Positions 1-64,000 of a DNA stretch of 64,000 nt are shown here, piece by piece (the stretch's first letter is position 1; every line of letters begins with the position of its first letter). A program made the position numbers and the translations under genes. Under the pieces are notes generated by a model. That model saw only the letters and a list, made by a program, of their open reading frames with translations. It searched no databases and was not told the origin of the DNA. The stretch is from Paradevosia shaoguanensis (GTDB lineage: Bacteria > Pseudomonadota > Alphaproteobacteria > Rhizobiales > Devosiaceae): positions 3,464,501 through 3,528,500 of the forward strand of contig NZ_CP068983.1 in the NCBI RefSeq assembly GCF_016801025.1. The letters are read 5' to 3'.

Positions 1-252
1 GCGGGCGGCTCGGAAACCGTAGACGTCGATGCCTTCCGGCTCGAAGCTGACGGCCGAGATCGCCTTGTCGAGGCCGAGCCGGTTGAGCACCCGCCTGGCA
101 TTGGGGCTGATCTGCAGGCCCGCGCCGATCTCCTGCACGGTCTTCTGCCGTTCGAGTATGGCGACGCGAGCGCCGAACTTGGCGAGGGCGAGGGAGAGTG
201 TCAGCCCGGCGATGCCGGCGCCGGCGATATAGACGGATCGGCCGCCCGGCAT
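1..252 (-). CDS. FAD-dependent monooxygenase, N-terminal part (cut by window edge)
   Basis: Only the first 84 codons lie in the window; the gene runs off the left edge. The start MPGGRSVYIAGAGIAGLTL carries the GxGxxG dinucleotide-binding fingerprint, followed by the acidic end of the second strand (VAILER) and GAGLQISPNA. This arrangement is known from class A flavoprotein hydroxylases of the salicylate/p-hydroxybenzoate hydroxylase type, including UbiH-like proteins. The substrate cannot be inferred from this fragment. It starts 11 bases after the stop of the zinc-finger gene on the same strand, so the two are probably co-transcribed. Confidence 0.8.
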   Translation of the reverse strand, partial: MPGGRSVYIAGAGIAGLTLSLALAKFGARVAILERQKTVQEIGAGLQISPNARRVLNRLGLDKAISAVSFEPEGIDVYGFRAAR

Positions 253-263
253 TTCAGGCGTGC

Positions 264-503
264 TCAGGCCGCCTCATACACCGCAGAGAGCGGGGAGGAG
301 GCGCCGGCCGGCAGCTTGTTGCTGAAGACATAGAGCGTCGAGCAATAGGGGCAGACGATTTCGGTGTCCTTGCCCATGTCGAGATAGACATGGGGATGGT
401 CGAACGGCGGCAGGGCGCCCACGCACATGAATTCCTTGGACCCCACCTCGATCTGGCGCAGGCCATCGGTGTTGTGGAAGTGCGGAACGGTCGCGTGTGC
501 CAT
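264..503 (-). CDS. zinc-finger domain-containing protein (zf-CHCC type)
   Basis: This 79-aa protein has a Cys-x8-His ... Cys-x2-Cys arrangement: FMCVGALPPFDHPHVYLDMG followed by CPYCSTLYV. This matches the small CHCC zinc-finger family related to the 13-kDa NDUFS6 subunit of complex I. Family members are soluble, and their role in bacteria is poorly defined. I chose the ATG at 503 (MAHATVPHFHN) because the upstream in-frame extension is low-complexity Arg/Pro sequence that looks like out-of-frame read-through. It precedes the monooxygenase gene with an 11-base gap. The family is fairly sure; the function is not. Confidence 0.8.
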   Translation of the reverse strand: MAHATVPHFHNTDGLRQIEVGSKEFMCVGALPPFDHPHVYLDMGKDTEIVCPYCSTLYVFSNKLPAGASSPLSAVYEAA

Positions 504-678
504 TTCGGGAGCCTTGAAGTGAGCCGTTGAATTTCGGCCGGACCATATCGAAGCAGGCGGGCAAAGGGAAGGGCGGAGGTCGCATGCGCGGCGCCCGCCA
601 GGGCGATAATCGATTGCCCTCAGGGTCCGCAATCGGTACTCCTCTGGCGGCCCTGGCCAAGCAGGAAATCATCGACCC

Positions 679-1437
679 ATGCCTACCTTTCTTTCGGACG
701 GAATCTCCATTGCCTATGAAATCTATGGCGAGGGCGAGCCGGTTTTGCTGATCCACGGCTTCGGCTCGAGCGGGATCATCAACTGGGTCAATACCGGTTG
801 GGTCGAAGCGCTCAACAAGGCCGGCTACCAGGCGATCACGATCGACGATCGCGGGCACGGCCTGTCCGAAAAGCTCTACGACCCCAACGACTACTATCCG
901 GCCCTCATGGCCGCCGACGCCGAGCGCCTGCTGGAGCATCTGGGGATCGAGCGCGCCTTCGTCATCGGCTATTCGATGGGCGCGCGGATCACGGCGTTCC
1001 TGGCGGTCGAATGGCCGGAGCGGGTCAAGGCGGCGGTGATGGGCGGCATGGGCATGGGTCTCGTCACGGGGCTCTCCGACTCGCGCGAAATCATCGACGG
1101 GCTCAATGCCGACTCGCTGGCCGACGTGAAGCATCCAACCGGGCGCCAGTTCCGCATCTTCGCCGATCATTCCAAGGCCGATCGCCAGGCGCTCGCCGCC
1201 TGCATGGTTTCCTCCCGCCAGCCCATGGATATCGATGATGTCCGGCGCATCGCGGTGCCCGTCCTCGTCGCCGTCGGGGAGACCGACGACATGGCCGGGT
1301 CAGCCCAGGAACTGGCCGACCTCCTGCCCAAGGGGGAAGCCTTCGTCATCCCGCGCCGCAACCACATGCTGGCGACGGGCGACGCCAGGTTCAAGGAAGC
1401 GGCCATCGCCTTCCTCGAAAGAAACGCCCAAGCCTGA
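679..1437 (+). CDS. alpha/beta hydrolase
   Basis: This 252-aa cytoplasmic protein has the alpha/beta-hydrolase fold. Visible motifs are the HGFGSS oxyanion loop near residue 27, DDRGHGLS near 56, the nucleophile elbow GYSMGA near 97, a late acid strand ending in GETDD, and the catalytic histidine in RRNHM near 228. The length is usual for the family. The start is an ATG with a loose AGGAAA upstream. It is divergent from the zinc-finger gene and 86 bases before cysE. The substrate is unknown; esterase, lactonase or haloperoxidase-like activities are all possible. Confidence 0.85.
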   Translation: MPTFLSDGISIAYEIYGEGEPVLLIHGFGSSGIINWVNTGWVEALNKAGYQAITIDDRGHGLSEKLYDPNDYYPALMAADAERLLEHLGIERAFVIGYSMGARITAFLAVEWPERVKAAVMGGMGMGLVTGLSDSREIIDGLNADSLADVKHPTGRQFRIFADHSKADRQALAACMVSSRQPMDIDDVRRIAVPVLVAVGETDDMAGSAQELADLLPKGEAFVIPRRNHMLATGDARFKEAAIAFLERNAQA

Positions 1438-1523
1438 GCGCATTTGTGAACCAAATCCGCTGCTAGGGCTTTGTTTCCGGGTACGCGATACTCTATATGG
1501 TAGGCCCAACTTCGGAGACCCCC

Positions 1524-2351
1524 ATGAGCGGCAACACCAAGCTTGCTTCCCAGGTTGCGGCCGTCGACCCGGTATGGGACGCCATCGTTGCCGGCGCCCG
1601 CGAGATCGTGGTCAAGGAGCCCTCGCTCTCGACGCTTGTGCTTGCCAGCATTCTCAATCACGACACTTTCGAGGACGCGCTGGCGCATCGCATTGCCGAG
1701 CGCCTGCACCACGATGAAGTGCCGGCAGATCTCATCCGCCACGCCTTCCGCGATGCGCTGAGCGAGTCGCCCCAGATCGGGGTCGAGGCGCGGGCCGACC
1801 TCGCGGCAACCTATGAGCGCGATCCGGCCTGCCACCGGGCGCTGGAGCCGCTGCTCTATTTCAAGGGCTACCAGGCCATCCAGACTCACCGTTTCGCCCA
1901 TGCTCTCTTCAAGGCAGGACGGCGTGACTTCGCGCTCTATCTCCAGAGCCGGTCGAGCCAGGTTTTCCAGGTCGACATCAATCCGGCCGTGCCGATGGGC
2001 AAGGGCATCATGCTCGATCACGGCACGGGTCTCGTCATCGGCGAGACGGCGGTGGTGGGCGACAACGTCTCCCTGCTGCAGGGCGTTACGCTTGGCGGCA
2101 CCGGCAAGTCCGAGCAGGACCGGCATCCCAAGATCGGCGATGGCGTGCTGATCGGGGCGGGGGCCAAGATTCTGGGAAACATCAAGATCGGCGATTGCTC
2201 GCGCATCGGCGCCGGCTCGGTCGTACTCAAGGAAGTGCCGCCGCGAGTGACGGTAGCCGGCGTGCCGGCCAAGATCATCGGCGAGGCTGGGTGTGCGCAT
2301 CCGGCATCGGTCATGGACCAGATGGTTCTCGTCTATGACCAGAACGTCTGA
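1524..2351 (+). CDS. cysE: serine O-acetyltransferase
   Basis: This 275-aa enzyme transfers acetyl from acetyl-CoA to L-serine, the first step of cysteine biosynthesis. The N-terminal half is the helical SATase domain. The C-terminal half is a left-handed beta-helix with hexapeptide repeats, including DINPAVPMGKGIMLDHGTG with the catalytic Asp/His pair, GETAVVGDNV and a long KIGDGVLIGAGAKILGNIKI stretch. I start at ATG 1524 because GGAG lies about 8 bases before it; an upstream GTG at 1497 adds nine unlikely residues. The tail lacks an obvious terminal Ile. The call is secure. Confidence 0.95.
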   Translation: MSGNTKLASQVAAVDPVWDAIVAGAREIVVKEPSLSTLVLASILNHDTFEDALAHRIAERLHHDEVPADLIRHAFRDALSESPQIGVEARADLAATYERDPACHRALEPLLYFKGYQAIQTHRFAHALFKAGRRDFALYLQSRSSQVFQVDINPAVPMGKGIMLDHGTGLVIGETAVVGDNVSLLQGVTLGGTGKSEQDRHPKIGDGVLIGAGAKILGNIKIGDCSRIGAGSVVLKEVPPRVTVAGVPAKIIGEAGCAHPASVMDQMVLVYDQNV

Positions 2352-2450
2352 ATTCGGCCCAAACTAGCGGGGAAAAGCCAAGGCCGGGGTATTGCCCGGC
2401 CAGCCCCAGCCACTAGAAAGAGCCTCCCCAACGATTTTCAGGAGCCTGAA

Positions 2451-2669
2451 GTGAACCATCCCGAAATCATCAAGCTCCAGAAGTATCTGCAGCAGAAGTT
2501 CAACAACCGCCACATCGACGTGCGCCCGCGTCCCAAGAAGGACGACTCGGTCGAGGTCTATGTGGGCGAGGAATTCCTCGGCCTGATCTACGTCGATGAC
2601 GAAGACGGCGACCGTTCGTTCAACTTCCAGATGGCCATTCTCGAAGAAGACCTCGACGATATCGCCTGA
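2451..2669 (+). CDS. DUF3126 family protein
   Basis: This is a 72-aa acidic soluble protein starting with GTG behind AGGAG (about 7 bases). The sequence (HPEIIKLQKYLQQKFNN, VEVYVGEEFLGLIYVDDEDG) matches the DUF3126 family, which is widespread and conserved in Alphaproteobacteria and has no known function. It lies downstream of cysE on the same strand with a 99-base gap and may be co-transcribed. There is no membrane segment or cysteine. Confidence 0.85.
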   Translation: MNHPEIIKLQKYLQQKFNNRHIDVRPRPKKDDSVEVYVGEEFLGLIYVDDEDGDRSFNFQMAILEEDLDDIA

Positions 2670-2698
2670 CGCCTGAAGCTGGCTTGGCCAGCGCGTCT

Positions 2699-2720
2699 CC
2701 CTCCCCCTTAGCGGGGAGGG
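2699..2720. terminator. GC hairpin after the DUF3126 gene
   Basis: CCCTCCCC pairs with GGGGAGGG around a 6-base loop, 30 bases after the DUF3126 stop and between two convergent genes. There is no U-run on either side, so it is a weak terminator candidate at best. Confidence 0.4.
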
Positions 2721-2745
2721 GGCAGGTTGGGGCGGTCCCCAGCCT

Positions 2746-3414
2746 TTAATGCACGCCGATGGCCTTGAGCGGTTCGGCCAGCGCTGTATCGAAGTTCCGC
2801 CAATTGCTTAGGGCGTCGGCGTCGAACGTGTAGACCGCTCCAATCCCCGATTCCAGCAATACCGTCCGCAGGCACTGCGCGTTGCCGGTGCCTTCCACTG
2901 GCGCCATGCACTTGGCGACGAACGGATTGGCCGCGAGCGGATCGTACCAGACCGTCTCCCCCTCAAAGCCATCAGTCGGGTAGAGCGGCTTGCCGACGAG
3001 GCCCGAGGGGCCGCTCACTTCATTGGGCATGAACTGGTGCAGGTAGACCCCGTCCAGCAGGCTGGCGCTGGTACGTACGCGGCTGCGGGGCAGGAGGGTG
3101 ACGTCAACCTTGGTGGCACGCGCATCCGGCCCGAGCGGCACCGTCAATTGCACGTCCACCTGGCTGGCAAAGCCCTGCTCGTCGCTGTCGCCGAAGCGTA
3201 GCCAGGTGGCAGGGATGGTCAACGTGTGTCCGGCGAGGTTGCGGACGTAGCTTTTGCCTTCACGGGGCGGAGTTGCGTCGCGATGGCGGCCAAGGGCGTC
3301 GATGCCATAGGCGAGGCCGACCGCGCCGGTCGCCGCCATCACGGCGAGTGCCAGCAGATTGAAGGCCAAGCCGGTGGCCTGGCTGGATCTTTTGGCGTTG
3401 GCCTGCGTTGGCAT
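2746..3414 (-). CDS. hypothetical membrane-anchored protein
   Basis: I do not recognise this 222-aa protein. It has a short basic N-terminus, then one hydrophobic segment (about residues 15-40, AFNLLALAVMAATGAVGLAYG), then a soluble region rich in beta-strands: HTLTIPATWLRF, VDVQLTVPLG, TKVDVTLLPRSR. This suggests an N-in anchored protein whose bulk is periplasmic. Two cysteines (KCMAP and AQCLR) could form a disulfide. The ATG at 3414 is the first in frame. It stands alone on the minus strand, divergent from the next small membrane protein. Confidence 0.7.
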   Translation of the reverse strand: MPTQANAKRSSQATGLAFNLLALAVMAATGAVGLAYGIDALGRHRDATPPREGKSYVRNLAGHTLTIPATWLRFGDSDEQGFASQVDVQLTVPLGPDARATKVDVTLLPRSRVRTSASLLDGVYLHQFMPNEVSGPSGLVGKPLYPTDGFEGETVWYDPLAANPFVAKCMAPVEGTGNAQCLRTVLLESGIGAVYTFDADALSNWRNFDTALAEPLKAIGVH

Positions 3415-3539
3415 TTTCGCGCGTTAACCAGACTTCCATGAGGCAGGATGACAAGCCGAGTGAGCGCGCTTATGATTAATGAACGGTTAACAGCAAGGCG
3501 CAATCCGCGCCTAAGCTTGTGAGAGGGTGGGGACGGCTG

Positions 3540-3857
3540 ATGAGTGAACTGATGCTTGCAGCATTCATTGTCGCCGTCGGCCTCGTTCTGGCCGCCGCTT
3601 CCACGCATCTCTACCAGGGACTTTTCCGCGAGCAGGCCATGCTGCGCTACGACGGGAAGACCTATTTCCATACGCTTGGCCATCTGCTGATGAGCTTCGT
3701 ATGCGGCCCCTACATCATGCTCCAGATGGGCTGGCAGCAGCAGAAGGATGCGACGCTCGCCTTCGTGCCCGTGCTCATCGGCTCGCTCGTCGCCTTCGGC
3801 TGGGCCTTCGTCACGGGCCTGGCCTTCATGAGCATCTACGTGGCTTTTCTCTTCTAA
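3540..3857 (+). CDS. conserved small membrane protein (probably DUF6949)
   Basis: This 105-aa protein has three predicted membrane helices: about residues 5-24 (LAAFIVAVGLVLAAASTHLY), 47-65 and 78-103. The linker FREQAMLRYDGKTYFHTLGH and the phrase FVCGPYIMLQMGW look like a small Rhizobiales family that I recall as DUF6949; the exact family number is from memory. I start at ATG 3540 (MSELML) because the seven extra upstream residues would place basic and Trp residues before the helix. A strong terminator follows. The function is unknown. Confidence 0.75.
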   Translation: MSELMLAAFIVAVGLVLAAASTHLYQGLFREQAMLRYDGKTYFHTLGHLLMSFVCGPYIMLQMGWQQQKDATLAFVPVLIGSLVAFGWAFVTGLAFMSIYVAFLF

Positions 3858-3881
3858 TTCGCCCTGCATTCCCCCGGGCAC

Positions 3882-3917
3882 AAAGAAGCCACCTCCGGGC
3901 CCGGAGGTGGCTTCTTT
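3882..3917. terminator. strong bidirectional terminator
   Basis: AAAGAAGCCACCTCCGGG is followed directly by its exact reverse complement. The A-rich left end and T-rich right end give a U-run in both directions. It lies between the convergent small membrane protein (ends 3857) and the transglutaminase-like peptidase (ends 3957), so it can serve both. Confidence 0.9.
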
Positions 3918-3956
3918 CTTCAGGTCCCAAACTTATCAGGGAGAGGGACCCGGAAC

Positions 3957-4595
3957 TCAGCGCCCGGCGGACGCGGTGACGATCGTGGTACGATCGTCGG
4001 AGATATCGACCCACTGCGCGAAGCTGAGCTGGCTCTGGCGCTTGAGGTAACGGTAGGGCGTCTCGTTCCAGAGGCGGATGTCGCCGGCCTGGTTGTCGAG
4101 CACGAGGTCGCCGCGGTCGGTGCGGACCATCAGCACGGCATGGCCTTCGCCATTGGCCTGGCGCACCACGGCGATCATGAGGGTGGACGGGGCCCAGCCC
4201 AGGTCGATCAGTTGGCGGCGCTTTTCGAGGGCGAAGTCCTCGCAGTCGCCGTAGCCGCTGGTCGGGTAGGTCCAGAATTCTTCGACGCCATAAAGTTCCT
4301 TGTCGGAAACCGGGGTCACCGCAGCGTTGACGGTGGCATTGACCTGCACGAGCTGCGACCAGCGCATATCGGTAAGGTTCTCGGCGGCAATCGGGTTCTT
4401 GTAGGGCGCGCATTCGGCGCCACGACGGTGGCAGAAATCGGCGGCGCCGACCGGGATGCTGGTCGGGTTGATCGAAACCTGCACGAAGGCGGCGTTGGTG
4501 AAGTCGACGCTCTGGGCCTTGGCGGGGGCGGCGAAGGCAATGGCTGCCAGCAGCGCTGCTCCCAGGATCTTTGCGATGTTGCTCGCGGTGGACAT
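3957..4595 (-). CDS. transglutaminase-like cysteine peptidase (BTLCP family)
   Basis: This 212-aa protein has a cleavable signal peptide (AALLAAIAFAAPAKAQS, cut near residue 28). The catalytic triad of bacterial transglutaminase-like cysteine proteinases is visible: Cys in YGDCEDFALEKR, His in GEGHAVLMV and Asp in LVLDNQ. Related proteins include LapG, which cleaves LapA-type adhesins under c-di-GMP control, but most short Rhizobiales members have no known target. A GGGAGA ribosome site precedes the ATG. The neighbouring minus-strand gene encodes a PilZ protein, which is suggestive but not proof of a LapD/LapG-like link. Confidence 0.88.
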   Translation of the reverse strand: MSTASNIAKILGAALLAAIAFAAPAKAQSVDFTNAAFVQVSINPTSIPVGAADFCHRRGAECAPYKNPIAAENLTDMRWSQLVQVNATVNAAVTPVSDKELYGVEEFWTYPTSGYGDCEDFALEKRRQLIDLGWAPSTLMIAVVRQANGEGHAVLMVRTDRGDLVLDNQAGDIRLWNETPYRYLKRQSQLSFAQWVDISDDRTTIVTASAGR

Positions 4596-4667
4596 TGTGT
4601 GATCTCCCTGATGGAGACCACGTTACGGGGGCCCACTTGCCCCGATTGAAAAAGTGCAACGCAGTTT

Positions 4668-4694
4668 TGAATCGAGTTTTATGCAGTCGATTCA
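4668..4694. terminator. 8-bp inverted repeat downstream of PilZ gene
   Basis: TGAATCGA and TCGATTCA form a perfect 8-bp stem around 11 bases, 21 bases past the PilZ stop on the minus strand. A T-rich stretch follows only some distance later. It may be a terminator or a protein site. Confidence 0.4.
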
Positions 4695-4714
4695 GGAGGC
4701 GTTAAGCATGCACC

Positions 4715-5347
4715 TCAGTTGATCCGCAGGTTCTGCTGCACGACCGTGAGCATCTCCTGGGAGGAGGCGAACTCGACAGCCACGCCATTCTGGAAATGGC
4801 GCACCACGCGGGCGCGCATGCGGCCGAGCGTGACGGGCGTGCCCATTGCCGGGCGGACGGCAAGCTCGATGGCGGCGCCCGAGAGCGAGATATCGATGAT
4901 CTTGCAATTGTAGCGGCGGCCATCGTCGAGGACGACGGTCGAGTGCCGGTTGTCCGGAACCACACGCTCGTGCCGGCGATCTTCCGGCAGGTTGAGGATG
5001 TCCTTGTTGGCGAGCCAGGTAAGTTGCGCGGCAAGCTTGTCGCGCTTGCGCGGCGTGCCGCCCACTTCCATGACGAAGCCGCCATCGGCGCTTTCGAGGA
5101 TCAGGCCTTCGATGCGGCCGACGTGATCGAGATAGGCAACCACGCGCTCGCCCACCTGACCGGGGACCGGGGCGATGACCACGGCGTCGCCGGGCGACAT
5201 TTCCAGGATCTGGCAGGGGAATTCGCGTTTGTCGGCCAGCATGTAGCGACCGAGTATCGAGACCTTCACACGCTGAAAGCGCGGCATGTCCGCCTGGCTC
5301 CGGCCAGGAGACGCTGCATAGCGCGCGGGGAGGTCATCGTTCAGCAT
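4715..5347 (-). CDS. PilZ domain protein (two PilZ-like units)
   Basis: This 210-aa cytoplasmic protein carries a C-terminal PilZ domain (about residues 118-208) with the basic RRHERV motif and DISLSGAAIEL, the usual (D/N)xSxxG. Both are the c-di-GMP-contacting elements of the family. The N-terminal half (about 20-105) looks like a second PilZ unit: RFQRVKV is kept, but the second motif reads EMSPGDA, so binding there is doubtful. A tandem PilZ layout is known in Alphaproteobacteria. It probably acts as a c-di-GMP receptor; the output target is not visible. Confidence 0.88.
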   Translation of the reverse strand: MLNDDLPARYAASPGRSQADMPRFQRVKVSILGRYMLADKREFPCQILEMSPGDAVVIAPVPGQVGERVVAYLDHVGRIEGLILESADGGFVMEVGGTPRKRDKLAAQLTWLANKDILNLPEDRRHERVVPDNRHSTVVLDDGRRYNCKIIDISLSGAAIELAVRPAMGTPVTLGRMRARVVRHFQNGVAVEFASSQEMLTVVQQNLRIN

Positions 5348-5428
5348 GAGAGAAAGGCCGAGTGGACGTTTCCCCTAGGCTAAACAAGTTTGGTTAACCG
5401 ATGGTAAGGCGCTTGGCGCGCCATTAAC

Positions 5429-6082
5429 TCAATGGCGGCCGCCGTCGATAACCGCAAGGTGAGCATAGCGGCGGGCGCTGTTCCCGAAGATCGTCGAGGT
5501 GATCGGCATGGGCGTATGGCCGGGAGCGGCGAAGCCGACACCGGGCACTGCGGCTGCCACGTCGCGGACGACATCGGAGGTCGCCAGGTCGTCCGGCCAG
5601 ATCAGCCGCAGGCCGGTGATGCGCTGTTCGACGATCGGCTGCACGCCCAGCCAATAGGGGTCTTCAAGGGCCGTCATGGCGCCGAGAAGGCGGGTCTGGG
5701 TCGAGCCGTTGTGACGCAACGGGAGCAGGATCGTTTCGAACGAAACCTTGGTGTTGATGGGCGTGTTGGCCTGGAAGGTGACCAGGGCGACGGCATGATC
5801 CTCGGTGACGGCGCGGATCAGCGTCTCGAGCGCATCGCGGTCGCGCTCGTGCCAGAGACCGGTAAAGGAGCGTCCCTTGAGCTCGCGGCAATAGGCGGTG
5901 CACAGGTGCGAGCCGGCCAGGCGGAACACAAAGCTGTTCTCTTCGCTCAGCTCGAGAATGAAAGTGTTTGCCAGCGCGGAGCGAATCCGGGTTGGGTCGA
6001 TGTCCTTGCGGTCGGGAGCACTGCGGGAGCCACGCAGCGCGTTCCAGTAGTCATAGAGCGTTTTGGTGCTGGTCTTTTGCAT
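5429..6082 (-). CDS. PAS domain-containing protein (PAS_5 type)
   Basis: This 217-aa soluble protein has one PAS-like domain over most of its length: LYDYWNALRGSRSAPDRKDI, IRSALANTFILEL, FVFRLAGSHLCTAYCRELKG and FETILLPLRHNG. This matches the PAS_5 family of Rhizobiales, whose Caulobacter relative MopJ acts in cell-cycle signalling. No kinase, GGDEF or DNA-binding domain is attached. I start at ATG 6082 (MQKTSTKTL), with AAGGGCG upstream. A longer reading from 6184 would add 34 unlikely residues. The exact role is unknown. Confidence 0.82.
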   Translation of the reverse strand: MQKTSTKTLYDYWNALRGSRSAPDRKDIDPTRIRSALANTFILELSEENSFVFRLAGSHLCTAYCRELKGRSFTGLWHERDRDALETLIRAVTEDHAVALVTFQANTPINTKVSFETILLPLRHNGSTQTRLLGAMTALEDPYWLGVQPIVEQRITGLRLIWPDDLATSDVVRDVAAAVPGVGFAAPGHTPMPITSTIFGNSARRYAHLAVIDGGRH

Positions 6083-6267
6083 AGTGTTCGCCCTTGGCCT
6101 CAGTTCCCTTGTTTCCCAGGTACAGGGAATCTCGGCTGCCCGCTGACAGTGCCAAAAGCGCCCGGCGAAATCGTCATTAAACATCTATTAGGGTTAACGC
6201 CGGCGCATCCGTGTGGATAAGTCGATAACCTGCGGTAAACCAAACGCATTTACGAGGAGACGGATGC

Positions 6268-7008
6268 ATGAGTGACACCGGTTCTGGCCAGGAGCCCCGG
6301 CAAACGGGGCGTGAGCCGGTCTTCATGTTGCCGGCGGTGGTGACGGCGCTGGGTGGAATCATGCTGGCGATCCATCTCGCCACCACCCTCGTGCTCGATA
6401 ACGTGGGACTCTATCAGTTAACCCTGTGGTTCGGCTTCGTGCCGGCGCGCCTGCTCATTCCTGACCAGATTCCGGGCGGTTTTCTACCCCTGATCTGGAC
6501 GCCGTTTTCGCATGCTTTCCTGCACGCGAACTGGGAGCATGTGATCTTCAACACGCTCTGGCTCGTGATCTTCGCCACGCCCGTCGCCCGGCGCTACGGC
6601 GCGATTCCGACCCTCGTCATCTTCCTCCTGACCTCGGCGGCAGGGGCGGTGGCTTTTGCCGCCACGACGCTGCCTTCCGTGCAGGTGCTGATCGGCGCTT
6701 CGGGCGGGGTTGCGGGACTCACGGGCGCGGCCATGCGTTTCATCTTCCAGCCGGTGCTGGTGGGAACCGATCCCGATACCGGCCAGCGCGTGCTGCTGGG
6801 GCGGCATCTGGCGAGCCTCCGGGAGGTTTTCACCAATCCGCGCTCGCGCAATTTCAGCCTGATCTGGATCGTGCTCAACGCCGCCGTGCCGCTGGTGCCG
6901 GCGCTGATCGGGCAGGACATCCAGATCGCCTGGCAGGCGCACTTGGGCGGCTTTGTCGTAGGCCTGCTGCTGCCGCCGCTGTTCGAAAGGAACTGGCAAC
7001 ATGAGTGA
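6268..7008 (+). CDS. rhomboid family intramembrane serine protease
   Basis: This 246-aa protein has about six membrane helices. The rhomboid active site is present: HAFLHANWEHVIFNTLWL (helix 2 with His and Asn), the serine in GASGGVAGL (helix 4) and the histidine in QAHLGGFVVGLL (helix 6). A soluble insert of about 40 residues (PVLVGTDPDTGQRVLLGRHL) lies between the serine helix and the next. Rhomboids cleave transmembrane segments inside the bilayer; the substrate here is unknown. The last eight bases overlap slyX, so translation is likely coupled. Confidence 0.93.
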   Translation: MSDTGSGQEPRQTGREPVFMLPAVVTALGGIMLAIHLATTLVLDNVGLYQLTLWFGFVPARLLIPDQIPGGFLPLIWTPFSHAFLHANWEHVIFNTLWLVIFATPVARRYGAIPTLVIFLLTSAAGAVAFAATTLPSVQVLIGASGGVAGLTGAAMRFIFQPVLVGTDPDTGQRVLLGRHLASLREVFTNPRSRNFSLIWIVLNAAVPLVPALIGQDIQIAWQAHLGGFVVGLLLPPLFERNWQHE

Positions 7009-7213
7009 GATCGAAGCGCGGCTCGAAAAGCTCGAAACCACGATCGCCTACCAGGACGAGACGATCGAGGAACTGAACAAGGCCGTTACCGACCTCTGGC
7101 AGCAATTGGAGGCGCTGCGGCGCGACATGTCCAAGCTGACAGAGCAATTGCGCGAGGTCGAGGGACATCCGGCACTCGCCGCGCAGGATGAGCCGCCGCC
7201 TCCGCATTATTAG
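7001..7213 (+). CDS. slyX: SlyX family protein
   Basis: This 70-aa protein is almost entirely coiled coil: heptad-rich RLEKLETTIAYQDETIEELN through SKLTEQLREVEG. It ends in the short Pro-rich PPPPHY tail typical of SlyX. The family has no established biochemical role. It overlaps the rhomboid gene by eight bases. Confidence 0.9.
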   Translation: MSEIEARLEKLETTIAYQDETIEELNKAVTDLWQQLEALRRDMSKLTEQLREVEGHPALAAQDEPPPPHY

Positions 7214-7245
7214 GTTAGAGGTGGGGGCGACCGTCCTCAGACCAT

Positions 7246-7356
7246 CCCCACCCCCGTACTTCCCCGGCCGCAGAGCCGGGGCCCACGGATGGCGCCACTC
7301 GGGTGGAGGGGTGCAATAGGCCCCGGGTCTCCGCCCGGGGAAGTAAGGGGGTGGGA
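7246..7356. repeat. palindromic intergenic repeat, copy A
   Basis: This is a Y-shaped inverted repeat. Two inner GC hairpins, CCCCGG...CCGGGG at 7262-7281 and CCCCGGGTCTCCGCCCGGGG at 7321-7340, are enclosed by an outer stem (CCCCACCCCC with GGGGGTGGG). The core closely matches copy B at 9431-9545. It sits between the convergent ends of slyX and hisI. It belongs to the REP/RIME-like class of short interspersed palindromes; the family name is unknown to me. Confidence 0.8.
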
Positions 7357-7385
7357 GAGGGGCGGCGGGCAAGCTCGCGGAGCTC

Positions 7386-7838
7386 CTACACGCCGTAAAC
7401 GGCCTTCGGATCAAATAACCGCGGCTCGCCCGAATCCACGAGCTTCACAGCGCCATCGTCCACCTTGACGATCCGGTAGAAGCAACTCTTGCGGCCAGTG
7501 TGACACGCAGCCCCGCGGCCGGTCTGTTCGACTGTCAGCAGCAGCACGTCCTGGTCGCAGTCGGTGCGCATTTCGATGAGCTTCTGGATCTCACCCGAGC
7601 TCTCGCCCTTCTTCCAGATCTTTGCGCGCGAGCGCGACCAGTAGTGGACTTCGCCGGTTTCGAGCGTCAGCGCGAGGGATTGGGCATTCATATGCGCGAC
7701 CATCAGCACACGGCCGGAGCCTGCCTCGGTGGTGACGGCGGTCACGAGGCCCTGGGCGTCGAAGCGGGGCGCGAAGGCGGTGCCTTCTTCCAGTTCGTCG
7801 TGGCTGAGAATGGTGGGGTCTGCGAAGGTGATGCTCAT
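7386..7838 (-). CDS. hisI: phosphoribosyl-AMP cyclohydrolase
   Basis: This 150-aa enzyme opens the purine ring of phosphoribosyl-AMP, the third step of histidine biosynthesis. The zinc and magnesium motif DCDQDVLLLTVEQTG and the zinc site GAACHTGRKSCFYR are intact, as is HYWSRSRAKIWKKGESSG. There is no fused HisE domain, as usual in Alphaproteobacteria. The other his genes are not in the window. I start at ATG 7838 (MSITFADPTIL); the longer frame is Ala/Ser/Arg-rich read-through. It lies 43 bases after folE on the same strand. Confidence 0.95.
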   Translation of the reverse strand: MSITFADPTILSHDELEEGTAFAPRFDAQGLVTAVTTEAGSGRVLMVAHMNAQSLALTLETGEVHYWSRSRAKIWKKGESSGEIQKLIEMRTDCDQDVLLLTVEQTGRGAACHTGRKSCFYRIVKVDDGAVKLVDSGEPRLFDPKAVYGV

Positions 7839-7881
7839 AGCGCGGGTTTTAGCCCGCGCCATGGGGAAATGCCAAGGCCGC

Positions 7882-8505
7882 TCAGCGCTTGCCGACAAAG
7901 GCGAAGAAACGCTCGCGCTCCTCGCGTTCCTCGGCGAAGATGCCGGTGAAGCGGTGGGTGATGGTGGTGACGCCATGCGAATGCACGCCGCGCATGGTCA
8001 TGCACATATGCTCGGCCTCAAGCATCACGGCCGCGCCGCGCGGGTTGAGGTTTTCGTTGAGCGCATCGATGATCTGCTGCGTCATGGTCTCCTGCGTCTG
8101 CAGACGGCGCGCGAAGACGTCGACGAGGCGTGCGAGCTTGGAAAGGCCGACCACGCCCTCATGCGGCAGATAGGCGATATGCGCCTTGCCGAAGAAGGGC
8201 ACCATGTGGTGCTCGCAATGGGAGTGGAACGGAATATCCTTGAGCAGCACGATGTCGTCGTAGCCGCCGACCTCGCGGAAGATTTTGCTCAGCGCGTCGC
8301 TCGCGCTCTGCTCGTAACCGGCGAAAAGCTCGGAATAGGCCCGCGCAACGCGGCCCGGGGTTTCGATGAGCCCTTCGCGAGTCGGATCGTCGCCGGCCCA
8401 CGCAATCAGCGTGCGAACGGCGTTTTCGACTTCCTCCTGGGAAGGTTTGTGCCGGGTCACCTTATCGAGAGCCGTGACGGTGCCGGACTTAGCCGTGGCG
8501 TCCAT
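7882..8505 (-). CDS. folE: GTP cyclohydrolase I
   Basis: This 207-aa enzyme converts GTP to dihydroneopterin triphosphate, which feeds tetrahydrofolate synthesis. Zinc ligands are visible in [22 protein letters not shown] and in the later [11 protein letters not shown]. The [13 protein letters not shown] segment is also typical. The length matches the family. It is followed by hisI and is divergent from the IscU-like gene, with about 120 bases between them. Confidence 0.96.
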
Positions 8506-8629
8506 GCGCGAGCTTCCTTTTTAGAGATGGATCACAAAAGCGCGTTTGGGTGCAGGCCCCTGACAGTCCGCGAGCGGTTACTTATATAGGGTGGTCGAGC
8601 GGCTTCACAAGAAACAGAATGTGCCTTCA

Positions 8630-9070
8630 ATGGAACTGAGCGATCTCTATTCCGAAAAAATCCTGCAGATCGCCGGCAACCCGCCCAAAGCGCCGCGGCT
8701 GGCCGATCCGGATGCTTCGGCACGCAAGGTGAGCCGCGTCTGCGGTTCCTCGATCGAGGTGGACGTGACGGTTTCCGATGGAATCATCACGGGTTACGGC
8801 CACGACCTTTCGGCATGCGCCCTGGGGCAGACGTCGGCGGCCATCGTGGCTCGCGAGATCGTCGGCACGCCCGTGGACGAATTCCGAACGGTGCGCGACC
8901 TGATGTTCCGCATGCTCAAGGAGGAGGGCGCTCCGCCATCGGGCAAATGGGACGATCTGCGGTTCCTGGAGCCGGTGCGTGAATACAAGCCGCGTCACAC
9001 CTCGACCATGCTCGTGTTTGATGCGGTGGTTGAGGCGCTCGACAAGATCGAAGCAAAAAGAGTCGCTTAG
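8630..9070 (+). CDS. iron-sulfur cluster assembly scaffold protein (NifU/IscU-like)
   Basis: This 146-aa protein resembles the IscU/SufU fold: residues YSEKILQIAGNPP, VCGSSIEVDVTVSDG and ACALGQTSAAIVA hold two of the usual cysteines, but the third (in the late helix of IscU) is not seen. This fits the small alphaproteobacterial IscU-like group found next to yidD. I prefer ATG 8630 over the upstream GTG 8591, because homologues begin near ELSDLYSEKIL; no strong ribosome site decides it. yidD follows 12 bases later. Confidence 0.8.
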   Translation: MELSDLYSEKILQIAGNPPKAPRLADPDASARKVSRVCGSSIEVDVTVSDGIITGYGHDLSACALGQTSAAIVAREIVGTPVDEFRTVRDLMFRMLKEEGAPPSGKWDDLRFLEPVREYKPRHTSTMLVFDAVVEALDKIEAKRVA

Positions 9071-9082
9071 GGCCGCAAGCTG

Positions 9083-9394
9083 ATGGATCGATTCATGCGG
9101 CAATTCTGGGCGGTCGTGGACCTGCCGTTCAAGTTTGCGGCAGTGTTCCTCATCACCATCTATCGCTACACGCTCTCGGCTTTCGTCGGGCGCACCTGCC
9201 GGCACGCGCCGTCGTGTTCGGAATTCACCAGCGAGGCGATCTGGAAATATGGGTTCTGGCCGGGTGGCTGGATGGGATTGGCGCGGTTCAGCCGCTGCCG
9301 GCCCGGTGGCACGCATGGATTCGACCCGGTGCCAGAGGTGCTGCCGGAAGCGGGGCGGTGGTATCTGCCGTGGCGGTATGGGCGGTGGCGGTAG
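9083..9394 (+). CDS. yidD: membrane protein insertion efficiency factor YidD
   Basis: This 103-aa protein has one amphipathic or membrane-associated N-terminal segment (PFKFAAVFLITIYRYTLSAF) and the signature CRHAPSCSEFTSEAI, followed by RFSRCRPGGTHGFDPVP. YidD proteins help YidC insert inner-membrane proteins. The usual rnpA/yidC neighbours are absent here; pairing with an IscU-like gene is seen in related bacteria. Confidence 0.93.
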   Translation: MDRFMRQFWAVVDLPFKFAAVFLITIYRYTLSAFVGRTCRHAPSCSEFTSEAIWKYGFWPGGWMGLARFSRCRPGGTHGFDPVPEVLPEAGRWYLPWRYGRWR

Positions 9395-9430
9395 TTTTCG
9401 GTTCGTGAAACGCCGTTCGGCCACAGAACT

Positions 9431-9545
9431 TCCCACCACCACGGAACTTCCCCGGACTTGATCCGGGGCCCATTGCACCCTCCCGTCCGAGTGGAACGAT
9501 CCGTAGGCCCCGGGTCTTCGCCCGGGGAAGTTCGGTGGTTGGGGG
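9431..9545. repeat. palindromic intergenic repeat, copy B
   Basis: This is a second copy of the element at 7246-7356. Inner hairpins are CCCCGGACTTGATCCGGGG and CCCCGGGTCTTCGCCCGGGG. The outer stem here is CCACCAC...CGGAACTT pairing with AAGTTCGGTGGTTGG. It lies between yidD and thrS. Its outer arms differ from copy A but remain self-complementary. Confidence 0.8.
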
Positions 9546-9709
9546 AAATCCAGTGGTCGGTGACGCGTTCGGTACGTGAAACCATCGGTGCGCAACCCAA
9601 GTGCCTCCAACATAGCCGCAAATGCTGGCAAACTTCACAAAGCGTGATAGACAACGCCCCCTGTGCGTTTTGCACAGTTTCAAAAACCCTTTCTCTTGGA
9701 GAGATCAAA
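9546..9709 (+). promoter_or_regulatory. thrS upstream region with small hairpin
   Basis: Non-coding region before thrS. A hairpin CTGTGC-GTTTT-GCACAG at 9661-9677 is followed by a few Ts, then the TTGGAGAG ribosome site about 8 bases before the ATG. There is no T-box and no Thr-rich leader peptide that I can see. The hairpin could tune thrS expression, but this is only inference. Confidence 0.4.
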
Positions 9710-11683
9710 ATGTCGATCAAGGTGACGTTCCCAGATGGTGCAGTACGCGAGTTTCCGCGCGGCACCACCGGGACTACCGTGGTCGAGGATATCTCCAAGT
9801 CGCTGGCCAAGAAGACTGTGGCCATGCGCTGGAACGGCGTCCTGTCGGACCTTTCCGATGCGCTTGAAGAAGACGGCAAGATCGAGTTCGTGACGCGCGA
9901 CCAGCCGGCCGCGCTCGAACTCATCCGCCACGATGCCGCGCACGTCCTCGCCGAGGCCGTGCAGGAACTGTGGCCGTCGACGCAAGTGACCATCGGCCCG
10001 GTGATCGAGAACGGCTTCTACTACGATTTCGCGCGTGACGTGCCGTTCGGCGAGGATGATCTGCGCGCCATCGAGAAGAAGATGAGCGAGATCATCGAAC
10101 GCGGCGCCGCCTTCACCAAGGAAATCTGGACGCGCGACGAGGCCAAGAAGGTCTTTGCCGCCAAGGGCGAGAACTTCAAGGTCGAACTCGTCGACGCCAT
10201 CCCGGCCGACCAGAACATCAAGATCTACAAGCAAGGCCAGTGGTTCGACCTCTGCCGTGGTCCGCACATGCGCACCACCAAGGATGTCGGCCAGGCGTTC
10301 AAGCTGACCAAGGTGGCTGGCGCCTATTGGCGTGGCGACAGCAACAACCCGGTGCTCTCGCGTATCTACGGCACGGCCTTTGCGACCAAGGAAGAGCTCG
10401 ACGCCTATCTCCACATGATGGAAGAGGCGGAGAAGCGCGACCATCGCAAGCTGGGCCGCGAACTCGATCTCTTCCATTTGCAGGAAGAAGCGCAGGGCTC
10501 GGTGTTCTGGCACCCAAAGGGCTTCACCATCTACAACCAGATGGAGGCCTATATCCGCCGGCGCCTCAACGGCTCGGGCTATGTGGAGGTCAAGACCCCG
10601 CAGCTCATGTCGTCCAAGTTCTGGGAGGCTTCGGGCCACTGGGGCAAGTACCGCGAGAACATGTTCGTGGTGCCTGACGAAGTGCCGGGGACCGAGGAAG
10701 AAGGTCCGGTGCTTTCGGGCAAGTCCGATCTCATGGCGCTCAAGCCCATGAACTGCCCGGCGCATATCCAGATCTTCAACCAGGGCATCAAGTCGTATCG
10801 CGACCTGCCGATCCGCATGGCCGAGTTCGGCTGCTGCCACCGCAACGAGGCCCATGGCGCGCTCCATGGCCTGATGCGCGTGCGCCAGATGACCCAGGAC
10901 GACGCGCATATCTTCTGCCGCGAAGACCAGATCCAGGCCGAAACCGAGCATTTCGTGCATCTGCTCTATTCGGTTTACAAGGACATGGGTTTCGACCAGA
11001 TCGTCATCAAGCTCGCCACGCGCCCCGAAAAGTTCGGTGGCACCATCGAGCGCTGGGATGCGGCCGAGAAGGCGCTGGGCGATGCCTTGCGTGCCACTGG
11101 CTATGACTTCGAGATCGCCGAAGGCGAGGGTGCTTTCTACGCGCCCAAGCTGGAATTCCACCTCAAGGACGCTATCGGCCGGTCCTGGCAGTGTGGCACG
11201 CTGCAGCTCGACTATGTGCTGCCGGAACGCCTCGAGGCCTCCTACGTGGCCGAAGACGGTTCGCGCCAGCGTCCGGTGATGCTCCATCGCGCCATTCTCG
11301 GCTCGCTGGAACGCTTCATCGGCATGATGCTGGAGAGCTATGCCGGCAAGCTCCCGACCTGGCTGGCGCCGACCCAGGTGGTCGTGGCCACGATCGTGTC
11401 GGAAGCGGACGAGTATGCCGCCAAGCTGGTGAAGCAGCTCAAGGCAGCCGGCATTCGTGCCGAGCTCGATACGCGCAACGAGAAGATCAACTATAAGGTC
11501 CGCGAGCACTCGATGCAGAAGGTGCCGCTGATGTTCGTGGTCGGCAAGCGCGAAGCGGAGGAGGGTACTGTGTCCGTCCGCCGTCTCGGAACCGAAGGCC
11601 AGAAGGTCGTGCCGTCGATGGATGCCATCGTCGAGCTGATGGCCGAGGTGCAGCCGCCTGACCTGAAGCGCGCCGCAGCCTGA
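9710..11683 (+). CDS. thrS: threonine--tRNA ligase
   Basis: This 657-aa class II synthetase charges tRNA-Thr. The order is TGS domain (1-65), editing/SAD domain ([16 protein letters not shown] onward), catalytic core with motif 2 in [20 protein letters not shown], zinc ligands (Cys in [10 protein letters not shown] plus two His), and the C-terminal anticodon-binding domain ([16 protein letters not shown]). The start at ATG 9710 ([10 protein letters not shown]) follows TTGGAGAG. An in-frame extension to 9458 runs through repeat copy B and is not coding. A strong terminator follows. Confidence 0.97.
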
Positions 11684-11705
11684 TCCAGGCGCCAACGCAA
11701 AGAAC

Positions 11706-11732
11706 AAGGCCCGCTCCTGAGGAGCGGGCCTT
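11706..11732. terminator. terminator after thrS
   Basis: AAGGCCCGCTCC pairs perfectly with GGAGCGGGCCTT around the loop TGA, followed by TCCGTTTT. It sits 23 bases after the thrS stop, between convergent genes, and may work in both directions. Confidence 0.88.
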
Positions 11733-11754
11733 TCCGTTTTGGGGCTGCCGAAGC

Positions 11755-13593
11755 TTACTGAGCGGTGGCGTCGACCGTCACCTGGCTCGAGAGAGCCATC
11801 GGATTGGCCTGGAGCGCGGTGAGTTCAGGCAGGCCGAGGCCGGCTTCGTTCTTTGCGGCAGCCGAGATCGAGAGGGACTTGGCCTGGCCGGTGATGAAGG
11901 TCGCCAGCGCCGCCGAGAGCTTCTGGGCTTCGGGCGTGCCGCCGAGAAGGGCGAGAGCGGTGCCGCCGGCGACGCCGGAGAGGGCGTTGCGGACCTGCTC
12001 GACCGACTGGCCCTGTTCCTTGGCCATGCTCTGGAACACGATGTCGGCGAGACCGGCGTCGGTCACGTTGATCTTGAGGTCCTTGGCAGTGAGCCCCATC
12101 GCGGCCATCAGGGCCGCGTTGTTGTCCAGCGAGAAGATATCGGGCGTGGCATTGCCCAGCGTGCCGGCGAGGGCGAGCGCGCCCAGGTTCGCGCCGTTGA
12201 TGGCGAAGGTCTTCACCGCGATGGTGTTCGAGCCTTCGTCCCAGGCGGCGGCGAGGTCGTAGCCGGCTTCGATCTTGTCAATGCCGAGCGCCAGGAGCTG
12301 CTTGACCGAATCTTCCTCGGAATCCGCCGGGAGGCCGATCACGATGTTCTTGGCCGACGAGGAGATGTCGGCCGGCACGCCGTTGACGTAGTTGGCCAGC
12401 GTCAGGTCGAAATCGCCGATCGAAGCCTTGATGCGCTGGCCATCGGATTCCTCGTCGGGAACGTCCATGTCGAGACCCGAGAACGAGAAACCGCCGAAGG
12501 ACGGGATCAGGCGGCGACCATTGGTTTCGAACCAGGCGTCGTCCACCTGGCCGTCGGCTTCCTGCAGGGCATTGATGGCCGAGGAGAAGTCGAAGCTCTT
12601 GAAGACGAACTTGCCGAGGTTGAGATAGCCATCGCCCTCGACATTGATCTTGATGTCGCTGGCCGAAATCTCGGGATAGGTGTTCTTGGCAAAGCCTCCG
12701 ATAGCCATCGGGCCGACAGCGACGGTCACCGGCTTGCCTTCCTCCGAAGTGCCGGTGCAATCGAGACCAGCGAAGTCGATCGGGGTGGATTCGAAGGCGC
12801 TGAAGAGGTCAGCATAGAAGGTGACGAGCGTGGCGATCTGCTCGGGCTTGAGTTCGGAATCGCCGCTGGCCTCAAGGGACTGGGCCATGGTCATCAGCTC
12901 GCCGAAGGACGTCTTGAGCGGACGCGCCTTGAACTCGGCGGTGGTCACGGGTCCGATGGTACAGTTGGCTTCTGGCCCGGTAAACGAGCCGCCTTCCATC
13001 TTGAAGTCCTTGTAGATGGTCTTGAGCGGCTGGTCCGGCGAGGCGCCGGGCACGAGGCCATAGAAGGCCAGCATGCCTGCGAGATCGAACAGGCCCGTCG
13101 ACATCTTGCCGAGCGTGAACTTGCCCTCCGGGCCCGCATCGGCATCAGCTCCGCCCACGACGGCCGAGGCGGCCACGCCGTTGGTGACGTCGGTCAGCGC
13201 GATATCGCGATAGGTCAGCGTGCCCTGCTGCTGCTTGCCGCCTTCGGCCGGCACCGCATAGGTGACGGTGATTTCGGGAATGGTGATCGACTTGGCGGTC
13301 AATCCGGCCAGTTCGGCCGCGTGTTCGACCAGGCCACCCGTCAGGATCGAGCGGATGGTTTCTTCATCGATGTTGGAATCGACTGCCTGGATGGTGGGAA
13401 TGGAGACCGAGTAGTTGAACTCGGGCGCCGCCGTTTCGGTGGTCGGCTGTGTCGGGCTTTCGACGCGCGGTGCGCCTTCACGCGTGCGCGGAGCATCCTG
13501 GGCCTGGGCAATCGTGGGCAAGGCGACGCTCATCAATGCGCCCAGGGCAATGCTCTCCAGGCTCACGCGGAGCGCACTCTTGGTCAACTGCAT
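11755..13593 (-). CDS. large secreted protein of unknown function
   Basis: I do not recognise this 612-aa protein. It has a clear signal peptide (SIALGALMSVALPTIAQAQ, cut near residue 31), then a Pro/Thr-rich linker, then a long region without membrane helices. The region alternates strand-like segments ending in acidic turns (DIKINVEGDGYLNLGKFVFK, FDLTLANYVNG) with helices. The middle and the C-terminal part share a general pattern, hinting at a duplicated domain. Three cysteines occur in one segment (ANCTIGP, LDCTGT). I take ATG 13593 (MQLTKSALR) over 13608 because it gives a normal signal peptide. It may be envelope-associated. Confidence 0.75.
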   Translation of the reverse strand: MQLTKSALRVSLESIALGALMSVALPTIAQAQDAPRTREGAPRVESPTQPTTETAAPEFNYSVSIPTIQAVDSNIDEETIRSILTGGLVEHAAELAGLTAKSITIPEITVTYAVPAEGGKQQQGTLTYRDIALTDVTNGVAASAVVGGADADAGPEGKFTLGKMSTGLFDLAGMLAFYGLVPGASPDQPLKTIYKDFKMEGGSFTGPEANCTIGPVTTAEFKARPLKTSFGELMTMAQSLEASGDSELKPEQIATLVTFYADLFSAFESTPIDFAGLDCTGTSEEGKPVTVAVGPMAIGGFAKNTYPEISASDIKINVEGDGYLNLGKFVFKSFDFSSAINALQEADGQVDDAWFETNGRRLIPSFGGFSFSGLDMDVPDEESDGQRIKASIGDFDLTLANYVNGVPADISSSAKNIVIGLPADSEEDSVKQLLALGIDKIEAGYDLAAAWDEGSNTIAVKTFAINGANLGALALAGTLGNATPDIFSLDNNAALMAAMGLTAKDLKINVTDAGLADIVFQSMAKEQGQSVEQVRNALSGVAGGTALALLGGTPEAQKLSAALATFITGQAKSLSISAAAKNEAGLGLPELTALQANPMALSSQVTVDATAQ

Positions 13594-13915
13594 GGCATAT
13601 TTCTCCATTCGCCAGAATTGGGGGCAATCTGTGCCACCGGAGCTTTGTCTTCAATAGGCAAAGCTAATGTGACGTGTTCGGCCTAAGGGTTGAAACCGAA
13701 AAAAATCGGGCAGGTTGCACAAATGGTTTCCGCAAGCTTGAAGCAAAACGGAAACTGCCGCCATGACTGGGGTCATGGCGGCAGTCCGCCCCCCGATATT
13801 CGCATCAGCGTCAGCTCAAGCGGTAAGCAAGACCCTCAGCAGCGCCGCTGGAGATCTGACGGCGTGATGCGAAGCCGGTTGGGGTCCTGCCGGTGCCACG
13901 GGGATTGGGGCGGAG
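13594..13915. other. intergenic region without a gene
   Basis: About 320 bases between the secreted 612-aa protein and the BA14K-like gene (both minus strand). It holds the terminator at 13755-13784 and presumably the promoter of the secreted protein. I see no coding signal in the rest. Confidence 0.6.
13755..13784 (-). terminator. perfect 13-bp hairpin, likely terminator of the BA14K-like gene
   Basis: CTGCCGCCATGAC pairs exactly with GTCATGGCGGCAG around a 4-base loop. On the minus strand it is followed by TTTCCGTTTTG, fitting a terminator about 130 bases past the stop at 13916. Confidence 0.7.
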
Positions 13916-14314
13916 TCACCGGCAGGGATATCGCAGCCCATCACGGGCCAGGAACGTGCCCGTTTGCGGATCGAAGCTGCGATATTTTGCGAAACAGTAC
14001 TGGAGCCAGCGATCGCGCTCCTTCTTCTTGGCGCGGTCCTGCTCGGCGGCGCCCGCGATGATCGCGCCGATGGCGAGGCCGACGATGCCTACGCCGATCG
14101 CGGCTCCCAAATCATCGTCCTTCTTGGCCTCTTCGGGCCGAAAAAAGCGCTCGCAACTATCGCGCTCGTAGCGGTCCCGGACATGCCGGCAGTCGCGGAA
14201 CGAATAGGCGACCCATCGATCGTCCGACGAATACCACTCGGCTGCGGCAGCGGGGATGACGCTGGTGGCGATGAGCGCGAGCGTCGCGACGAAAACGGGG
14301 AGTTTCGTGGCCAT
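13916..14314 (-). CDS. BA14K-like secreted protein
   Basis: This 132-aa protein has a signal peptide (VFVATLALIATSVIPAAAA), then a charged region with paired Cys (RDCRHVRDRYERDSCERFF), a hydrophobic Gly/Ala/Ile segment (LGAAIGVGIVGLAIGAIIAGA) and the C-terminal motif YCFAKYRSFDPQTGTFLARD ending in YPCR. That ending is the hallmark of BA14K proteins, known from Brucella as immunoreactive lectin-like envelope proteins. It follows the Omp25-like gene by 20 bases on the same strand, so the two are likely one operon of envelope proteins. Confidence 0.8.
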   Translation of the reverse strand: MATKLPVFVATLALIATSVIPAAAAEWYSSDDRWVAYSFRDCRHVRDRYERDSCERFFRPEEAKKDDDLGAAIGVGIVGLAIGAIIAGAAEQDRAKKKERDRWLQYCFAKYRSFDPQTGTFLARDGLRYPCR

Positions 14315-14334
14315 GTTGCTTGCTCCAGGAGCGA

Positions 14335-14955
14335 TCAGAACCGGTAGCTGAGGCCGGCCTTGATCGCGTGGTTGACGAAGCTGTCGGTGCGCTTGATGCC
14401 GCCTGCGAGCGTGGACTCGACGTTGTCATAGCGTGACTGCGTGTATTCGAGGCGCGTGGTGAGGCCGTTGCGGAAGAGGTATTCGACGCCGGCGCCATAG
14501 GTGAAGCCGCCCGCCCAGCGGGGATCGGATACCACGTTGCCCTTGGGATCGAGCCGGGCCCAGCCATAGCCGACGGTGCCGTAGAGCAGCATGGAGTCGA
14601 ACGAGACGCCGGCGCGCAGCTTGGCGGCACCCGACCAGGTCTGGGCGAGGGAAGCGTTGCCGGTGAGGCTGTATTCCTTGCCGCTCGTATAGGTGCCTTC
14701 GAGTTCGGCGCCGACCACGGTCGGACCGAGCGAGGTGGTGTAGCCGATCATCGCGCCACCCAGGAGATTGTTCCCGGCGAAGACGTTGGGCACTTCCTTG
14801 GTGCTGACGCCGCCGACCACGCCGGCATAGAAGCCGGACCACGAGGCGGAGTCGCCGTAATAGGGTGCGAAGCGGTCTTGCGCCGACGCCGCGGCAGTGC
14901 CGAGCGCGGACACGAAAACGGCGCCCAGCAAGAGGCGCGGGAGGAAATTGGGCAT
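14335..14955 (-). CDS. outer membrane beta-barrel protein (Omp25/Omp31 type)
   Basis: This 206-aa protein has a signal peptide (LLLGAVFVSALGTAAASAQ) and a small eight-stranded barrel pattern: WSGFYAGVVGGVS at the start, VGAELEGTYTSGKEYSL, LLYGTVGYGWARL, FTYGAGVEYLFRNGLTTRLE, and a final strand AIKAGLSYRF ending in Phe, the usual outer-membrane assembly signal. The family includes Brucella Omp25/Omp31 and Rhizobium RopB. The adjacent two-component system and the repeat at 15033 suggest local control. Confidence 0.88.
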   Translation of the reverse strand: MPNFLPRLLLGAVFVSALGTAAASAQDRFAPYYGDSASWSGFYAGVVGGVSTKEVPNVFAGNNLLGGAMIGYTTSLGPTVVGAELEGTYTSGKEYSLTGNASLAQTWSGAAKLRAGVSFDSMLLYGTVGYGWARLDPKGNVVSDPRWAGGFTYGAGVEYLFRNGLTTRLEYTQSRYDNVESTLAGGIKRTDSFVNHAIKAGLSYRF

Positions 14956-15032
14956 AACTCAATACTCCGAAGCGAGAAGGGAGGCTCGCCGCTGCAATGC
15001 AGCGATCTGACTTCACCCATTTTGGAGACTCA

Positions 15033-15054
15033 CATTGCGAGAGCATTGCGAGAG
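15033..15054. promoter_or_regulatory. tandem 11-bp direct repeat upstream of the outer membrane protein gene
   Basis: CATTGCGAGAG occurs twice without spacing, 78-99 bases before the outer-membrane protein start. Direct repeats with an 11-bp period are the typical binding layout of OmpR/PhoB-type regulators, and such a regulator is encoded 1.5 kb upstream. The function is inferred. Confidence 0.5.
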
Positions 15055-15100
15055 AACGGTTTTTTGAGGCGAGCGCGGCGGACTGGCGCTCGCCAGCCGT

Positions 15101-16483
15101 TCAGGCTCCTGCCGAGCGGGGCAGGGCCAGACGGAAAGCCGCGCCGCCTTCCGGGCTGTCGTTGACCGAGAGATGCCCGTTGTGGCGGTGAGCGATGTCC
15201 CGGGCGAGATTGAGCCCAAGGCCGTGGCCGGCGGTCATCGGGCGAAGCCGGTAGAAGGGCTCGAAGATGCGGTCGCGATCCTCCGGCGGAATGCCGGGGC
15301 CGGCATCCGCAACCTCGATCGTGCCATTGCGCTCGACATAGACCGAGATGGTGCCGGTATTGCCGCCATGAGCGATGGCGTTCTGCACCAGGTTGCTCAG
15401 CGCACGCTCGAGCGCGGTCCAGTCACCCAGCACGAGCACACGGCGCTGGTCGGCATCGAAGCTGATCTTGTAGCCGGCGGCGATGGCGATGGGGGCGAGG
15501 TCAGCAACCACGTTGCCGGCCAGCTCCACCAGATCGACCTCCTTGAGGTCGGGGCGCTGGTGCTGAAACCGCTGGTGATCCAGCAATTGCTCGGCGAGCC
15601 CGCCGAGGCGCGAGACGTCGGCGATGAGACGACCCTTGTCCTGGCTTTCGGGCAGGGCGTCGATACGCGTCTGCAGGATGGCGATGGGCGTTTTGAGCTC
15701 GTGGGCGGCGTCGGCCAGGAAGCGCTTGTGGCGTTCGTAGCCTTCGTCGAGGCGCACGAGGGCGTCGTTGACGGCGGCGACGAGCGACTTCACCTCCCAG
15801 GGGATGCGGTCCACCGAGAGGCGCATGCCGCGCTGGTCGAAGTCGATCTTGGCAGCGTCCGTTTCCGCCGATGTTACGCCGCGCAGCGACTTACGCACGA
15901 TGAGTGGGATGGCGATGCCGGTGACGAGGGCGAGAAGCGCGGTGATCGGCAGGAAGAGGATGAGCGAAACGATCACGACCGCCAGGAGCGCCGAGACCGA
16001 GGCATTGGTGCCGACGACGATGAAGACCTGGCCGGCGCGCGTATCGCGCTTGCGGACGTTGACCTGCTCGGGCTGATCTTCCTTGATGCGGACCTGCGCA
16101 TAGTCGGCTGTGCCGAGGCTCTTGACCAGCGGCATGAACATTTCGGGCGGCGTACCCTCGCCAACCGTCTGGCCCTGGCTGTCGCGTGCCACGAACCAGA
16201 ATTCGTTGGTGCGCACCCATTCCATGCCCGGCGTGTCTTCTAGGACCAGTTTGCCGGTGGCATCGTGGACGAGAGATTCGGCGATGTGGTCGATCATGCT
16301 GTCGTCGACGAGGTCGGCCTTGCCGCCAAGCGACATGATGAAAAGCCAGATGGCGACGGTAAAGACGACGAAGGTCAGGCCGTGCAAAAGCATCAAACGC
16401 CAGACGAGCCGGCGCTTGAGGGAGTTGGGCTTGCGCCACTGGTAGTTTCGCAGACCGTTCCAGAACCGGTGCCAGAGCTTCAT
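15101..16483 (-). CDS. sensor histidine kinase
   Basis: This 460-aa inner-membrane kinase has two membrane segments (about residues 32-52 and 163-195) around a periplasmic sensor of about 110 residues, a HAMP-like linker after the second helix, the phosphoacceptor in FLADAAHELKTPIAILQTRI, and the ATPase boxes NLVQNAIAHGG, VADAGPGIPPEDRDRIFEPF and GHGLGLNLARDIA. It overlaps the response regulator by four bases, so the two form a pair. The signal is unknown. The next genes on the strand encode envelope proteins. Confidence 0.93.
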   Translation of the reverse strand: MKLWHRFWNGLRNYQWRKPNSLKRRLVWRLMLLHGLTFVVFTVAIWLFIMSLGGKADLVDDSMIDHIAESLVHDATGKLVLEDTPGMEWVRTNEFWFVARDSQGQTVGEGTPPEMFMPLVKSLGTADYAQVRIKEDQPEQVNVRKRDTRAGQVFIVVGTNASVSALLAVVIVSLILFLPITALLALVTGIAIPLIVRKSLRGVTSAETDAAKIDFDQRGMRLSVDRIPWEVKSLVAAVNDALVRLDEGYERHKRFLADAAHELKTPIAILQTRIDALPESQDKGRLIADVSRLGGLAEQLLDHQRFQHQRPDLKEVDLVELAGNVVADLAPIAIAAGYKISFDADQRRVLVLGDWTALERALSNLVQNAIAHGGNTGTISVYVERNGTIEVADAGPGIPPEDRDRIFEPFYRLRPMTAGHGLGLNLARDIAHRHNGHLSVNDSPEGGAAFRLALPRSAGA

Positions 16484-17154
16484 CGCGCCTGCTTCATGAG
16501 ATAGCCGACCCCGCGGATCGTGTGGATTTCGACGGTCGCGCCGGCATCGGCCAGCTTGCGGCGGAGGCGGGAGACGTGCGCGTCGAGGGCATTGGACTGG
16601 ATTTCGTCGTCGAACCCGTAGACGGCCTCCTCCAGCGAGGTACGCAACACGGTACGTCCGGTGCGCTGCACCAGCGTTTCGAGCACCAGCAATTCGCGGC
16701 GGGGGAGGTCGACCGGGTTGTCCTGGATGCTGACGTGGCGATTGGCGAAATCGTAGGTGAGGTTGCCGACGCGCCCGACATTGACCGCGATCTGGGCCGG
16801 GCGGCGCATGACGGCGCGCAGGCGGGCCAGCAACTCCTCGACGGCAAACGGCTTTGGCAGGTAGTCGTCCGCACCCTGGTCGAGGCCGGTTATGCGATCG
16901 ACGAGCGAACCGCGGGCCGTGAGCACGATGATCGGCGCACCCGGCACCTGCTGGCGGATGAGCGGGATCAGGTCGATGCCGTCGCCGTCCGGCAGGTTGC
17001 GATCGAGCAGGAAGGCGGCGTGGACGCGGTTGGGGATGGCCTCCTCGGCGAAGGCGAGGTTGGGCGCATGATCGATGACCATGTCATATTTGAGCAAAGC
17101 AGCGCTGAGGGCTGAGGCCATTTCGGCCTCGTCCTCGACAAGCAATAGACGCAT
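16480..17154 (-). CDS. OmpR-family response regulator
   Basis: This 224-aa protein has a receiver domain (1-115) with the acidic pair VEDE, the phosphorylation Asp in FLLDRNLPDGDG (about residue 51), Thr in IIVLTARG and Lys in YLPKPFA. It is followed by a C-terminal winged helix (about 130-222: LPRRELLVLETLVQR, SNALDAHVSRLRRKL, IHTIRGVGYLM). It regulates transcription after phosphorylation by the kinase with which it overlaps. Confidence 0.94.
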   Translation of the reverse strand: MRLLLVEDEAEMASALSAALLKYDMVIDHAPNLAFAEEAIPNRVHAAFLLDRNLPDGDGIDLIPLIRQQVPGAPIIVLTARGSLVDRITGLDQGADDYLPKPFAVEELLARLRAVMRRPAQIAVNVGRVGNLTYDFANRHVSIQDNPVDLPRRELLVLETLVQRTGRTVLRTSLEEAVYGFDDEIQSNALDAHVSRLRRKLADAGATVEIHTIRGVGYLMKQAR

Positions 17155-17211
17155 AGACGTGACCCCTGAGGTTGGGGCCAGAATAGCGCGCGACGTTACG
17201 GCTAGATGACG

Positions 17212-18240
17212 TCAGTAGACCGACGTGAGGACTTCGATTTCGCGCGGCTGTCCTGGAACGACCTGGAAGGCGCGGTTGTAAACGGTGTCGCCGCGCTTGG
17301 CCAAGACGGTGTAGTCGCCTTCCTGCAGAACCGTTGCAGGAAAAGCGCCGATCTCCTGGAAGACGGTCTTGCCGTCAGCCGATTTGACAGTCCAGTCGAC
17401 GTCCGCAATGGCTTCGCCGCCGGCTTCGGAAACGAGCTTGAGCGAGATCTGGCTGGCGCGGTGATAGAGCGTGGCTTCCGTCAACTGGCCGGGCTCAACC
17501 CGCAGGTCGGCGCGCACAATGGCATTCACGTCGCCGAAATAGGAAACGACGTGGTAGGTGCCGGCATTGAGCGTCACCGTGTCGTTCGCGGCCACGTTCT
17601 GGGCCACGAGGATGCGGTCGGCATCGCTGGTGCCACCGGAGAAGATGTCGAAATGCTCGAGATTGAGGGGGATCGCCACGTCGCCCGTGATCGCCGAGTT
17701 GAGCCGTAGCGCGCCCGCATCGAGCACCATGGTCTTGTCGTTGTTGCCGGGGTTGACCGTGATCGTGTCGCTGGCCTGGGCGCGGCCATAGGCAACGTGG
17801 ATCACGTACTGGCCCGGCGGCAGCGAGAGCGTGGCCTCGGAATCGTCGGACTTGGCGACCATGGCCAATTGGCCGTTATTGTCGGTCTTGGTCTCGAAGA
17901 TGCGCCAGACGAGCCCCTCGGGAATGGTATTGCCCTTTTCCGTCACGCGCGCACTGAGGTGCACTGGCTGCGGAGCCTGGGTCACAGCCTTGATGGCATC
18001 GGTTGCTGGCGTGTCGGCGGCAACGCCGGGGACTTCGCCCGGCTCGACCATTGCAGAGGGCTCGTTGGCCGGCGCCTCGGGGGCTGGGGCTTCATTCTGC
18101 GGCTCGCCGGACGCCTTGGCCTGCGCGGCATCGTGCTCGGCCCTGGGCCGCGGCTCGGGCGCTTCCTGGGATGCAGCGATTTGCGGCGCAAGCAAAGCGG
18201 CCAGGAGGCCGATAGCCATCACCCACGATCTACGTACCAA
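17212..18240 (-). CDS. secreted or periplasmic protein of unknown function
   Basis: I choose the TTG at 18240 because AAGAGG lies 6 bases before it and it gives a clean signal peptide (VRRSWVMAIGLLAALLAPQI, cut near ASQ); a longer frame reaches 18342 with no such support. The 342-aa protein has a low-complexity linker rich in Glu, Pro and Ala (about residues 26-100). Three or four beta-sandwich-like units follow, each with PGQY/EGDY-type turns (LSLPPGQYVIHVAYG, LNAGTYHVVSYFG, LQEGDYTVLAKRG), which resemble carboxypeptidase-regulatory or PEGA-like folds. The role is unknown. Confidence 0.72.
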   Translation of the reverse strand: MVRRSWVMAIGLLAALLAPQIAASQEAPEPRPRAEHDAAQAKASGEPQNEAPAPEAPANEPSAMVEPGEVPGVAADTPATDAIKAVTQAPQPVHLSARVTEKGNTIPEGLVWRIFETKTDNNGQLAMVAKSDDSEATLSLPPGQYVIHVAYGRAQASDTITVNPGNNDKTMVLDAGALRLNSAITGDVAIPLNLEHFDIFSGGTSDADRILVAQNVAANDTVTLNAGTYHVVSYFGDVNAIVRADLRVEPGQLTEATLYHRASQISLKLVSEAGGEAIADVDWTVKSADGKTVFQEIGAFPATVLQEGDYTVLAKRGDTVYNRAFQVVPGQPREIEVLTSVY

Positions 18241-18353
18241 AGATAACCTCTTGCGGTCGCCCCGGCGGCCGAAATCGAACGAGAAAAAAGCTCTAGGCTT
18301 TGAATTGGGAAAAGCTGTGTCATAAGGACGGCACACTCGCAAGGACCTAGACC

Positions 18354-18932
18354 ATGACCGCCAAAGCCGACGTGCTCGATTATCTGCTCACCCGCCGTTC
18401 CGTGGGGCAGGCTTTCCTCAAGGAGCCGGGGCCCTCGGCAGAAGAGCTGCGTCAAATTCTCACGATCGGCACGCGCGTTCCCGACCATGGCAAGCTGGCG
18501 CCCTGGCGGCTGGTCATCATCGAGGGTGACGATCGCATCCGCGCCGGTGAGAAGCTGTCCGAGATCGCCAAGCGCAACAATTCCAATCTCGACGAAGCCG
18601 GCCTTGAGATCGAGCGGCGGCAATTCCTGCCAGCACCATTGACGATCGGTGTGCTGTCGGCGCCCAAGCCCAGCCCCAAGATCCCGCATTTCGAACAGCT
18701 GATCTCGGCCGGCAACGTCGCCTTCAACCTCGAGCATGCTGCCTTCGCGCTGGGCTATGCCGCCCAATGGATCACGCGCTGGTTCAGCTACGACACCGAG
18801 GCGGCCGCCATGCTGGGTGCCAAGGAAGGCGAGCGCTTCGTCGGCTTCATCATGATCGGTACGCCCTCGACCATCATCGAGGATCGACCGCGTCCTGCGC
18901 TTGAAGAGGTCGTGAGCCGCTGGCAGGGTTAA
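18354..18932 (+). CDS. nitroreductase family protein
   Basis: This 192-aa FMN-dependent oxidoreductase has the family N-terminus LLTRRSVGQAFLKEP (Arg residues contact the FMN phosphate), RVPDHGKLAPWRLVIIEGD, and the C-terminal ERFVGFIMIGTP. It matches the short YdjA-type group, whose electron acceptor in cells is uncertain. AAGGA precedes the ATG. It is divergent from the secreted protein. Confidence 0.88.
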   Translation: MTAKADVLDYLLTRRSVGQAFLKEPGPSAEELRQILTIGTRVPDHGKLAPWRLVIIEGDDRIRAGEKLSEIAKRNNSNLDEAGLEIERRQFLPAPLTIGVLSAPKPSPKIPHFEQLISAGNVAFNLEHAAFALGYAAQWITRWFSYDTEAAAMLGAKEGERFVGFIMIGTPSTIIEDRPRPALEEVVSRWQG

Positions 18933-18990
18933 GCCGGTATTAACCTCTGTTGAGGTTTCATTAACCCTGTTTCGGGGGTGATGATTCCGT

Positions 18991-19806
18991 ATGGGTGTTC
19001 AGCCGATCTCGGTGCCGCAGAGTCTGGCCTACGTTCTTAATTCCGCAGGGAACAAGAACGGGGTGGATTTCAATTATCTGCTGCAGACCGCCATGCGCGA
19101 AAGCAGTCTCGATCCGCAGGCCAAGGCGCGCTCGTCTTCGGCCGTTGGGCTGTTCCAGTTCCTCGAAGGCACCTGGCTGCAGGTGATGAAGCAGGAGGGG
19201 CCGCGCCTCGGCTACCAGAATTACTCGGACGCGATTACCGAAACTGCCGACGGCGATTTCGTGATTCGTGACCCGAAGCTCAAGGCGGAGGTTCTCAAGC
19301 TGCGAGAAGACCCGCAGATTGCCGCCGACCTCGCCGCGGCTTTTACCAAATCCAATGGCGACTATCTCAACCAGCGCTTCGGCCGCATGCCCAGTCCGGG
19401 TGAGCTCTATATCGCCCACTTCCTCGGGGCAAAGGGCGCTGAGAAGATGTTTACGGCCGGACTCCAGAACCCCGACCAGATCGCGGCCAAGCTCTTCCCG
19501 AAGCAGGCGAGTGCCAATCCCGCGATCTTCTACGCCGACGGCCAGCCGCGCACGATCCGCCAGGTCTACAAGGCCCTGGTGGCGAAGCACGCCATAACGC
19601 CCGACACGCCCGCGCCCGCATTTGCCGCGCAGCAGCTGGCTCAGCAACAGGCGCCGCAGCCGGTCATCCCATCCCGGTTCGGTCCGCAGGATATGTCGTT
19701 CGTTTCGCTCTTTTCGACGGAAGCGGCCGGTCCGGTTGGTTCGCCTGTCGAACCAACGGAGGCTGCGACGGGCGCGGCCTTCTTCACCCAGCTCTATGGT
19801 CAATAG
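18991..19806 (+). CDS. lytic transglycosylase (SLT domain) protein
   Basis: This 271-aa protein has a transglycosylase fold: catalytic Glu in AMRESSLDPQAKARSSSAVG, then GLFQFLEGTWL, and ELYIAHFLGAKGAEKM later. It has no signal peptide, so it would need another route to the peptidoglycan or a carrier, as for flagellum- or secretion-linked transglycosylases. The C-terminus (about 205-271) is Gln/Ala/Pro-rich and probably unstructured. A DUF2336 gene follows after 75 bases on the same strand. Confidence 0.87.
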   Translation: MGVQPISVPQSLAYVLNSAGNKNGVDFNYLLQTAMRESSLDPQAKARSSSAVGLFQFLEGTWLQVMKQEGPRLGYQNYSDAITETADGDFVIRDPKLKAEVLKLREDPQIAADLAAAFTKSNGDYLNQRFGRMPSPGELYIAHFLGAKGAEKMFTAGLQNPDQIAAKLFPKQASANPAIFYADGQPRTIRQVYKALVAKHAITPDTPAPAFAAQQLAQQQAPQPVIPSRFGPQDMSFVSLFSTEAAGPVGSPVEPTEAATGAAFFTQLYGQ

Positions 19807-19881
19807 ATCGCCAACGAACGTGGTGAACCGTTCCTTAAGCCTTGCGGCCTAATGTTGCCCGGTTAGTTCCGGGGGCATCGG

Positions 19882-21087
19882 ATGGTTGCGTATCACGAGT
19901 TCGTCGCGCTCACCCAGTCGGGAAACAGCGAAGATCGGGGTAGGGCCGCTCACATGGCGACCCTGGCTTATCTCGCCCATACCGGCCCCGCTGACGAGCA
20001 CGCCGCCCTCTACGCCGCCCTGATCGGCTTTCTCGAAGATCCATCCGTCAAGGTACGCGCTGCGCTCGCCTATGGCCTGCTTCACGCTGTCGAAGCACCG
20101 CGGCCGATACTCCTGGCGCTGTTGCAGGATGCCGGCGTCATCTCTCGCGCTGTCGCGCAGTATTCGCCGGCACTCATCGACGCCGACCTCATCGGTCTCG
20201 CGCGCAACGGTGATCTCACCATGCTGCTGGCGCTCGCGGAGAGGACCAATATCAGCACGCGCATAGCCGAAGCCGTAATCGCGCGCGGAGAGACCGGCGT
20301 TACCCTCAAGCTGCTGGCGCGCCGCGACATTACATACGGTGCCGAAACCCTGGTTGTGCTCGCGCAGAGCCATGGCGATGACGCCCGGCTACGTGGCGCC
20401 CTTTTGGCTCGTCGCGAACTGCCGCCATCTGCGCGCTTGCATCTGGTGGAAGCCGTCAGTCGCGCACTGCGAGGGACGCGTATCGTCAAGGGCGCTGTTG
20501 CTGCGCGACGCCTCGATAGCCTGATGCGCAACGTCACCGACACCGCGCTCAGTGCCATCGGCGAACGTGAGGCCGAACGAGCGGCCCCGCGCTACGCCGC
20601 CGAAATGGTCGGCACCGACCGCGTGAATACGCGTTTGCTGCTACATGCAGTCGTCCATGGCCATGTGCTCTTCTTCGCCGATATCGTTGCCGAGTTGAGC
20701 GAGATTCCGCGCGAAAAAGTGTTCTCTATTCTCGAAAGCGGCGGCCGTCCGGCGCTCAACGCGCTTTTCACACGCTGCGGCCTTACCGAGTCCGTGCGCA
20801 ATCTCGTCGCGCGCCTCGTCTTCCATGCCCGCAGCGCCGATCTCGCCGACGATGCCACCGCGCGCCACTTCGTCGTCACCGCGCTGACCGAAGAGCTCAT
20901 CATCGAGCACGGCGGCCAGATTCCCGCCGAGCTTGAAGAGGCCTTCTCCTATCTGAGCGAGCAAAACGTCATGCTGGCCCGCAGCGCCGCGCGTGGCGTC
21001 ATGCCGGCCTTTGGCGGCGCGTCGCTGGCCCGCCTGCCGGCTCCTGAACTCGACGAGCCCGAGCGGCTCGCCCTACCGGCGGTCTAG
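19882..21087 (+). CDS. DUF2336 domain-containing protein
   Basis: This 401-aa cytoplasmic protein is mostly helical, with HEAT-like repeats in the first half: DPSVKVRAALAYGLLHAVEA, AVAQYSPALIDADLIGLARN, SARLHLVEAVSRAL. This is the alphaproteobacterial DUF2336 family, whose function is not established. It follows the transglycosylase gene, and a 53-aa gene follows two bases after its stop. Confidence 0.85.
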   Translation: MVAYHEFVALTQSGNSEDRGRAAHMATLAYLAHTGPADEHAALYAALIGFLEDPSVKVRAALAYGLLHAVEAPRPILLALLQDAGVISRAVAQYSPALIDADLIGLARNGDLTMLLALAERTNISTRIAEAVIARGETGVTLKLLARRDITYGAETLVVLAQSHGDDARLRGALLARRELPPSARLHLVEAVSRALRGTRIVKGAVAARRLDSLMRNVTDTALSAIGEREAERAAPRYAAEMVGTDRVNTRLLLHAVVHGHVLFFADIVAELSEIPREKVFSILESGGRPALNALFTRCGLTESVRNLVARLVFHARSADLADDATARHFVVTALTEELIIEHGGQIPAELEEAFSYLSEQNVMLARSAARGVMPAFGGASLARLPAPELDEPERLALPAV

Positions 21088-21089
21088 CC

Positions 21090-21251
21090 ATGCAGCATCT
21101 ACTCGAAGTCCTGAACCGCCTGATCCTGCGAGCACCCGAGCCATTGCCCGAACCCGATCCCGAGCCGACGACGGATTGGCTGCTGCTTTTCGCCCTGACG
21201 CTCGATGAGCGTCGCATCGCCGACGTGCGCGAGAAACGCCTGCCGCACTGA
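21090..21251 (+). CDS. 53-aa hypothetical protein behind the DUF2336 gene
   Basis: This small open frame begins at an ATG two bases after the DUF2336 stop. It encodes MQHLLEVLNRLILRAPEPLP, an acidic Pro-rich hinge, then TDWLLLFALTLDERRIADVR. The two amphipathic stretches around a Pro hinge look like a real peptide, and the coupling to the upstream gene suggests co-translation. It ends one base before the stop of nadK on the other strand. I recognise no family. Confidence 0.55.
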   Translation: MQHLLEVLNRLILRAPEPLPEPDPEPTTDWLLLFALTLDERRIADVREKRLPH

Positions 21252-22028
21252 TCAGTAGCGGAACTGCTCGGTCAGTACGCGTTCTTCCAGGCTATGGCCC
21301 GGATCGAACAGCAGCGTCACTTCGTTCGAGCGGTCCTCTCGAACGGTCACTTCGACCACGCTCTTGAACTCGACATTGTCGGCCACTGCGCTCACCGGTC
21401 GCTTCTGCGCCTCGCGGGTGCGGAAGGTCACCACGGCGGTATTGGGCAGGATTGCCCCCCGCCAGCGCCGCGGGCGGAAGGGGGAAATCGGCGTCAGCGC
21501 CAGAAGCGGCGCGCTGATCGGCAGGATAGGGCCATGCGCCGAAAGGTTGTAGGCCGTGGAACCCGCCGGCGTCGACAGCAGCACGCCATCGCAGATCAAC
21601 TCATCGAGCCGCACGTGGCCGTCCACATCGATCTCGATCTTCGCCGCCTGGAAACTTGAGCGGAACAGCGACACTTCGTTGAGCGCCAGCGCCGAATGCA
21701 CCTTGTCGTCCACGTCGCGCACGCTCATGGATAACGGGTAGATCTTGGTCGGCCGCGCCGCTTCCAGCCGCTCGCGCAGGTGATCGTTGCCGAACTCGTT
21801 CATCAGGAAGCCGACCGAACCGAAGTTCATGCCGTAGACTGGAATCGAGCGGCTCATCACCGAGTGCAGCGTCTGCAGCATGAGGCCATCGCCCCCGAGT
21901 GCCACCACAATCTCCGCGTGCGCCAGCCCGACATCGCCATAGCGATCGCGCAGCGCCGAAGTCGCCTTGTCGGCCTCCGGCGTCCCGCTGGAGACGAATG
22001 TCAGCTTGTCGCTACCAAAGCCCGCCAC
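21252..22028 (-). CDS. nadK: NAD kinase
   Basis: This 258-aa enzyme phosphorylates NAD to NADP. The GGDG motif ([15 protein letters not shown]) and the NE/D and Gly-rich signatures ([30 protein letters not shown]) are intact. I start at GTG 22028 because GGGAGA lies 7 bases upstream; a TTG at 22043 is also in frame. The length is normal for the short bacterial group. It converges with the 53-aa gene with no gap. Confidence 0.93.
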
Positions 22029-22119
22029 GATCCAGTCTCCCAAGCCTCATGCCGCCTGCCTATCATTTCGGCAGAGCCCATGCCAGCCGGTGTGGCCAAA
22101 TGTAACGTCGGGGAAAGGG

Positions 22120-22195
<76 letters not shown>

Positions 22196-22338
22196 CCGAC
22201 GCGCTAAGTACCCATGCGCCGGGGGTTTTGCAACCTCTGATGGCAAAGTCTCCCGAGATGGTGTTGGAGGTGGCGTGCCGCCGGGATTGACGCGGTGGGG
22301 CCAACAGTGTGATCTCCAGTACCGGGGAGGGCCAGGCT

Positions 22339-22602
22339 ATGGGGCGCAACCGGTTGAACAATTTGAAATCGCTGGTGAAACTACTCGCGGCGAGCTGGAG
22401 CCTGGGCACCTTCGACGCAAGCGCTGCAGAGTGGATCGGCAAGGCCACGCCCGCCGTGAAGGTCGATATCCTGGCGCTCGCCGAGATGATGGCGCTGACC
22501 GATGACGAGTTCGGCGAGCTCAACGATCTGATCTTGGAGATCGAAGGCGCGGTCGACGCCATGGCCTACGAGACCGAAGGCCGGCAGAGGCAGTTGAACT
22601 GA
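22339..22602 (+). CDS. hypothetical protein, 87 aa
   Basis: I do not recognise this small helical protein. It reads MGRNRLNNLKSLVKLLAASW at the start, then WIGKATPAVKVDILALAEMM and an acidic tail. I use ATG 22339 since GGGGAGG lies about 9 bases before it; an upstream GTG at 22309 is less likely. It precedes the epimerase gene by 20 bases on the same strand and may be co-transcribed with it. Confidence 0.6.
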   Translation: MGRNRLNNLKSLVKLLAASWSLGTFDASAAEWIGKATPAVKVDILALAEMMALTDDEFGELNDLILEIEGAVDAMAYETEGRQRQLN

Positions 22603-22622
22603 GCAGGCAAAAGGGGCCGGTC

Positions 22623-23651
22623 TTGAGATTCTTCATTACGGGAACTGCGGGATTTATCGGTTTCCACCTGGCACGGCGCTTGCTGCAAGGCGGCCATGAT
22701 GTCTTCGGATTCGACGGGATGACGCCGTACTATGATGTTCGGCTCAAGTTAGCGCGCAACGCGATCCTTGCGGAGTTCCCGGCCTATCAGTTTACTGAAG
22801 CGCTGCTTGAGGATCGCTCTACGCTGGACAGCGCGCTCGCTGTTGCGCGCCCTGATATCGTGGTCCATCTCGCGGCCCAGGCCGGGGTGCGGTACAGCCT
22901 TGAGCATCCGGAAAGCTATCTCAGTTCCAACTTGGTCGGGACATTCAATCTGCTCGATGCCGCTAAGCAGGTAAGGCCGCGGCATGTGCTCGTTGCGTCG
23001 TCCAGCTCGGTCTATGGCGGCAATACCAAGCTGCCGTTCGCCGAGATAGATCGAACGGATTTTCCCGTATCGCTTTATGCTGCGAGCAAGCGCGCAACCG
23101 AGGCGATGGCTCATTCGGCAGCGCATCTGGCGAATATGCCGACGACGTGCTTTCGCTTTTTCACGGTCTATGGTCCGTGGGGACGGCCAGACATGGCGCT
23201 CTACAAGTTCGTGGATGCGATAGAGGCGGGACGGTCCATCGATATCTACGGCCAGGGGCGGATGCGGCGCGATGCGACCGATGTCGGTGATCTTGTTGAG
23301 GCGATCGTGCGTCTGGCAGATGCGGTGCCTGCGAGCGGGCAGTCGGCTGGAGAGTTCGATTCGATTTCGTCGGTTGCGCCCTGGCGAGCGGTCAATATTG
23401 CCGGTGGGCGGCAGGTCGAGCTCATGACTCTGGTGGAAACGATCGAGCAGGCCGTGGGGCGAGTGGCCGAGAAGGTCATGTTGCCGATGCAGCCCGGAGA
23501 CGCGGTCGAAACCTATGCCGACAACCGGCTGCTCCGCGCGCTTACTGGCTACGTGCCATCGCGGCCGATCGCGGAGACAGTCGCCGACTTCGTTGCGTGG
23601 TATCGCGACTACCGCGCCTCCACCGCCGGCAGCACTGCGAACTCCGCCTGA
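22623..23651 (+). CDS. NAD-dependent nucleotide-sugar epimerase (GalE / UDP-glucuronate 4-epimerase type)
   Basis: This 342-aa extended SDR protein has GTAGFIGFHLARRLL (NAD binding), HLAAQAGVRYSLEHP, the catalytic SSSSVYGGN and YAASKRATEAM (YxxxK), and PWGRPDMAL, all typical of the UDP-glucuronate 4-epimerase group. It likely makes a sugar for lipopolysaccharide or exopolysaccharide. The start is a TTG behind AGGGG. Its last 43 bases overlap the 3' end of the ROK gene on the other strand. Confidence 0.87.
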   Translation: MRFFITGTAGFIGFHLARRLLQGGHDVFGFDGMTPYYDVRLKLARNAILAEFPAYQFTEALLEDRSTLDSALAVARPDIVVHLAAQAGVRYSLEHPESYLSSNLVGTFNLLDAAKQVRPRHVLVASSSSVYGGNTKLPFAEIDRTDFPVSLYAASKRATEAMAHSAAHLANMPTTCFRFFTVYGPWGRPDMALYKFVDAIEAGRSIDIYGQGRMRRDATDVGDLVEAIVRLADAVPASGQSAGEFDSISSVAPWRAVNIAGGRQVELMTLVETIEQAVGRVAEKVMLPMQPGDAVETYADNRLLRALTGYVPSRPIAETVADFVAWYRDYRASTAGSTANSA

Positions 23652-24838
23652 TCGACCTCGTGCAGGGTCTTCATCGTCAGCCCTCGGAAGATCGGTTCGC
23701 TTTCGTCGAGATGCGTGCGGATTTCCGGGGTGCCGTTGACGCGGCAGACGAGGGAGGCGGCGAGGGCGGCTTCGATTTCAGTTTGCATGAAGGGGAAAGC
23801 ACGGGCGCCGGGACCGACGACTACGATGTGTGCAGGGTCGAAAACGGCCATCAATCGGTTGAGGCCGAAGCCGATGGCGCGGCCGGCGAGGTTGAAGGCG
23901 TGGGTTACGGCTCTGTCGCCCTGATAGGCGCGGCTGATGAGGCTTTCGTATTGGGCCGGCGGCACTGTGGCGGCGGGGGCGTGGTGGTCGGGCACGGAAT
24001 AGGCGGTGCGCAGGACGCCGTAGTCGGCGGCGTAGGCCTCGACGCAGCCGCGCATGCCGCAGCGGCACAGGGCGCCTTCGGGCACGTGGTTCATGTGGCC
24101 GAATTCGGTGGCGCCTTCATCGCTCCGGCCGAGGATTTCACCGCGGAAAGTGATGCCCATGGCCACTGTCGAGCCGACGAAGACGGTGGCGACGCTCGCG
24201 TCCCGCAGGTCGGGATCGAGCCAGCGTGTGCCCTCGGCGAGCAGGCGTCCGCGCTTGTGCAGCGAGACCGGAATGCTAAACCGCCGCGAAAGCGAGCCGC
24301 TGATGTCATGCCCAGCCAGATGCGTGATTGGCGACCATTTGAGGCCCGTACCGTTGCGGTCGAGAATGCCCTGCAGGGAGATTGCAACGCGGCGAAGGTT
24401 GGCGGCTTCGACTGGATTGCGCGAGCGCAATTGATCGATGCGGGTGGCCAGGTATTCGGGGGCAGGGGCCTGGCGGAAGGTGTCGGGACCGTTGGCGGAT
24501 TCGATGCGATCGACAAGGGTGCCGCCGTAGTCGACCAGCGATAGACGGGTGCGGTTCACGTCGACTTCAACGAGGGCGACATAGGCGGCGGCACGGTTGA
24601 AGCCCACGTCCACGGCGGGACGGCCGCGCCCCTTGCCCTCGGGGCGTTCGGCCGGCAGATCGCGGAGCAGGTTCTGGGCCACCATGTCCTGCGTTATGGC
24701 GGTGATGGTCGCGTGGCTGAGGCCGGTCTGGGCGGCGAGCTGCGTGCGCGGAAGCGGGCCGGTGAGCCGTAGGGCTTCCAGCACGAGGCCGCGGTTCTGC
24801 CGCCGCACCGTATCGCTGTCGCTTGCGTGGCGCGCCAA
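23609..24838 (-). CDS. ROK family transcriptional regulator (XylR-type repressor)
   Basis: This 409-aa repressor has an N-terminal winged helix (RRQNRGLVLEALRLTGPLPR, LSHATITAITQDMV) and a C-terminal ROK sugar-kinase-like domain. The zinc site GHMNHVPEGALCRCGMRG is intact, but the phosphoryl-transfer loop is not that of a kinase. I choose the TTG at 24838 because GGAGGG lies 7 bases before it; the frame extends to 25033 through sequence that overlaps the xylF promoter. The divergent xylFHG genes make a pentose-responsive repressor likely. Confidence 0.87.
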   Translation of the reverse strand: MARHASDSDTVRRQNRGLVLEALRLTGPLPRTQLAAQTGLSHATITAITQDMVAQNLLRDLPAERPEGKGRGRPAVDVGFNRAAAYVALVEVDVNRTRLSLVDYGGTLVDRIESANGPDTFRQAPAPEYLATRIDQLRSRNPVEAANLRRVAISLQGILDRNGTGLKWSPITHLAGHDISGSLSRRFSIPVSLHKRGRLLAEGTRWLDPDLRDASVATVFVGSTVAMGITFRGEILGRSDEGATEFGHMNHVPEGALCRCGMRGCVEAYAADYGVLRTAYSVPDHHAPAATVPPAQYESLISRAYQGDRAVTHAFNLAGRAIGFGLNRLMAVFDPAHIVVVGPGARAFPFMQTEIEAALAASLVCRVNGTPEIRTHLDESEPIFRGLTMKTLHEVDQAEFAVLPAVEAR

Positions 24839-24893
24839 CGCCGATCCCTCCCAAACGGGGTATTCGTTCGCCCCGGATAACCACGAATGATTT

Positions 24894-24921
24894 ATTTCGG
24901 GTATCGAAATTGATGTTGACT
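24894..24921. promoter_or_regulatory. palindrome and -35-like element between the ROK gene and xylF
   Basis: The inverted repeat ATTTCGGGTATCGAAAT (24894-24910) sits directly before TTGACT (24916-24921). The 6-bp half-sites and the position fit an operator of the divergent ROK regulator. No clear -10 is visible. This is an inference from symmetry and place only. Confidence 0.45.
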
Positions 24922-25053
24922 CTGCTCGCAGCGGCGTGGCAATCATTTTTTTGAGCATTGAAAGAAATGCTCTTTCGGCCAGATGCCGTGCCCCATGGAG
25001 GAGGGCTCTGGTGCGTTTGGGTTGGCGGCGCACGCCGCCTATGGGAGGACATC

Positions 25054-26094
25054 ATGAAGAAGTTTCTCGCGGTCGCGCTTGGCACGACCGTTCTGATCAG
25101 CACGGCCAGCTTCGCCTTCGCCCAGGAATTGGTGGTTGGCGTTTCCTGGTCGAATTTCCAGGAAGAGCGCTGGAAAACCGACGAGGCGGCCATCAAGGCG
25201 GCGCTCGATGCGGCCGGCGCCAAGTACATCTCGGCCGACGCCCAGTCGTCGCCGGCCAAGCAGCTTACCGACATCGAAAGCCTGATCTCGCAAGGCGCCA
25301 AGGCGCTGATCGTCCTGGCGCAGGACTCCGACGCGGTCGGCCCGGCCATCCAGGCCGCGGTCTCCGAAGGCATTCCGGTGGTCGGCTATGACCGCCTGAT
25401 CGAAAACCCGCAGGCCTTCTACCTGACCTTCGACAACAAGGAAGTCGGTCGCCTGCAGGCCAAGGCAGTCTATGCCGTGGCGCCCAAGGGCAATTACGTC
25501 TTCATCAAGGGCTCGAGCACTGACCCGAATGCCGACTTCCTCTTCGCAGGCCAGCAGGAAGTGCTCAAGGATGCCATCGACAAGGGTGACATCAAGAATG
25601 TCGGCGAGGCCTATACCGATGGCTGGCTGCCGGAAAATGCCCAGAAGAACATGGAGCAGTTCCTGACGGCCAATAACAACGAGGTCGACGCTGTCGTCGC
25701 TTCCAACGACGGCACGGCCGGTGGCGCCATCGCGGCGCTTGCGGCCCAGGGCCTTGCCGGTTCGGTGCCGGTTTCAGGCCAGGACGGCGACCATGCCGCC
25801 CTCAACCGCATCGCGCTCGGCACGCAGACCGTCTCGGTCTGGAAGGACGCGCGCGAACTGGGCAAGAAGGCTGCCGAAATTGCGCTCGAACTCGCCAAGG
25901 GCACGGCCCTCGACAAGGTGACCGGCGCCACCAAGTTCAACGGCGGGCCGAAGGGCGTCGAGATGAATGCGGTGTTCCTGGCTCCTGTCGCCATCACCAA
26001 GGACAATCTCAACGTCGTCATCGACGCCGGTTGGGTGACCAAGGATGTGGTGTGCCAGGGCGTGGCTGCGGGCAAGGTTGCCGCCTGCAACTGA
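25054..26094 (+). CDS. xylF: xylose-type ABC transporter substrate-binding protein
   Basis: This 346-aa periplasmic protein has a signal peptide ([21 protein letters not shown]) and the pentose-binding fold of the RbsB/XylF type: [52 protein letters not shown] and [17 protein letters not shown]. These segments are characteristic of D-xylose binding proteins. It starts at ATG 25054 behind GGGAGGAC. It is the first gene of the xylFHG set, divergent from the ROK repressor. The catabolic genes xylA and xylB are not in the window. Confidence 0.92.
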
Positions 26095-26179
26095 TCTGCC
26101 AGATAATAAGCTGACAAGGGCGGTGCCGCGCTGGTTCGCGGCGCCGCTCAATAAGCAGGTCAGCATCTAGGGGAGAGAG

Positions 26180-27493
26180 ATGGTCGATCAGCACGCCTTG
26201 CCGGCAAGCCCGCGCGTTCCGAGCGCCGGCATGGGACCAATCCAGAGATTTCTCACTGCAACCGAGCTGGATACCCGGCTCCTGGGCATGATAGGCGCGT
26301 TGCTGCTCATCTGGCTCGGCTTCCATTTCCTGTCGGGCGGTGTGTTCCTCACCCCCCGCAACCTCTGGAACCTTTCGGTCCAGACGGCCTCAGTCGCCAT
26401 CATGGCCACGGGCATGGTGCTGGTCATCGTGACCCGCAATATCGACCTCTCGGTTGGTTCGATCCTCGGTGTGGTCGGCATGCTGATGGGCGTGATGCAG
26501 GTGGATTTCCTGCCGCGCTATCTCGGGCTCGGGCATCCAGCGATCTGGATCCTGACGCTCGCCTTTGGTCTCGTCGTAGGCATGGGCATCGGTGCGCTGC
26601 AGGGCATCATTATCGCGTATCTGCGCGTACCAGCCTTCATCGTTACGCTGGGCGGTTATCTCATCTGGCGCGGTGCGGCATGGTGGGTCACTTCGGGCCG
26701 AACCGTCGCGCCGCTCGACCAGACGTTCCAGCTCATGGGTGGTGGGCCGGCTGGCTCTATCGGCTTCTGGGCGAGCTGGGCGGTGGGAGCGCTGATCTGT
26801 ATCGGCATCATTGCCGGGCTTTACATAGGTCGCCGACAGCGCCGACGTTTCAATTTCCCGCAGCGACCTATCTGGGCTGAGGTGACGCTGGGCGTTCTCG
26901 GTTGTGGTATCGCGCTGGCGGCGGTGGGTGTTGCCAATGCCTATCCCTGGCCGAGCCGGATTGCCGCCAACTACGCGGCGGCGAACAACATCACCGTTCC
27001 GGAAGGCGGCCTTTTCATCTCGCACGGCATCGCCATTCCCGTTCTGATCGCACTGGCGGCGGGTATCGTGATGACGTTCATCGCCACGCGGACGCGGTTC
27101 GGCCGCTACGTCTTCGCCATGGGTGGCAACCCTGAAGCAGCGGAACTGGCGGGCATCAATACCCGCTGGGTGACGGTCAAGATCTTCATTCTCATGGGAG
27201 CGCTTTGCGCCGTCGCCGCGGCAATTTCCTCGGCGCGCCTCAATGCCGCGACCAATGCGCTGGGCACGTTCGACGAACTCTACGTCATCGCCGCGGCCGT
27301 TATCGGCGGCACATCGCTGGCGGGCGGCGTGGGTACGATCGTCGGAGCCATGATCGGCGCGCTGGTCATGCAGTCGCTGCAATCGGGCATGGTGCTGATG
27401 GGGATCGACAGCCCGCTGCAATCGATCGTGGTGGGTATCGTCCTCGTTCTCGCGGTGTGGCTGGACACGCTCTACCGCCGCAAGTCCAACTAG
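26180..27493 (+). CDS. xylH: xylose-type ABC transporter permease
   Basis: This 437-aa inner-membrane protein has about ten helices of the BPD_transp_2/AraH-RbsC family. Typical segments are [40 protein letters not shown] and [20 protein letters not shown]. The extra length compared with RbsC (about 320 aa) lies in a central loop ([20 protein letters not shown]), which is normal for XylH. AGGGGAGAG precedes the ATG. The ATPase gene follows after 11 bases. Confidence 0.93.
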
Positions 27494-27504
27494 GGGTATC
27501 GGTT

Positions 27505-28287
27505 ATGCTGGACAAGAAAACGCCGCTCGTCCAACTGGAGAACATCTCGATCTCCTTTGGCGGCCTGCATGCGGTGGATGGTGCGTCGATCGAGCTCTAT
27601 CCGGGCGAGGTGGTCGGGCTGCTGGGTCACAACGGCGCCGGCAAGTCGACACTGATCAAGATCCTCTCGGGTGCCTACAAGCGCGACAGTGGCATTATCC
27701 GCATCGATGGCCAGGAAGCCACGATCAACAACCCGCGCGATGCCAAGGCCTATGGCATCGAGACGATCTACCAGACCCTTGCCGTGGCCGACAACGTCGA
27801 TGCGGCGGCAAATCTCTTTCTCGGCCGCGAGCTCACCACGTCGGTCGGCACGCTCGATGATGTGGCAATGGAGGCCAAGGCGCGTGAGGTGATGGGGCGA
27901 CTCAACCCCAATTTCCGCCGCTTCAAGGAGCCGGTGAAGGCGCTCTCGGGTGGGCAGCGGCAATCGGTGGCGATTGCCCGCGCCATCCTCTTCAACGCTC
28001 GTATCCTCATCATGGACGAGCCGACCGCCGCCCTTGGGCCGCAGGAAACGGCGCAGGTGGGCGACCTCATCAAGCAGCTCAAGTCCGAGGGGATTGGCAT
28101 CTTCCTCATCAGCCACGACATCCATGACGTGTTCGACCTCGCGGACCGCCTTTGCGTGATGAAGAACGGCAAGGTCGTCGGCACCGCCAATACGGCCGAC
28201 GTCACCAAGGATGAAGTGCTGGGCATGATCATCATGGGCAAGGTGCCGGCCGGCGCTATTCCCGGGCCGGGGGCATTGCGGGGATAG
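27505..28287 (+). CDS. xylG: xylose-type ABC transporter ATP-binding protein, single domain
   Basis: This 260-aa ATPase has Walker [10 protein letters not shown], signature [13 protein letters not shown], Walker [12 protein letters not shown] and the switch His in LISHD. E. coli XylG has two ABC domains; this protein has one, as in many Rhizobiales pentose importers, so a homodimer probably drives the importer. It lies just after xylH. Confidence 0.92.
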
Positions 28288-28347
28288 GGCGGAGGCAGTT
28301 TCGCAAGGTGCAGTAAGCCGCTATCGTATCCGCGAGGAGACGACGGC

Positions 28348-29016
28348 ATGAATGAGGTTGCGAAGAAAAGCCACGGTCGCCATCACGGGTTCTATGCCGG
28401 TGCGGCGACGGGCGTGGTCGTGTTCCTGGCGTCGCTCTATCCTTTCGCCGAACAGGCGCTGACGCTGGGGACGATCGCGTTCTTCGTCGTCTACCTGGCG
28501 TTCAGCAGCTGGCACCTGCGCAAGCTTACGTCGCATTTCCTCAGGACTCACGCGGCTGAAAGCGATGCGCCGGTCGCGGCGATCTTCGGGGTCACCATCA
28601 TCGTGGTGGCGGTGTCGGTCTATTCGTTGTTCATGGCCATCAACATGCACGGCCAGGCCAATGGCCTGCATCTCGCCGTCGCCGTGGTTGCGGTGGTGCT
28701 CGGCTGGTTCACCGTCCACGCAATGGCTGCGCACCACTATGCCTATGAGTATTACGATGTGCCGGACATCGACGCCGATACGAAGCCCAAGGGCAGCGTG
28801 GTCGGCGGGCTGGATTTCCCCAGCGGACCTGAGCCGGACGGCATCAGCTTCTTTTATTTTTCATACGTTATCGGCATGACGGCACAGGTCGCCGACGTTT
28901 CGATCACGTCGGTTCATATGCAAAGGCTGGTGGTGGTGCACGGCATTTTCTCGTTCTTCTTCAACACCGTGATCATCGCGGCGACCGTAAACCTTGCTGT
29001 CAGCCTGGGCGGCTAG
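28348..29016 (+). CDS. DUF1345 domain-containing membrane protein
   Basis: This 222-aa protein has five likely helices ([36 protein letters not shown], and later ones) and the family phrase [20 protein letters not shown] followed by [15 protein letters not shown]. The family is widely conserved and of unknown function. GAGGAGA precedes the ATG. Its stop codon abuts the start of the YaiI gene. Confidence 0.87.
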
Positions 29017-29481
29017 ATGAGCGCTCCGACGATCTATGTGGACGCCGATGCCTGTCCGGTCAAAGACGAGATCCTGCGGGTAGGAGAGCGCTACGGTCTC
29101 GCGATCGTGCTGGTGTCGAACGGCGGCATCCGGCCGTCGCGCGACCCGATGGTTCGTGTCGTCACCGTGCCGCAGGGCGCGGATGCGGCCGATGACTGGA
29201 TCGTCGAGCATTGCCAGCCCAATGATGTCGTCGTCACGGCCGACGTCCCCCTGGCGAGCCGGTCGGTGAGTGTCGGGGCACATGTGCTGGGTCCAACGGG
29301 ACGAGAGTACACGCCCCAGTCGATGGGCATGGCGCTGGCGATGCGCGACCTCAAGCAGCACCTGCGCGAGACGGGGGAGATCAAGGGCTACAACCCGAGC
29401 TTTTCCGGCAAGGATCGATCGGCGTTTCTCGTCGCGCTCGACCGCGTGGTGCAGCGCGCTATCCGCACCAAACAAGGTTAA
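29017..29481 (+). CDS. yaiI: YaiI/YqxD family protein (UPF0178)
   Basis: This 154-aa soluble protein begins YVDADACPVKDEILRVGERY and contains VVTADVPLASRSV, both diagnostic of UPF0178, whose fold belongs to the PIN-like nucleases. No activity is established. The ATG directly follows the stop of the DUF1345 gene, so the two are translated as a unit. Confidence 0.9.
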   Translation: MSAPTIYVDADACPVKDEILRVGERYGLAIVLVSNGGIRPSRDPMVRVVTVPQGADAADDWIVEHCQPNDVVVTADVPLASRSVSVGAHVLGPTGREYTPQSMGMALAMRDLKQHLRETGEIKGYNPSFSGKDRSAFLVALDRVVQRAIRTKQG

Positions 29482-29593
29482 GCGCATTTCCGCCCAGCAG
29501 GTGGAAAAACGCAGGTGATACAAGGGCACAGGCAGGTCGAGCATGGTTTGTTAACCATGCTGGGTAACACTTTAGGCAGTTCTTCTGCCTTGG

Positions 29594-30442
29594 GTGCTCG
29601 TCGTGTCGTTCCGTCGCCTTGCTGTTCTGGTTCCTTTGGTTGCCCTGCTGATGGCAGGCTGCGCCAGGCCGCCTCAGGAGGCCGAGATCACGGCGAAGCC
29701 GCGGCTTCCGGCGGTGGCCGATAGCTACCTGCCGATGCCGGAAGTGACCCCAAGGCACGTGCCCAAGGGTGTGCTGGCCGGCCGCAAGCTGGTGGTGTCG
29801 TCTGCCGCCGAAATCCAGTTGCAGCCGGGCGAGGTCATTCTCTCGTTCGACGATGGTCCGCGCAAAGGCAGCACGGATTCGATCCTGGCGACGCTCGACG
29901 ATTTCAACGTCAAGGCTACGTTTCTGATGGTCGGCAAGATGGCCGATGCCTATCCGCAGACGGCGCGCAACGTTGCCGCCCATGGCCATGCCATCGGCAC
30001 CCATACCTACGACCATCTCAACCTGGCCAATGCCGACCAGACAGTTGCGATGGACGACGTCTATCGCGGCGAGGCGGCGGTGGCACGTGCCCTCAAGGGC
30101 TCAGGCCAAACGCTGACGCCGTTCTTCCGTTTCCCCTATCTGGCGCAGACCGGCTTGCTGCGCGCGAGTCTCAGCGAGCAGAGCCTCATCGTGCTCGATG
30201 TGCAGGTGGATTCGCAGGATTACCTGAAGTCCGCGCCGCAGCAGACCATCGACCGCACCCTGGCGCGGCTGGACAAGCGGGGCAGGGGCATCATCCTCTT
30301 CCACGACATCCATCCGCTGACCGCGGCCTTGCTGCCGGATTTCCTGCAGGCGCTGGCCGATCGCGGCTACAAGGTCGTGCAGCTCGTCTCGCGTGATCCG
30401 AGCCCGTTCGGCGAAGACCTGGTGACTGCCAGCAAGAACTAG
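29594..30442 (+). CDS. polysaccharide deacetylase family lipoprotein
   Basis: This 282-aa protein is exported as a lipoprotein: LAVLVPLVALLMAGCARPP carries the lipobox L-M-A-G-C. The NodB homology domain has ILSFDDGPRKG (catalytic Asp pair), GTHTYDHLNL (the two zinc His), FFRFPYLAQTG and IILFHDIHPL. It likely removes acetyl groups from a cell-wall or exopolysaccharide glucosamine chain. The start is GTG 29594 or GTG 29603. It converges with rlmB with a four-base overlap. Confidence 0.88.
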   Translation: MLVVSFRRLAVLVPLVALLMAGCARPPQEAEITAKPRLPAVADSYLPMPEVTPRHVPKGVLAGRKLVVSSAAEIQLQPGEVILSFDDGPRKGSTDSILATLDDFNVKATFLMVGKMADAYPQTARNVAAHGHAIGTHTYDHLNLANADQTVAMDDVYRGEAAVARALKGSGQTLTPFFRFPYLAQTGLLRASLSEQSLIVLDVQVDSQDYLKSAPQQTIDRTLARLDKRGRGIILFHDIHPLTAALLPDFLQALADRGYKVVQLVSRDPSPFGEDLVTASKN

Positions 30443-31194
30443 CTGTTGCGGCCCGCCGTTGCGGCGAAGAGCGCGATGGCCGCGGCGTTCGAAACGTTGA
30501 GCGACTTGATCGGGCCCGGCATGTCGAGGCGAACCATCTCGTCGCAGAGGCCGCGGGTCTTTTCGCGCAAGCCCTTGCCTTCCGAGCCCATGACGACGGC
30601 CATCGGCCGGTTGTCCGTGCGCGGGCGCAGCGGCTCGGTGGCCTCGGAATCGAAACCCAGCACCAGCAGGCCGCGCTCCTTGAGCTTTTCGAGTGCGTCG
30701 CCGAGGTTGCGGACCTCGATCAGAGGCACGAGATCAAGCGCGCCCGAAGCGGACTTGGCCATGACACCGGTTTCGCGCGGCGCGTAACGGGCGGTGGTGA
30801 TGACCGCATCGGCGCCGAAGGCACAGGCGGTGCGCAGGATAGCGCCGACGTTGTGCGGGTCGGTCACCTGGTCGAGAACCACGACCAGGTTGAGCGGGGA
30901 GATGTCTTCGAGGCCGAATCGAGAAACCGGATCGACTTCGAGCGCTACACCCTGATGCACGGCTTCGCCGCCGAGCAGGCGATCGAGTTCCTTGGGCGTG
31001 GTTTCCTTGATGGGCACCTTGCCGATCGGGCCGGTTTCCTTGAGGCGCATGAGCGCGTTGGGGGTGACCAGAAGCTCCCGTTTGCTGCGGCGCGGATTGT
31101 CGAGCGCGGCGCGCACGGTATGCAGGCCGTAGAGATATACGGGCCCGTCATTGGGGTCGTGGCGCGGCTTGGGCGGGAACTTGTTGATGCTCAT
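30439..31194 (-). CDS. rlmB: 23S rRNA (guanosine-2'-O-)-methyltransferase RlmB (TrmH family)
   Basis: This 251-aa SPOUT methyltransferase has the N-terminal L30e-like substrate domain (YLYGLHTVRAALDN, PKELDRLLGGEAVHQGVAL). The knotted domain follows with VTDPHNVGAILRTACAFGAD, AVVMGSEGKGLREKT and SLNVSNAAAIALF. The C-terminal motifs identify TrmH/SpoU enzymes; the N-domain fits the RlmB branch that methylates G2251. I start at ATG 31194. A tRNA-Tyr gene lies upstream on the opposite strand. Confidence 0.9.
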   Translation of the reverse strand: MSINKFPPKPRHDPNDGPVYLYGLHTVRAALDNPRRSKRELLVTPNALMRLKETGPIGKVPIKETTPKELDRLLGGEAVHQGVALEVDPVSRFGLEDISPLNLVVVLDQVTDPHNVGAILRTACAFGADAVITTARYAPRETGVMAKSASGALDLVPLIEVRNLGDALEKLKERGLLVLGFDSEATEPLRPRTDNRPMAVVMGSEGKGLREKTRGLCDEMVRLDMPGPIKSLNVSNAAAIALFAATAGRNS

Positions 31195-31380
31195 GCCTGC
31201 TGCCCTATCGCCTTTGGCTCGCCGCAGCAAGGGCGCCGAAAGCGACGGTACCCTGTGGATTGGTAGAAAAGGCAAAATGGGTGTTGACAGGCGCGGACCC
31301 GATCACCATAAACCGCCCCGTGGTTCGCAACGGTCCGCCGAACGAACCATTCCCGCGTTCATAGCGCGCCTGTCGGCTGT

Positions 31381-31465
31381 GGAGGGGTGGGAGAGTGGTT
31401 AAATCCATCAGACTGTAAATCTGACCGCTTAGCGTACACTGGTTCGAATCCAGTCCCCTCCACCA
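31381..31465 (+). tRNA. tRNA-Tyr (GTA)
   Basis: An 85-base class II tRNA with CCA encoded. The acceptor GGAGGGG pairs with CCCCTCC, the anticodon loop CTGTAAA gives GTA (Tyr), a long variable arm follows, and the T-loop is TTCGAAT. Confidence 0.97.
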
Positions 31466-31931
31466 TCCGGCTCTCCGGTCCCCCCGAAAATTCAGAGATT
31501 TGCGATGCTGCGTTGATGCGCGGCATTCGGTGCTGGTTAGCCAAAATGCGCAATGGTTCTGAAGGCGACGAGCGCGAGTTTCGGTGCCCGGTTGGCGCAG
31601 CGGTGGCCAGCCTCAAGACCAGCGGCCGCGGAAACCGCGATCAGAGGCGAGCGCAAGGTGGGTGAGGATGCCCACGAGTGCAGACCAGGCCGGCGGCGAT
31701 AGGGCCGAATGCGGCGGACGAGGCGATTGCCGCGGTGAGGCGCAGCACAAAACGCCGGAAATCCGGGACGAAGAACCAGCCACTATGTCCCCCAAGACAC
31801 TGGTTGGGTCGACTGTGCTGCAGCTCGGTGCGAGCCGCCTTTCAAAAACGACTAAGCGCGGCCGTCAAATGGCGGTCGCGCTCTTGAACTTCTCAATGCA
31901 CCCGCTGGCGGGTGCTGTTCGCCAATGCGCG
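31466..31931. other. intergenic region without a convincing gene
   Basis: About 465 bases after tRNA-Tyr. Open frames here have no ribosome site and poor composition. A minus-strand frame reads GWFFVPDFRRFVLRLTAAIA and continues to a nearby stop, but has no good start; it could be a decayed membrane-protein tail. The only clear element is the terminator at 31855-31882. Confidence 0.5.
31855..31882 (-). terminator. terminator of the 90-aa secreted protein gene
   Basis: A 10-bp stem AGCGCGGCCG/CGGTCGCGCT (one G-T pair) with an 8-base loop lies 50 bases after the minus-strand stop at 31932. The minus strand continues TTAGTCGTTTTTG. Confidence 0.7.
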
Positions 31932-32204
31932 TTAGTTGGCATCGGCGAGGTTGGTCGCGGGGGTCAGCGTGTCGGGCTTGAACAGCTCGGACTTGACCGT
32001 GCCATCGGCCTGCTTGACGAAGGCGCGAATGAAGCTGCCCCAACGCTCTACGTCCTGGGCGTTCACGCCACGTTGCTGAAGGCTCGCGATCACATGTTCC
32101 TTGTTGAAGGAATCCACAGTCACGCTGGTCGGCGTCGTCATCGCCAGGGCGGGAGCGGCGAAGAGGGTGATTGCGGAGAGGGCAATAGCAGTGCGCTTGA
32201 ACAT
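31932..32204 (-). CDS. small secreted protein of unknown function, 90 aa
   Basis: The ATG at 32204 gives a signal peptide (MFKRTAIALSAITLFAAPAL, cut after ALA) and a mature part of about 70 residues: VDSFNKEHVIASLQQRGVNA, DVERWGSFIRAFVKQADG. A strong ribosome site (AAAGGAA) lies upstream. A longer frame to 32264 would hide the signal peptide. No family is recognised. Its promoter region is unusually AT-rich for this genome. Confidence 0.68.
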   Translation of the reverse strand: MFKRTAIALSAITLFAAPALAMTTPTSVTVDSFNKEHVIASLQQRGVNAQDVERWGSFIRAFVKQADGTVKSELFKPDTLTPATNLADAN

Positions 32205-32483
32205 TTTCTTGGTTCCTTTCTGAGTAGAACAACCAAGAGATATGTCATTGGTTTCGTCGTTCAATGATTTCTTGCATTAATTAATGTTCATGTTGGCAAT
32301 GTTGTAGTATGTTAGATTAATTACTTAAACTATACTTGCTTTCCGGCCGGAAACCCAGTTTCAACCCGGTAACCCGGTTACATCGGACGCCGCCCGCGAA
32401 AGGGTGCCAGAAGGCTGGGGGCGGCGGAGAATGAACCTTGCGCGATGCCGTGCTTAGCCAGTATACGGCTCTCATCATCCGGC
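32205..32483. other. AT-rich intergenic region
   Basis: Positions about 32250-32340 are the most AT-rich stretch in the window (ATTAATTAATG, TTAGATTAATTACTTAAAC). It must hold the promoter of the 90-aa secreted protein on the minus strand, and that of tRNA-Gly further right. I see no gene. Confidence 0.5.
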
Positions 32484-32557
32484 GCGGGTGTAGCTCAATG
32501 GTAGAGCAGCAGCCTTCCAAGCTGAATACGAGGGTTCGATTCCCTTCACCCGCTCCA
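32484..32557 (+). tRNA. tRNA-Gly (TCC)
   Basis: A 74-base cloverleaf with the acceptor GCGGGTG pairing with CACCCGC, D-arm CTCAATGGTAGAG, anticodon loop CTTCCAA (TCC, Gly), T-loop TTCGATT, and TCCA at the 3' end. Confidence 0.97.
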
Positions 32558-32634
32558 ATCTCCCCCCACCTTGTTGTCCGGCACCCCCGAGAGTGCAATC
32601 ATACCCGCGCGATGGAGCGAGGGGATAAACGGCT

Positions 32635-33198
32635 TTGGGCAAGCTCACTTTCGGGATGATGTGTTCGCTCGATGGCTATATCAGCGACGCCAACGGCAAG
32701 TTCGACTGGGGTCAGATCGACGAGGACGTGCACGCCTTCGCCAATGCGGAGCAGGCCAGGGAGAGCACGACGATCTATGGCCGGCGCATGTTCGAAACCA
32801 TGGCGGCGTGGGACACCCTGGCTGAAGACCCGGATGTCAGCCAGGTGGAGCGCGATTTCGCGGCGCTCTGGCGCAAGACCGACAAGATCGTGGTTTCCCG
32901 CTCGCTTGCCCAAGTGACGACGACGCGTACGCGGCTGGTGCGGGAATTGACCGCCGGCGATATCGAGGCGCTCAAGGCGTCATCGCGGGGCGATATCAGC
33001 GTTTCGGGGCCGACGCTGGCGGCAAGCTATATGCGGCAGGGCTTCGTCGACGAGGTCTCGCTCTATTATGTACCGGTCGTCGTCGGGAGCGGGAGGCCGG
33101 CATTCCCGGATGTCGGGAGCCTGCTCAAGTTGGAGCGCATCGAGGTCAGGCCGTTCAACAACGGGGTGACCTTCATGCGGTTCGCAGTAAAGAAATAG
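32635..33198 (+). CDS. dihydrofolate reductase family protein (RibD C-terminal type)
   Basis: This 187-aa protein has the RibD-C/DHFR-like fold: MMCSLDGYISDANGKFDW at the start, TTIYGRRMFETMAAWDT, DKIVVSRSLAQ, and SGPTLAASYMRQGFVDEVSL followed by YYVPVVVGSGRPAF. It probably reduces a pterin- or flavin-like substrate with NADPH; the actual role of these stand-alone proteins is unknown. The start is a TTG at 32635. A terminator overlaps its stop. Confidence 0.87.
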   Translation: MGKLTFGMMCSLDGYISDANGKFDWGQIDEDVHAFANAEQARESTTIYGRRMFETMAAWDTLAEDPDVSQVERDFAALWRKTDKIVVSRSLAQVTTTRTRLVRELTAGDIEALKASSRGDISVSGPTLAASYMRQGFVDEVSLYYVPVVVGSGRPAFPDVGSLLKLERIEVRPFNNGVTFMRFAVKK

Positions 33199-33220
33199 CC
33201 CCGGCGCTGGCACCGGGGCT
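33197..33220. terminator. bidirectional terminator
   Basis: AGCCCCGG pairs with CCGGGGCT around 8 bases, with AAATAG before it and TTTCGTT after it. It lies between the convergent DHFR-like gene and allE and overlaps the former's stop codon. Confidence 0.75.
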
Positions 33221-33225
33221 TTCGT

Positions 33226-34062
33226 TCAGCGGCCGAAGGCGCCGGGACCGCGCAGGCGCGGGTGGCGGTTGACGTCCTTGTAGAGCAGATAGCGGAAGCG
33301 GCCCGGGCCGCCCGCATAGCAGGCCTGGGGGCAATAGGCGCGCAGCCACATAAAGTCGCCGGCCTCGACCTCCACCCAATCCTTGTTGAGCTTGTAGACG
33401 GCCTTGCCCTCGAGCACGTAGAGGCCGTGCTCCATGATGTGCGTTTCCTCAAAGGGAATGAGGCCGCCCGGCTGGAAGGTGACGATGTTGACGTGCATGT
33501 CATGCCGCATGTCGTTGGGGTCGACGAAGCGGGTGGTGGCCCAGGCATTGTCGGTGTCGGGCATGGCGATGGGCGCGACGGCCTGATCGCTGCTGACGAA
33601 GGCTTCGGGGGCAGGGATGCCGGGGGCGGGCTCGTAAAGCTTGCGGACCCAATGGAAGCGGCCGGGCTCGCTGCCGCGATTGTGGAGCGTCCAGGCCTGG
33701 CCGGCGGGCAAATAGGCATAGCCGCCGGTTTCAAGCTTGTGCTCGGTGCCGGCGAGGGTGAGGACGAGCTGGCCGCCGGTGACGAAGATCACGCCTTCCG
33801 CGCCGCTTTCAGGCTCAGGTGCGTCCGAGCCGCCGCCGGGGCCGACTTCCATGACGTATTGGCTGAAGGTTTCTGAAAAACCAGTGAGGGGGCGCGCGAT
33901 GATCCAGCACTTGGTGTTGGCCCAGTTAGGCAGCAGGCTGGTGACGATATCGGAGAAGACGCCCTTCGGGATCACCGCATAGGCTTCGGTGAAAACGGCG
34001 CGACCGGTATGGAGGGTCTTCTGGTCGGGCAGGCCGCCGGGGGGCGTGTAGTAGCTGTTCAT
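33226..34062 (-). CDS. allE: (S)-ureidoglycine aminohydrolase
   Basis: This 278-aa bicupin enzyme releases ammonia from (S)-ureidoglycine in allantoin breakdown. The N-terminal segment KTLHTGRAVFTEAYAVIPKG, the cupin strands EGVIFVTGGQLVLTLAG and YLPAGQAWTLHNRG, and the metal-binding second cupin HVNIVTFQPGG, ETHIMEHGLYVLEGK are as in the family. GAGGATG precedes the ATG. No other purine-degradation gene is visible nearby. Confidence 0.9.
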   Translation of the reverse strand: MNSYYTPPGGLPDQKTLHTGRAVFTEAYAVIPKGVFSDIVTSLLPNWANTKCWIIARPLTGFSETFSQYVMEVGPGGGSDAPEPESGAEGVIFVTGGQLVLTLAGTEHKLETGGYAYLPAGQAWTLHNRGSEPGRFHWVRKLYEPAPGIPAPEAFVSSDQAVAPIAMPDTDNAWATTRFVDPNDMRHDMHVNIVTFQPGGLIPFEETHIMEHGLYVLEGKAVYKLNKDWVEVEAGDFMWLRAYCPQACYAGGPGRFRYLLYKDVNRHPRLRGPGAFGR

Positions 34063-34150
34063 GGGTCATCCTCGAGGCGCGACGCGCAGGCACCCAAGTG
34101 TCTAGCGTGGATTCACTCCGTTGAGAATGTGGATACGCAATCGCCTGCGA

Positions 34151-35665
34151 TCAGCGCGTGCCGAGGAAGAGGGCGTAGGCCGGGTTGTTCGTCTCGTCCC
34201 AGTGCGCGTAGCCAAGATCCTGGAGGAAGGCGTCGAACGCCGCGCGCTCGTCGGGCGGCACCTGGATGCCGGCGAGGACGCGGCCGAAGTCGGAGCCATG
34301 GTTCCGGTAGTGGAACAGCGAGATGTTCCAGTCCGAGCGCAGGCCTTCGAGGAAACGGAGCAGGGCGCCGGGGCGCTCGGGGAATTCGAAGCGGTAAAGC
34401 ATTTCCTCGGCGAGGCCGCCGACGCGTCCGCCGACCATGTAGCGGACATGGAGCTTGGCCAGTTCGTTGTCGGTCATGTCGACGACGGCATGGCCGCCGG
34501 CGCGCAGGAGATCGATGATCTCGCGCTTTTCCGCTTCGCCGCGAGTGAGGCGGACGCCCACGAAGATCTGGGCGCTGGCGCCGGGCGCGATGCGGTAGTT
34601 GAACTCGGTGATGGTGCGGCCGCCGAGGAGCCTGATGAAGGCGCGGTAGGCGCCGGGCTGCTCGGGGATGGTGACGCCCAGCAGGGCTTCGGAGTGCTCG
34701 CCGATCTCGGCACGCTCGGCCACGTGGCGCAGCCGGTCGAAATTCATGTTGGCGCCCGAGGCGATGGCCATGACGGCGCCGGGTAGGTCGAGGGTTTCGA
34801 CATGCCGGCGGAGGCCGGCAAGCGACACGGCTCCGGCCGGTTCGGCGATGGAGCGGGTGTGGTCGAAGATGTCCTTGATGGCGGCGCAGATCTCGTCGGT
34901 GCTGACCGTCACGACCTCATCGAGCAGCTCGCGGCAGAGGCGGAAGGTTTCGTCGCCTGCCTGCCGCACGGCGACGCCGTCGGCGAAGATGCCCACTTCA
35001 TTGAGCGGCACGGGGCGGCCTGCGTCGAGGGCGGCCTTCATCGAAGCCGCGTCCTCAGGTTCGACGCCGATGAGGCGGATATCGGGGCGCAGGAAGCGGA
35101 CATAGGCGGCGACGCCTGCCGCAAGGCCGCCGCCTCCGATGGGGAGGTAGATGGCGGCGATGGGGCCGGAATGCTGGCGCAGGAGTTCGATGCCGATCGT
35201 GCCCTGGCCGGCGATGACCTCGGGGTCGTCATAGGGATGGACGAAGACCAGGTTTTCCCTGTCGCACAGCGCCATGGCGTGGAGCCGGGCGTCGTCGAAC
35301 GCGTCGCCATGGATCACCACCTCGCCGCCCAGGCGCTTGACGGCCTCGACCTTGATCGAGGGCGTGGTGGTCGGCATGACGATAACGGCACGCACGCCCA
35401 TGCGACGGGCGGAATAGGCGACGCCCTGTGCGTGGTTGCCGGCCGAGGCGCAGATGACGCCGCGCTGCTTTTCGGCATCGGTCAGGCGCGCGAGCTTGTT
35501 GTAGGCGCCGCGGAGCTTGAAGGAAAAGACCGGCTGCAGGTCCTCGCGCTTGAGCAGAACCTCGCGGCCAAGCCGCTCGGAAAGCGGGCCCATGCGGTCG
35601 AGCGGGGTCTCGATGGCGGCCTCATAGACGGCCGAGTTGAGGATGCGGCGGACATAGTCTTGCAT
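34151..35665 (-). CDS. ilvA: threonine ammonia-lyase, biosynthetic
   Basis: This 504-aa PLP enzyme turns threonine into 2-oxobutanoate, the first committed step to isoleucine. The PLP lysine lies in FSFKLRGAYNKL, with GNHAQGVAYSARRMG and the phosphate loop GGGGLAAG. Two C-terminal ACT-like domains (about 335-410 and 425-500) provide isoleucine/valine feedback control, as in E. coli IlvA. I start at ATG 35665 (MQDYVRRILNS). The palindrome at 35703-35720 lies in its promoter region. Confidence 0.94.
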   Translation of the reverse strand: MQDYVRRILNSAVYEAAIETPLDRMGPLSERLGREVLLKREDLQPVFSFKLRGAYNKLARLTDAEKQRGVICASAGNHAQGVAYSARRMGVRAVIVMPTTTPSIKVEAVKRLGGEVVIHGDAFDDARLHAMALCDRENLVFVHPYDDPEVIAGQGTIGIELLRQHSGPIAAIYLPIGGGGLAAGVAAYVRFLRPDIRLIGVEPEDAASMKAALDAGRPVPLNEVGIFADGVAVRQAGDETFRLCRELLDEVVTVSTDEICAAIKDIFDHTRSIAEPAGAVSLAGLRRHVETLDLPGAVMAIASGANMNFDRLRHVAERAEIGEHSEALLGVTIPEQPGAYRAFIRLLGGRTITEFNYRIAPGASAQIFVGVRLTRGEAEKREIIDLLRAGGHAVVDMTDNELAKLHVRYMVGGRVGGLAEEMLYRFEFPERPGALLRFLEGLRSDWNISLFHYRNHGSDFGRVLAGIQVPPDERAAFDAFLQDLGYAHWDETNNPAYALFLGTR

Positions 35666-35702
35666 GGGCGTATTCCAGGTAACCACCCAAAGCCATGTCC
35701 CC

Positions 35703-35720
35703 TTGACCGCCAGCGGTCAA
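35703..35720. promoter_or_regulatory. perfect palindrome upstream of ilvA
   Basis: TTGACCGCCAGCGGTCAA is an exact inverted repeat with 8-bp arms and a 2-base centre, 37 bases before the ilvA start. It could be an operator overlapping the promoter (TTGACC reads as a -35). The binding protein is unknown. Confidence 0.5.
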
Positions 35721-35770
35721 TACTGATGGCATGGCTGCGGCTTTTCGCCGTCAGGGACCGGAAAGCAAAA

Positions 35771-35800
35771 CGGGCGAGCGCGGAGGACCGCGCACGCCCG
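35771..35800 (-). terminator. terminator of the binding-protein genes
   Basis: CGGGCGAGCGCGG and CCGCGCACGCCCG form a 13-bp stem with one mismatch and the loop AGGA. On the minus strand TTTTGCTTT follows, 20 bases past the stop at 35821. Confidence 0.8.
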
Positions 35801-35820
35801 CTCGCAAGCGTGGCAGAAGC

Positions 35821-36741
35821 CTACTTGGCCAGCGTTACGTCGAAAGCCCTGGCGATGTCATCGAGCAGCAGATTGGCTGCGATGTAGCCGCCGGCGGTAT
35901 TCCAGATGGCATCGTCGACGGCATAGGCCTTGCCGGCCTTGACGACATTGAGGTTCTGCCAGAGCGGCTCGGACAGCCATTCGGAGGCCTGCTTGTCGGC
36001 AGCGCCGTCGCCGGTCTCGTAGACGAAGTAGAACAGGCGATCGCCTTCCATTTCCGGAATGCGTTCCTTGGTCACGTCATCGGCGAATTCGGCCTTGTCC
36101 TGGATGGCGGGACGCTTGAAGCCGATTTCATTGAGGATCAGGCCAGGGAAGGTGTCGTTGTAATAGATGCGGGTGAGGCCGGACATGAAGCGGACGAGCG
36201 AGATCTCCTCGTTCTTCTTGTCGCCGAGCGCATCGCTCAGGGCCTTTTCGCGGGCTGAGAAGGCTTCGAGTGCGGCCTTGCCCTCGGCGCCCTTGCCGGC
36301 GGCGGCGGTGTAGAGCTCCATGTTGATCTTCCAGTCGCCGCGCAGGCGTTCGGCCATCACGGTCGGGGCGATGGCGGAGAGCTGGTCGTAGATCTTTTCC
36401 TGGCGGGTCTTGTTGCCGATGATGAGATCGGGCTCGAGCGCGGCGATGGCTTCGAGGTTGACGGCGGATTCTTCGCCGACCGGGGTCACGTCCTTCATCG
36501 CTTCGGCGATGTGCTTGTACCACGGGTCGCCGAGCCAGGAGCGGACGGCACCGACCGGGGTGATGCCGACGGCGAGCAGTGCCTCGGTGCCTTCATTGGT
36601 CAGCACGACGACGCGCTGCGGATTGTCGGGAACGTCGGTGACGCCCATGGCGTGCTTGATTTCGACGGCGGCGGCGCCACCCAGGGTGGCAAGGCTTACG
36701 CCCAGGACCGCGGTGGCGGCGAGGAAGGTTCTGCGAAGCAT
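35821..36741 (-). CDS. iron-siderophore ABC transporter substrate-binding protein (second of two)
   Basis: This 306-aa periplasmic protein has a signal peptide (FLAATAVLGVSLATLGGAAA) and the FepB/FatB-type fold: QRVVVLTNEGTEALLAVGIT, LEAIAALEPDLIIGNKTRQE, ERIPEMEGDRLFYFV. It is a close paralogue of the gene just upstream (36781-37695), sharing long stretches such as RQEKIYDQLSAIAPTV. The two genes lie 39 bases apart, in one transcript ending at 35771-35800. Ligand differences between them are likely but not visible. Confidence 0.9.
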   Translation of the reverse strand: MLRRTFLAATAVLGVSLATLGGAAAVEIKHAMGVTDVPDNPQRVVVLTNEGTEALLAVGITPVGAVRSWLGDPWYKHIAEAMKDVTPVGEESAVNLEAIAALEPDLIIGNKTRQEKIYDQLSAIAPTVMAERLRGDWKINMELYTAAAGKGAEGKAALEAFSAREKALSDALGDKKNEEISLVRFMSGLTRIYYNDTFPGLILNEIGFKRPAIQDKAEFADDVTKERIPEMEGDRLFYFVYETGDGAADKQASEWLSEPLWQNLNVVKAGKAYAVDDAIWNTAGGYIAANLLLDDIARAFDVTLAK

Positions 36742-36780
36742 CGGTTTATCCGTTCACGTTGCGATGTTGCGGGCTCGGAG

Positions 36781-37695
36781 TCAGAGCTTGACCCCGTAGT
36801 TCTCGGCGAGCTGATCGAGCATGATCTCGGCGCAGTAGATGCCGCCGCCGGTATTCCAGAAGAGTTCGGAGACGCGGAAGGCCTTGCCTGCCTTGACAGC
36901 ATCGAGGCTCAGCCAGAGCGGGTCCTCGATCCATTCGGAGAGGTTGACCCGGGCTTCGTCGTTGTCGTCGTCCGCGGAGAAATAATAGATGCGGTCACCG
37001 GCCATCTCGGGGATGCGTTCCTTGGTGACCTGGTCGGCGAATTCCATCTTGTCCTGCGCCGGTGGGCGTTTGAAGCCGATCTGGTCGAGGATCACGCCGG
37101 CAAAGGTGTTGCGGTAGTAGATGCGGGTGCGACCGGGCGAGAAGCGGATGAGCGAGATCCGGTCGTTGACCTGGTCGCCAAGGGCGTCGCGGAGCCGGTT
37201 GGTCTTGTCGGCGAAGGCGGCGAGGTCGGCCTTGCCCTTGTCGGAGAGGCCGAGGGTATCGGCGTAGAACTGGTAATTGTCCTGCCATTCCCCGCCGATG
37301 GTTTCGGTGAAGACGGTGGGGGCGATGGCCGAGAGCTGATCGTAGATCTTCTCCTGGCGGACCTTGGTGCCGAGGATCAGGTCGGGTTCGAGCGCTGCAA
37401 TAAGTTCGAGGTTGATCGCCGATTCCGTGCCGAGCGCCGTGGTTTCGGTCAGTTGCGCCTTGAGATGATCGTACCAGGGATTGCCGTCCCAGGATTGCGC
37501 GGCGCCAACAGGCACAACCCCCAGGTGCAGCAGGGCCTCGGTGCCTTCGTTGGTGAGGATGACCACGCGTTCGGGAGCGTCCGGCACCTCGGTAACGCCC
37601 ATGGCATGGGTGACTTCGCGCGCTTCGGCCAGGTTTCCGGCCGCTGCGAAGAGCGTCAGTGCCAGGACCACGCGGGCAAAACTTTTGCCGATCAT
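36781..37695 (-). CDS. iron-siderophore ABC transporter substrate-binding protein (first of two)
   Basis: This 304-aa periplasmic binding protein has a signal peptide (ARVVLALTLFAAAGNLAEAR) and the same layout as its paralogue: ERVVILTNEGTEALLHLGVV, LELIAALEPDLILGTKVRQE, RIPEMAGDRIYYFSADDDND. I choose ATG 37695, with GGAG just upstream, over a GTG at 37701. It is the promoter-proximal gene facing the divergent permease genes across the IRO-like boxes. Confidence 0.9.
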   Translation of the reverse strand: MIGKSFARVVLALTLFAAAGNLAEAREVTHAMGVTEVPDAPERVVILTNEGTEALLHLGVVPVGAAQSWDGNPWYDHLKAQLTETTALGTESAINLELIAALEPDLILGTKVRQEKIYDQLSAIAPTVFTETIGGEWQDNYQFYADTLGLSDKGKADLAAFADKTNRLRDALGDQVNDRISLIRFSPGRTRIYYRNTFAGVILDQIGFKRPPAQDKMEFADQVTKERIPEMAGDRIYYFSADDDNDEARVNLSEWIEDPLWLSLDAVKAGKAFRVSELFWNTGGGIYCAEIMLDQLAENYGVKL

Positions 37696-37709
37696 CTGCA
37701 CTCCAAACT

Positions 37710-37773
37710 TGACATCGAGGGTCAGAAAATGATTGTGGCAAAAAGTCAGATGTTTACTTGACTGTCAATATCA
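37710..37773. promoter_or_regulatory. two IRO-box-like sites (TGA-N9-TCA) in the divergent iron-uptake promoter
   Basis: TGACATCGAGGGTCA (37710-37724) and TGACTGTCAATATCA (37759-37773) both match TGA-N9-TCA exactly. This is the core of the IRO motif bound by the iron regulator RirA in Rhizobiales. One lies next to each of the divergent transcription units. The match is seen; the regulator is inferred. Confidence 0.55.
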
Positions 37774-38809
37774 ACAAAGAGCTTCCGCGCTGTCTGCCAT
37801 CGCCTCAATCGCAGCCCCCCGTGCCACGAGGCGGCTACCCTATCCGCTGCTCTATTCCGGGCTTTGCGTGCTGCTGGTCGTGGCCGCCTATGCGAGCCTG
37901 ACTCTGGGCTACAAGCTCTATTCGCCGGCCGATATCTGGGGCCTGCTGACCGGGGCCACCGGCGAGGCGCAGATCGTGCTGATGCAGTATCGCGTGCCGC
38001 GCGTGGTAATCGCCCCGATCGTGGGCGCGGCGCTGGGGATTGCCGGCGTCGTGGTACAGACGCTTTCGCGCAATCGCATCGCTTCGCCTGACACGCTGGG
38101 GCTCAATGCCGGGGCGTCGTTTGCCGTGGTGGTGGCGAGCGCCGGGTTTGGCGTCTCGTCGATGCTCGGGCTTTCGGCCGCGGCGGCGACCGGGGCGCTG
38201 CTGACGGCGTTACTGGTTTTCGCCATTGCGGCGGGGGCGGGCGGGTTGTCACCGATCCGGATCGTGCTGATCGGCGTCACCATTGCCGGGCTGTTTTCGG
38301 CGCTGGTCGAGGTGGTGCTGACGGTGCGCGAAACGATGCTCGACCAGTTGCTGTTCTGGCTGGCTGGCGCCGTGGTCGACCGGCCGCTGACGCTGGTGGC
38401 GACGGGCGGGCCGATCGTGGCTATCGGCGCGCTGCTCGCGGTGCTGCTGGCGCCATCGCTCGATATTCTCCAGACGGACGAGCAGACGGCGCGCGGGCTT
38501 GGCGTGCCGGTGGCGCTGGTTCGGGTCGGGTGCTTTGCGGCCATCGCGCTACTGACCGGTGCCTCGGTGGCGATGGCGGGGCCGGTGGGGTTCGTGGGTC
38601 TGGTCGTGCCGCATGCGGCACGGTCTATGGTGGGGCTCAAGCATATGCATCAATTGCTGGCGGCGGCCCTCTTCGGGGCGCTCTACCTGACGGTGGCGGA
38701 TGTCGTGGCGCGGTTCGTGATCTATCCGCTGGAGGCGCCGGTGGGGGCGATCACGGCGGTGGTCGGCGGTTGCGTGCTGGTGGTGCTGCTGCGGAGGCGC
38801 GCGGCATGA
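37733..38809 (+). CDS. FecCD family iron-siderophore ABC transporter permease (first)
   Basis: The protein has about nine to ten helices and the family segments QYRVPRVVIAPIVGAALGIA, SRNRIASPDTLGLNAGASFA, FVGLVVPHAARSMVG. The frame opens at GTG 37733 (358 aa), but the first 19 residues look unlike coding sequence and overlap the second IRO-like box. A CTG at 37790 behind AAAGAG, or another rare start nearby, may be the true start (339 aa), which is the usual family length. The next permease overlaps its stop by four bases. Confidence 0.87.
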   Translation: MWQKVRCLLDCQYQQRASALSAIASIAAPRATRRLPYPLLYSGLCVLLVVAAYASLTLGYKLYSPADIWGLLTGATGEAQIVLMQYRVPRVVIAPIVGAALGIAGVVVQTLSRNRIASPDTLGLNAGASFAVVVASAGFGVSSMLGLSAAAATGALLTALLVFAIAAGAGGLSPIRIVLIGVTIAGLFSALVEVVLTVRETMLDQLLFWLAGAVVDRPLTLVATGGPIVAIGALLAVLLAPSLDILQTDEQTARGLGVPVALVRVGCFAAIALLTGASVAMAGPVGFVGLVVPHAARSMVGLKHMHQLLAAALFGALYLTVADVVARFVIYPLEAPVGAITAVVGGCVLVVLLRRRAA

Positions 38810-39837
38810 GCCAGGCTATTCTTGCCGCCAATCGGCGGGCCTATTTTTTCGTCGGGCTGTTCCTGGTGCTGGCGTTGCTCATGGCGCTGGCCGGGGTGGC
38901 CTTCGGCAGTTCGTGGGTCAGCTTCGACCGTATCCTCGGGGTGATCTTCGGGGGCGGGGCCAAGACCGAGCGGCTGATCGTGCTGCAATTGCGGCTGCCG
39001 CGCGTGGTGATTGCGATCCTTGCTGGCGGGGCGATGGCCGTAGCCGGCTACCTGCTGCAGAAGGTGACGCGCAACAACCTGGCTTCGCCGGGCGTGCTCG
39101 GCGTGATCGATGGGTCGGCGCTGGGCGTCGTCATCTTTCTGGCGCTGCTGTCGGACGAGAGCAATTCGCTGGTGACCTCGATCGCATGGCAGCCGGTGGC
39201 GGCGCTGCTCGGGGCGCTGGCGGCGATCTCGGCGGTGTTCATCCTCTCGGGGCGGCAGGCGTCGTCGGCGATCCGACTGCTGCTCTTCGGCATTGCCATT
39301 GCGGCGGTGGCCAAGGCCGGCGTCATGATCCTGATGCTGGTCGGGCCAATCTACCGGACGACGCAGGCGGCGCGCTGGATTGCGGGGGCGGTCAACGAGA
39401 TCAACTGGGGCGAGATCCAGGTTACGGCGCTCGGCCTGCTGCCGGTGCTGATCGTGACGCTGCTGGTTGCGCGCAAGCTTCCGCCCACCGACCTCGACGA
39501 GGTTTCGGCGCGCAGCCTCGGGCTCAACCTGCCGGTCTTCCGGGTCGCCATCTTTGCGCTGGCAGCGTTGCTGACGGCGCTGGCGGTGGCGTTCGTGGGT
39601 GGCGTCGGGTTCATCGGGCTTATGGCGCCGCATATGGCGCGGCTGATCGTCGGGCGGCCGGTCATTCCGGGGCTGATCGTGAGCTTCCTGCTTGGAGCGA
39701 TCATGCTGGTGGGCGCCGATTTCATCGTGCGCGTCCTCTTCGCGCCGACCGAGGTGCCGGCCGGCACGGTGACGGCGGTGATCGGGACGCCCTATTTCCT
39801 CTACCTTCTCATGCGCAAGGACCGGACCAATGGTTGA
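38806..39837 (+). CDS. FecCD family iron-siderophore ABC transporter permease (second)
   Basis: This 343-aa inner-membrane protein pairs with the preceding permease. Family segments are LQLRLPRVVIAILAGGAMAV, TRNNLASPGVLGVIDGSALG, VGGVGFIGLMAPHMARLIVG. The ATGA overlap at 38806 fixes the start. An in-frame extension back to 38530 lies inside the previous gene. The ATPase gene overlaps its end by eight bases. Confidence 0.92.
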   Translation: MSQAILAANRRAYFFVGLFLVLALLMALAGVAFGSSWVSFDRILGVIFGGGAKTERLIVLQLRLPRVVIAILAGGAMAVAGYLLQKVTRNNLASPGVLGVIDGSALGVVIFLALLSDESNSLVTSIAWQPVAALLGALAAISAVFILSGRQASSAIRLLLFGIAIAAVAKAGVMILMLVGPIYRTTQAARWIAGAVNEINWGEIQVTALGLLPVLIVTLLVARKLPPTDLDEVSARSLGLNLPVFRVAIFALAALLTALAVAFVGGVGFIGLMAPHMARLIVGRPVIPGLIVSFLLGAIMLVGADFIVRVLFAPTEVPAGTVTAVIGTPYFLYLLMRKDRTNG

Positions 39838-40639
39838 TCGCGTTTCGGTCGATAACCTCACGGTCGCCTACGGCTCGCATTCGGCTGTGAACGGCGTCAC
39901 CCTCAGCGTGCCCAAGGGCAAGGTCACGGTGCTGGCCGGGCCCAATGGTTGCGGAAAGTCGACGCTGCTGCGCGCCGTGCGACGGCTGCATGCGGCGCAA
40001 TCCGGCAAGGTGCTGCTGGGCGACGTGGATATTTCCCGGCTCAAGGAAAAGGAACTGGCGCGCGAGATCGGGCTCCTGGCGCAGAGTCCCTCGGCGCCGG
40101 AAGACATGCGGGTCGAGGAACTGGTGCGGCTGGGGCGCTATCCGCATCAATCGATGATGCAGCCGTGGAGCCCGGAAGACGGCGACGCGGTGGAGAACGC
40201 GATGTTCGGCACGGGCGTCGCGCAGTTGCGCGACCGGCGGCTGGGTTCGCTTTCGGGCGGGCAGTTGCAGCGCGTGTGGATCGCGATGGTGCTGGCGCAG
40301 GAGACGGACGTGATCTGCCTCGACGAGCCGGTGAACCATCTCGACATGGCCCACCAGATCGACTGCCTCGACCTCGTCAGCCGCCTCAACCGCGAGCGGG
40401 GGCGGACGGTGGTGCTGGTGTTGCACGACCTCAACCTGGCGGCGCGCTATGCGGACCGGCTGGTTTTCCTCAAGGAAGGCAAGGTGGTGAGGGCGGGCGA
40501 CCCGGCGGAGCTGATGGAAGAGAAACTCATCGGCGAAGTGTTCGGCATCCAGTGCCGCGTGATCGAGGACCCGGTGCATAACCGGCCGATGTGCATTCCG
40601 ATGCGCAATACCTCGCCGCGCTTTGCCGTGGAGGCCTGA
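39830..40639 (+). CDS. iron-siderophore ABC transporter ATP-binding protein
   Basis: This 269-aa FepC-type ATPase has Walker A GPNGCGKST, signature LSGGQLQRVWIAM, Walker B VICLDEPVNHLD and LVLHDLNLAARYAD with the switch His. The C-terminus (IQCRVIEDPVHNRPMCIPM) is typical of siderophore importers. It overlaps the second permease gene, and the Suc_Fer-like gene starts seven bases after its stop. Confidence 0.94.
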   Translation: MVDRVSVDNLTVAYGSHSAVNGVTLSVPKGKVTVLAGPNGCGKSTLLRAVRRLHAAQSGKVLLGDVDISRLKEKELAREIGLLAQSPSAPEDMRVEELVRLGRYPHQSMMQPWSPEDGDAVENAMFGTGVAQLRDRRLGSLSGGQLQRVWIAMVLAQETDVICLDEPVNHLDMAHQIDCLDLVSRLNRERGRTVVLVLHDLNLAARYADRLVFLKEGKVVRAGDPAELMEEKLIGEVFGIQCRVIEDPVHNRPMCIPMRNTSPRFAVEA

Positions 40640-40646
40640 GGCGACG

Positions 40647-41540
40647 ATGGCGGCGCGGACGTTCTGCACGGACCTGGCGCTCGAGCGGGGCGAACCGCAT
40701 GAGGGAACCGCGCTCGACCTGCGCCGCGTGCTGCTGCTGGCGGTGCCGCATGGGCAATGGCGGCTGCGGCGCACGGCGGTGGGGCTGTCTCCGCTGCTGG
40801 AGGAAGCGCAGGCCTATGCCTATTCCAAGAGCGCCTATGCGCTCTTCATGGACAAGGTCGAGGGTCGGGGCGACGTACCGCAATTGATGGCCTTCCCGGA
40901 GAACCAGGTGCTCGACGGGGTGGACGAGGAAACCATCGCTGCGGCCATGCGGCGTTGGGCGGATGGCGGCGAGATAGGCGGCAGGGTCGAGGAGCGGACG
41001 ACGATCCTCGTCTGCACCGACAGCCGGCGCGATGCCTGTTGCGCGCGTTATGGCTACGCGACCTACAAGGCGCTGGTGGCGCAGGCCGACCCGGACAAGT
41101 TCAACATCCTGCAGTGCAACCACCTTGGTGGATGCCGGTTCGCCACCTCGCTCTGCGTGCAGCCGAATGCGGCGCGCTATGGGCGGCTGCGGCCCGAGCA
41201 GGTGCCGGAATTCCTGGAGGCGATCGGGCGGGGCGAGACCTACCTGCCGCTCTCGATGGGACGGATCGGGCTCGAGGAGCCGCAGCAGGTGGCTGAGCTG
41301 GCGGCACGGCGCTTTGCGGTGACGGCCGGAGGGAATGACGGAGCGACAGCGCTGTCGCTGCAGACGGCGAGCGCGGACGAGATGGTGTTCCTGGCCGAGG
41401 TCGATGGGATCGCAGTGGATGTGACCGTGGCGCGGCGGAGCTTCGAGCGGCACGGGAACTGCGAAGCGGTGGGGAACGAGCCGGCCAATATCGTCTCCCG
41501 CTGGGTCGAACAATCGGTCAGCCGGCACGTGGCGGGCTGA
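40647..41540 (+). CDS. sucrase/ferredoxin-like (Suc_Fer-like) protein
   Basis: This 297-aa soluble protein has a C-terminal thioredoxin-like ferredoxin module: LVCTDSRRDACCARYGYATY and CNHLGGCRFATSLCVQPN hold the cysteines and the HLGGxRF phrase typical of the Suc_Fer family. The family is expected to bind a [2Fe-2S] cluster. The name comes from an old sucrose-related annotation and says little. Its place as last gene of the siderophore importer suggests a cytoplasmic ferric-siderophore reductase. I start at ATG 40647. Confidence 0.82.
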   Translation: MAARTFCTDLALERGEPHEGTALDLRRVLLLAVPHGQWRLRRTAVGLSPLLEEAQAYAYSKSAYALFMDKVEGRGDVPQLMAFPENQVLDGVDEETIAAAMRRWADGGEIGGRVEERTTILVCTDSRRDACCARYGYATYKALVAQADPDKFNILQCNHLGGCRFATSLCVQPNAARYGRLRPEQVPEFLEAIGRGETYLPLSMGRIGLEEPQQVAELAARRFAVTAGGNDGATALSLQTASADEMVFLAEVDGIAVDVTVARRSFERHGNCEAVGNEPANIVSRWVEQSVSRHVAG

Positions 41541-41602
41541 CGGATATTGCCAGCATCGCAAGGGCGTGGCACTTCTTCGCCGCCCTCCGACGGTGACCCT
41601 CC

Positions 41603-42235
41603 ATGCCTGAACTGCCCAACCTGCTTGCCTTCGCCCTCGTTTCGCTGGGGCTCGTGCTGACGCCCGGGCCGAACATGGTCTATGTCGTCTCGCGCTCGAT
41701 CTCGCAGGGGCGGATGGCGGGGCTGATCTCATTGGGCGGGGTGGCGCTGGGGTTCGTGTTCTACATGCTGTGCGCGGCGTTCGGCATCACGGCCATCATC
41801 ATGGCGGTGCCCTTCGCCTATGATGCGCTGCGGTTCGGGGGAGCGGTCTATCTGCTCTATCTGGCCTGGCAGGCGCTCAAGCCCGGCGGGCACTCGCCGT
41901 TCCAGGTTCGGGAACTCCCCAAGGACAGCCCGCGCAAGCTTTTCCTGATGGGGTTCCTGACGAACCTGCTCAATCCCAAGATCGCGATGATGTACCTGTC
42001 GCTGCTGCCGCAGTTCATCAGCGCCGAGAAGGGGCAGGTGCTCATGCAATCGCTGGTGCTGGGCTTCACACAGACGGTGATCAGCGTGAGCGTCAACGCC
42101 ATGATCGCGCTGGGGGCGGGGAGCATCGCGGTCTTCCTGACGCGGCGTCCGTTCTGGATGGCGGCGCAGCGCTGGTTCATGGGAACGGTGCTGGCCGGGC
42201 TGGCCGTTCGGCTCGCCACGGAGGCGCAGCGTTAG
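41603..42235 (+). CDS. LysE family amino-acid exporter
   Basis: This 210-aa protein has six helices and the RhtB/LysE signature LVLTPGPNMVYVVSRSISQG with GRMAGLISLGGVALGFVFYM, then GFLTNLLNPKIAMMYLSLLP. It probably exports an amino acid or homoserine lactone; the substrate is not readable. It lies 62 bases after the iron operon and may or may not be part of it. Confidence 0.9.
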   Translation: MPELPNLLAFALVSLGLVLTPGPNMVYVVSRSISQGRMAGLISLGGVALGFVFYMLCAAFGITAIIMAVPFAYDALRFGGAVYLLYLAWQALKPGGHSPFQVRELPKDSPRKLFLMGFLTNLLNPKIAMMYLSLLPQFISAEKGQVLMQSLVLGFTQTVISVSVNAMIALGAGSIAVFLTRRPFWMAAQRWFMGTVLAGLAVRLATEAQR

Positions 42236-42311
42236 GGGTGTGTAAATCGCGATGGGACCGCCAAACCCCTTGCGCGAGTCCGGCTTTCCCAGTAGAGGGT
42301 TCGTCGCCTGA

Positions 42312-42387
42312 AGGGGTATAGCTCAGTTGGTAGAGCATCGGTCTCCAAAACCGAGGGTCGTGGGTTCGAGTCCCTCTGCCCCTGCCA
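42312..42387 (+). tRNA. tRNA-Trp (CCA)
   Basis: A 76-base cloverleaf with encoded CCA. The acceptor AGGGGTA pairs with TGCCCCT (one G-T pair), anticodon loop CTCCAAA gives CCA (Trp), T-loop TTCGAGT. In many alphaproteobacteria this gene lies directly before secE; here secE is 3.4 kb away. Confidence 0.97.
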
Positions 42388-42785
42388 GGCACTAAAGGTC
42401 GCTCGACGACCGTGAATTTCCAGACATCGCTGTGAGGATCGAGCGGCGCGGATAGGTCCGCGCGCATGCTGATTCTCGGGAAGTGCGTCCTTTGCCGGGG
42501 CGGCGGTTTTTCGCTGCGTGAGGTGTTTTCGCGAAAAATGCGGCTCTTTTGGTAGAGCTTTCGAGATTAACTCATTGAAATAATTACGCTGTTACTCCGC
42601 CATGCCGCTTCGAATCGTTAAATTTTGACTCAATTTCGGGCAATGTTTGGCGATCCTGCACGGGTTTTCGGCAGCTTTGAGCGCAATTTCGCGGAAGTGT
42701 TTTCCCCTTTTTGACGGCGCCGCATTTCGCGGGATGCTGAGTGCGGCGCTGTCAGGTTAGCGCGGGTTTTCGCGCAGGGGATAAA
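42388..42785. other. intergenic region with repeated TTTCGCG
   Basis: About 400 bases without a gene. TTTCGCG occurs four times (within the perfect palindrome TTTTCGCGAAAA at 42526-42537, and at 42687, 42725 and 42768). An 8-bp stem GCGCCGCA/TGCGGCGC spans about 42718-42749. A small RNA or a binding-site cluster is possible; nothing proves either. Confidence 0.4.
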
Positions 42786-43295
42786 TCAGGGCGCGGGGCC
42801 GACCTTGTTGCCGACGCCCGACATCTGGACCTTGGGCTGCTTGATGCCCTTGGCGATGGTCCACTCGACCGATTGGTCCGAGCCAGCGACTTCCAGGGTC
42901 GAGGCGGAAACCAGGTTGAGCTTGACCTTGTGGCCGGTGCCGCTGACGTCGATGGCGCCGGCAGCATCCTTGCCGTCGATGGTGACCGTGACGGTGCTGT
43001 CGGCAGTATCCACGATCAGCTTGGCGACGTCGCCACCGGTGGTGATGTGATTCATGCCCGAGACGGTGAGGGAGGCGGCGTGCTCGAAGGTCACGACGTG
43101 CTTGCTGCCGTAGACGAGGACGTTGCCGCAATTGCCGGTGAGGTCGATCTGGTTATCGGCGCCGTAGATGCCGACGTCTTCGCCGTCGCAGGCAATCGCC
43201 CGCTGAAGGTCCGCGCCTTCCACCGTCAGTTCTTCGGCCGTAGCGGCAAGGGGCGAGAGCGCCGCGAGGGCGATGAGGACGGCAAGACGGTTCAT
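42786..43295 (-). CDS. DUF3060 domain-containing secreted protein
   Basis: This 169-aa protein has a signal peptide (RLAVLIALAALSPLAATAEE). The mature part is built of short repeated beta-helix turns: GIYGADNQIDLTGNCGNVLV, GSKHVVTFEHAASLTVSGMN, IDVSGTGHKVKLNLVSASTL, which match DUF3060. The function is unknown. I use ATG 43295 (MNRLAVLIAL). It is followed by the TTTCGCG region and preceded by a small membrane protein on the same strand. Confidence 0.82.
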   Translation of the reverse strand: MNRLAVLIALAALSPLAATAEELTVEGADLQRAIACDGEDVGIYGADNQIDLTGNCGNVLVYGSKHVVTFEHAASLTVSGMNHITTGGDVAKLIVDTADSTVTVTIDGKDAAGAIDVSGTGHKVKLNLVSASTLEVAGSDQSVEWTIAKGIKQPKVQMSGVGNKVGPAP

Positions 43296-43363
43296 GCGAT
43301 TCTCCAGATAGTTGGCAGGTCGCACGACCATTTTGCTCAACAATGACAATAGTGTGATCGTCA

Positions 43364-43522
43364 TCAGCTTTTGCGCGGGCGGAAGAAATAGAGCAGCCAC
43401 GCGAGAACATAAGCGCCCAGGCCGAGATAGACGAAGTTGCCGCCGAGGGTGAAGGCGTAGATGCCGCCCAGGGCCAGCGCGATGACGACGGTGGCGAATA
43501 GGATGCGCAAGGCGGTTTTCAT
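43364..43522 (-). CDS. small membrane protein, 52 aa
   Basis: ATG 43522 gives MKTALRILFATVVIALALGG then IYAFTLGGNFVYLGLGAYVL and AWLLYFFRPRKS: two membrane helices with a basic C-terminus. The upstream extension to 43555 is not needed. It precedes the DUF3060 gene on the same strand by 68 bases. No family is recognised. Confidence 0.65.
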   Translation of the reverse strand: MKTALRILFATVVIALALGGIYAFTLGGNFVYLGLGAYVLAWLLYFFRPRKS

Positions 43523-43600
43523 CGGGCCCCGGGTTTGCTGGCTTGGAGGAACCATCCCGCATTGGGCGCGTTTGTCAAAGGCTTCCAGACAGTCTCCCTG

Positions 43601-43628
43601 ACCCCGGCCACAGCGCCGGGGTTGTTTT
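43601..43628 (+). terminator. hairpin with U-run upstream of fnr
   Basis: ACCCCGGC pairs with GCCGGGGT around six bases and is followed by TGTTTTTA on the plus strand. No plus-strand gene ends here, so it lies in the upstream region of fnr and could act as an attenuator or insulate fnr from read-through. Confidence 0.5.
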
Positions 43629-43698
43629 TATCCCGTGAGCGCGGGTTCTCTCGCATTTCAGTGCATCTGGCCCTATGTTGCCCATAAGGATAGGGCTC

Positions 43699-44421
43699 GT
43701 GATCGCTCGCAAGGACATTCATAATTCCAACGTGCCGGTGTTGTGCCAGAGCTGTGAAGCGCGGCACAGGGGCCTCTGCGGCGCGCTCGACCCCGAGCAA
43801 CTGAGCGAGCTGGCCAGGAGCACGCGGGTGGTCCGCCACGAGGCAGGCGAGCAGCTGGTGCGCGAGGCGGATGAGCCGGGCGCCTATGCCAATGTGATGG
43901 CGGGCGTGGTCAAACTCACCAAGACGCTGGAAGACGGGCGGCGGCAGGTCGTGGGCCTGCAATTCGCACCGGACTTTTTGGGGCGGCTCTACGGTACAGA
44001 GAACCATCTGGGGGCGGAGGCCGCTTCCGATGTCGAGCTCTGCCGCGTGCCGCGGGCGGCGCTAGAAAAGCTGGTGGGCGAGAACCCGGCGCTGGAAAAC
44101 CGGCTGATGCGGCAGGCGCTGCGCGAGCTGGACGAGGCGCGGGACTGGATCGTCACGCTCGGCCGAAAATCGGCCGAGGAGAAGGTGGCGAGCTTCCTCT
44201 ATCTCATTGCCACCCATGCCAATCCCCGGGCGGCGGAGGGCGGGCGGGCCGAATTCCGGCTGCCGCTGAGCCGCGCCGATATCGCCGATTTCCTCGGGCT
44301 GACCATCGAGACGGTTTCGCGCCAGATGACGCGGCTCAAGGGGGCGGGCGTCATCGAGATCGACAAGCTGCGCGACATTGTCGTGCCGGATCTGGCGGTG
44401 CTCGAGGAGCGGTGCGGCTGA
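43699..44421 (+). CDS. fnrL: Crp/Fnr family oxygen-sensing regulator
   Basis: This 240-aa regulator has an N-terminal cysteine cluster VLCQSCEARHRGLCG (C-x2-C-x7-C) and a fourth cysteine in DVELCRVP; these are the ligands of the oxygen-labile [4Fe-4S] cluster in Fnr. The cyclic-nucleotide-like domain is followed by the helix-turn-helix LPLSRADIADFLGLTIETVS with RQMTRLKGAGVI. The recognition helix E..SR is the Fnr form that reads TTGAT. I take GTG 43699 behind AAGGAT; an ATG at 43675 is also in frame. Its own target box lies just downstream. Confidence 0.9.
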   Translation: MIARKDIHNSNVPVLCQSCEARHRGLCGALDPEQLSELARSTRVVRHEAGEQLVREADEPGAYANVMAGVVKLTKTLEDGRRQVVGLQFAPDFLGRLYGTENHLGAEAASDVELCRVPRAALEKLVGENPALENRLMRQALRELDEARDWIVTLGRKSAEEKVASFLYLIATHANPRAAEGGRAEFRLPLSRADIADFLGLTIETVSRQMTRLKGAGVIEIDKLRDIVVPDLAVLEERCG

Positions 44422-44441
44422 GACCGCTAAATCCGATAAAT

Positions 44442-44455
44442 TTGATCTAGATCAA
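44442..44455. promoter_or_regulatory. perfect FNR box
   Basis: TTGATCTAGATCAA matches the FNR/FixK consensus TTGAT-N4-ATCAA at every position. It lies 20 bases after fnrL and 56 bases before the start of the 32-aa membrane protein. This spacing fits activation with the box centred near -41.5. Confidence 0.85.
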
Positions 44456-44510
44456 GGAATTAGATCGGGCAGGGTGCTTCAAGAAGGGCGTGATGAACCA
44501 GGAGTTTCAC

Positions 44511-44609
44511 ATGCCGTCCGACAGCATTTTCATGGTGTGCGCCATACTTACCCTATTCCTCTCCTTTATGGCCGTCTTGGGGTGGGCCTCGCTGCGGGCG
44601 GCCAAATAG
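44511..44609 (+). CDS. 32-aa membrane microprotein under an FNR box
   Basis: ATG 44511 has AGGAG about 7 bases upstream and encodes MPSDSIFMVCAILTLFLSFM then AVLGWASLRAAK, ending at a TAG followed by a strong terminator. It is one membrane helix with a short basic tail. The unit FNR box, short leader, gene, terminator is complete, so I believe it is expressed under low oxygen. Small single-helix proteins of this kind often join respiratory oxidases, but I recognise no named family. An ATG at 44493 is also in frame. Confidence 0.72.
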   Translation: MPSDSIFMVCAILTLFLSFMAVLGWASLRAAK

Positions 44610-44633
44610 ACCAACCTATCCGCGAACACTTCG

Positions 44634-44657
44634 GGCGTCCTTCGGGGCGCCTTTTTT
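44634..44657 (+). terminator. terminator of the microprotein gene
   Basis: GGCGTCC pairs with GGGCGCC (one G-T pair) around the stable loop TTCG, followed by six Ts. It closes the FNR-driven unit. Confidence 0.88.
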
Positions 44658-44696
44658 GTTGCGTGAAGGGGTGCGGGGCCGCAGCATGGAGGGATC

Positions 44697-45164
44697 ATGC
44701 TCACCAGCAGCGGGATATTGCTCTATCGGCGGGTGGCGGGATCGGTGGAGGTCCTGCTGTTGCACCATGGCGGGCCTTTCTGGGCACGCAAGGACGAGGG
44801 CGCCTGGACCATCCCCAAGGGGTTGCAAGAGCCTGGCGAGGAACCGCTGGCTGCGGCGCGTCGGGAGTTCGAGGAAGAGACCGGGCACGCCGTCGAGGGG
44901 CCGTTCATCGAGCTCGGGACGTTCAGGCAGAATGCGAGCAAGACCGTTGCGGTGTGGGCGGCCGAGGGCGCGTTCGACGTCGCGGACCTGAAGAGCAACA
45001 TGTTCGAACTGGAATGGCCGCCGCGATCGGGGCGGCGGCAGCAATTTCCGGAAGCGGACAGGGCAGGGTGGTTTTCGCCCGAGGCGGCGATACCAAAGCT
45101 CGCCAAGGGGCAGGCGCCGATCATCGGCGCGCTGCTTGAACGGCTGGGCGAAAAGCCTATTTGA
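44697..45164 (+). CDS. Nudix hydrolase
   Basis: This 155-aa protein has the Nudix box GLQEPGEEPLAAARREFEEE followed by TG, which binds Mg2+ and hydrolyses a nucleoside diphosphate linked to another group. The segments SSGILLYRR and WTIPKG fit the diadenosine-polyphosphate-like group. The substrate is unproven. GGAGG lies just before the ATG. It overlaps the 3' end of the universal stress protein gene by eight bases. Confidence 0.9.
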   Translation: MLTSSGILLYRRVAGSVEVLLLHHGGPFWARKDEGAWTIPKGLQEPGEEPLAAARREFEEETGHAVEGPFIELGTFRQNASKTVAVWAAEGAFDVADLKSNMFELEWPPRSGRRQQFPEADRAGWFSPEAAIPKLAKGQAPIIGALLERLGEKPI

Positions 45165-45606
45165 TGATGAGCACGGGCACGTTGCTGTGGGTTAGGACCT
45201 GCGTGGCCTGGCTGCCGAGCAGCAGGCGGCCGAGACCGCGGCGGCCGTGGGAGGCCATGACGATGAGGTCGGCGCCCAGTTCCTGAGCAGCGTTGACGAT
45301 GGCATCGGCGGGATATTGATTGGGAATATGGAGTGTCTTGACGTCGGCGCCGATGGCGGCGGCAGCTTCCTTGGCCTTGGTCAGGATAGCCTTGGCGGAC
45401 TCGTCGCTGGCCTTCTCGTATTCGTCGAGCGGGTTGGAATAGCCGCCCCAGCCGAAGGTGGCGTCGGTGCCGATGGAGACCCAGGGCTCGGTAACGGTGA
45501 CAACGGTCACGCTGGCGCCCAGTTTCTGGGCCAGACGTACGCCCTGGTCGATGCCCTTTGCCGCCAGATCGCTGCCGTCGGTCGCAATGAGAATATGAGT
45601 ATACAT
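45157..45606 (-). CDS. universal stress protein (UspA family)
   Basis: This 149-aa protein starts YTHILIATDGSDLAAKGIDQ and ends with the nucleotide-binding loop MASHGRRGLGRLLLGSQATQ and NVPVLIIK, the G-x9-GS pattern of the ATP-binding Usp group. Such proteins often respond to oxygen limitation or starvation; its closeness to fnrL is suggestive, but I see no FNR box in front of it. Confidence 0.92.
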   Translation of the reverse strand: MYTHILIATDGSDLAAKGIDQGVRLAQKLGASVTVVTVTEPWVSIGTDATFGWGGYSNPLDEYEKASDESAKAILTKAKEAAAAIGADVKTLHIPNQYPADAIVNAAQELGADLIVMASHGRRGLGRLLLGSQATQVLTHSNVPVLIIK

Positions 45607-45727
45607 GAGCCATCTCCTGTTTCAGGGCGGCGGGAGCAAGACCGCCCGGTACGAGCCCACCAGAAACGTGGTGCGCCAGCAGGGTGACCACAATTGCGTG
45701 TCCGGGGCAAATTCCTTCGGGCCGGTG

Positions 45728-45756
45728 TTGCAATTGCTAAATAAAGTGTCTATATC
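45728..45756 (+). promoter_or_regulatory. probable promoter of the secE-nusG operon
   Basis: TTGCAA at 45728-45733 and TATATC at 45751-45756 are separated by 17 bases, in AT-rich sequence, about 77 bases before the secE start. Confidence 0.5.
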
Positions 45757-45832
45757 GCCCTTTCCCAGCCGTGCGAGTGACTCGCCCGGCTATTTGGCTA
45801 TGGATATTTAGTTCCCAAAGGCTGACGGTTAT

Positions 45833-46027
45833 ATGGCACGCACCAATCCCATCACGTTTCTCCAGCAGGTGCGTAGCGAAGTCAGCAAGGTCGTATGGCC
45901 GAGCCGGAACGAAGTTCTGATCTCGACCGCGATGGTGCTGGTGCTGGTGGCGCTGGCGAGCATCTTCTTCCTGGTCGCCGACATGATCATCGCCTGGGGC
46001 GTCCAGTGGATGTTGTCGATCCGCTGA
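45833..46027 (+). CDS. secE: preprotein translocase subunit SecE
   Basis: This 64-aa protein has the amphipathic helix FLQQVRSEVSKVVWPSRNEV (the conserved WPSRNE element) and one C-terminal membrane helix. It is the short single-span form usual in Alphaproteobacteria. It stabilises SecY in the export channel. nusG follows after 45 bases. Confidence 0.96.
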   Translation: MARTNPITFLQQVRSEVSKVVWPSRNEVLISTAMVLVLVALASIFFLVADMIIAWGVQWMLSIR

Positions 46028-46072
46028 TAAGCGGACGTAAAAACAAGAATTTAGCAGGAGCGGCGGAGCGGC

Positions 46073-46603
46073 ATGGCCAAGCGCTGGTACATTGTTCAGG
46101 CGTATAGCAACTTCGAACGCAAGGTCGCAGAGTCGATCCGCGAGAAGGTTGCGCAGAACAAGCTCGAGCACCTGTTCGAGGACGTGATCGTTCCGACCGA
46201 GAAGGTCGTCGAGATCCGTCGCGGCCGCAAGGTCGACACCGAGCGCAAGTTCTTCCCCGGCTACGTGCTGGTGAAGATGGACATGACCGATCAGGCGTTC
46301 CACCTGATCAAGAATACCCCCAAGGTCACGGGTTTCCTGGGCTCCGGCGACAAGCCGATGCCGATCTCGGAAAACGAGGCCATGGCCATCCTGCAGCAGG
46401 TGCAGGAAGGCGTCGAGCATCCCAAGCCCTCCGTCTCGTTCGAGGTCGGCGAGCAGGTTCGCGTCTCCGACGGCCCCTTCGCCAGCTTCAACGGCGTGGT
46501 CGAGGAAGTGGACGAGGAGCGTTCGCGCCTCAAGGTGGAAGTTTCGATCTTCGGGCGCCCGACGCCCGTGGAGCTGGAATACGGTCAGGTCGAGAAGGTT
46601 TGA
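46073..46603 (+). CDS. nusG: transcription termination/antitermination protein NusG
   Basis: This 176-aa factor links RNA polymerase with Rho or the ribosome. The NGN domain (KRWYIVQAYSNFERKVAESI, FFPGYVLVKMDMTDQAFHLI) is followed by the KOW domain (GEQVRVSDGPFASFNGVVEE). It lies in the usual secE-nusG order before the ribosomal protein genes. Confidence 0.97.
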   Translation: MAKRWYIVQAYSNFERKVAESIREKVAQNKLEHLFEDVIVPTEKVVEIRRGRKVDTERKFFPGYVLVKMDMTDQAFHLIKNTPKVTGFLGSGDKPMPISENEAMAILQQVQEGVEHPKPSVSFEVGEQVRVSDGPFASFNGVVEEVDEERSRLKVEVSIFGRPTPVELEYGQVEKV

Positions 46604-46776
46604 TCTGACTGTTACGGCGGCAAGGGCTAGAACGCCCGGCTGCAAATCCGTGGAAGAGGGTGGTGGCCGCCAGCCACCGACAAAACTCTCGGACCACGGC
46701 GTCAAACGCCCGCAATGACAGCGGGCACTAGGCAAACCCGGCGACGCACGCGAGTGCGAAGCTTGAAAGGACGAAA
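46604..46776 (+). promoter_or_regulatory. rplK-rplA leader region
   Basis: About 170 bases between nusG and rplK. CCGTGG at 46648 pairs with CCACGG at 46694, enclosing GGTGGC/GCCACC. An L1-binding site that lets ribosomal protein L1 repress this operon is expected here, but I cannot confirm its structure. GAAAGGA precedes the rplK start. Confidence 0.4.
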
Positions 46777-47205
46777 ATGGCAAAGAAAATCACCGGCTAT
46801 CTGAAGCTTCAGGTGGCAGCCGGCTCGGCGACCCCGTCGCCCCCGATCGGTCCCGCTCTCGGTCAGCGCGGCCTGAACATCATGGAATTCTGCAAGGCCT
46901 TCAACGCGGCTACGCAGGAAATGGAAAAGGGTGCCCCGACCCCGGTCGTGATCACCATCTACGCCGACAAGAGCTTCACCTTCGAGACGAAGCTCCCGCC
47001 GGTCACCTACTTCCTCAAGAAGGCCATGAGCCTCAAGTCGGGTTCCAAGCTTCCGGGCAAGGAATCGGCTGGCACGATCACGCAGGCCCAGATCCGCGAG
47101 ATCGCCGAGAAGAAGTTGAAGGATCTCAACGCCTATGACGTTGATGCCGCTATGACCATGATCGCGGGCTCTGCCCGTTCGATGGGTCTGCAGGTCGAGG
47201 GTTAA
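46777..47205 (+). CDS. rplK: 50S ribosomal protein L11
   Basis: This 142-aa protein shows the L11 N-domain ([39 protein letters not shown]) and the RNA-binding C-domain with the usual ending [20 protein letters not shown]. It forms the GTPase-associated centre with 23S rRNA. rplA begins six bases after its stop. Confidence 0.98.
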
Positions 47206-47210
47206 GCGTC

Positions 47211-47903
47211 ATGGCACACGTTGGTAAGCGCATTGAGAAGGCCCGCGAGGGCATCGATCGCAAGAAGCTTTATGGCCTCGATGAAGCCGTCAAGATGGTG
47301 AAGGCTCGCGCCACCGCCAAGTTCGACGAGTCGATCGAAGTCGCCTTCAACCTGGGTGTCGATCCGCGTCACGCAGACCAGATGGTCCGCGGCGTGGTGA
47401 ACCTGCCCAACGGCACCGGCAAGCACGTTCGCGTGGCGGTTTTCGCTCGCGACGCCAAGGCCGAAGAAGCCCGCAAGGCTGGTGCTGAAGTCGTCGGCGC
47501 CGAGGACCTGGTCGATCAGATCCAGGGCGGCACGATCAACTTCGACCGCGTGATCGCAACCCCGGACATGATGCCGCTCGTCGGCCGCCTGGGTAAGATC
47601 CTCGGCCCGCGCAACCTGATGCCGAACCCGAAGGTGGGTACGGTTACCCCGGATGTCGCCGGCGCCGTCAAGGCCGCCAAGGGTGGCGCCGTGGAGTTCC
47701 GCGTCGAGAAGGCCGGTATCCTGCACGCCGGTGTCGGCAAGGCCTCGTTCAGCGAAGAAGCTCTTCTGCAGAACATCAAGGCTTTCGCGGACGCCGTGAA
47801 CAGGGCCAAGCCGTCGGGCGCCAAGGGTACCTACATGAAGCGCGTTGCCGTTTCCTCGACCCAGGGTCCGGGCGTGCACGTGGAGCCGTCGTCGGTCCTC
47901 TAA
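47211..47903 (+). CDS. rplA: 50S ribosomal protein L1
   Basis: This 230-aa protein of the L1 stalk begins [20 protein letters not shown] and has the signature domain [20 protein letters not shown]. It ends [13 protein letters not shown]1 also represses its own operon in many bacteria. Confidence 0.98.
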
Positions 47904-48228
47904 GGGCTGGCAACAAGAATTTCGGACGGCCTTCGGGCCGTCCGGGAAACCGGAGAAATCCGGTAAAGACCTGTCCGAGACTGCTGGCGTCCCAACCCTT
48001 TACGGGCGGACTTAAAACCAAAGCCTGCAATAGACGGGGGGAAGACCAGAAGATTTCGAGGGCCGATCGGCCCTTTCGGTTTTCGGGTTCGAACCAGGCC
48101 AAGCTGCCCTCCGGGGCGTTCGGTTGACAGGCATGTAACCGTTGCATCCTGAGCCGGAGCGATCCGGGGAGGGGGCAGCAAATGGCAAAGGGTCCGGCGG
48201 CAACGCTGGACTGAATGTGGAGACTGGC
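47904..48228 (+). promoter_or_regulatory. rplJ leader (L10 autoregulation region)
   Basis: About 325 bases between rplA and rplJ. It holds an 8-bp stem with a TTCG loop (47924-47943), a segment CCGAGACTGCTGGCGTCC that resembles L10-L7/L12 binding leaders, and a hairpin AGGGCC-GATC-GGCCCT (48059-48074) with TTCGGTTTT after it, which could be an attenuator. TTGACA occurs at 48124, but its -10 is poor. L10 control is known in other bacteria and inferred here. Confidence 0.55.
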
Positions 48229-48744
48229 ATGGAAAGAGCGGAAAAGCGCGTTGTCGTCGAATCGCTCCAGGCAGCTTTTGCTGGCGCTGGGTCGATCGTC
48301 GTTGCGCAGAATTCCGGCCTTACCGTTGCTGACTTCGAAAACCTGCGCAAGCAGGTTCGCGATGTCGGTGGCAAGGTCAAGGTCGCAAAGAACCGTCTTG
48401 CCAAGCTCGCTCTGAAGGAAACCGATACTGCGGACATCTCGAGCCTGTTTACGGGCCCGACGATCGTCGCCTATGCGGAAGACCCGATGGCTGCGCCCAA
48501 GATCGCAGCCAAGTTCGCCGAGAAGAACCAGAAGTTCGTCATTCTCGGTGGCGCCATGGGTGCAACCGCCCTCGACGTGGAAAACGTCAAGGCCCTGGCT
48601 ACGATGCCTTCGCTCGATCAACTGCGCGCTACGCTCGCCGGCATGCTCAAGCAGCCGGGTACCCGTATCGCGTCGGTCGTTCAGGCGCCTGGCGGACAGA
48701 TTGCCCGCGTGTTGGCCGCTTATGCGGACAAGAGCGCAGCATAA
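48229..48744 (+). CDS. rplJ: 50S ribosomal protein L10
   Basis: This 171-aa protein carries the L7/L12 stalk. It begins MERAEKRVVVESLQAAF and contains VAKNRLAKLAL and the C-terminal helix that binds L12 dimers (SLDQLRATLAGMLKQPGTRI). I start at ATG 48229 with GGAG upstream; the extension to 48142 is leader sequence. Confidence 0.97.
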   Translation: MERAEKRVVVESLQAAFAGAGSIVVAQNSGLTVADFENLRKQVRDVGGKVKVAKNRLAKLALKETDTADISSLFTGPTIVAYAEDPMAAPKIAAKFAEKNQKFVILGGAMGATALDVENVKALATMPSLDQLRATLAGMLKQPGTRIASVVQAPGGQIARVLAAYADKSAA

Positions 48745-48800
48745 CCCTTCGTGGACCACGTCCACGGTTCGAACTGAAACAAACCTGAAAGAGTATTCAA

Positions 48801-49175
48801 ATGGCTGATCTCGCCAAACTCGTTGATGAACTGTCCGCCCTGACCGTCCTGGAAGCTTCCGAGCTGTCCAAGCTTCTCGAAGAGAAGTGGGGCGTTTCGG
48901 CTGCCGCTCCGGTCGCCGTCGCTGCTGCCGGCGCTGCCGCTCCGGCCGCCGCTGCCGAAGAAAAGACCGAATTCGATGTGATCCTCGCTTCGTTCGGCGA
49001 CAACAAGATCAACGTGATCAAGGAAGTCCGCGCCATCACCGGTCTGGGCCTGGGCGAAGCCAAGGCTCTCGTCGAAGGCGCTCCGAAGGCCATCAAGGAA
49101 GGCGCTTCGAAGGCTGAAGCCGAAGACATCAAGAAGAAGCTGGAAGACGCCGGCGCCAAGGTCGAACTCAAGTAA
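48801..49175 (+). CDS. rplL: 50S ribosomal protein L7/L12
   Basis: This 124-aa stalk protein has an N-terminal dimerisation region ([20 protein letters not shown]), an Ala-rich hinge (about residues 35-53) and the C-terminal factor-binding domain ([39 protein letters not shown]). It recruits elongation factors to the ribosome. Confidence 0.98.
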
Positions 49176-49191
49176 GTTCGTCTTTCGTTTT

Positions 49192-49215
49192 GGGGTGGCG
49201 CTCCGGCGCCGCCCC
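49192..49215 (+). terminator. hairpin between rplL and rpoB, possible attenuator
   Basis: GGGGTGGCGC pairs with GCGCCGCCCC around TCCG, 17 bases after rplL. There is no U-run, which fits a partial attenuator such as the one known between rplL and rpoB in E. coli. The rest of 49216-49380 is leader without a gene. Confidence 0.5.
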
Positions 49216-49380
49216 GCATTCCCCGTCCGCGTTGCTGGATGGGTCGCCGCCCCGAGACGGGGTAGGGCGATAGTTGCGGAAATTAAGTACACACCCAGGG
49301 CACATGTCCCGAGAGCCGACGATGAATAGTCGGGTCTTTGGACATTTGCCTCCGAGACATCGAGAAAGACAGGAGCTTTT

Positions 49381-53520
<4,140 letters not shown>

Positions 53521-53601
53521 TTCGCCTCAGCCATTAATTGAAACGCTTTCGTGGGGTTTCGGGCCGGTGAGCCCGAAACTCGCGAAACGAGGAGAGACCG
53601 A

Positions 53602-57792
<4,191 letters not shown>

Positions 57793-57814
57793 GCTTCGGC
57801 ACGATCAGAACAGG

Positions 57815-57841
57815 AAAGGGGGCCTCCGGGCCCCCTTTTTT
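57815..57841 (+). terminator. terminator of the rpoBC operon
   Basis: GGGGGCC pairs with GGCCCCC around four bases, flanked by AAA and six Ts. It ends 49 bases after the rpoC stop. Confidence 0.92.
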
Positions 57842-57865
57842 CATGCCCGCAACGGGCCAAACGAA

Positions 57866-57887
57866 AAGGGAGCCTTGCGGCTCCCTT
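57866..57887 (-). terminator. terminator of the 40-aa membrane protein gene
   Basis: AAGGGAGCC pairs with GGCTCCCTT around TTGC. On the minus strand TTCGTTTGG follows. It lies 22 bases after the minus-strand stop at 57910. Confidence 0.8.
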
Positions 57888-57909
57888 GGTAACGCTCCTG
57901 GCGATGAGG

Positions 57910-58032
57910 TTACGCCGCGCCGTGCGTGGCGACCGCGTACCAGATGGCCAGCAGGAAGACCGCGGCCAGGGCGATCAAAACCAAGCCGAAATAGCCCAGT
58001 ACGTTTGCGGTTCCGTAATCGTCGTTTTCCAT
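57910..58032 (-). CDS. 40-aa membrane protein downstream of rpoC
   Basis: This minus-strand frame starts at ATG 58032 with GAGG about 9 bases before it and encodes MENDDYGTANVLGYFGLVLI then ALAAVFLLAIWYAVATHGAA. It has an acidic N-terminus, one membrane helix and a short tail, and it has its own terminator. The start, helix and terminator together make it a likely real gene. No family is recognised. Confidence 0.68.
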   Translation of the reverse strand: MENDDYGTANVLGYFGLVLIALAAVFLLAIWYAVATHGAA

Positions 58033-58133
58033 ATCTTTACCTCATAGTCCGGATGCGACCCGTAGTGCCGACATTATGGCATCCTGCGCCGTAAGCGCCT
58101 AGCGTGATTATGCGCAAACCCCGAGGAAGAAGC

Positions 58134-58799
58134 ATGACCAACCAGACCTGGAACGCAGTCGACAACTACATCGTGGCGAACCTCATTGCCGACGACCCGG
58201 TGCTGGACGGCGTGTTGGCCCGCAACGCGGAAGAAGGGTTGCCCGCGATCGACGTTTCGCCGGCACAGGGCAAGCTGCTTAACCTGCTGGTGCGGATGGC
58301 CGGCGCCAAGCGCGTGCTGGAGATCGGGACGCTCGGCGCCTATTCGACGATCTGGATGGCGCGGGCGTTGCCGGCGGGCGGACGGGCGGTGACCCTTGAG
58401 TTCAACCCGCATCACGCGGAGGTGGCGCGGGCCAATATCGAGAGCGCGGGACTCGGGGACGTGATCGAAGTGCGCGTGGGCGCGGCGCTCGATACGCTGC
58501 CGGGGCTGGCGGCGGATGGGGCAGGGCCGTTCGACTTCATCTTCATCGATGCCGACAAGCCGAACAACCCGAGCTATATCGACTGGGCGCTCAAGCTCTC
58601 CCGGCCGGGCACCGTGATTGTCTGCGACAACGTGATCAGGAACGGGGTGGTCGTGGACGAGGGGAGCACGGATGCCAATGTGCGCGGCGCGCGGGCGGCG
58701 TTCGAGATTCTCGGGCGTGATCCGCGCGTGGCGGCGACCTCGATGCAGACCGTGGGGAGCAAGGGGTATGACGGGTTCATTCTGGCGGTCGTGGGGTAG
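58134..58799 (+). CDS. O-methyltransferase family protein
   Basis: This 221-aa SAM-dependent enzyme resembles the catechol/caffeoyl-CoA O-methyltransferase group: VLEIGTLGAYSTIWMARALP (SAM loop), VTLEFNPHHAEVARANIESA, FDFIFIDADKPNNPSYIDWA (metal-binding Asp) and GTVIVCDNVIRNG. It needs a divalent metal in the family. GAGGAAGA precedes the ATG. The acceptor is unknown. Confidence 0.9.
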   Translation: MTNQTWNAVDNYIVANLIADDPVLDGVLARNAEEGLPAIDVSPAQGKLLNLLVRMAGAKRVLEIGTLGAYSTIWMARALPAGGRAVTLEFNPHHAEVARANIESAGLGDVIEVRVGAALDTLPGLAADGAGPFDFIFIDADKPNNPSYIDWALKLSRPGTVIVCDNVIRNGVVVDEGSTDANVRGARAAFEILGRDPRVAATSMQTVGSKGYDGFILAVVG

Positions 58800-58878
58800 G
58801 GGCCGCGCTCCCGATATGTCGTTCCGACCGCGGGACGTTGGGAGCTGAGAGTACGCTCCCTTCGATTCCCAAAACAAA

Positions 58879-58898
58879 AGGGCGGCCTGAGCCGCCCT
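58879..58898. terminator. terminator between convergent genes
   Basis: AGGGCGGC pairs with GCCGCCCT around CTGA, with AAAACAAA on one side. On the minus strand it gives a T-rich tail, so it best serves the YbjN-like gene; it may work in both directions. Confidence 0.75.
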
Positions 58899-58924
58899 CT
58901 CGAAAACCGATTCTGTCTTGCGGC

Positions 58925-59401
58925 TTACTTCTCGTAGCCGATGTGCTCGGCATATTGCTCGACGACCAGGCTCCATACCGAGATGTCGGCGTCCAGGTTG
59001 TCCGAAGAGATGCCGTGCTCGAGGTTAAGGTCCATTTCGACGACGGCGTCGCCGTCGCTGTCGAGATAGGCCTTGCCGAAGCGCTTGTCGCGATTCCAGG
59101 AATTGATGACGTCCATCTCGGGCTTGAGGTCGAGGAAACCGGCGTAGAAGTTCAGGTCCTCGCAATCCTTGTTGTCCGTGCAGTTCATGAAATAGATGGC
59201 GTAGGTGATGCCATCCAGGTCACCCTTGATCTTGGGATCGCCGTTGTCCTGCTTTTCGAGCTTAGCCTCCCCGTAGCCGCGCGCCAGCTCGAGAATCGCA
59301 TTCACGTCGTTGCCATCGATCAGGTCGGACCCGGCAGCGAACGCGGAGCATGCCGTTCCCAGCGTTAGCGTGGCACCGAGAATCAAAGCCTTCAAAGTCA
59401 T
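58925..59401 (-). CDS. YbjN domain-containing secreted protein
   Basis: This 158-aa protein has a signal peptide (LKALILGATLTLGTACSAFA) and a YbjN-type core: NDVNAILELARGYGEAKLEK, DLDGITYAIYFMNCTDNKDC and LNFYAGFLDLKPEMDVINSW followed by NRDKRFGKAYLDSDGDAVVE. YbjN proteins are linked to stress and motility in E. coli, where the protein is cytoplasmic; this exported form is common in Rhizobiales and of unknown role. I start at ATG 59401. Confidence 0.83.
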   Translation of the reverse strand: MTLKALILGATLTLGTACSAFAAGSDLIDGNDVNAILELARGYGEAKLEKQDNGDPKIKGDLDGITYAIYFMNCTDNKDCEDLNFYAGFLDLKPEMDVINSWNRDKRFGKAYLDSDGDAVVEMDLNLEHGISSDNLDADISVWSLVVEQYAEHIGYEK

Positions 59402-59866
59402 AGTGGTCTCCCAGGTCCCCAATTGGACCATAAATGGTGTAGCCCCCTCTTTTGATAGCGAAATTCGATCCTATATACGAGGCCTGCCGCCCGACAGGTT
59501 GTGGAGCGATCTAAGCCTGCCTCGCAGAAGAGGGCAAACGTCCCATAACCCCCGCGCATGCGGGCTATGTGACACCCTTTTTTAGTACCTTGCCCTTGAC
59601 GGACGGGGACTCGGGCGGTATACGCAGCCCACCTTAACGGTCGGTCGTGAGTTTCAACCGGGTATCTGCCGCCTGACGCGGGCATCCAAGAAGCTCAAAC
59701 ACACTGGTTTTGGTAACAGACGTAGACATTCTTGTGCGCATGAACGCTTCCATTGGAAGTGGTCCGCTGCATCCCGGCGCCGCCGATCTCCGTGTGAGAT
59801 CGAGTGGGCGCCATTTGGCTTGCTACGCCTGAACCACTTTGAATTCGGACGGATGGAAAGAGCGCA
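59402..59866. other. long leader and promoter region of the str operon
   Basis: About 465 bases between the YbjN-like gene and rpsL without a gene. It contains the promoter at 59596-59624 and a leader of about 235 bases, unusually long for rpsL. A hairpin CCCGCGCATGCGGG lies near 59552-59565, before the promoter, followed by a T-run at 59578. The leader may hold a regulatory RNA structure. Confidence 0.5.
59596..59624 (+). promoter_or_regulatory. probable promoter of the rpsL-rpsG-fusA-tuf operon
   Basis: TTGACG (59596-59601) and TATACG (59619-59624) are 17 bases apart and close to the sigma-70 consensus. Confidence 0.65.
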
Positions 59867-60238
59867 ATGCCGACCATTAATCAGTTGATCCGCAAGCCCC
59901 GGCAGAGCAAGCCGAAGCGGAACAAAGTCCCGGCGATGGAAGCGAACCCGCAGAAGCGTGGCGTTTGCAGCCGTGTGTACACGACGACCCCCAAGAAGCC
60001 GAACTCTGCCCTCCGCAAGGTGGCCAAGGTCCGTCTGACCACTTCGCGTGAAGTGATTTCCTATATCCCGGGCGAAGGTCATAATCTTCAGGAGCACTCC
60101 GTGGTCCTGATCCGTGGCGGCCGCGTGCGCGACCTTCCCGGTGTTCGCTATCACGTTCTGCGCGGCGTTCTGGATACCCAGAGCGTCAAGGATCGCCGTC
60201 AGCGTCGTTCCAAGTACGGCGCGAAGCGTCCGAAGTAA
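59867..60238 (+). CDS. rpsL: 30S ribosomal protein S12
   Basis: This 123-aa decoding-centre protein begins [20 protein letters not shown] and contains [18 protein letters not shown] and [20 protein letters not shown]. The lysines that are changed in streptomycin-resistant mutants (in PKKPN and in the loop before RDLPG) are of the usual sensitive type where visible. rpsG follows after 12 bases. Confidence 0.98.
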
Positions 60239-60721
<483 letters not shown>

Positions 60722-60733
60722 TTGGAGCTCATC

Positions 60734-62824
<2,091 letters not shown>

Positions 62825-62882
62825 TTTAGAGATCAAACTTACCCACTGGCGATGAAGAGCTAGTGGACTACGGAGAAAAGCG

Positions 62883-64000
<1,118 letters not shown>

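Follow-up and report, generated by a model that had tools for sequence, protein, structure and literature searches.

A class-wide family of putative FNR-controlled single-helix microprotein genes, with a member beside an fnrL-type gene in Paradevosia shaoguanensis

A short gene that follows an fnrL-type regulator gene in Paradevosia shaoguanensis belongs to a family that spans the class and whose switch hardly varies, a stronger observation than the initial annotation of this DNA had claimed. Judged from its sequences, the microprotein family is widespread, uncatalogued and nearly always placed behind the same switch. We consider it somewhat probable that the gene encodes an FNR-activated single-helix inner-membrane microprotein that would serve low-oxygen respiration, a reading in which we infer induction, membrane insertion, topology and partner. 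Maps of FNR-type regulons exist for several model bacteria of the class, Alphaproteobacteria, yet they may have missed one of the most constant targets on account of its length, mostly 29–46 codons. With a conserved gene, a known switch and a partner to be found, the proposal is directly testable. Members occur in Bradyrhizobium, whose life in nodules is low in oxygen.

The unit downstream of the fnrL-type gene

The gene lies in the 64,000-nt stretch of DNA that was analysed as a whole, referred to here as the window. Upstream of it, at 43699–44421 (+), a regulator gene of the CRP/FNR family was recognised by an NCBIfam match and by four candidate Fe-S cysteines (residues 16, 19, 27 and 115, numbered from the GTG at 43699), which we take to be the FNR pattern. 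It had been annotated as an fnrL directly upstream of the unit; the gene and its FNR-type cysteines are there, and its score against the NCBIfam FnrL model, 209 bits, does not reach the cut-off of 300. The regulator gene ends 20 bases 5′ of the FNR box TTGATCTAGATCAA (44442–44455, +), a perfect match to TTGAT-N4-ATCAA, and the box is followed by a Shine-Dalgarno sequence AGGAG, read at 44500–44504 (+). Box and AGGAG are as the initial annotation had described, except that the gap between box and ATG counts 55 bases, not 56. The microprotein gene (44511–44609, +) consists of 32 codons (44511–44606) and a stop, and the terminator reported at its end is likewise present as an 8-bp stem and T-run at 44633–44658 (+; hairpin 44633–44652), with a folding energy of −16.5 kcal/mol, z −3.3, and none of 200 shuffles equally good. 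Alternative in-frame starts at GTG 44490 and ATG 44493 would give 39 and 38 aa, but the family mostly begins M-P at the point of ATG 44511, and AGGAG would fall inside the longer frame.

The pattern TTGATNNNNATCAA has a single perfect match in the 64 kb window, namely the box at 44442–44455, and with one mismatch allowed the count is 2 against 1.06 expected. Such a one-mismatch count is unremarkable, so that the motif carries little weight when no more than the window is considered, and the case for the box rests on relatives. Across the whole genome TTGAYNNNNRTCAA occurs at 10 places and a reversed control pattern at 4. Two of the 10 places have the exact 14-mer of the box, one at the microprotein locus and one before ccoN, where the copy (L188/L260, G000:C1:3163097–3163110) lies 62 nt before the called start.

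The frame is under selection as a protein. Between the window and a sister species we measured pS 0.61 and pN 0.20 (dN/dS 0.19, Fisher p 2e-4), and nine pooled pairs gave pS 0.41 and pN 0.13 (p 2e-20); together with the conserved residues described below, the dN/dS values reject a spurious frame. The sister species keeps the frame, the box, the fnr gene and a NUDIX neighbour, so that the pattern named in advance as a refutation, loss of the frame among conserved flanking genes, was not seen there. AlphaFold2 predicts a single helix over residues 3–31 with a pLDDT of 94, in line with the single helix originally proposed, although this result says little beyond helicity. We thus have one predicted hydrophobic helix in a selected frame. 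Net charge is negative at the N-terminus in 56 of 75 members and positive at the C-terminus in 67 of 75; by the positive-inside rule the peptide would probably have its N-terminus outside and its C-terminus inside. A test for a conserved face of the helix gave no significant result (p 0.19).

That the transcript acts as an RNA, either a small RNA or a leader with an incidental frame, is suggested by the short unit and its strong terminator, but we regard this as extremely improbable, as 18 of 20 close pairs have dN/dS values of 0.11–0.29 (the remaining two 0.31 and 0.72; not all pairs are independent), residue F16 is invariant and the start is mostly M-P. No Rfam match reached the cut-off in 44300–44760, where the one match below it (E 0.62) lies on the other strand, and a known RNA was rejected on these grounds.

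Two further frames lie near the unit: a universal-stress-protein-like gene at 45157–45606 (−; 149 aa, named by sight), of a kind that occurs in FNR regulons, and a 63-aa frame at 43364–43555 (−), upstream of and opposite in strand to the fnrL-type gene, with two hydrophobic stretches by sight.

Extent of the family and its FNR box

With the 32 residues as query, a search of 61 genomes matched the sister species (66% identity, E 7e-9) and gave weak matches besides, three of which (G010, G025, G031) begin M-P and sit 3′ of an FNR box. From this search relatives were gathered by successive protein-profile rounds. At E≤0.02, and with false matches counted, these rounds gave matches in 73 of 347 genomes from the order and in 19 of 289 from the class. 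Box-bearing members were found by these protein-profile searches in at least 14 taxonomic families (f1, f10, f13, f15, f23, f34, f35, f56, f80, f115, f119, f138, f144 and f199), and one more, f176, has a member with a degenerate box. Absences are soft, as not every candidate from the first look was scored (18 per genome in one search and 22 in another, for example); specifically, G014, counted as gene-less (E 0.038), has on reading a box and a family-like frame. Outside the class, 398 sampled genomes yielded 13 rows at E 6.8e-4 or weaker, 12 of them open frames of at least 120 aa.

Members are 29–46 residues long in 73 of 75 cases. F16 is invariant in 74 aligned rows, position 19 is F in 61 and position 23 L in 63 of the aligned rows, position 25 is W or Y in 65, P2 is present in 51 of 67 aligned members, and position 4 is E or D in 47 of 69. 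A Shine-Dalgarno-like core, by a loose pattern, stands at the equivalent place in 68 of 75 members. One Bradyrhizobium genome (G202) holds three copies of the microprotein gene (L052/L310, L199 and C125:14407–14520), with an FNR box at both copies read.

Because the profiles see the protein alone and not the box, we tallied boxes over 100 loci rows, counting a box when at most one of the eight fixed bases was mismatched and it lay 40–80 nt before the predicted start. Some places are in this tally twice and several rows belonged to the profiles that found them; L001, L012 and L192–L198 were left out as repeats. A box stood before 38 of 39 short-frame rows at E≤1e-5 (shifted positions predict 0.19), before all 6 at E 1e-5 to 1e-3 (0.05 predicted) and before 10 of the 26 with E above 1e-3 (0.24 predicted), and before none of the 29 long-frame rows, for which shifted positions predict 0.24. 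Within the 81 genomes of the organism's own taxonomic family the box was present in 42 of 46 rows at E≤1e-3, the remaining four being a box-less second paralogue group that occurs in the window genome and in the sister species. Named genomes, a set that shares at least three genomes with the earlier sample, were scanned with a profile of the Bradyrhizobium type and gave 85 loci, of which the best 80 comprise 78 from Bradyrhizobium, one from a Bradyrhizobiaceae and one from a Rhizobium; 79 of these best 80 have a box at 50–62 nt, against a background of 1 in 1416 shifted positions. Together with the 38 of 39 rows above, this count rejects a chance box.

Among the collected members the box is found in 74 of 75 at a spacing of 49–69 nt with a mode of 54–56, some starts having been chosen with the box in view, and it is thus kept at near-constant distance. 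After the box, a G at +2 recurs in 56 of 74, and 23–28 nt downstream there is a modest A/T enrichment (38 of 74 sequences have A at 24 and 38 of 74 have T at 28) of at most 0.46 bit per position. In class II FNR promoters the centre of the box lies some 41.5 bp upstream of the transcription start, and the modest A/T block would lie where such a promoter has its −10. Since it sits at this distance, we predict from class II geometry a −10 position at 44478–44483 (+) and a transcription start near 44490. In the window itself the hexamer 44478–44483 is poor as a −10, and a sigma-70 scan of 44380–44720 found no promoter.

Gene neighbourhoods, oxidases and possible function

We compared 41 gene layouts from the organism's own taxonomic family (G691 and G693 are not among them, and layouts end at contig ends). 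CydB, CydC/D, CydX, CcoQ, HemN, UspA, MetH, FolD and DUF983 neighbours were named by sight, and CydA and CcoN neighbours by sight plus match coordinates. In 11 of the 41 layouts there is a CRP/FNR-cluster gene at a distance of at most 9.5 kb, with the cysteine motif in 8 of these 11; it directly adjoins the microprotein gene in 9, where fnr comes first in two (G000, G001), the microprotein first in six, and the two genes face each other in one (G683). Outside this taxonomic family an fnr-cluster gene is directly upstream in 6 of 32 loci (cysteine motif in 5 of the 6), one of which has a HemN-like gene downstream. For the best 80 of the 85 named-genome loci, a crude test without a measured background, which asked whether any one frame in the 1.2 kb upstream combines a cysteine motif with a helix-turn-helix motif, suggested an fnr gene in 75. 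The adjacency to fnr in both gene orders and in different genera, and the fact that no single oxidase is required, could point to a membrane regulator or stress peptide whose target is FNR signalling or the membrane and not an oxidase; this we hold to be unlikely, since the protein has no soluble domain and shared control would also explain the fnr linkage. Other contexts recur in particular genera, a peptidase and an ABC transporter in 13 genomes of g15 and metH in 7 genomes of g16.

Genes resembling cydC/D or cydA are found in 10 of the 41 layouts. Genera g3, g11 and g16 have the microprotein gene within or next to fnr-cyd loci. In G003, cydA, cydB and cydX are followed by a terminator-like stretch, an FNR box and the microprotein gene; cydA is 10–12 kb away in four more g16 genomes (G660, G664, G671, G682). 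Across the taxonomic family, cydA is present in 37 of 42 gene-bearing and 19 of 39 gene-less genomes (p 2e-4, uncorrected for kinship and with soft absences). These observations would suit a subunit or assembly factor of cytochrome bd that acts beside CydX, a reading that is nevertheless rather doubtful, because cydA is missing in 5 of the 42 gene-bearing genomes, three of them at least 90% complete, the window organism's own cydA is unlinked to the microprotein gene, and CydX-like genes are already there: of 12 loci scanned, 8 have one as a separate gene. A pattern of the MWYFSW type found no CydX-like gene in G028, although a cydB-like gene is present in that genome.

A role confined to the cbb3 oxidase, as a dedicated accessory subunit resembling CcoM, would fit the identical 14-mer box before ccoN, the presence of ccoN a few kb from the microprotein gene in G031 and G693, and a size near that of CcoM. 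CcoM is a single-helix protein. This cbb3 subunit of Pseudomonas stutzeri is reported to have 36 aa, about the length of the microprotein. We think this role quite improbable, given that ccoN is missing in 14 of 42 gene-bearing genomes, including the single-contig G001, G021, G684 and G694, that genera g6, g9 and g12 carry ccoN in 17 of 18 genomes and the microprotein in none at E≤1e-3, and that the organism's own cco operon already carries a separate CcoQ-like gene, named by sight. No association with ccoN was found across the family (28 of 42 gene-bearing vs 28 of 39 gene-less genomes, p 0.64). Because the microprotein occurs without ccoN or without cydA, no single oxidase is an obligate partner; if we had to guess, we would slightly prefer cytochrome bd, or a respiratory complex that is shared, to cbb3 alone.

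No entry describing the microprotein was found in Pfam, NCBIfam, Rfam or the PDB. Scans of 42 members against Pfam and NCBIfam gave isolated matches, the best at E 6e-4 in one member and none common to more than two; a PDB profile search returned six unrelated sequences at E≤10 (best 0.12), with no relevant chain among them; and a tblastn search of plasmids with one relative as query gave no match. Comparison with CydX, which the initial annotation had offered as the model for a small oxidase partner, holds for a short single-helix peptide, tied to low-oxygen respiration and a neighbour in some genomes. It fails for identity, as the microprotein has its own box, another sequence and no fit to MWYFSW, which we take to be the CydX motif; the separate CydX-like genes in relatives' cyd operons led us to reject it. 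CcoQ/FixQ is also a small single-helix protein of an FNR-box operon, but was rejected because the FixQ model matched 1 of 42 members at E 0.16 and the gene does not occupy the ccoNOQP position. CydH/YnhF, a small single-helix oxidase subunit, is similar in size and helix, but its model matched 1 of 42 members at E 0.81, the level of chance. With CydX-like and CcoQ-like genes both separate, the microprotein is therefore a further small protein, neither CydX nor CcoQ.

Keyword searches of the open-access literature, within the main texts, brought up no recognised description of the gene, and the portions consulted of PMC9104804, PMC10117765, PMC10433244, PMC4634722 and PMC4842269 do not name it; some of the hypothetical genes in published lists of FixK2 or FnrL targets may be members. 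As described in PMC10117765, the Sinorhizobium proteins SEP6 and SEP16 are small membrane proteins with demonstrated translation, conserved in Hyphomicrobiales, and by that description resemble the microprotein.

We return to the favoured reading of an FNR-activated inner-membrane helix. As oxygen falls, FnrL with a [4Fe-4S] cluster would bind the box and activate a class II promoter whose box centre lies about 41.5 bases before the mRNA start; the short mRNA, ending at the terminator, would encode the 32-aa inner-membrane helix, probably oriented with its N-terminus out and C-terminus in, which may be a small subunit with an accessory or assembly role in the respiratory membrane at low oxygen. 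The box and its spacing, the frame and its selection as protein, the terminator, the conservation, the ccoN box and the fnr linkage support this reading; the lack of a ccoN association, the kinship-uncorrected cydA association, the peptidase/ABC context in g15, the non-significant helix face, the box-less paralogues and the absence of a promoter call in the window count against it. The cbb3-only and cytochrome bd proposals are special cases of it, and an oxidase subunit is plausible. A wider formulation, which we put forward tentatively as a possibility, is an FNR-controlled low-oxygen component of at least 14 families that acts on a shared respiratory complex or in membrane oxygen signalling, whichever high-affinity oxidase is present. 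The initial interpretation is partly supported: an FNR-box gene for a single-helix microprotein is borne out, as the box is conserved, the protein is selected and the 14-mer is shared with ccoN, and an accessory role at an oxidase is one that it may have.

A second, box-less group

The box-less paralogues form a second single-helix group, characterised by the pattern GWGML.T.GL and the absence of an FNR box (L131, L161, L162 and L163); L131 (G000:C1:142191–142319) and L161 (G000:C1:73710–73823) lie in the window genome. This group is probably related to the family, because the box-less paralogue L090, which was included in profile A4 and removed for A8, still scores E 2.8e-7 with A8. Two of the second-group genes lie directly 3′ of a DUF983-like gene.
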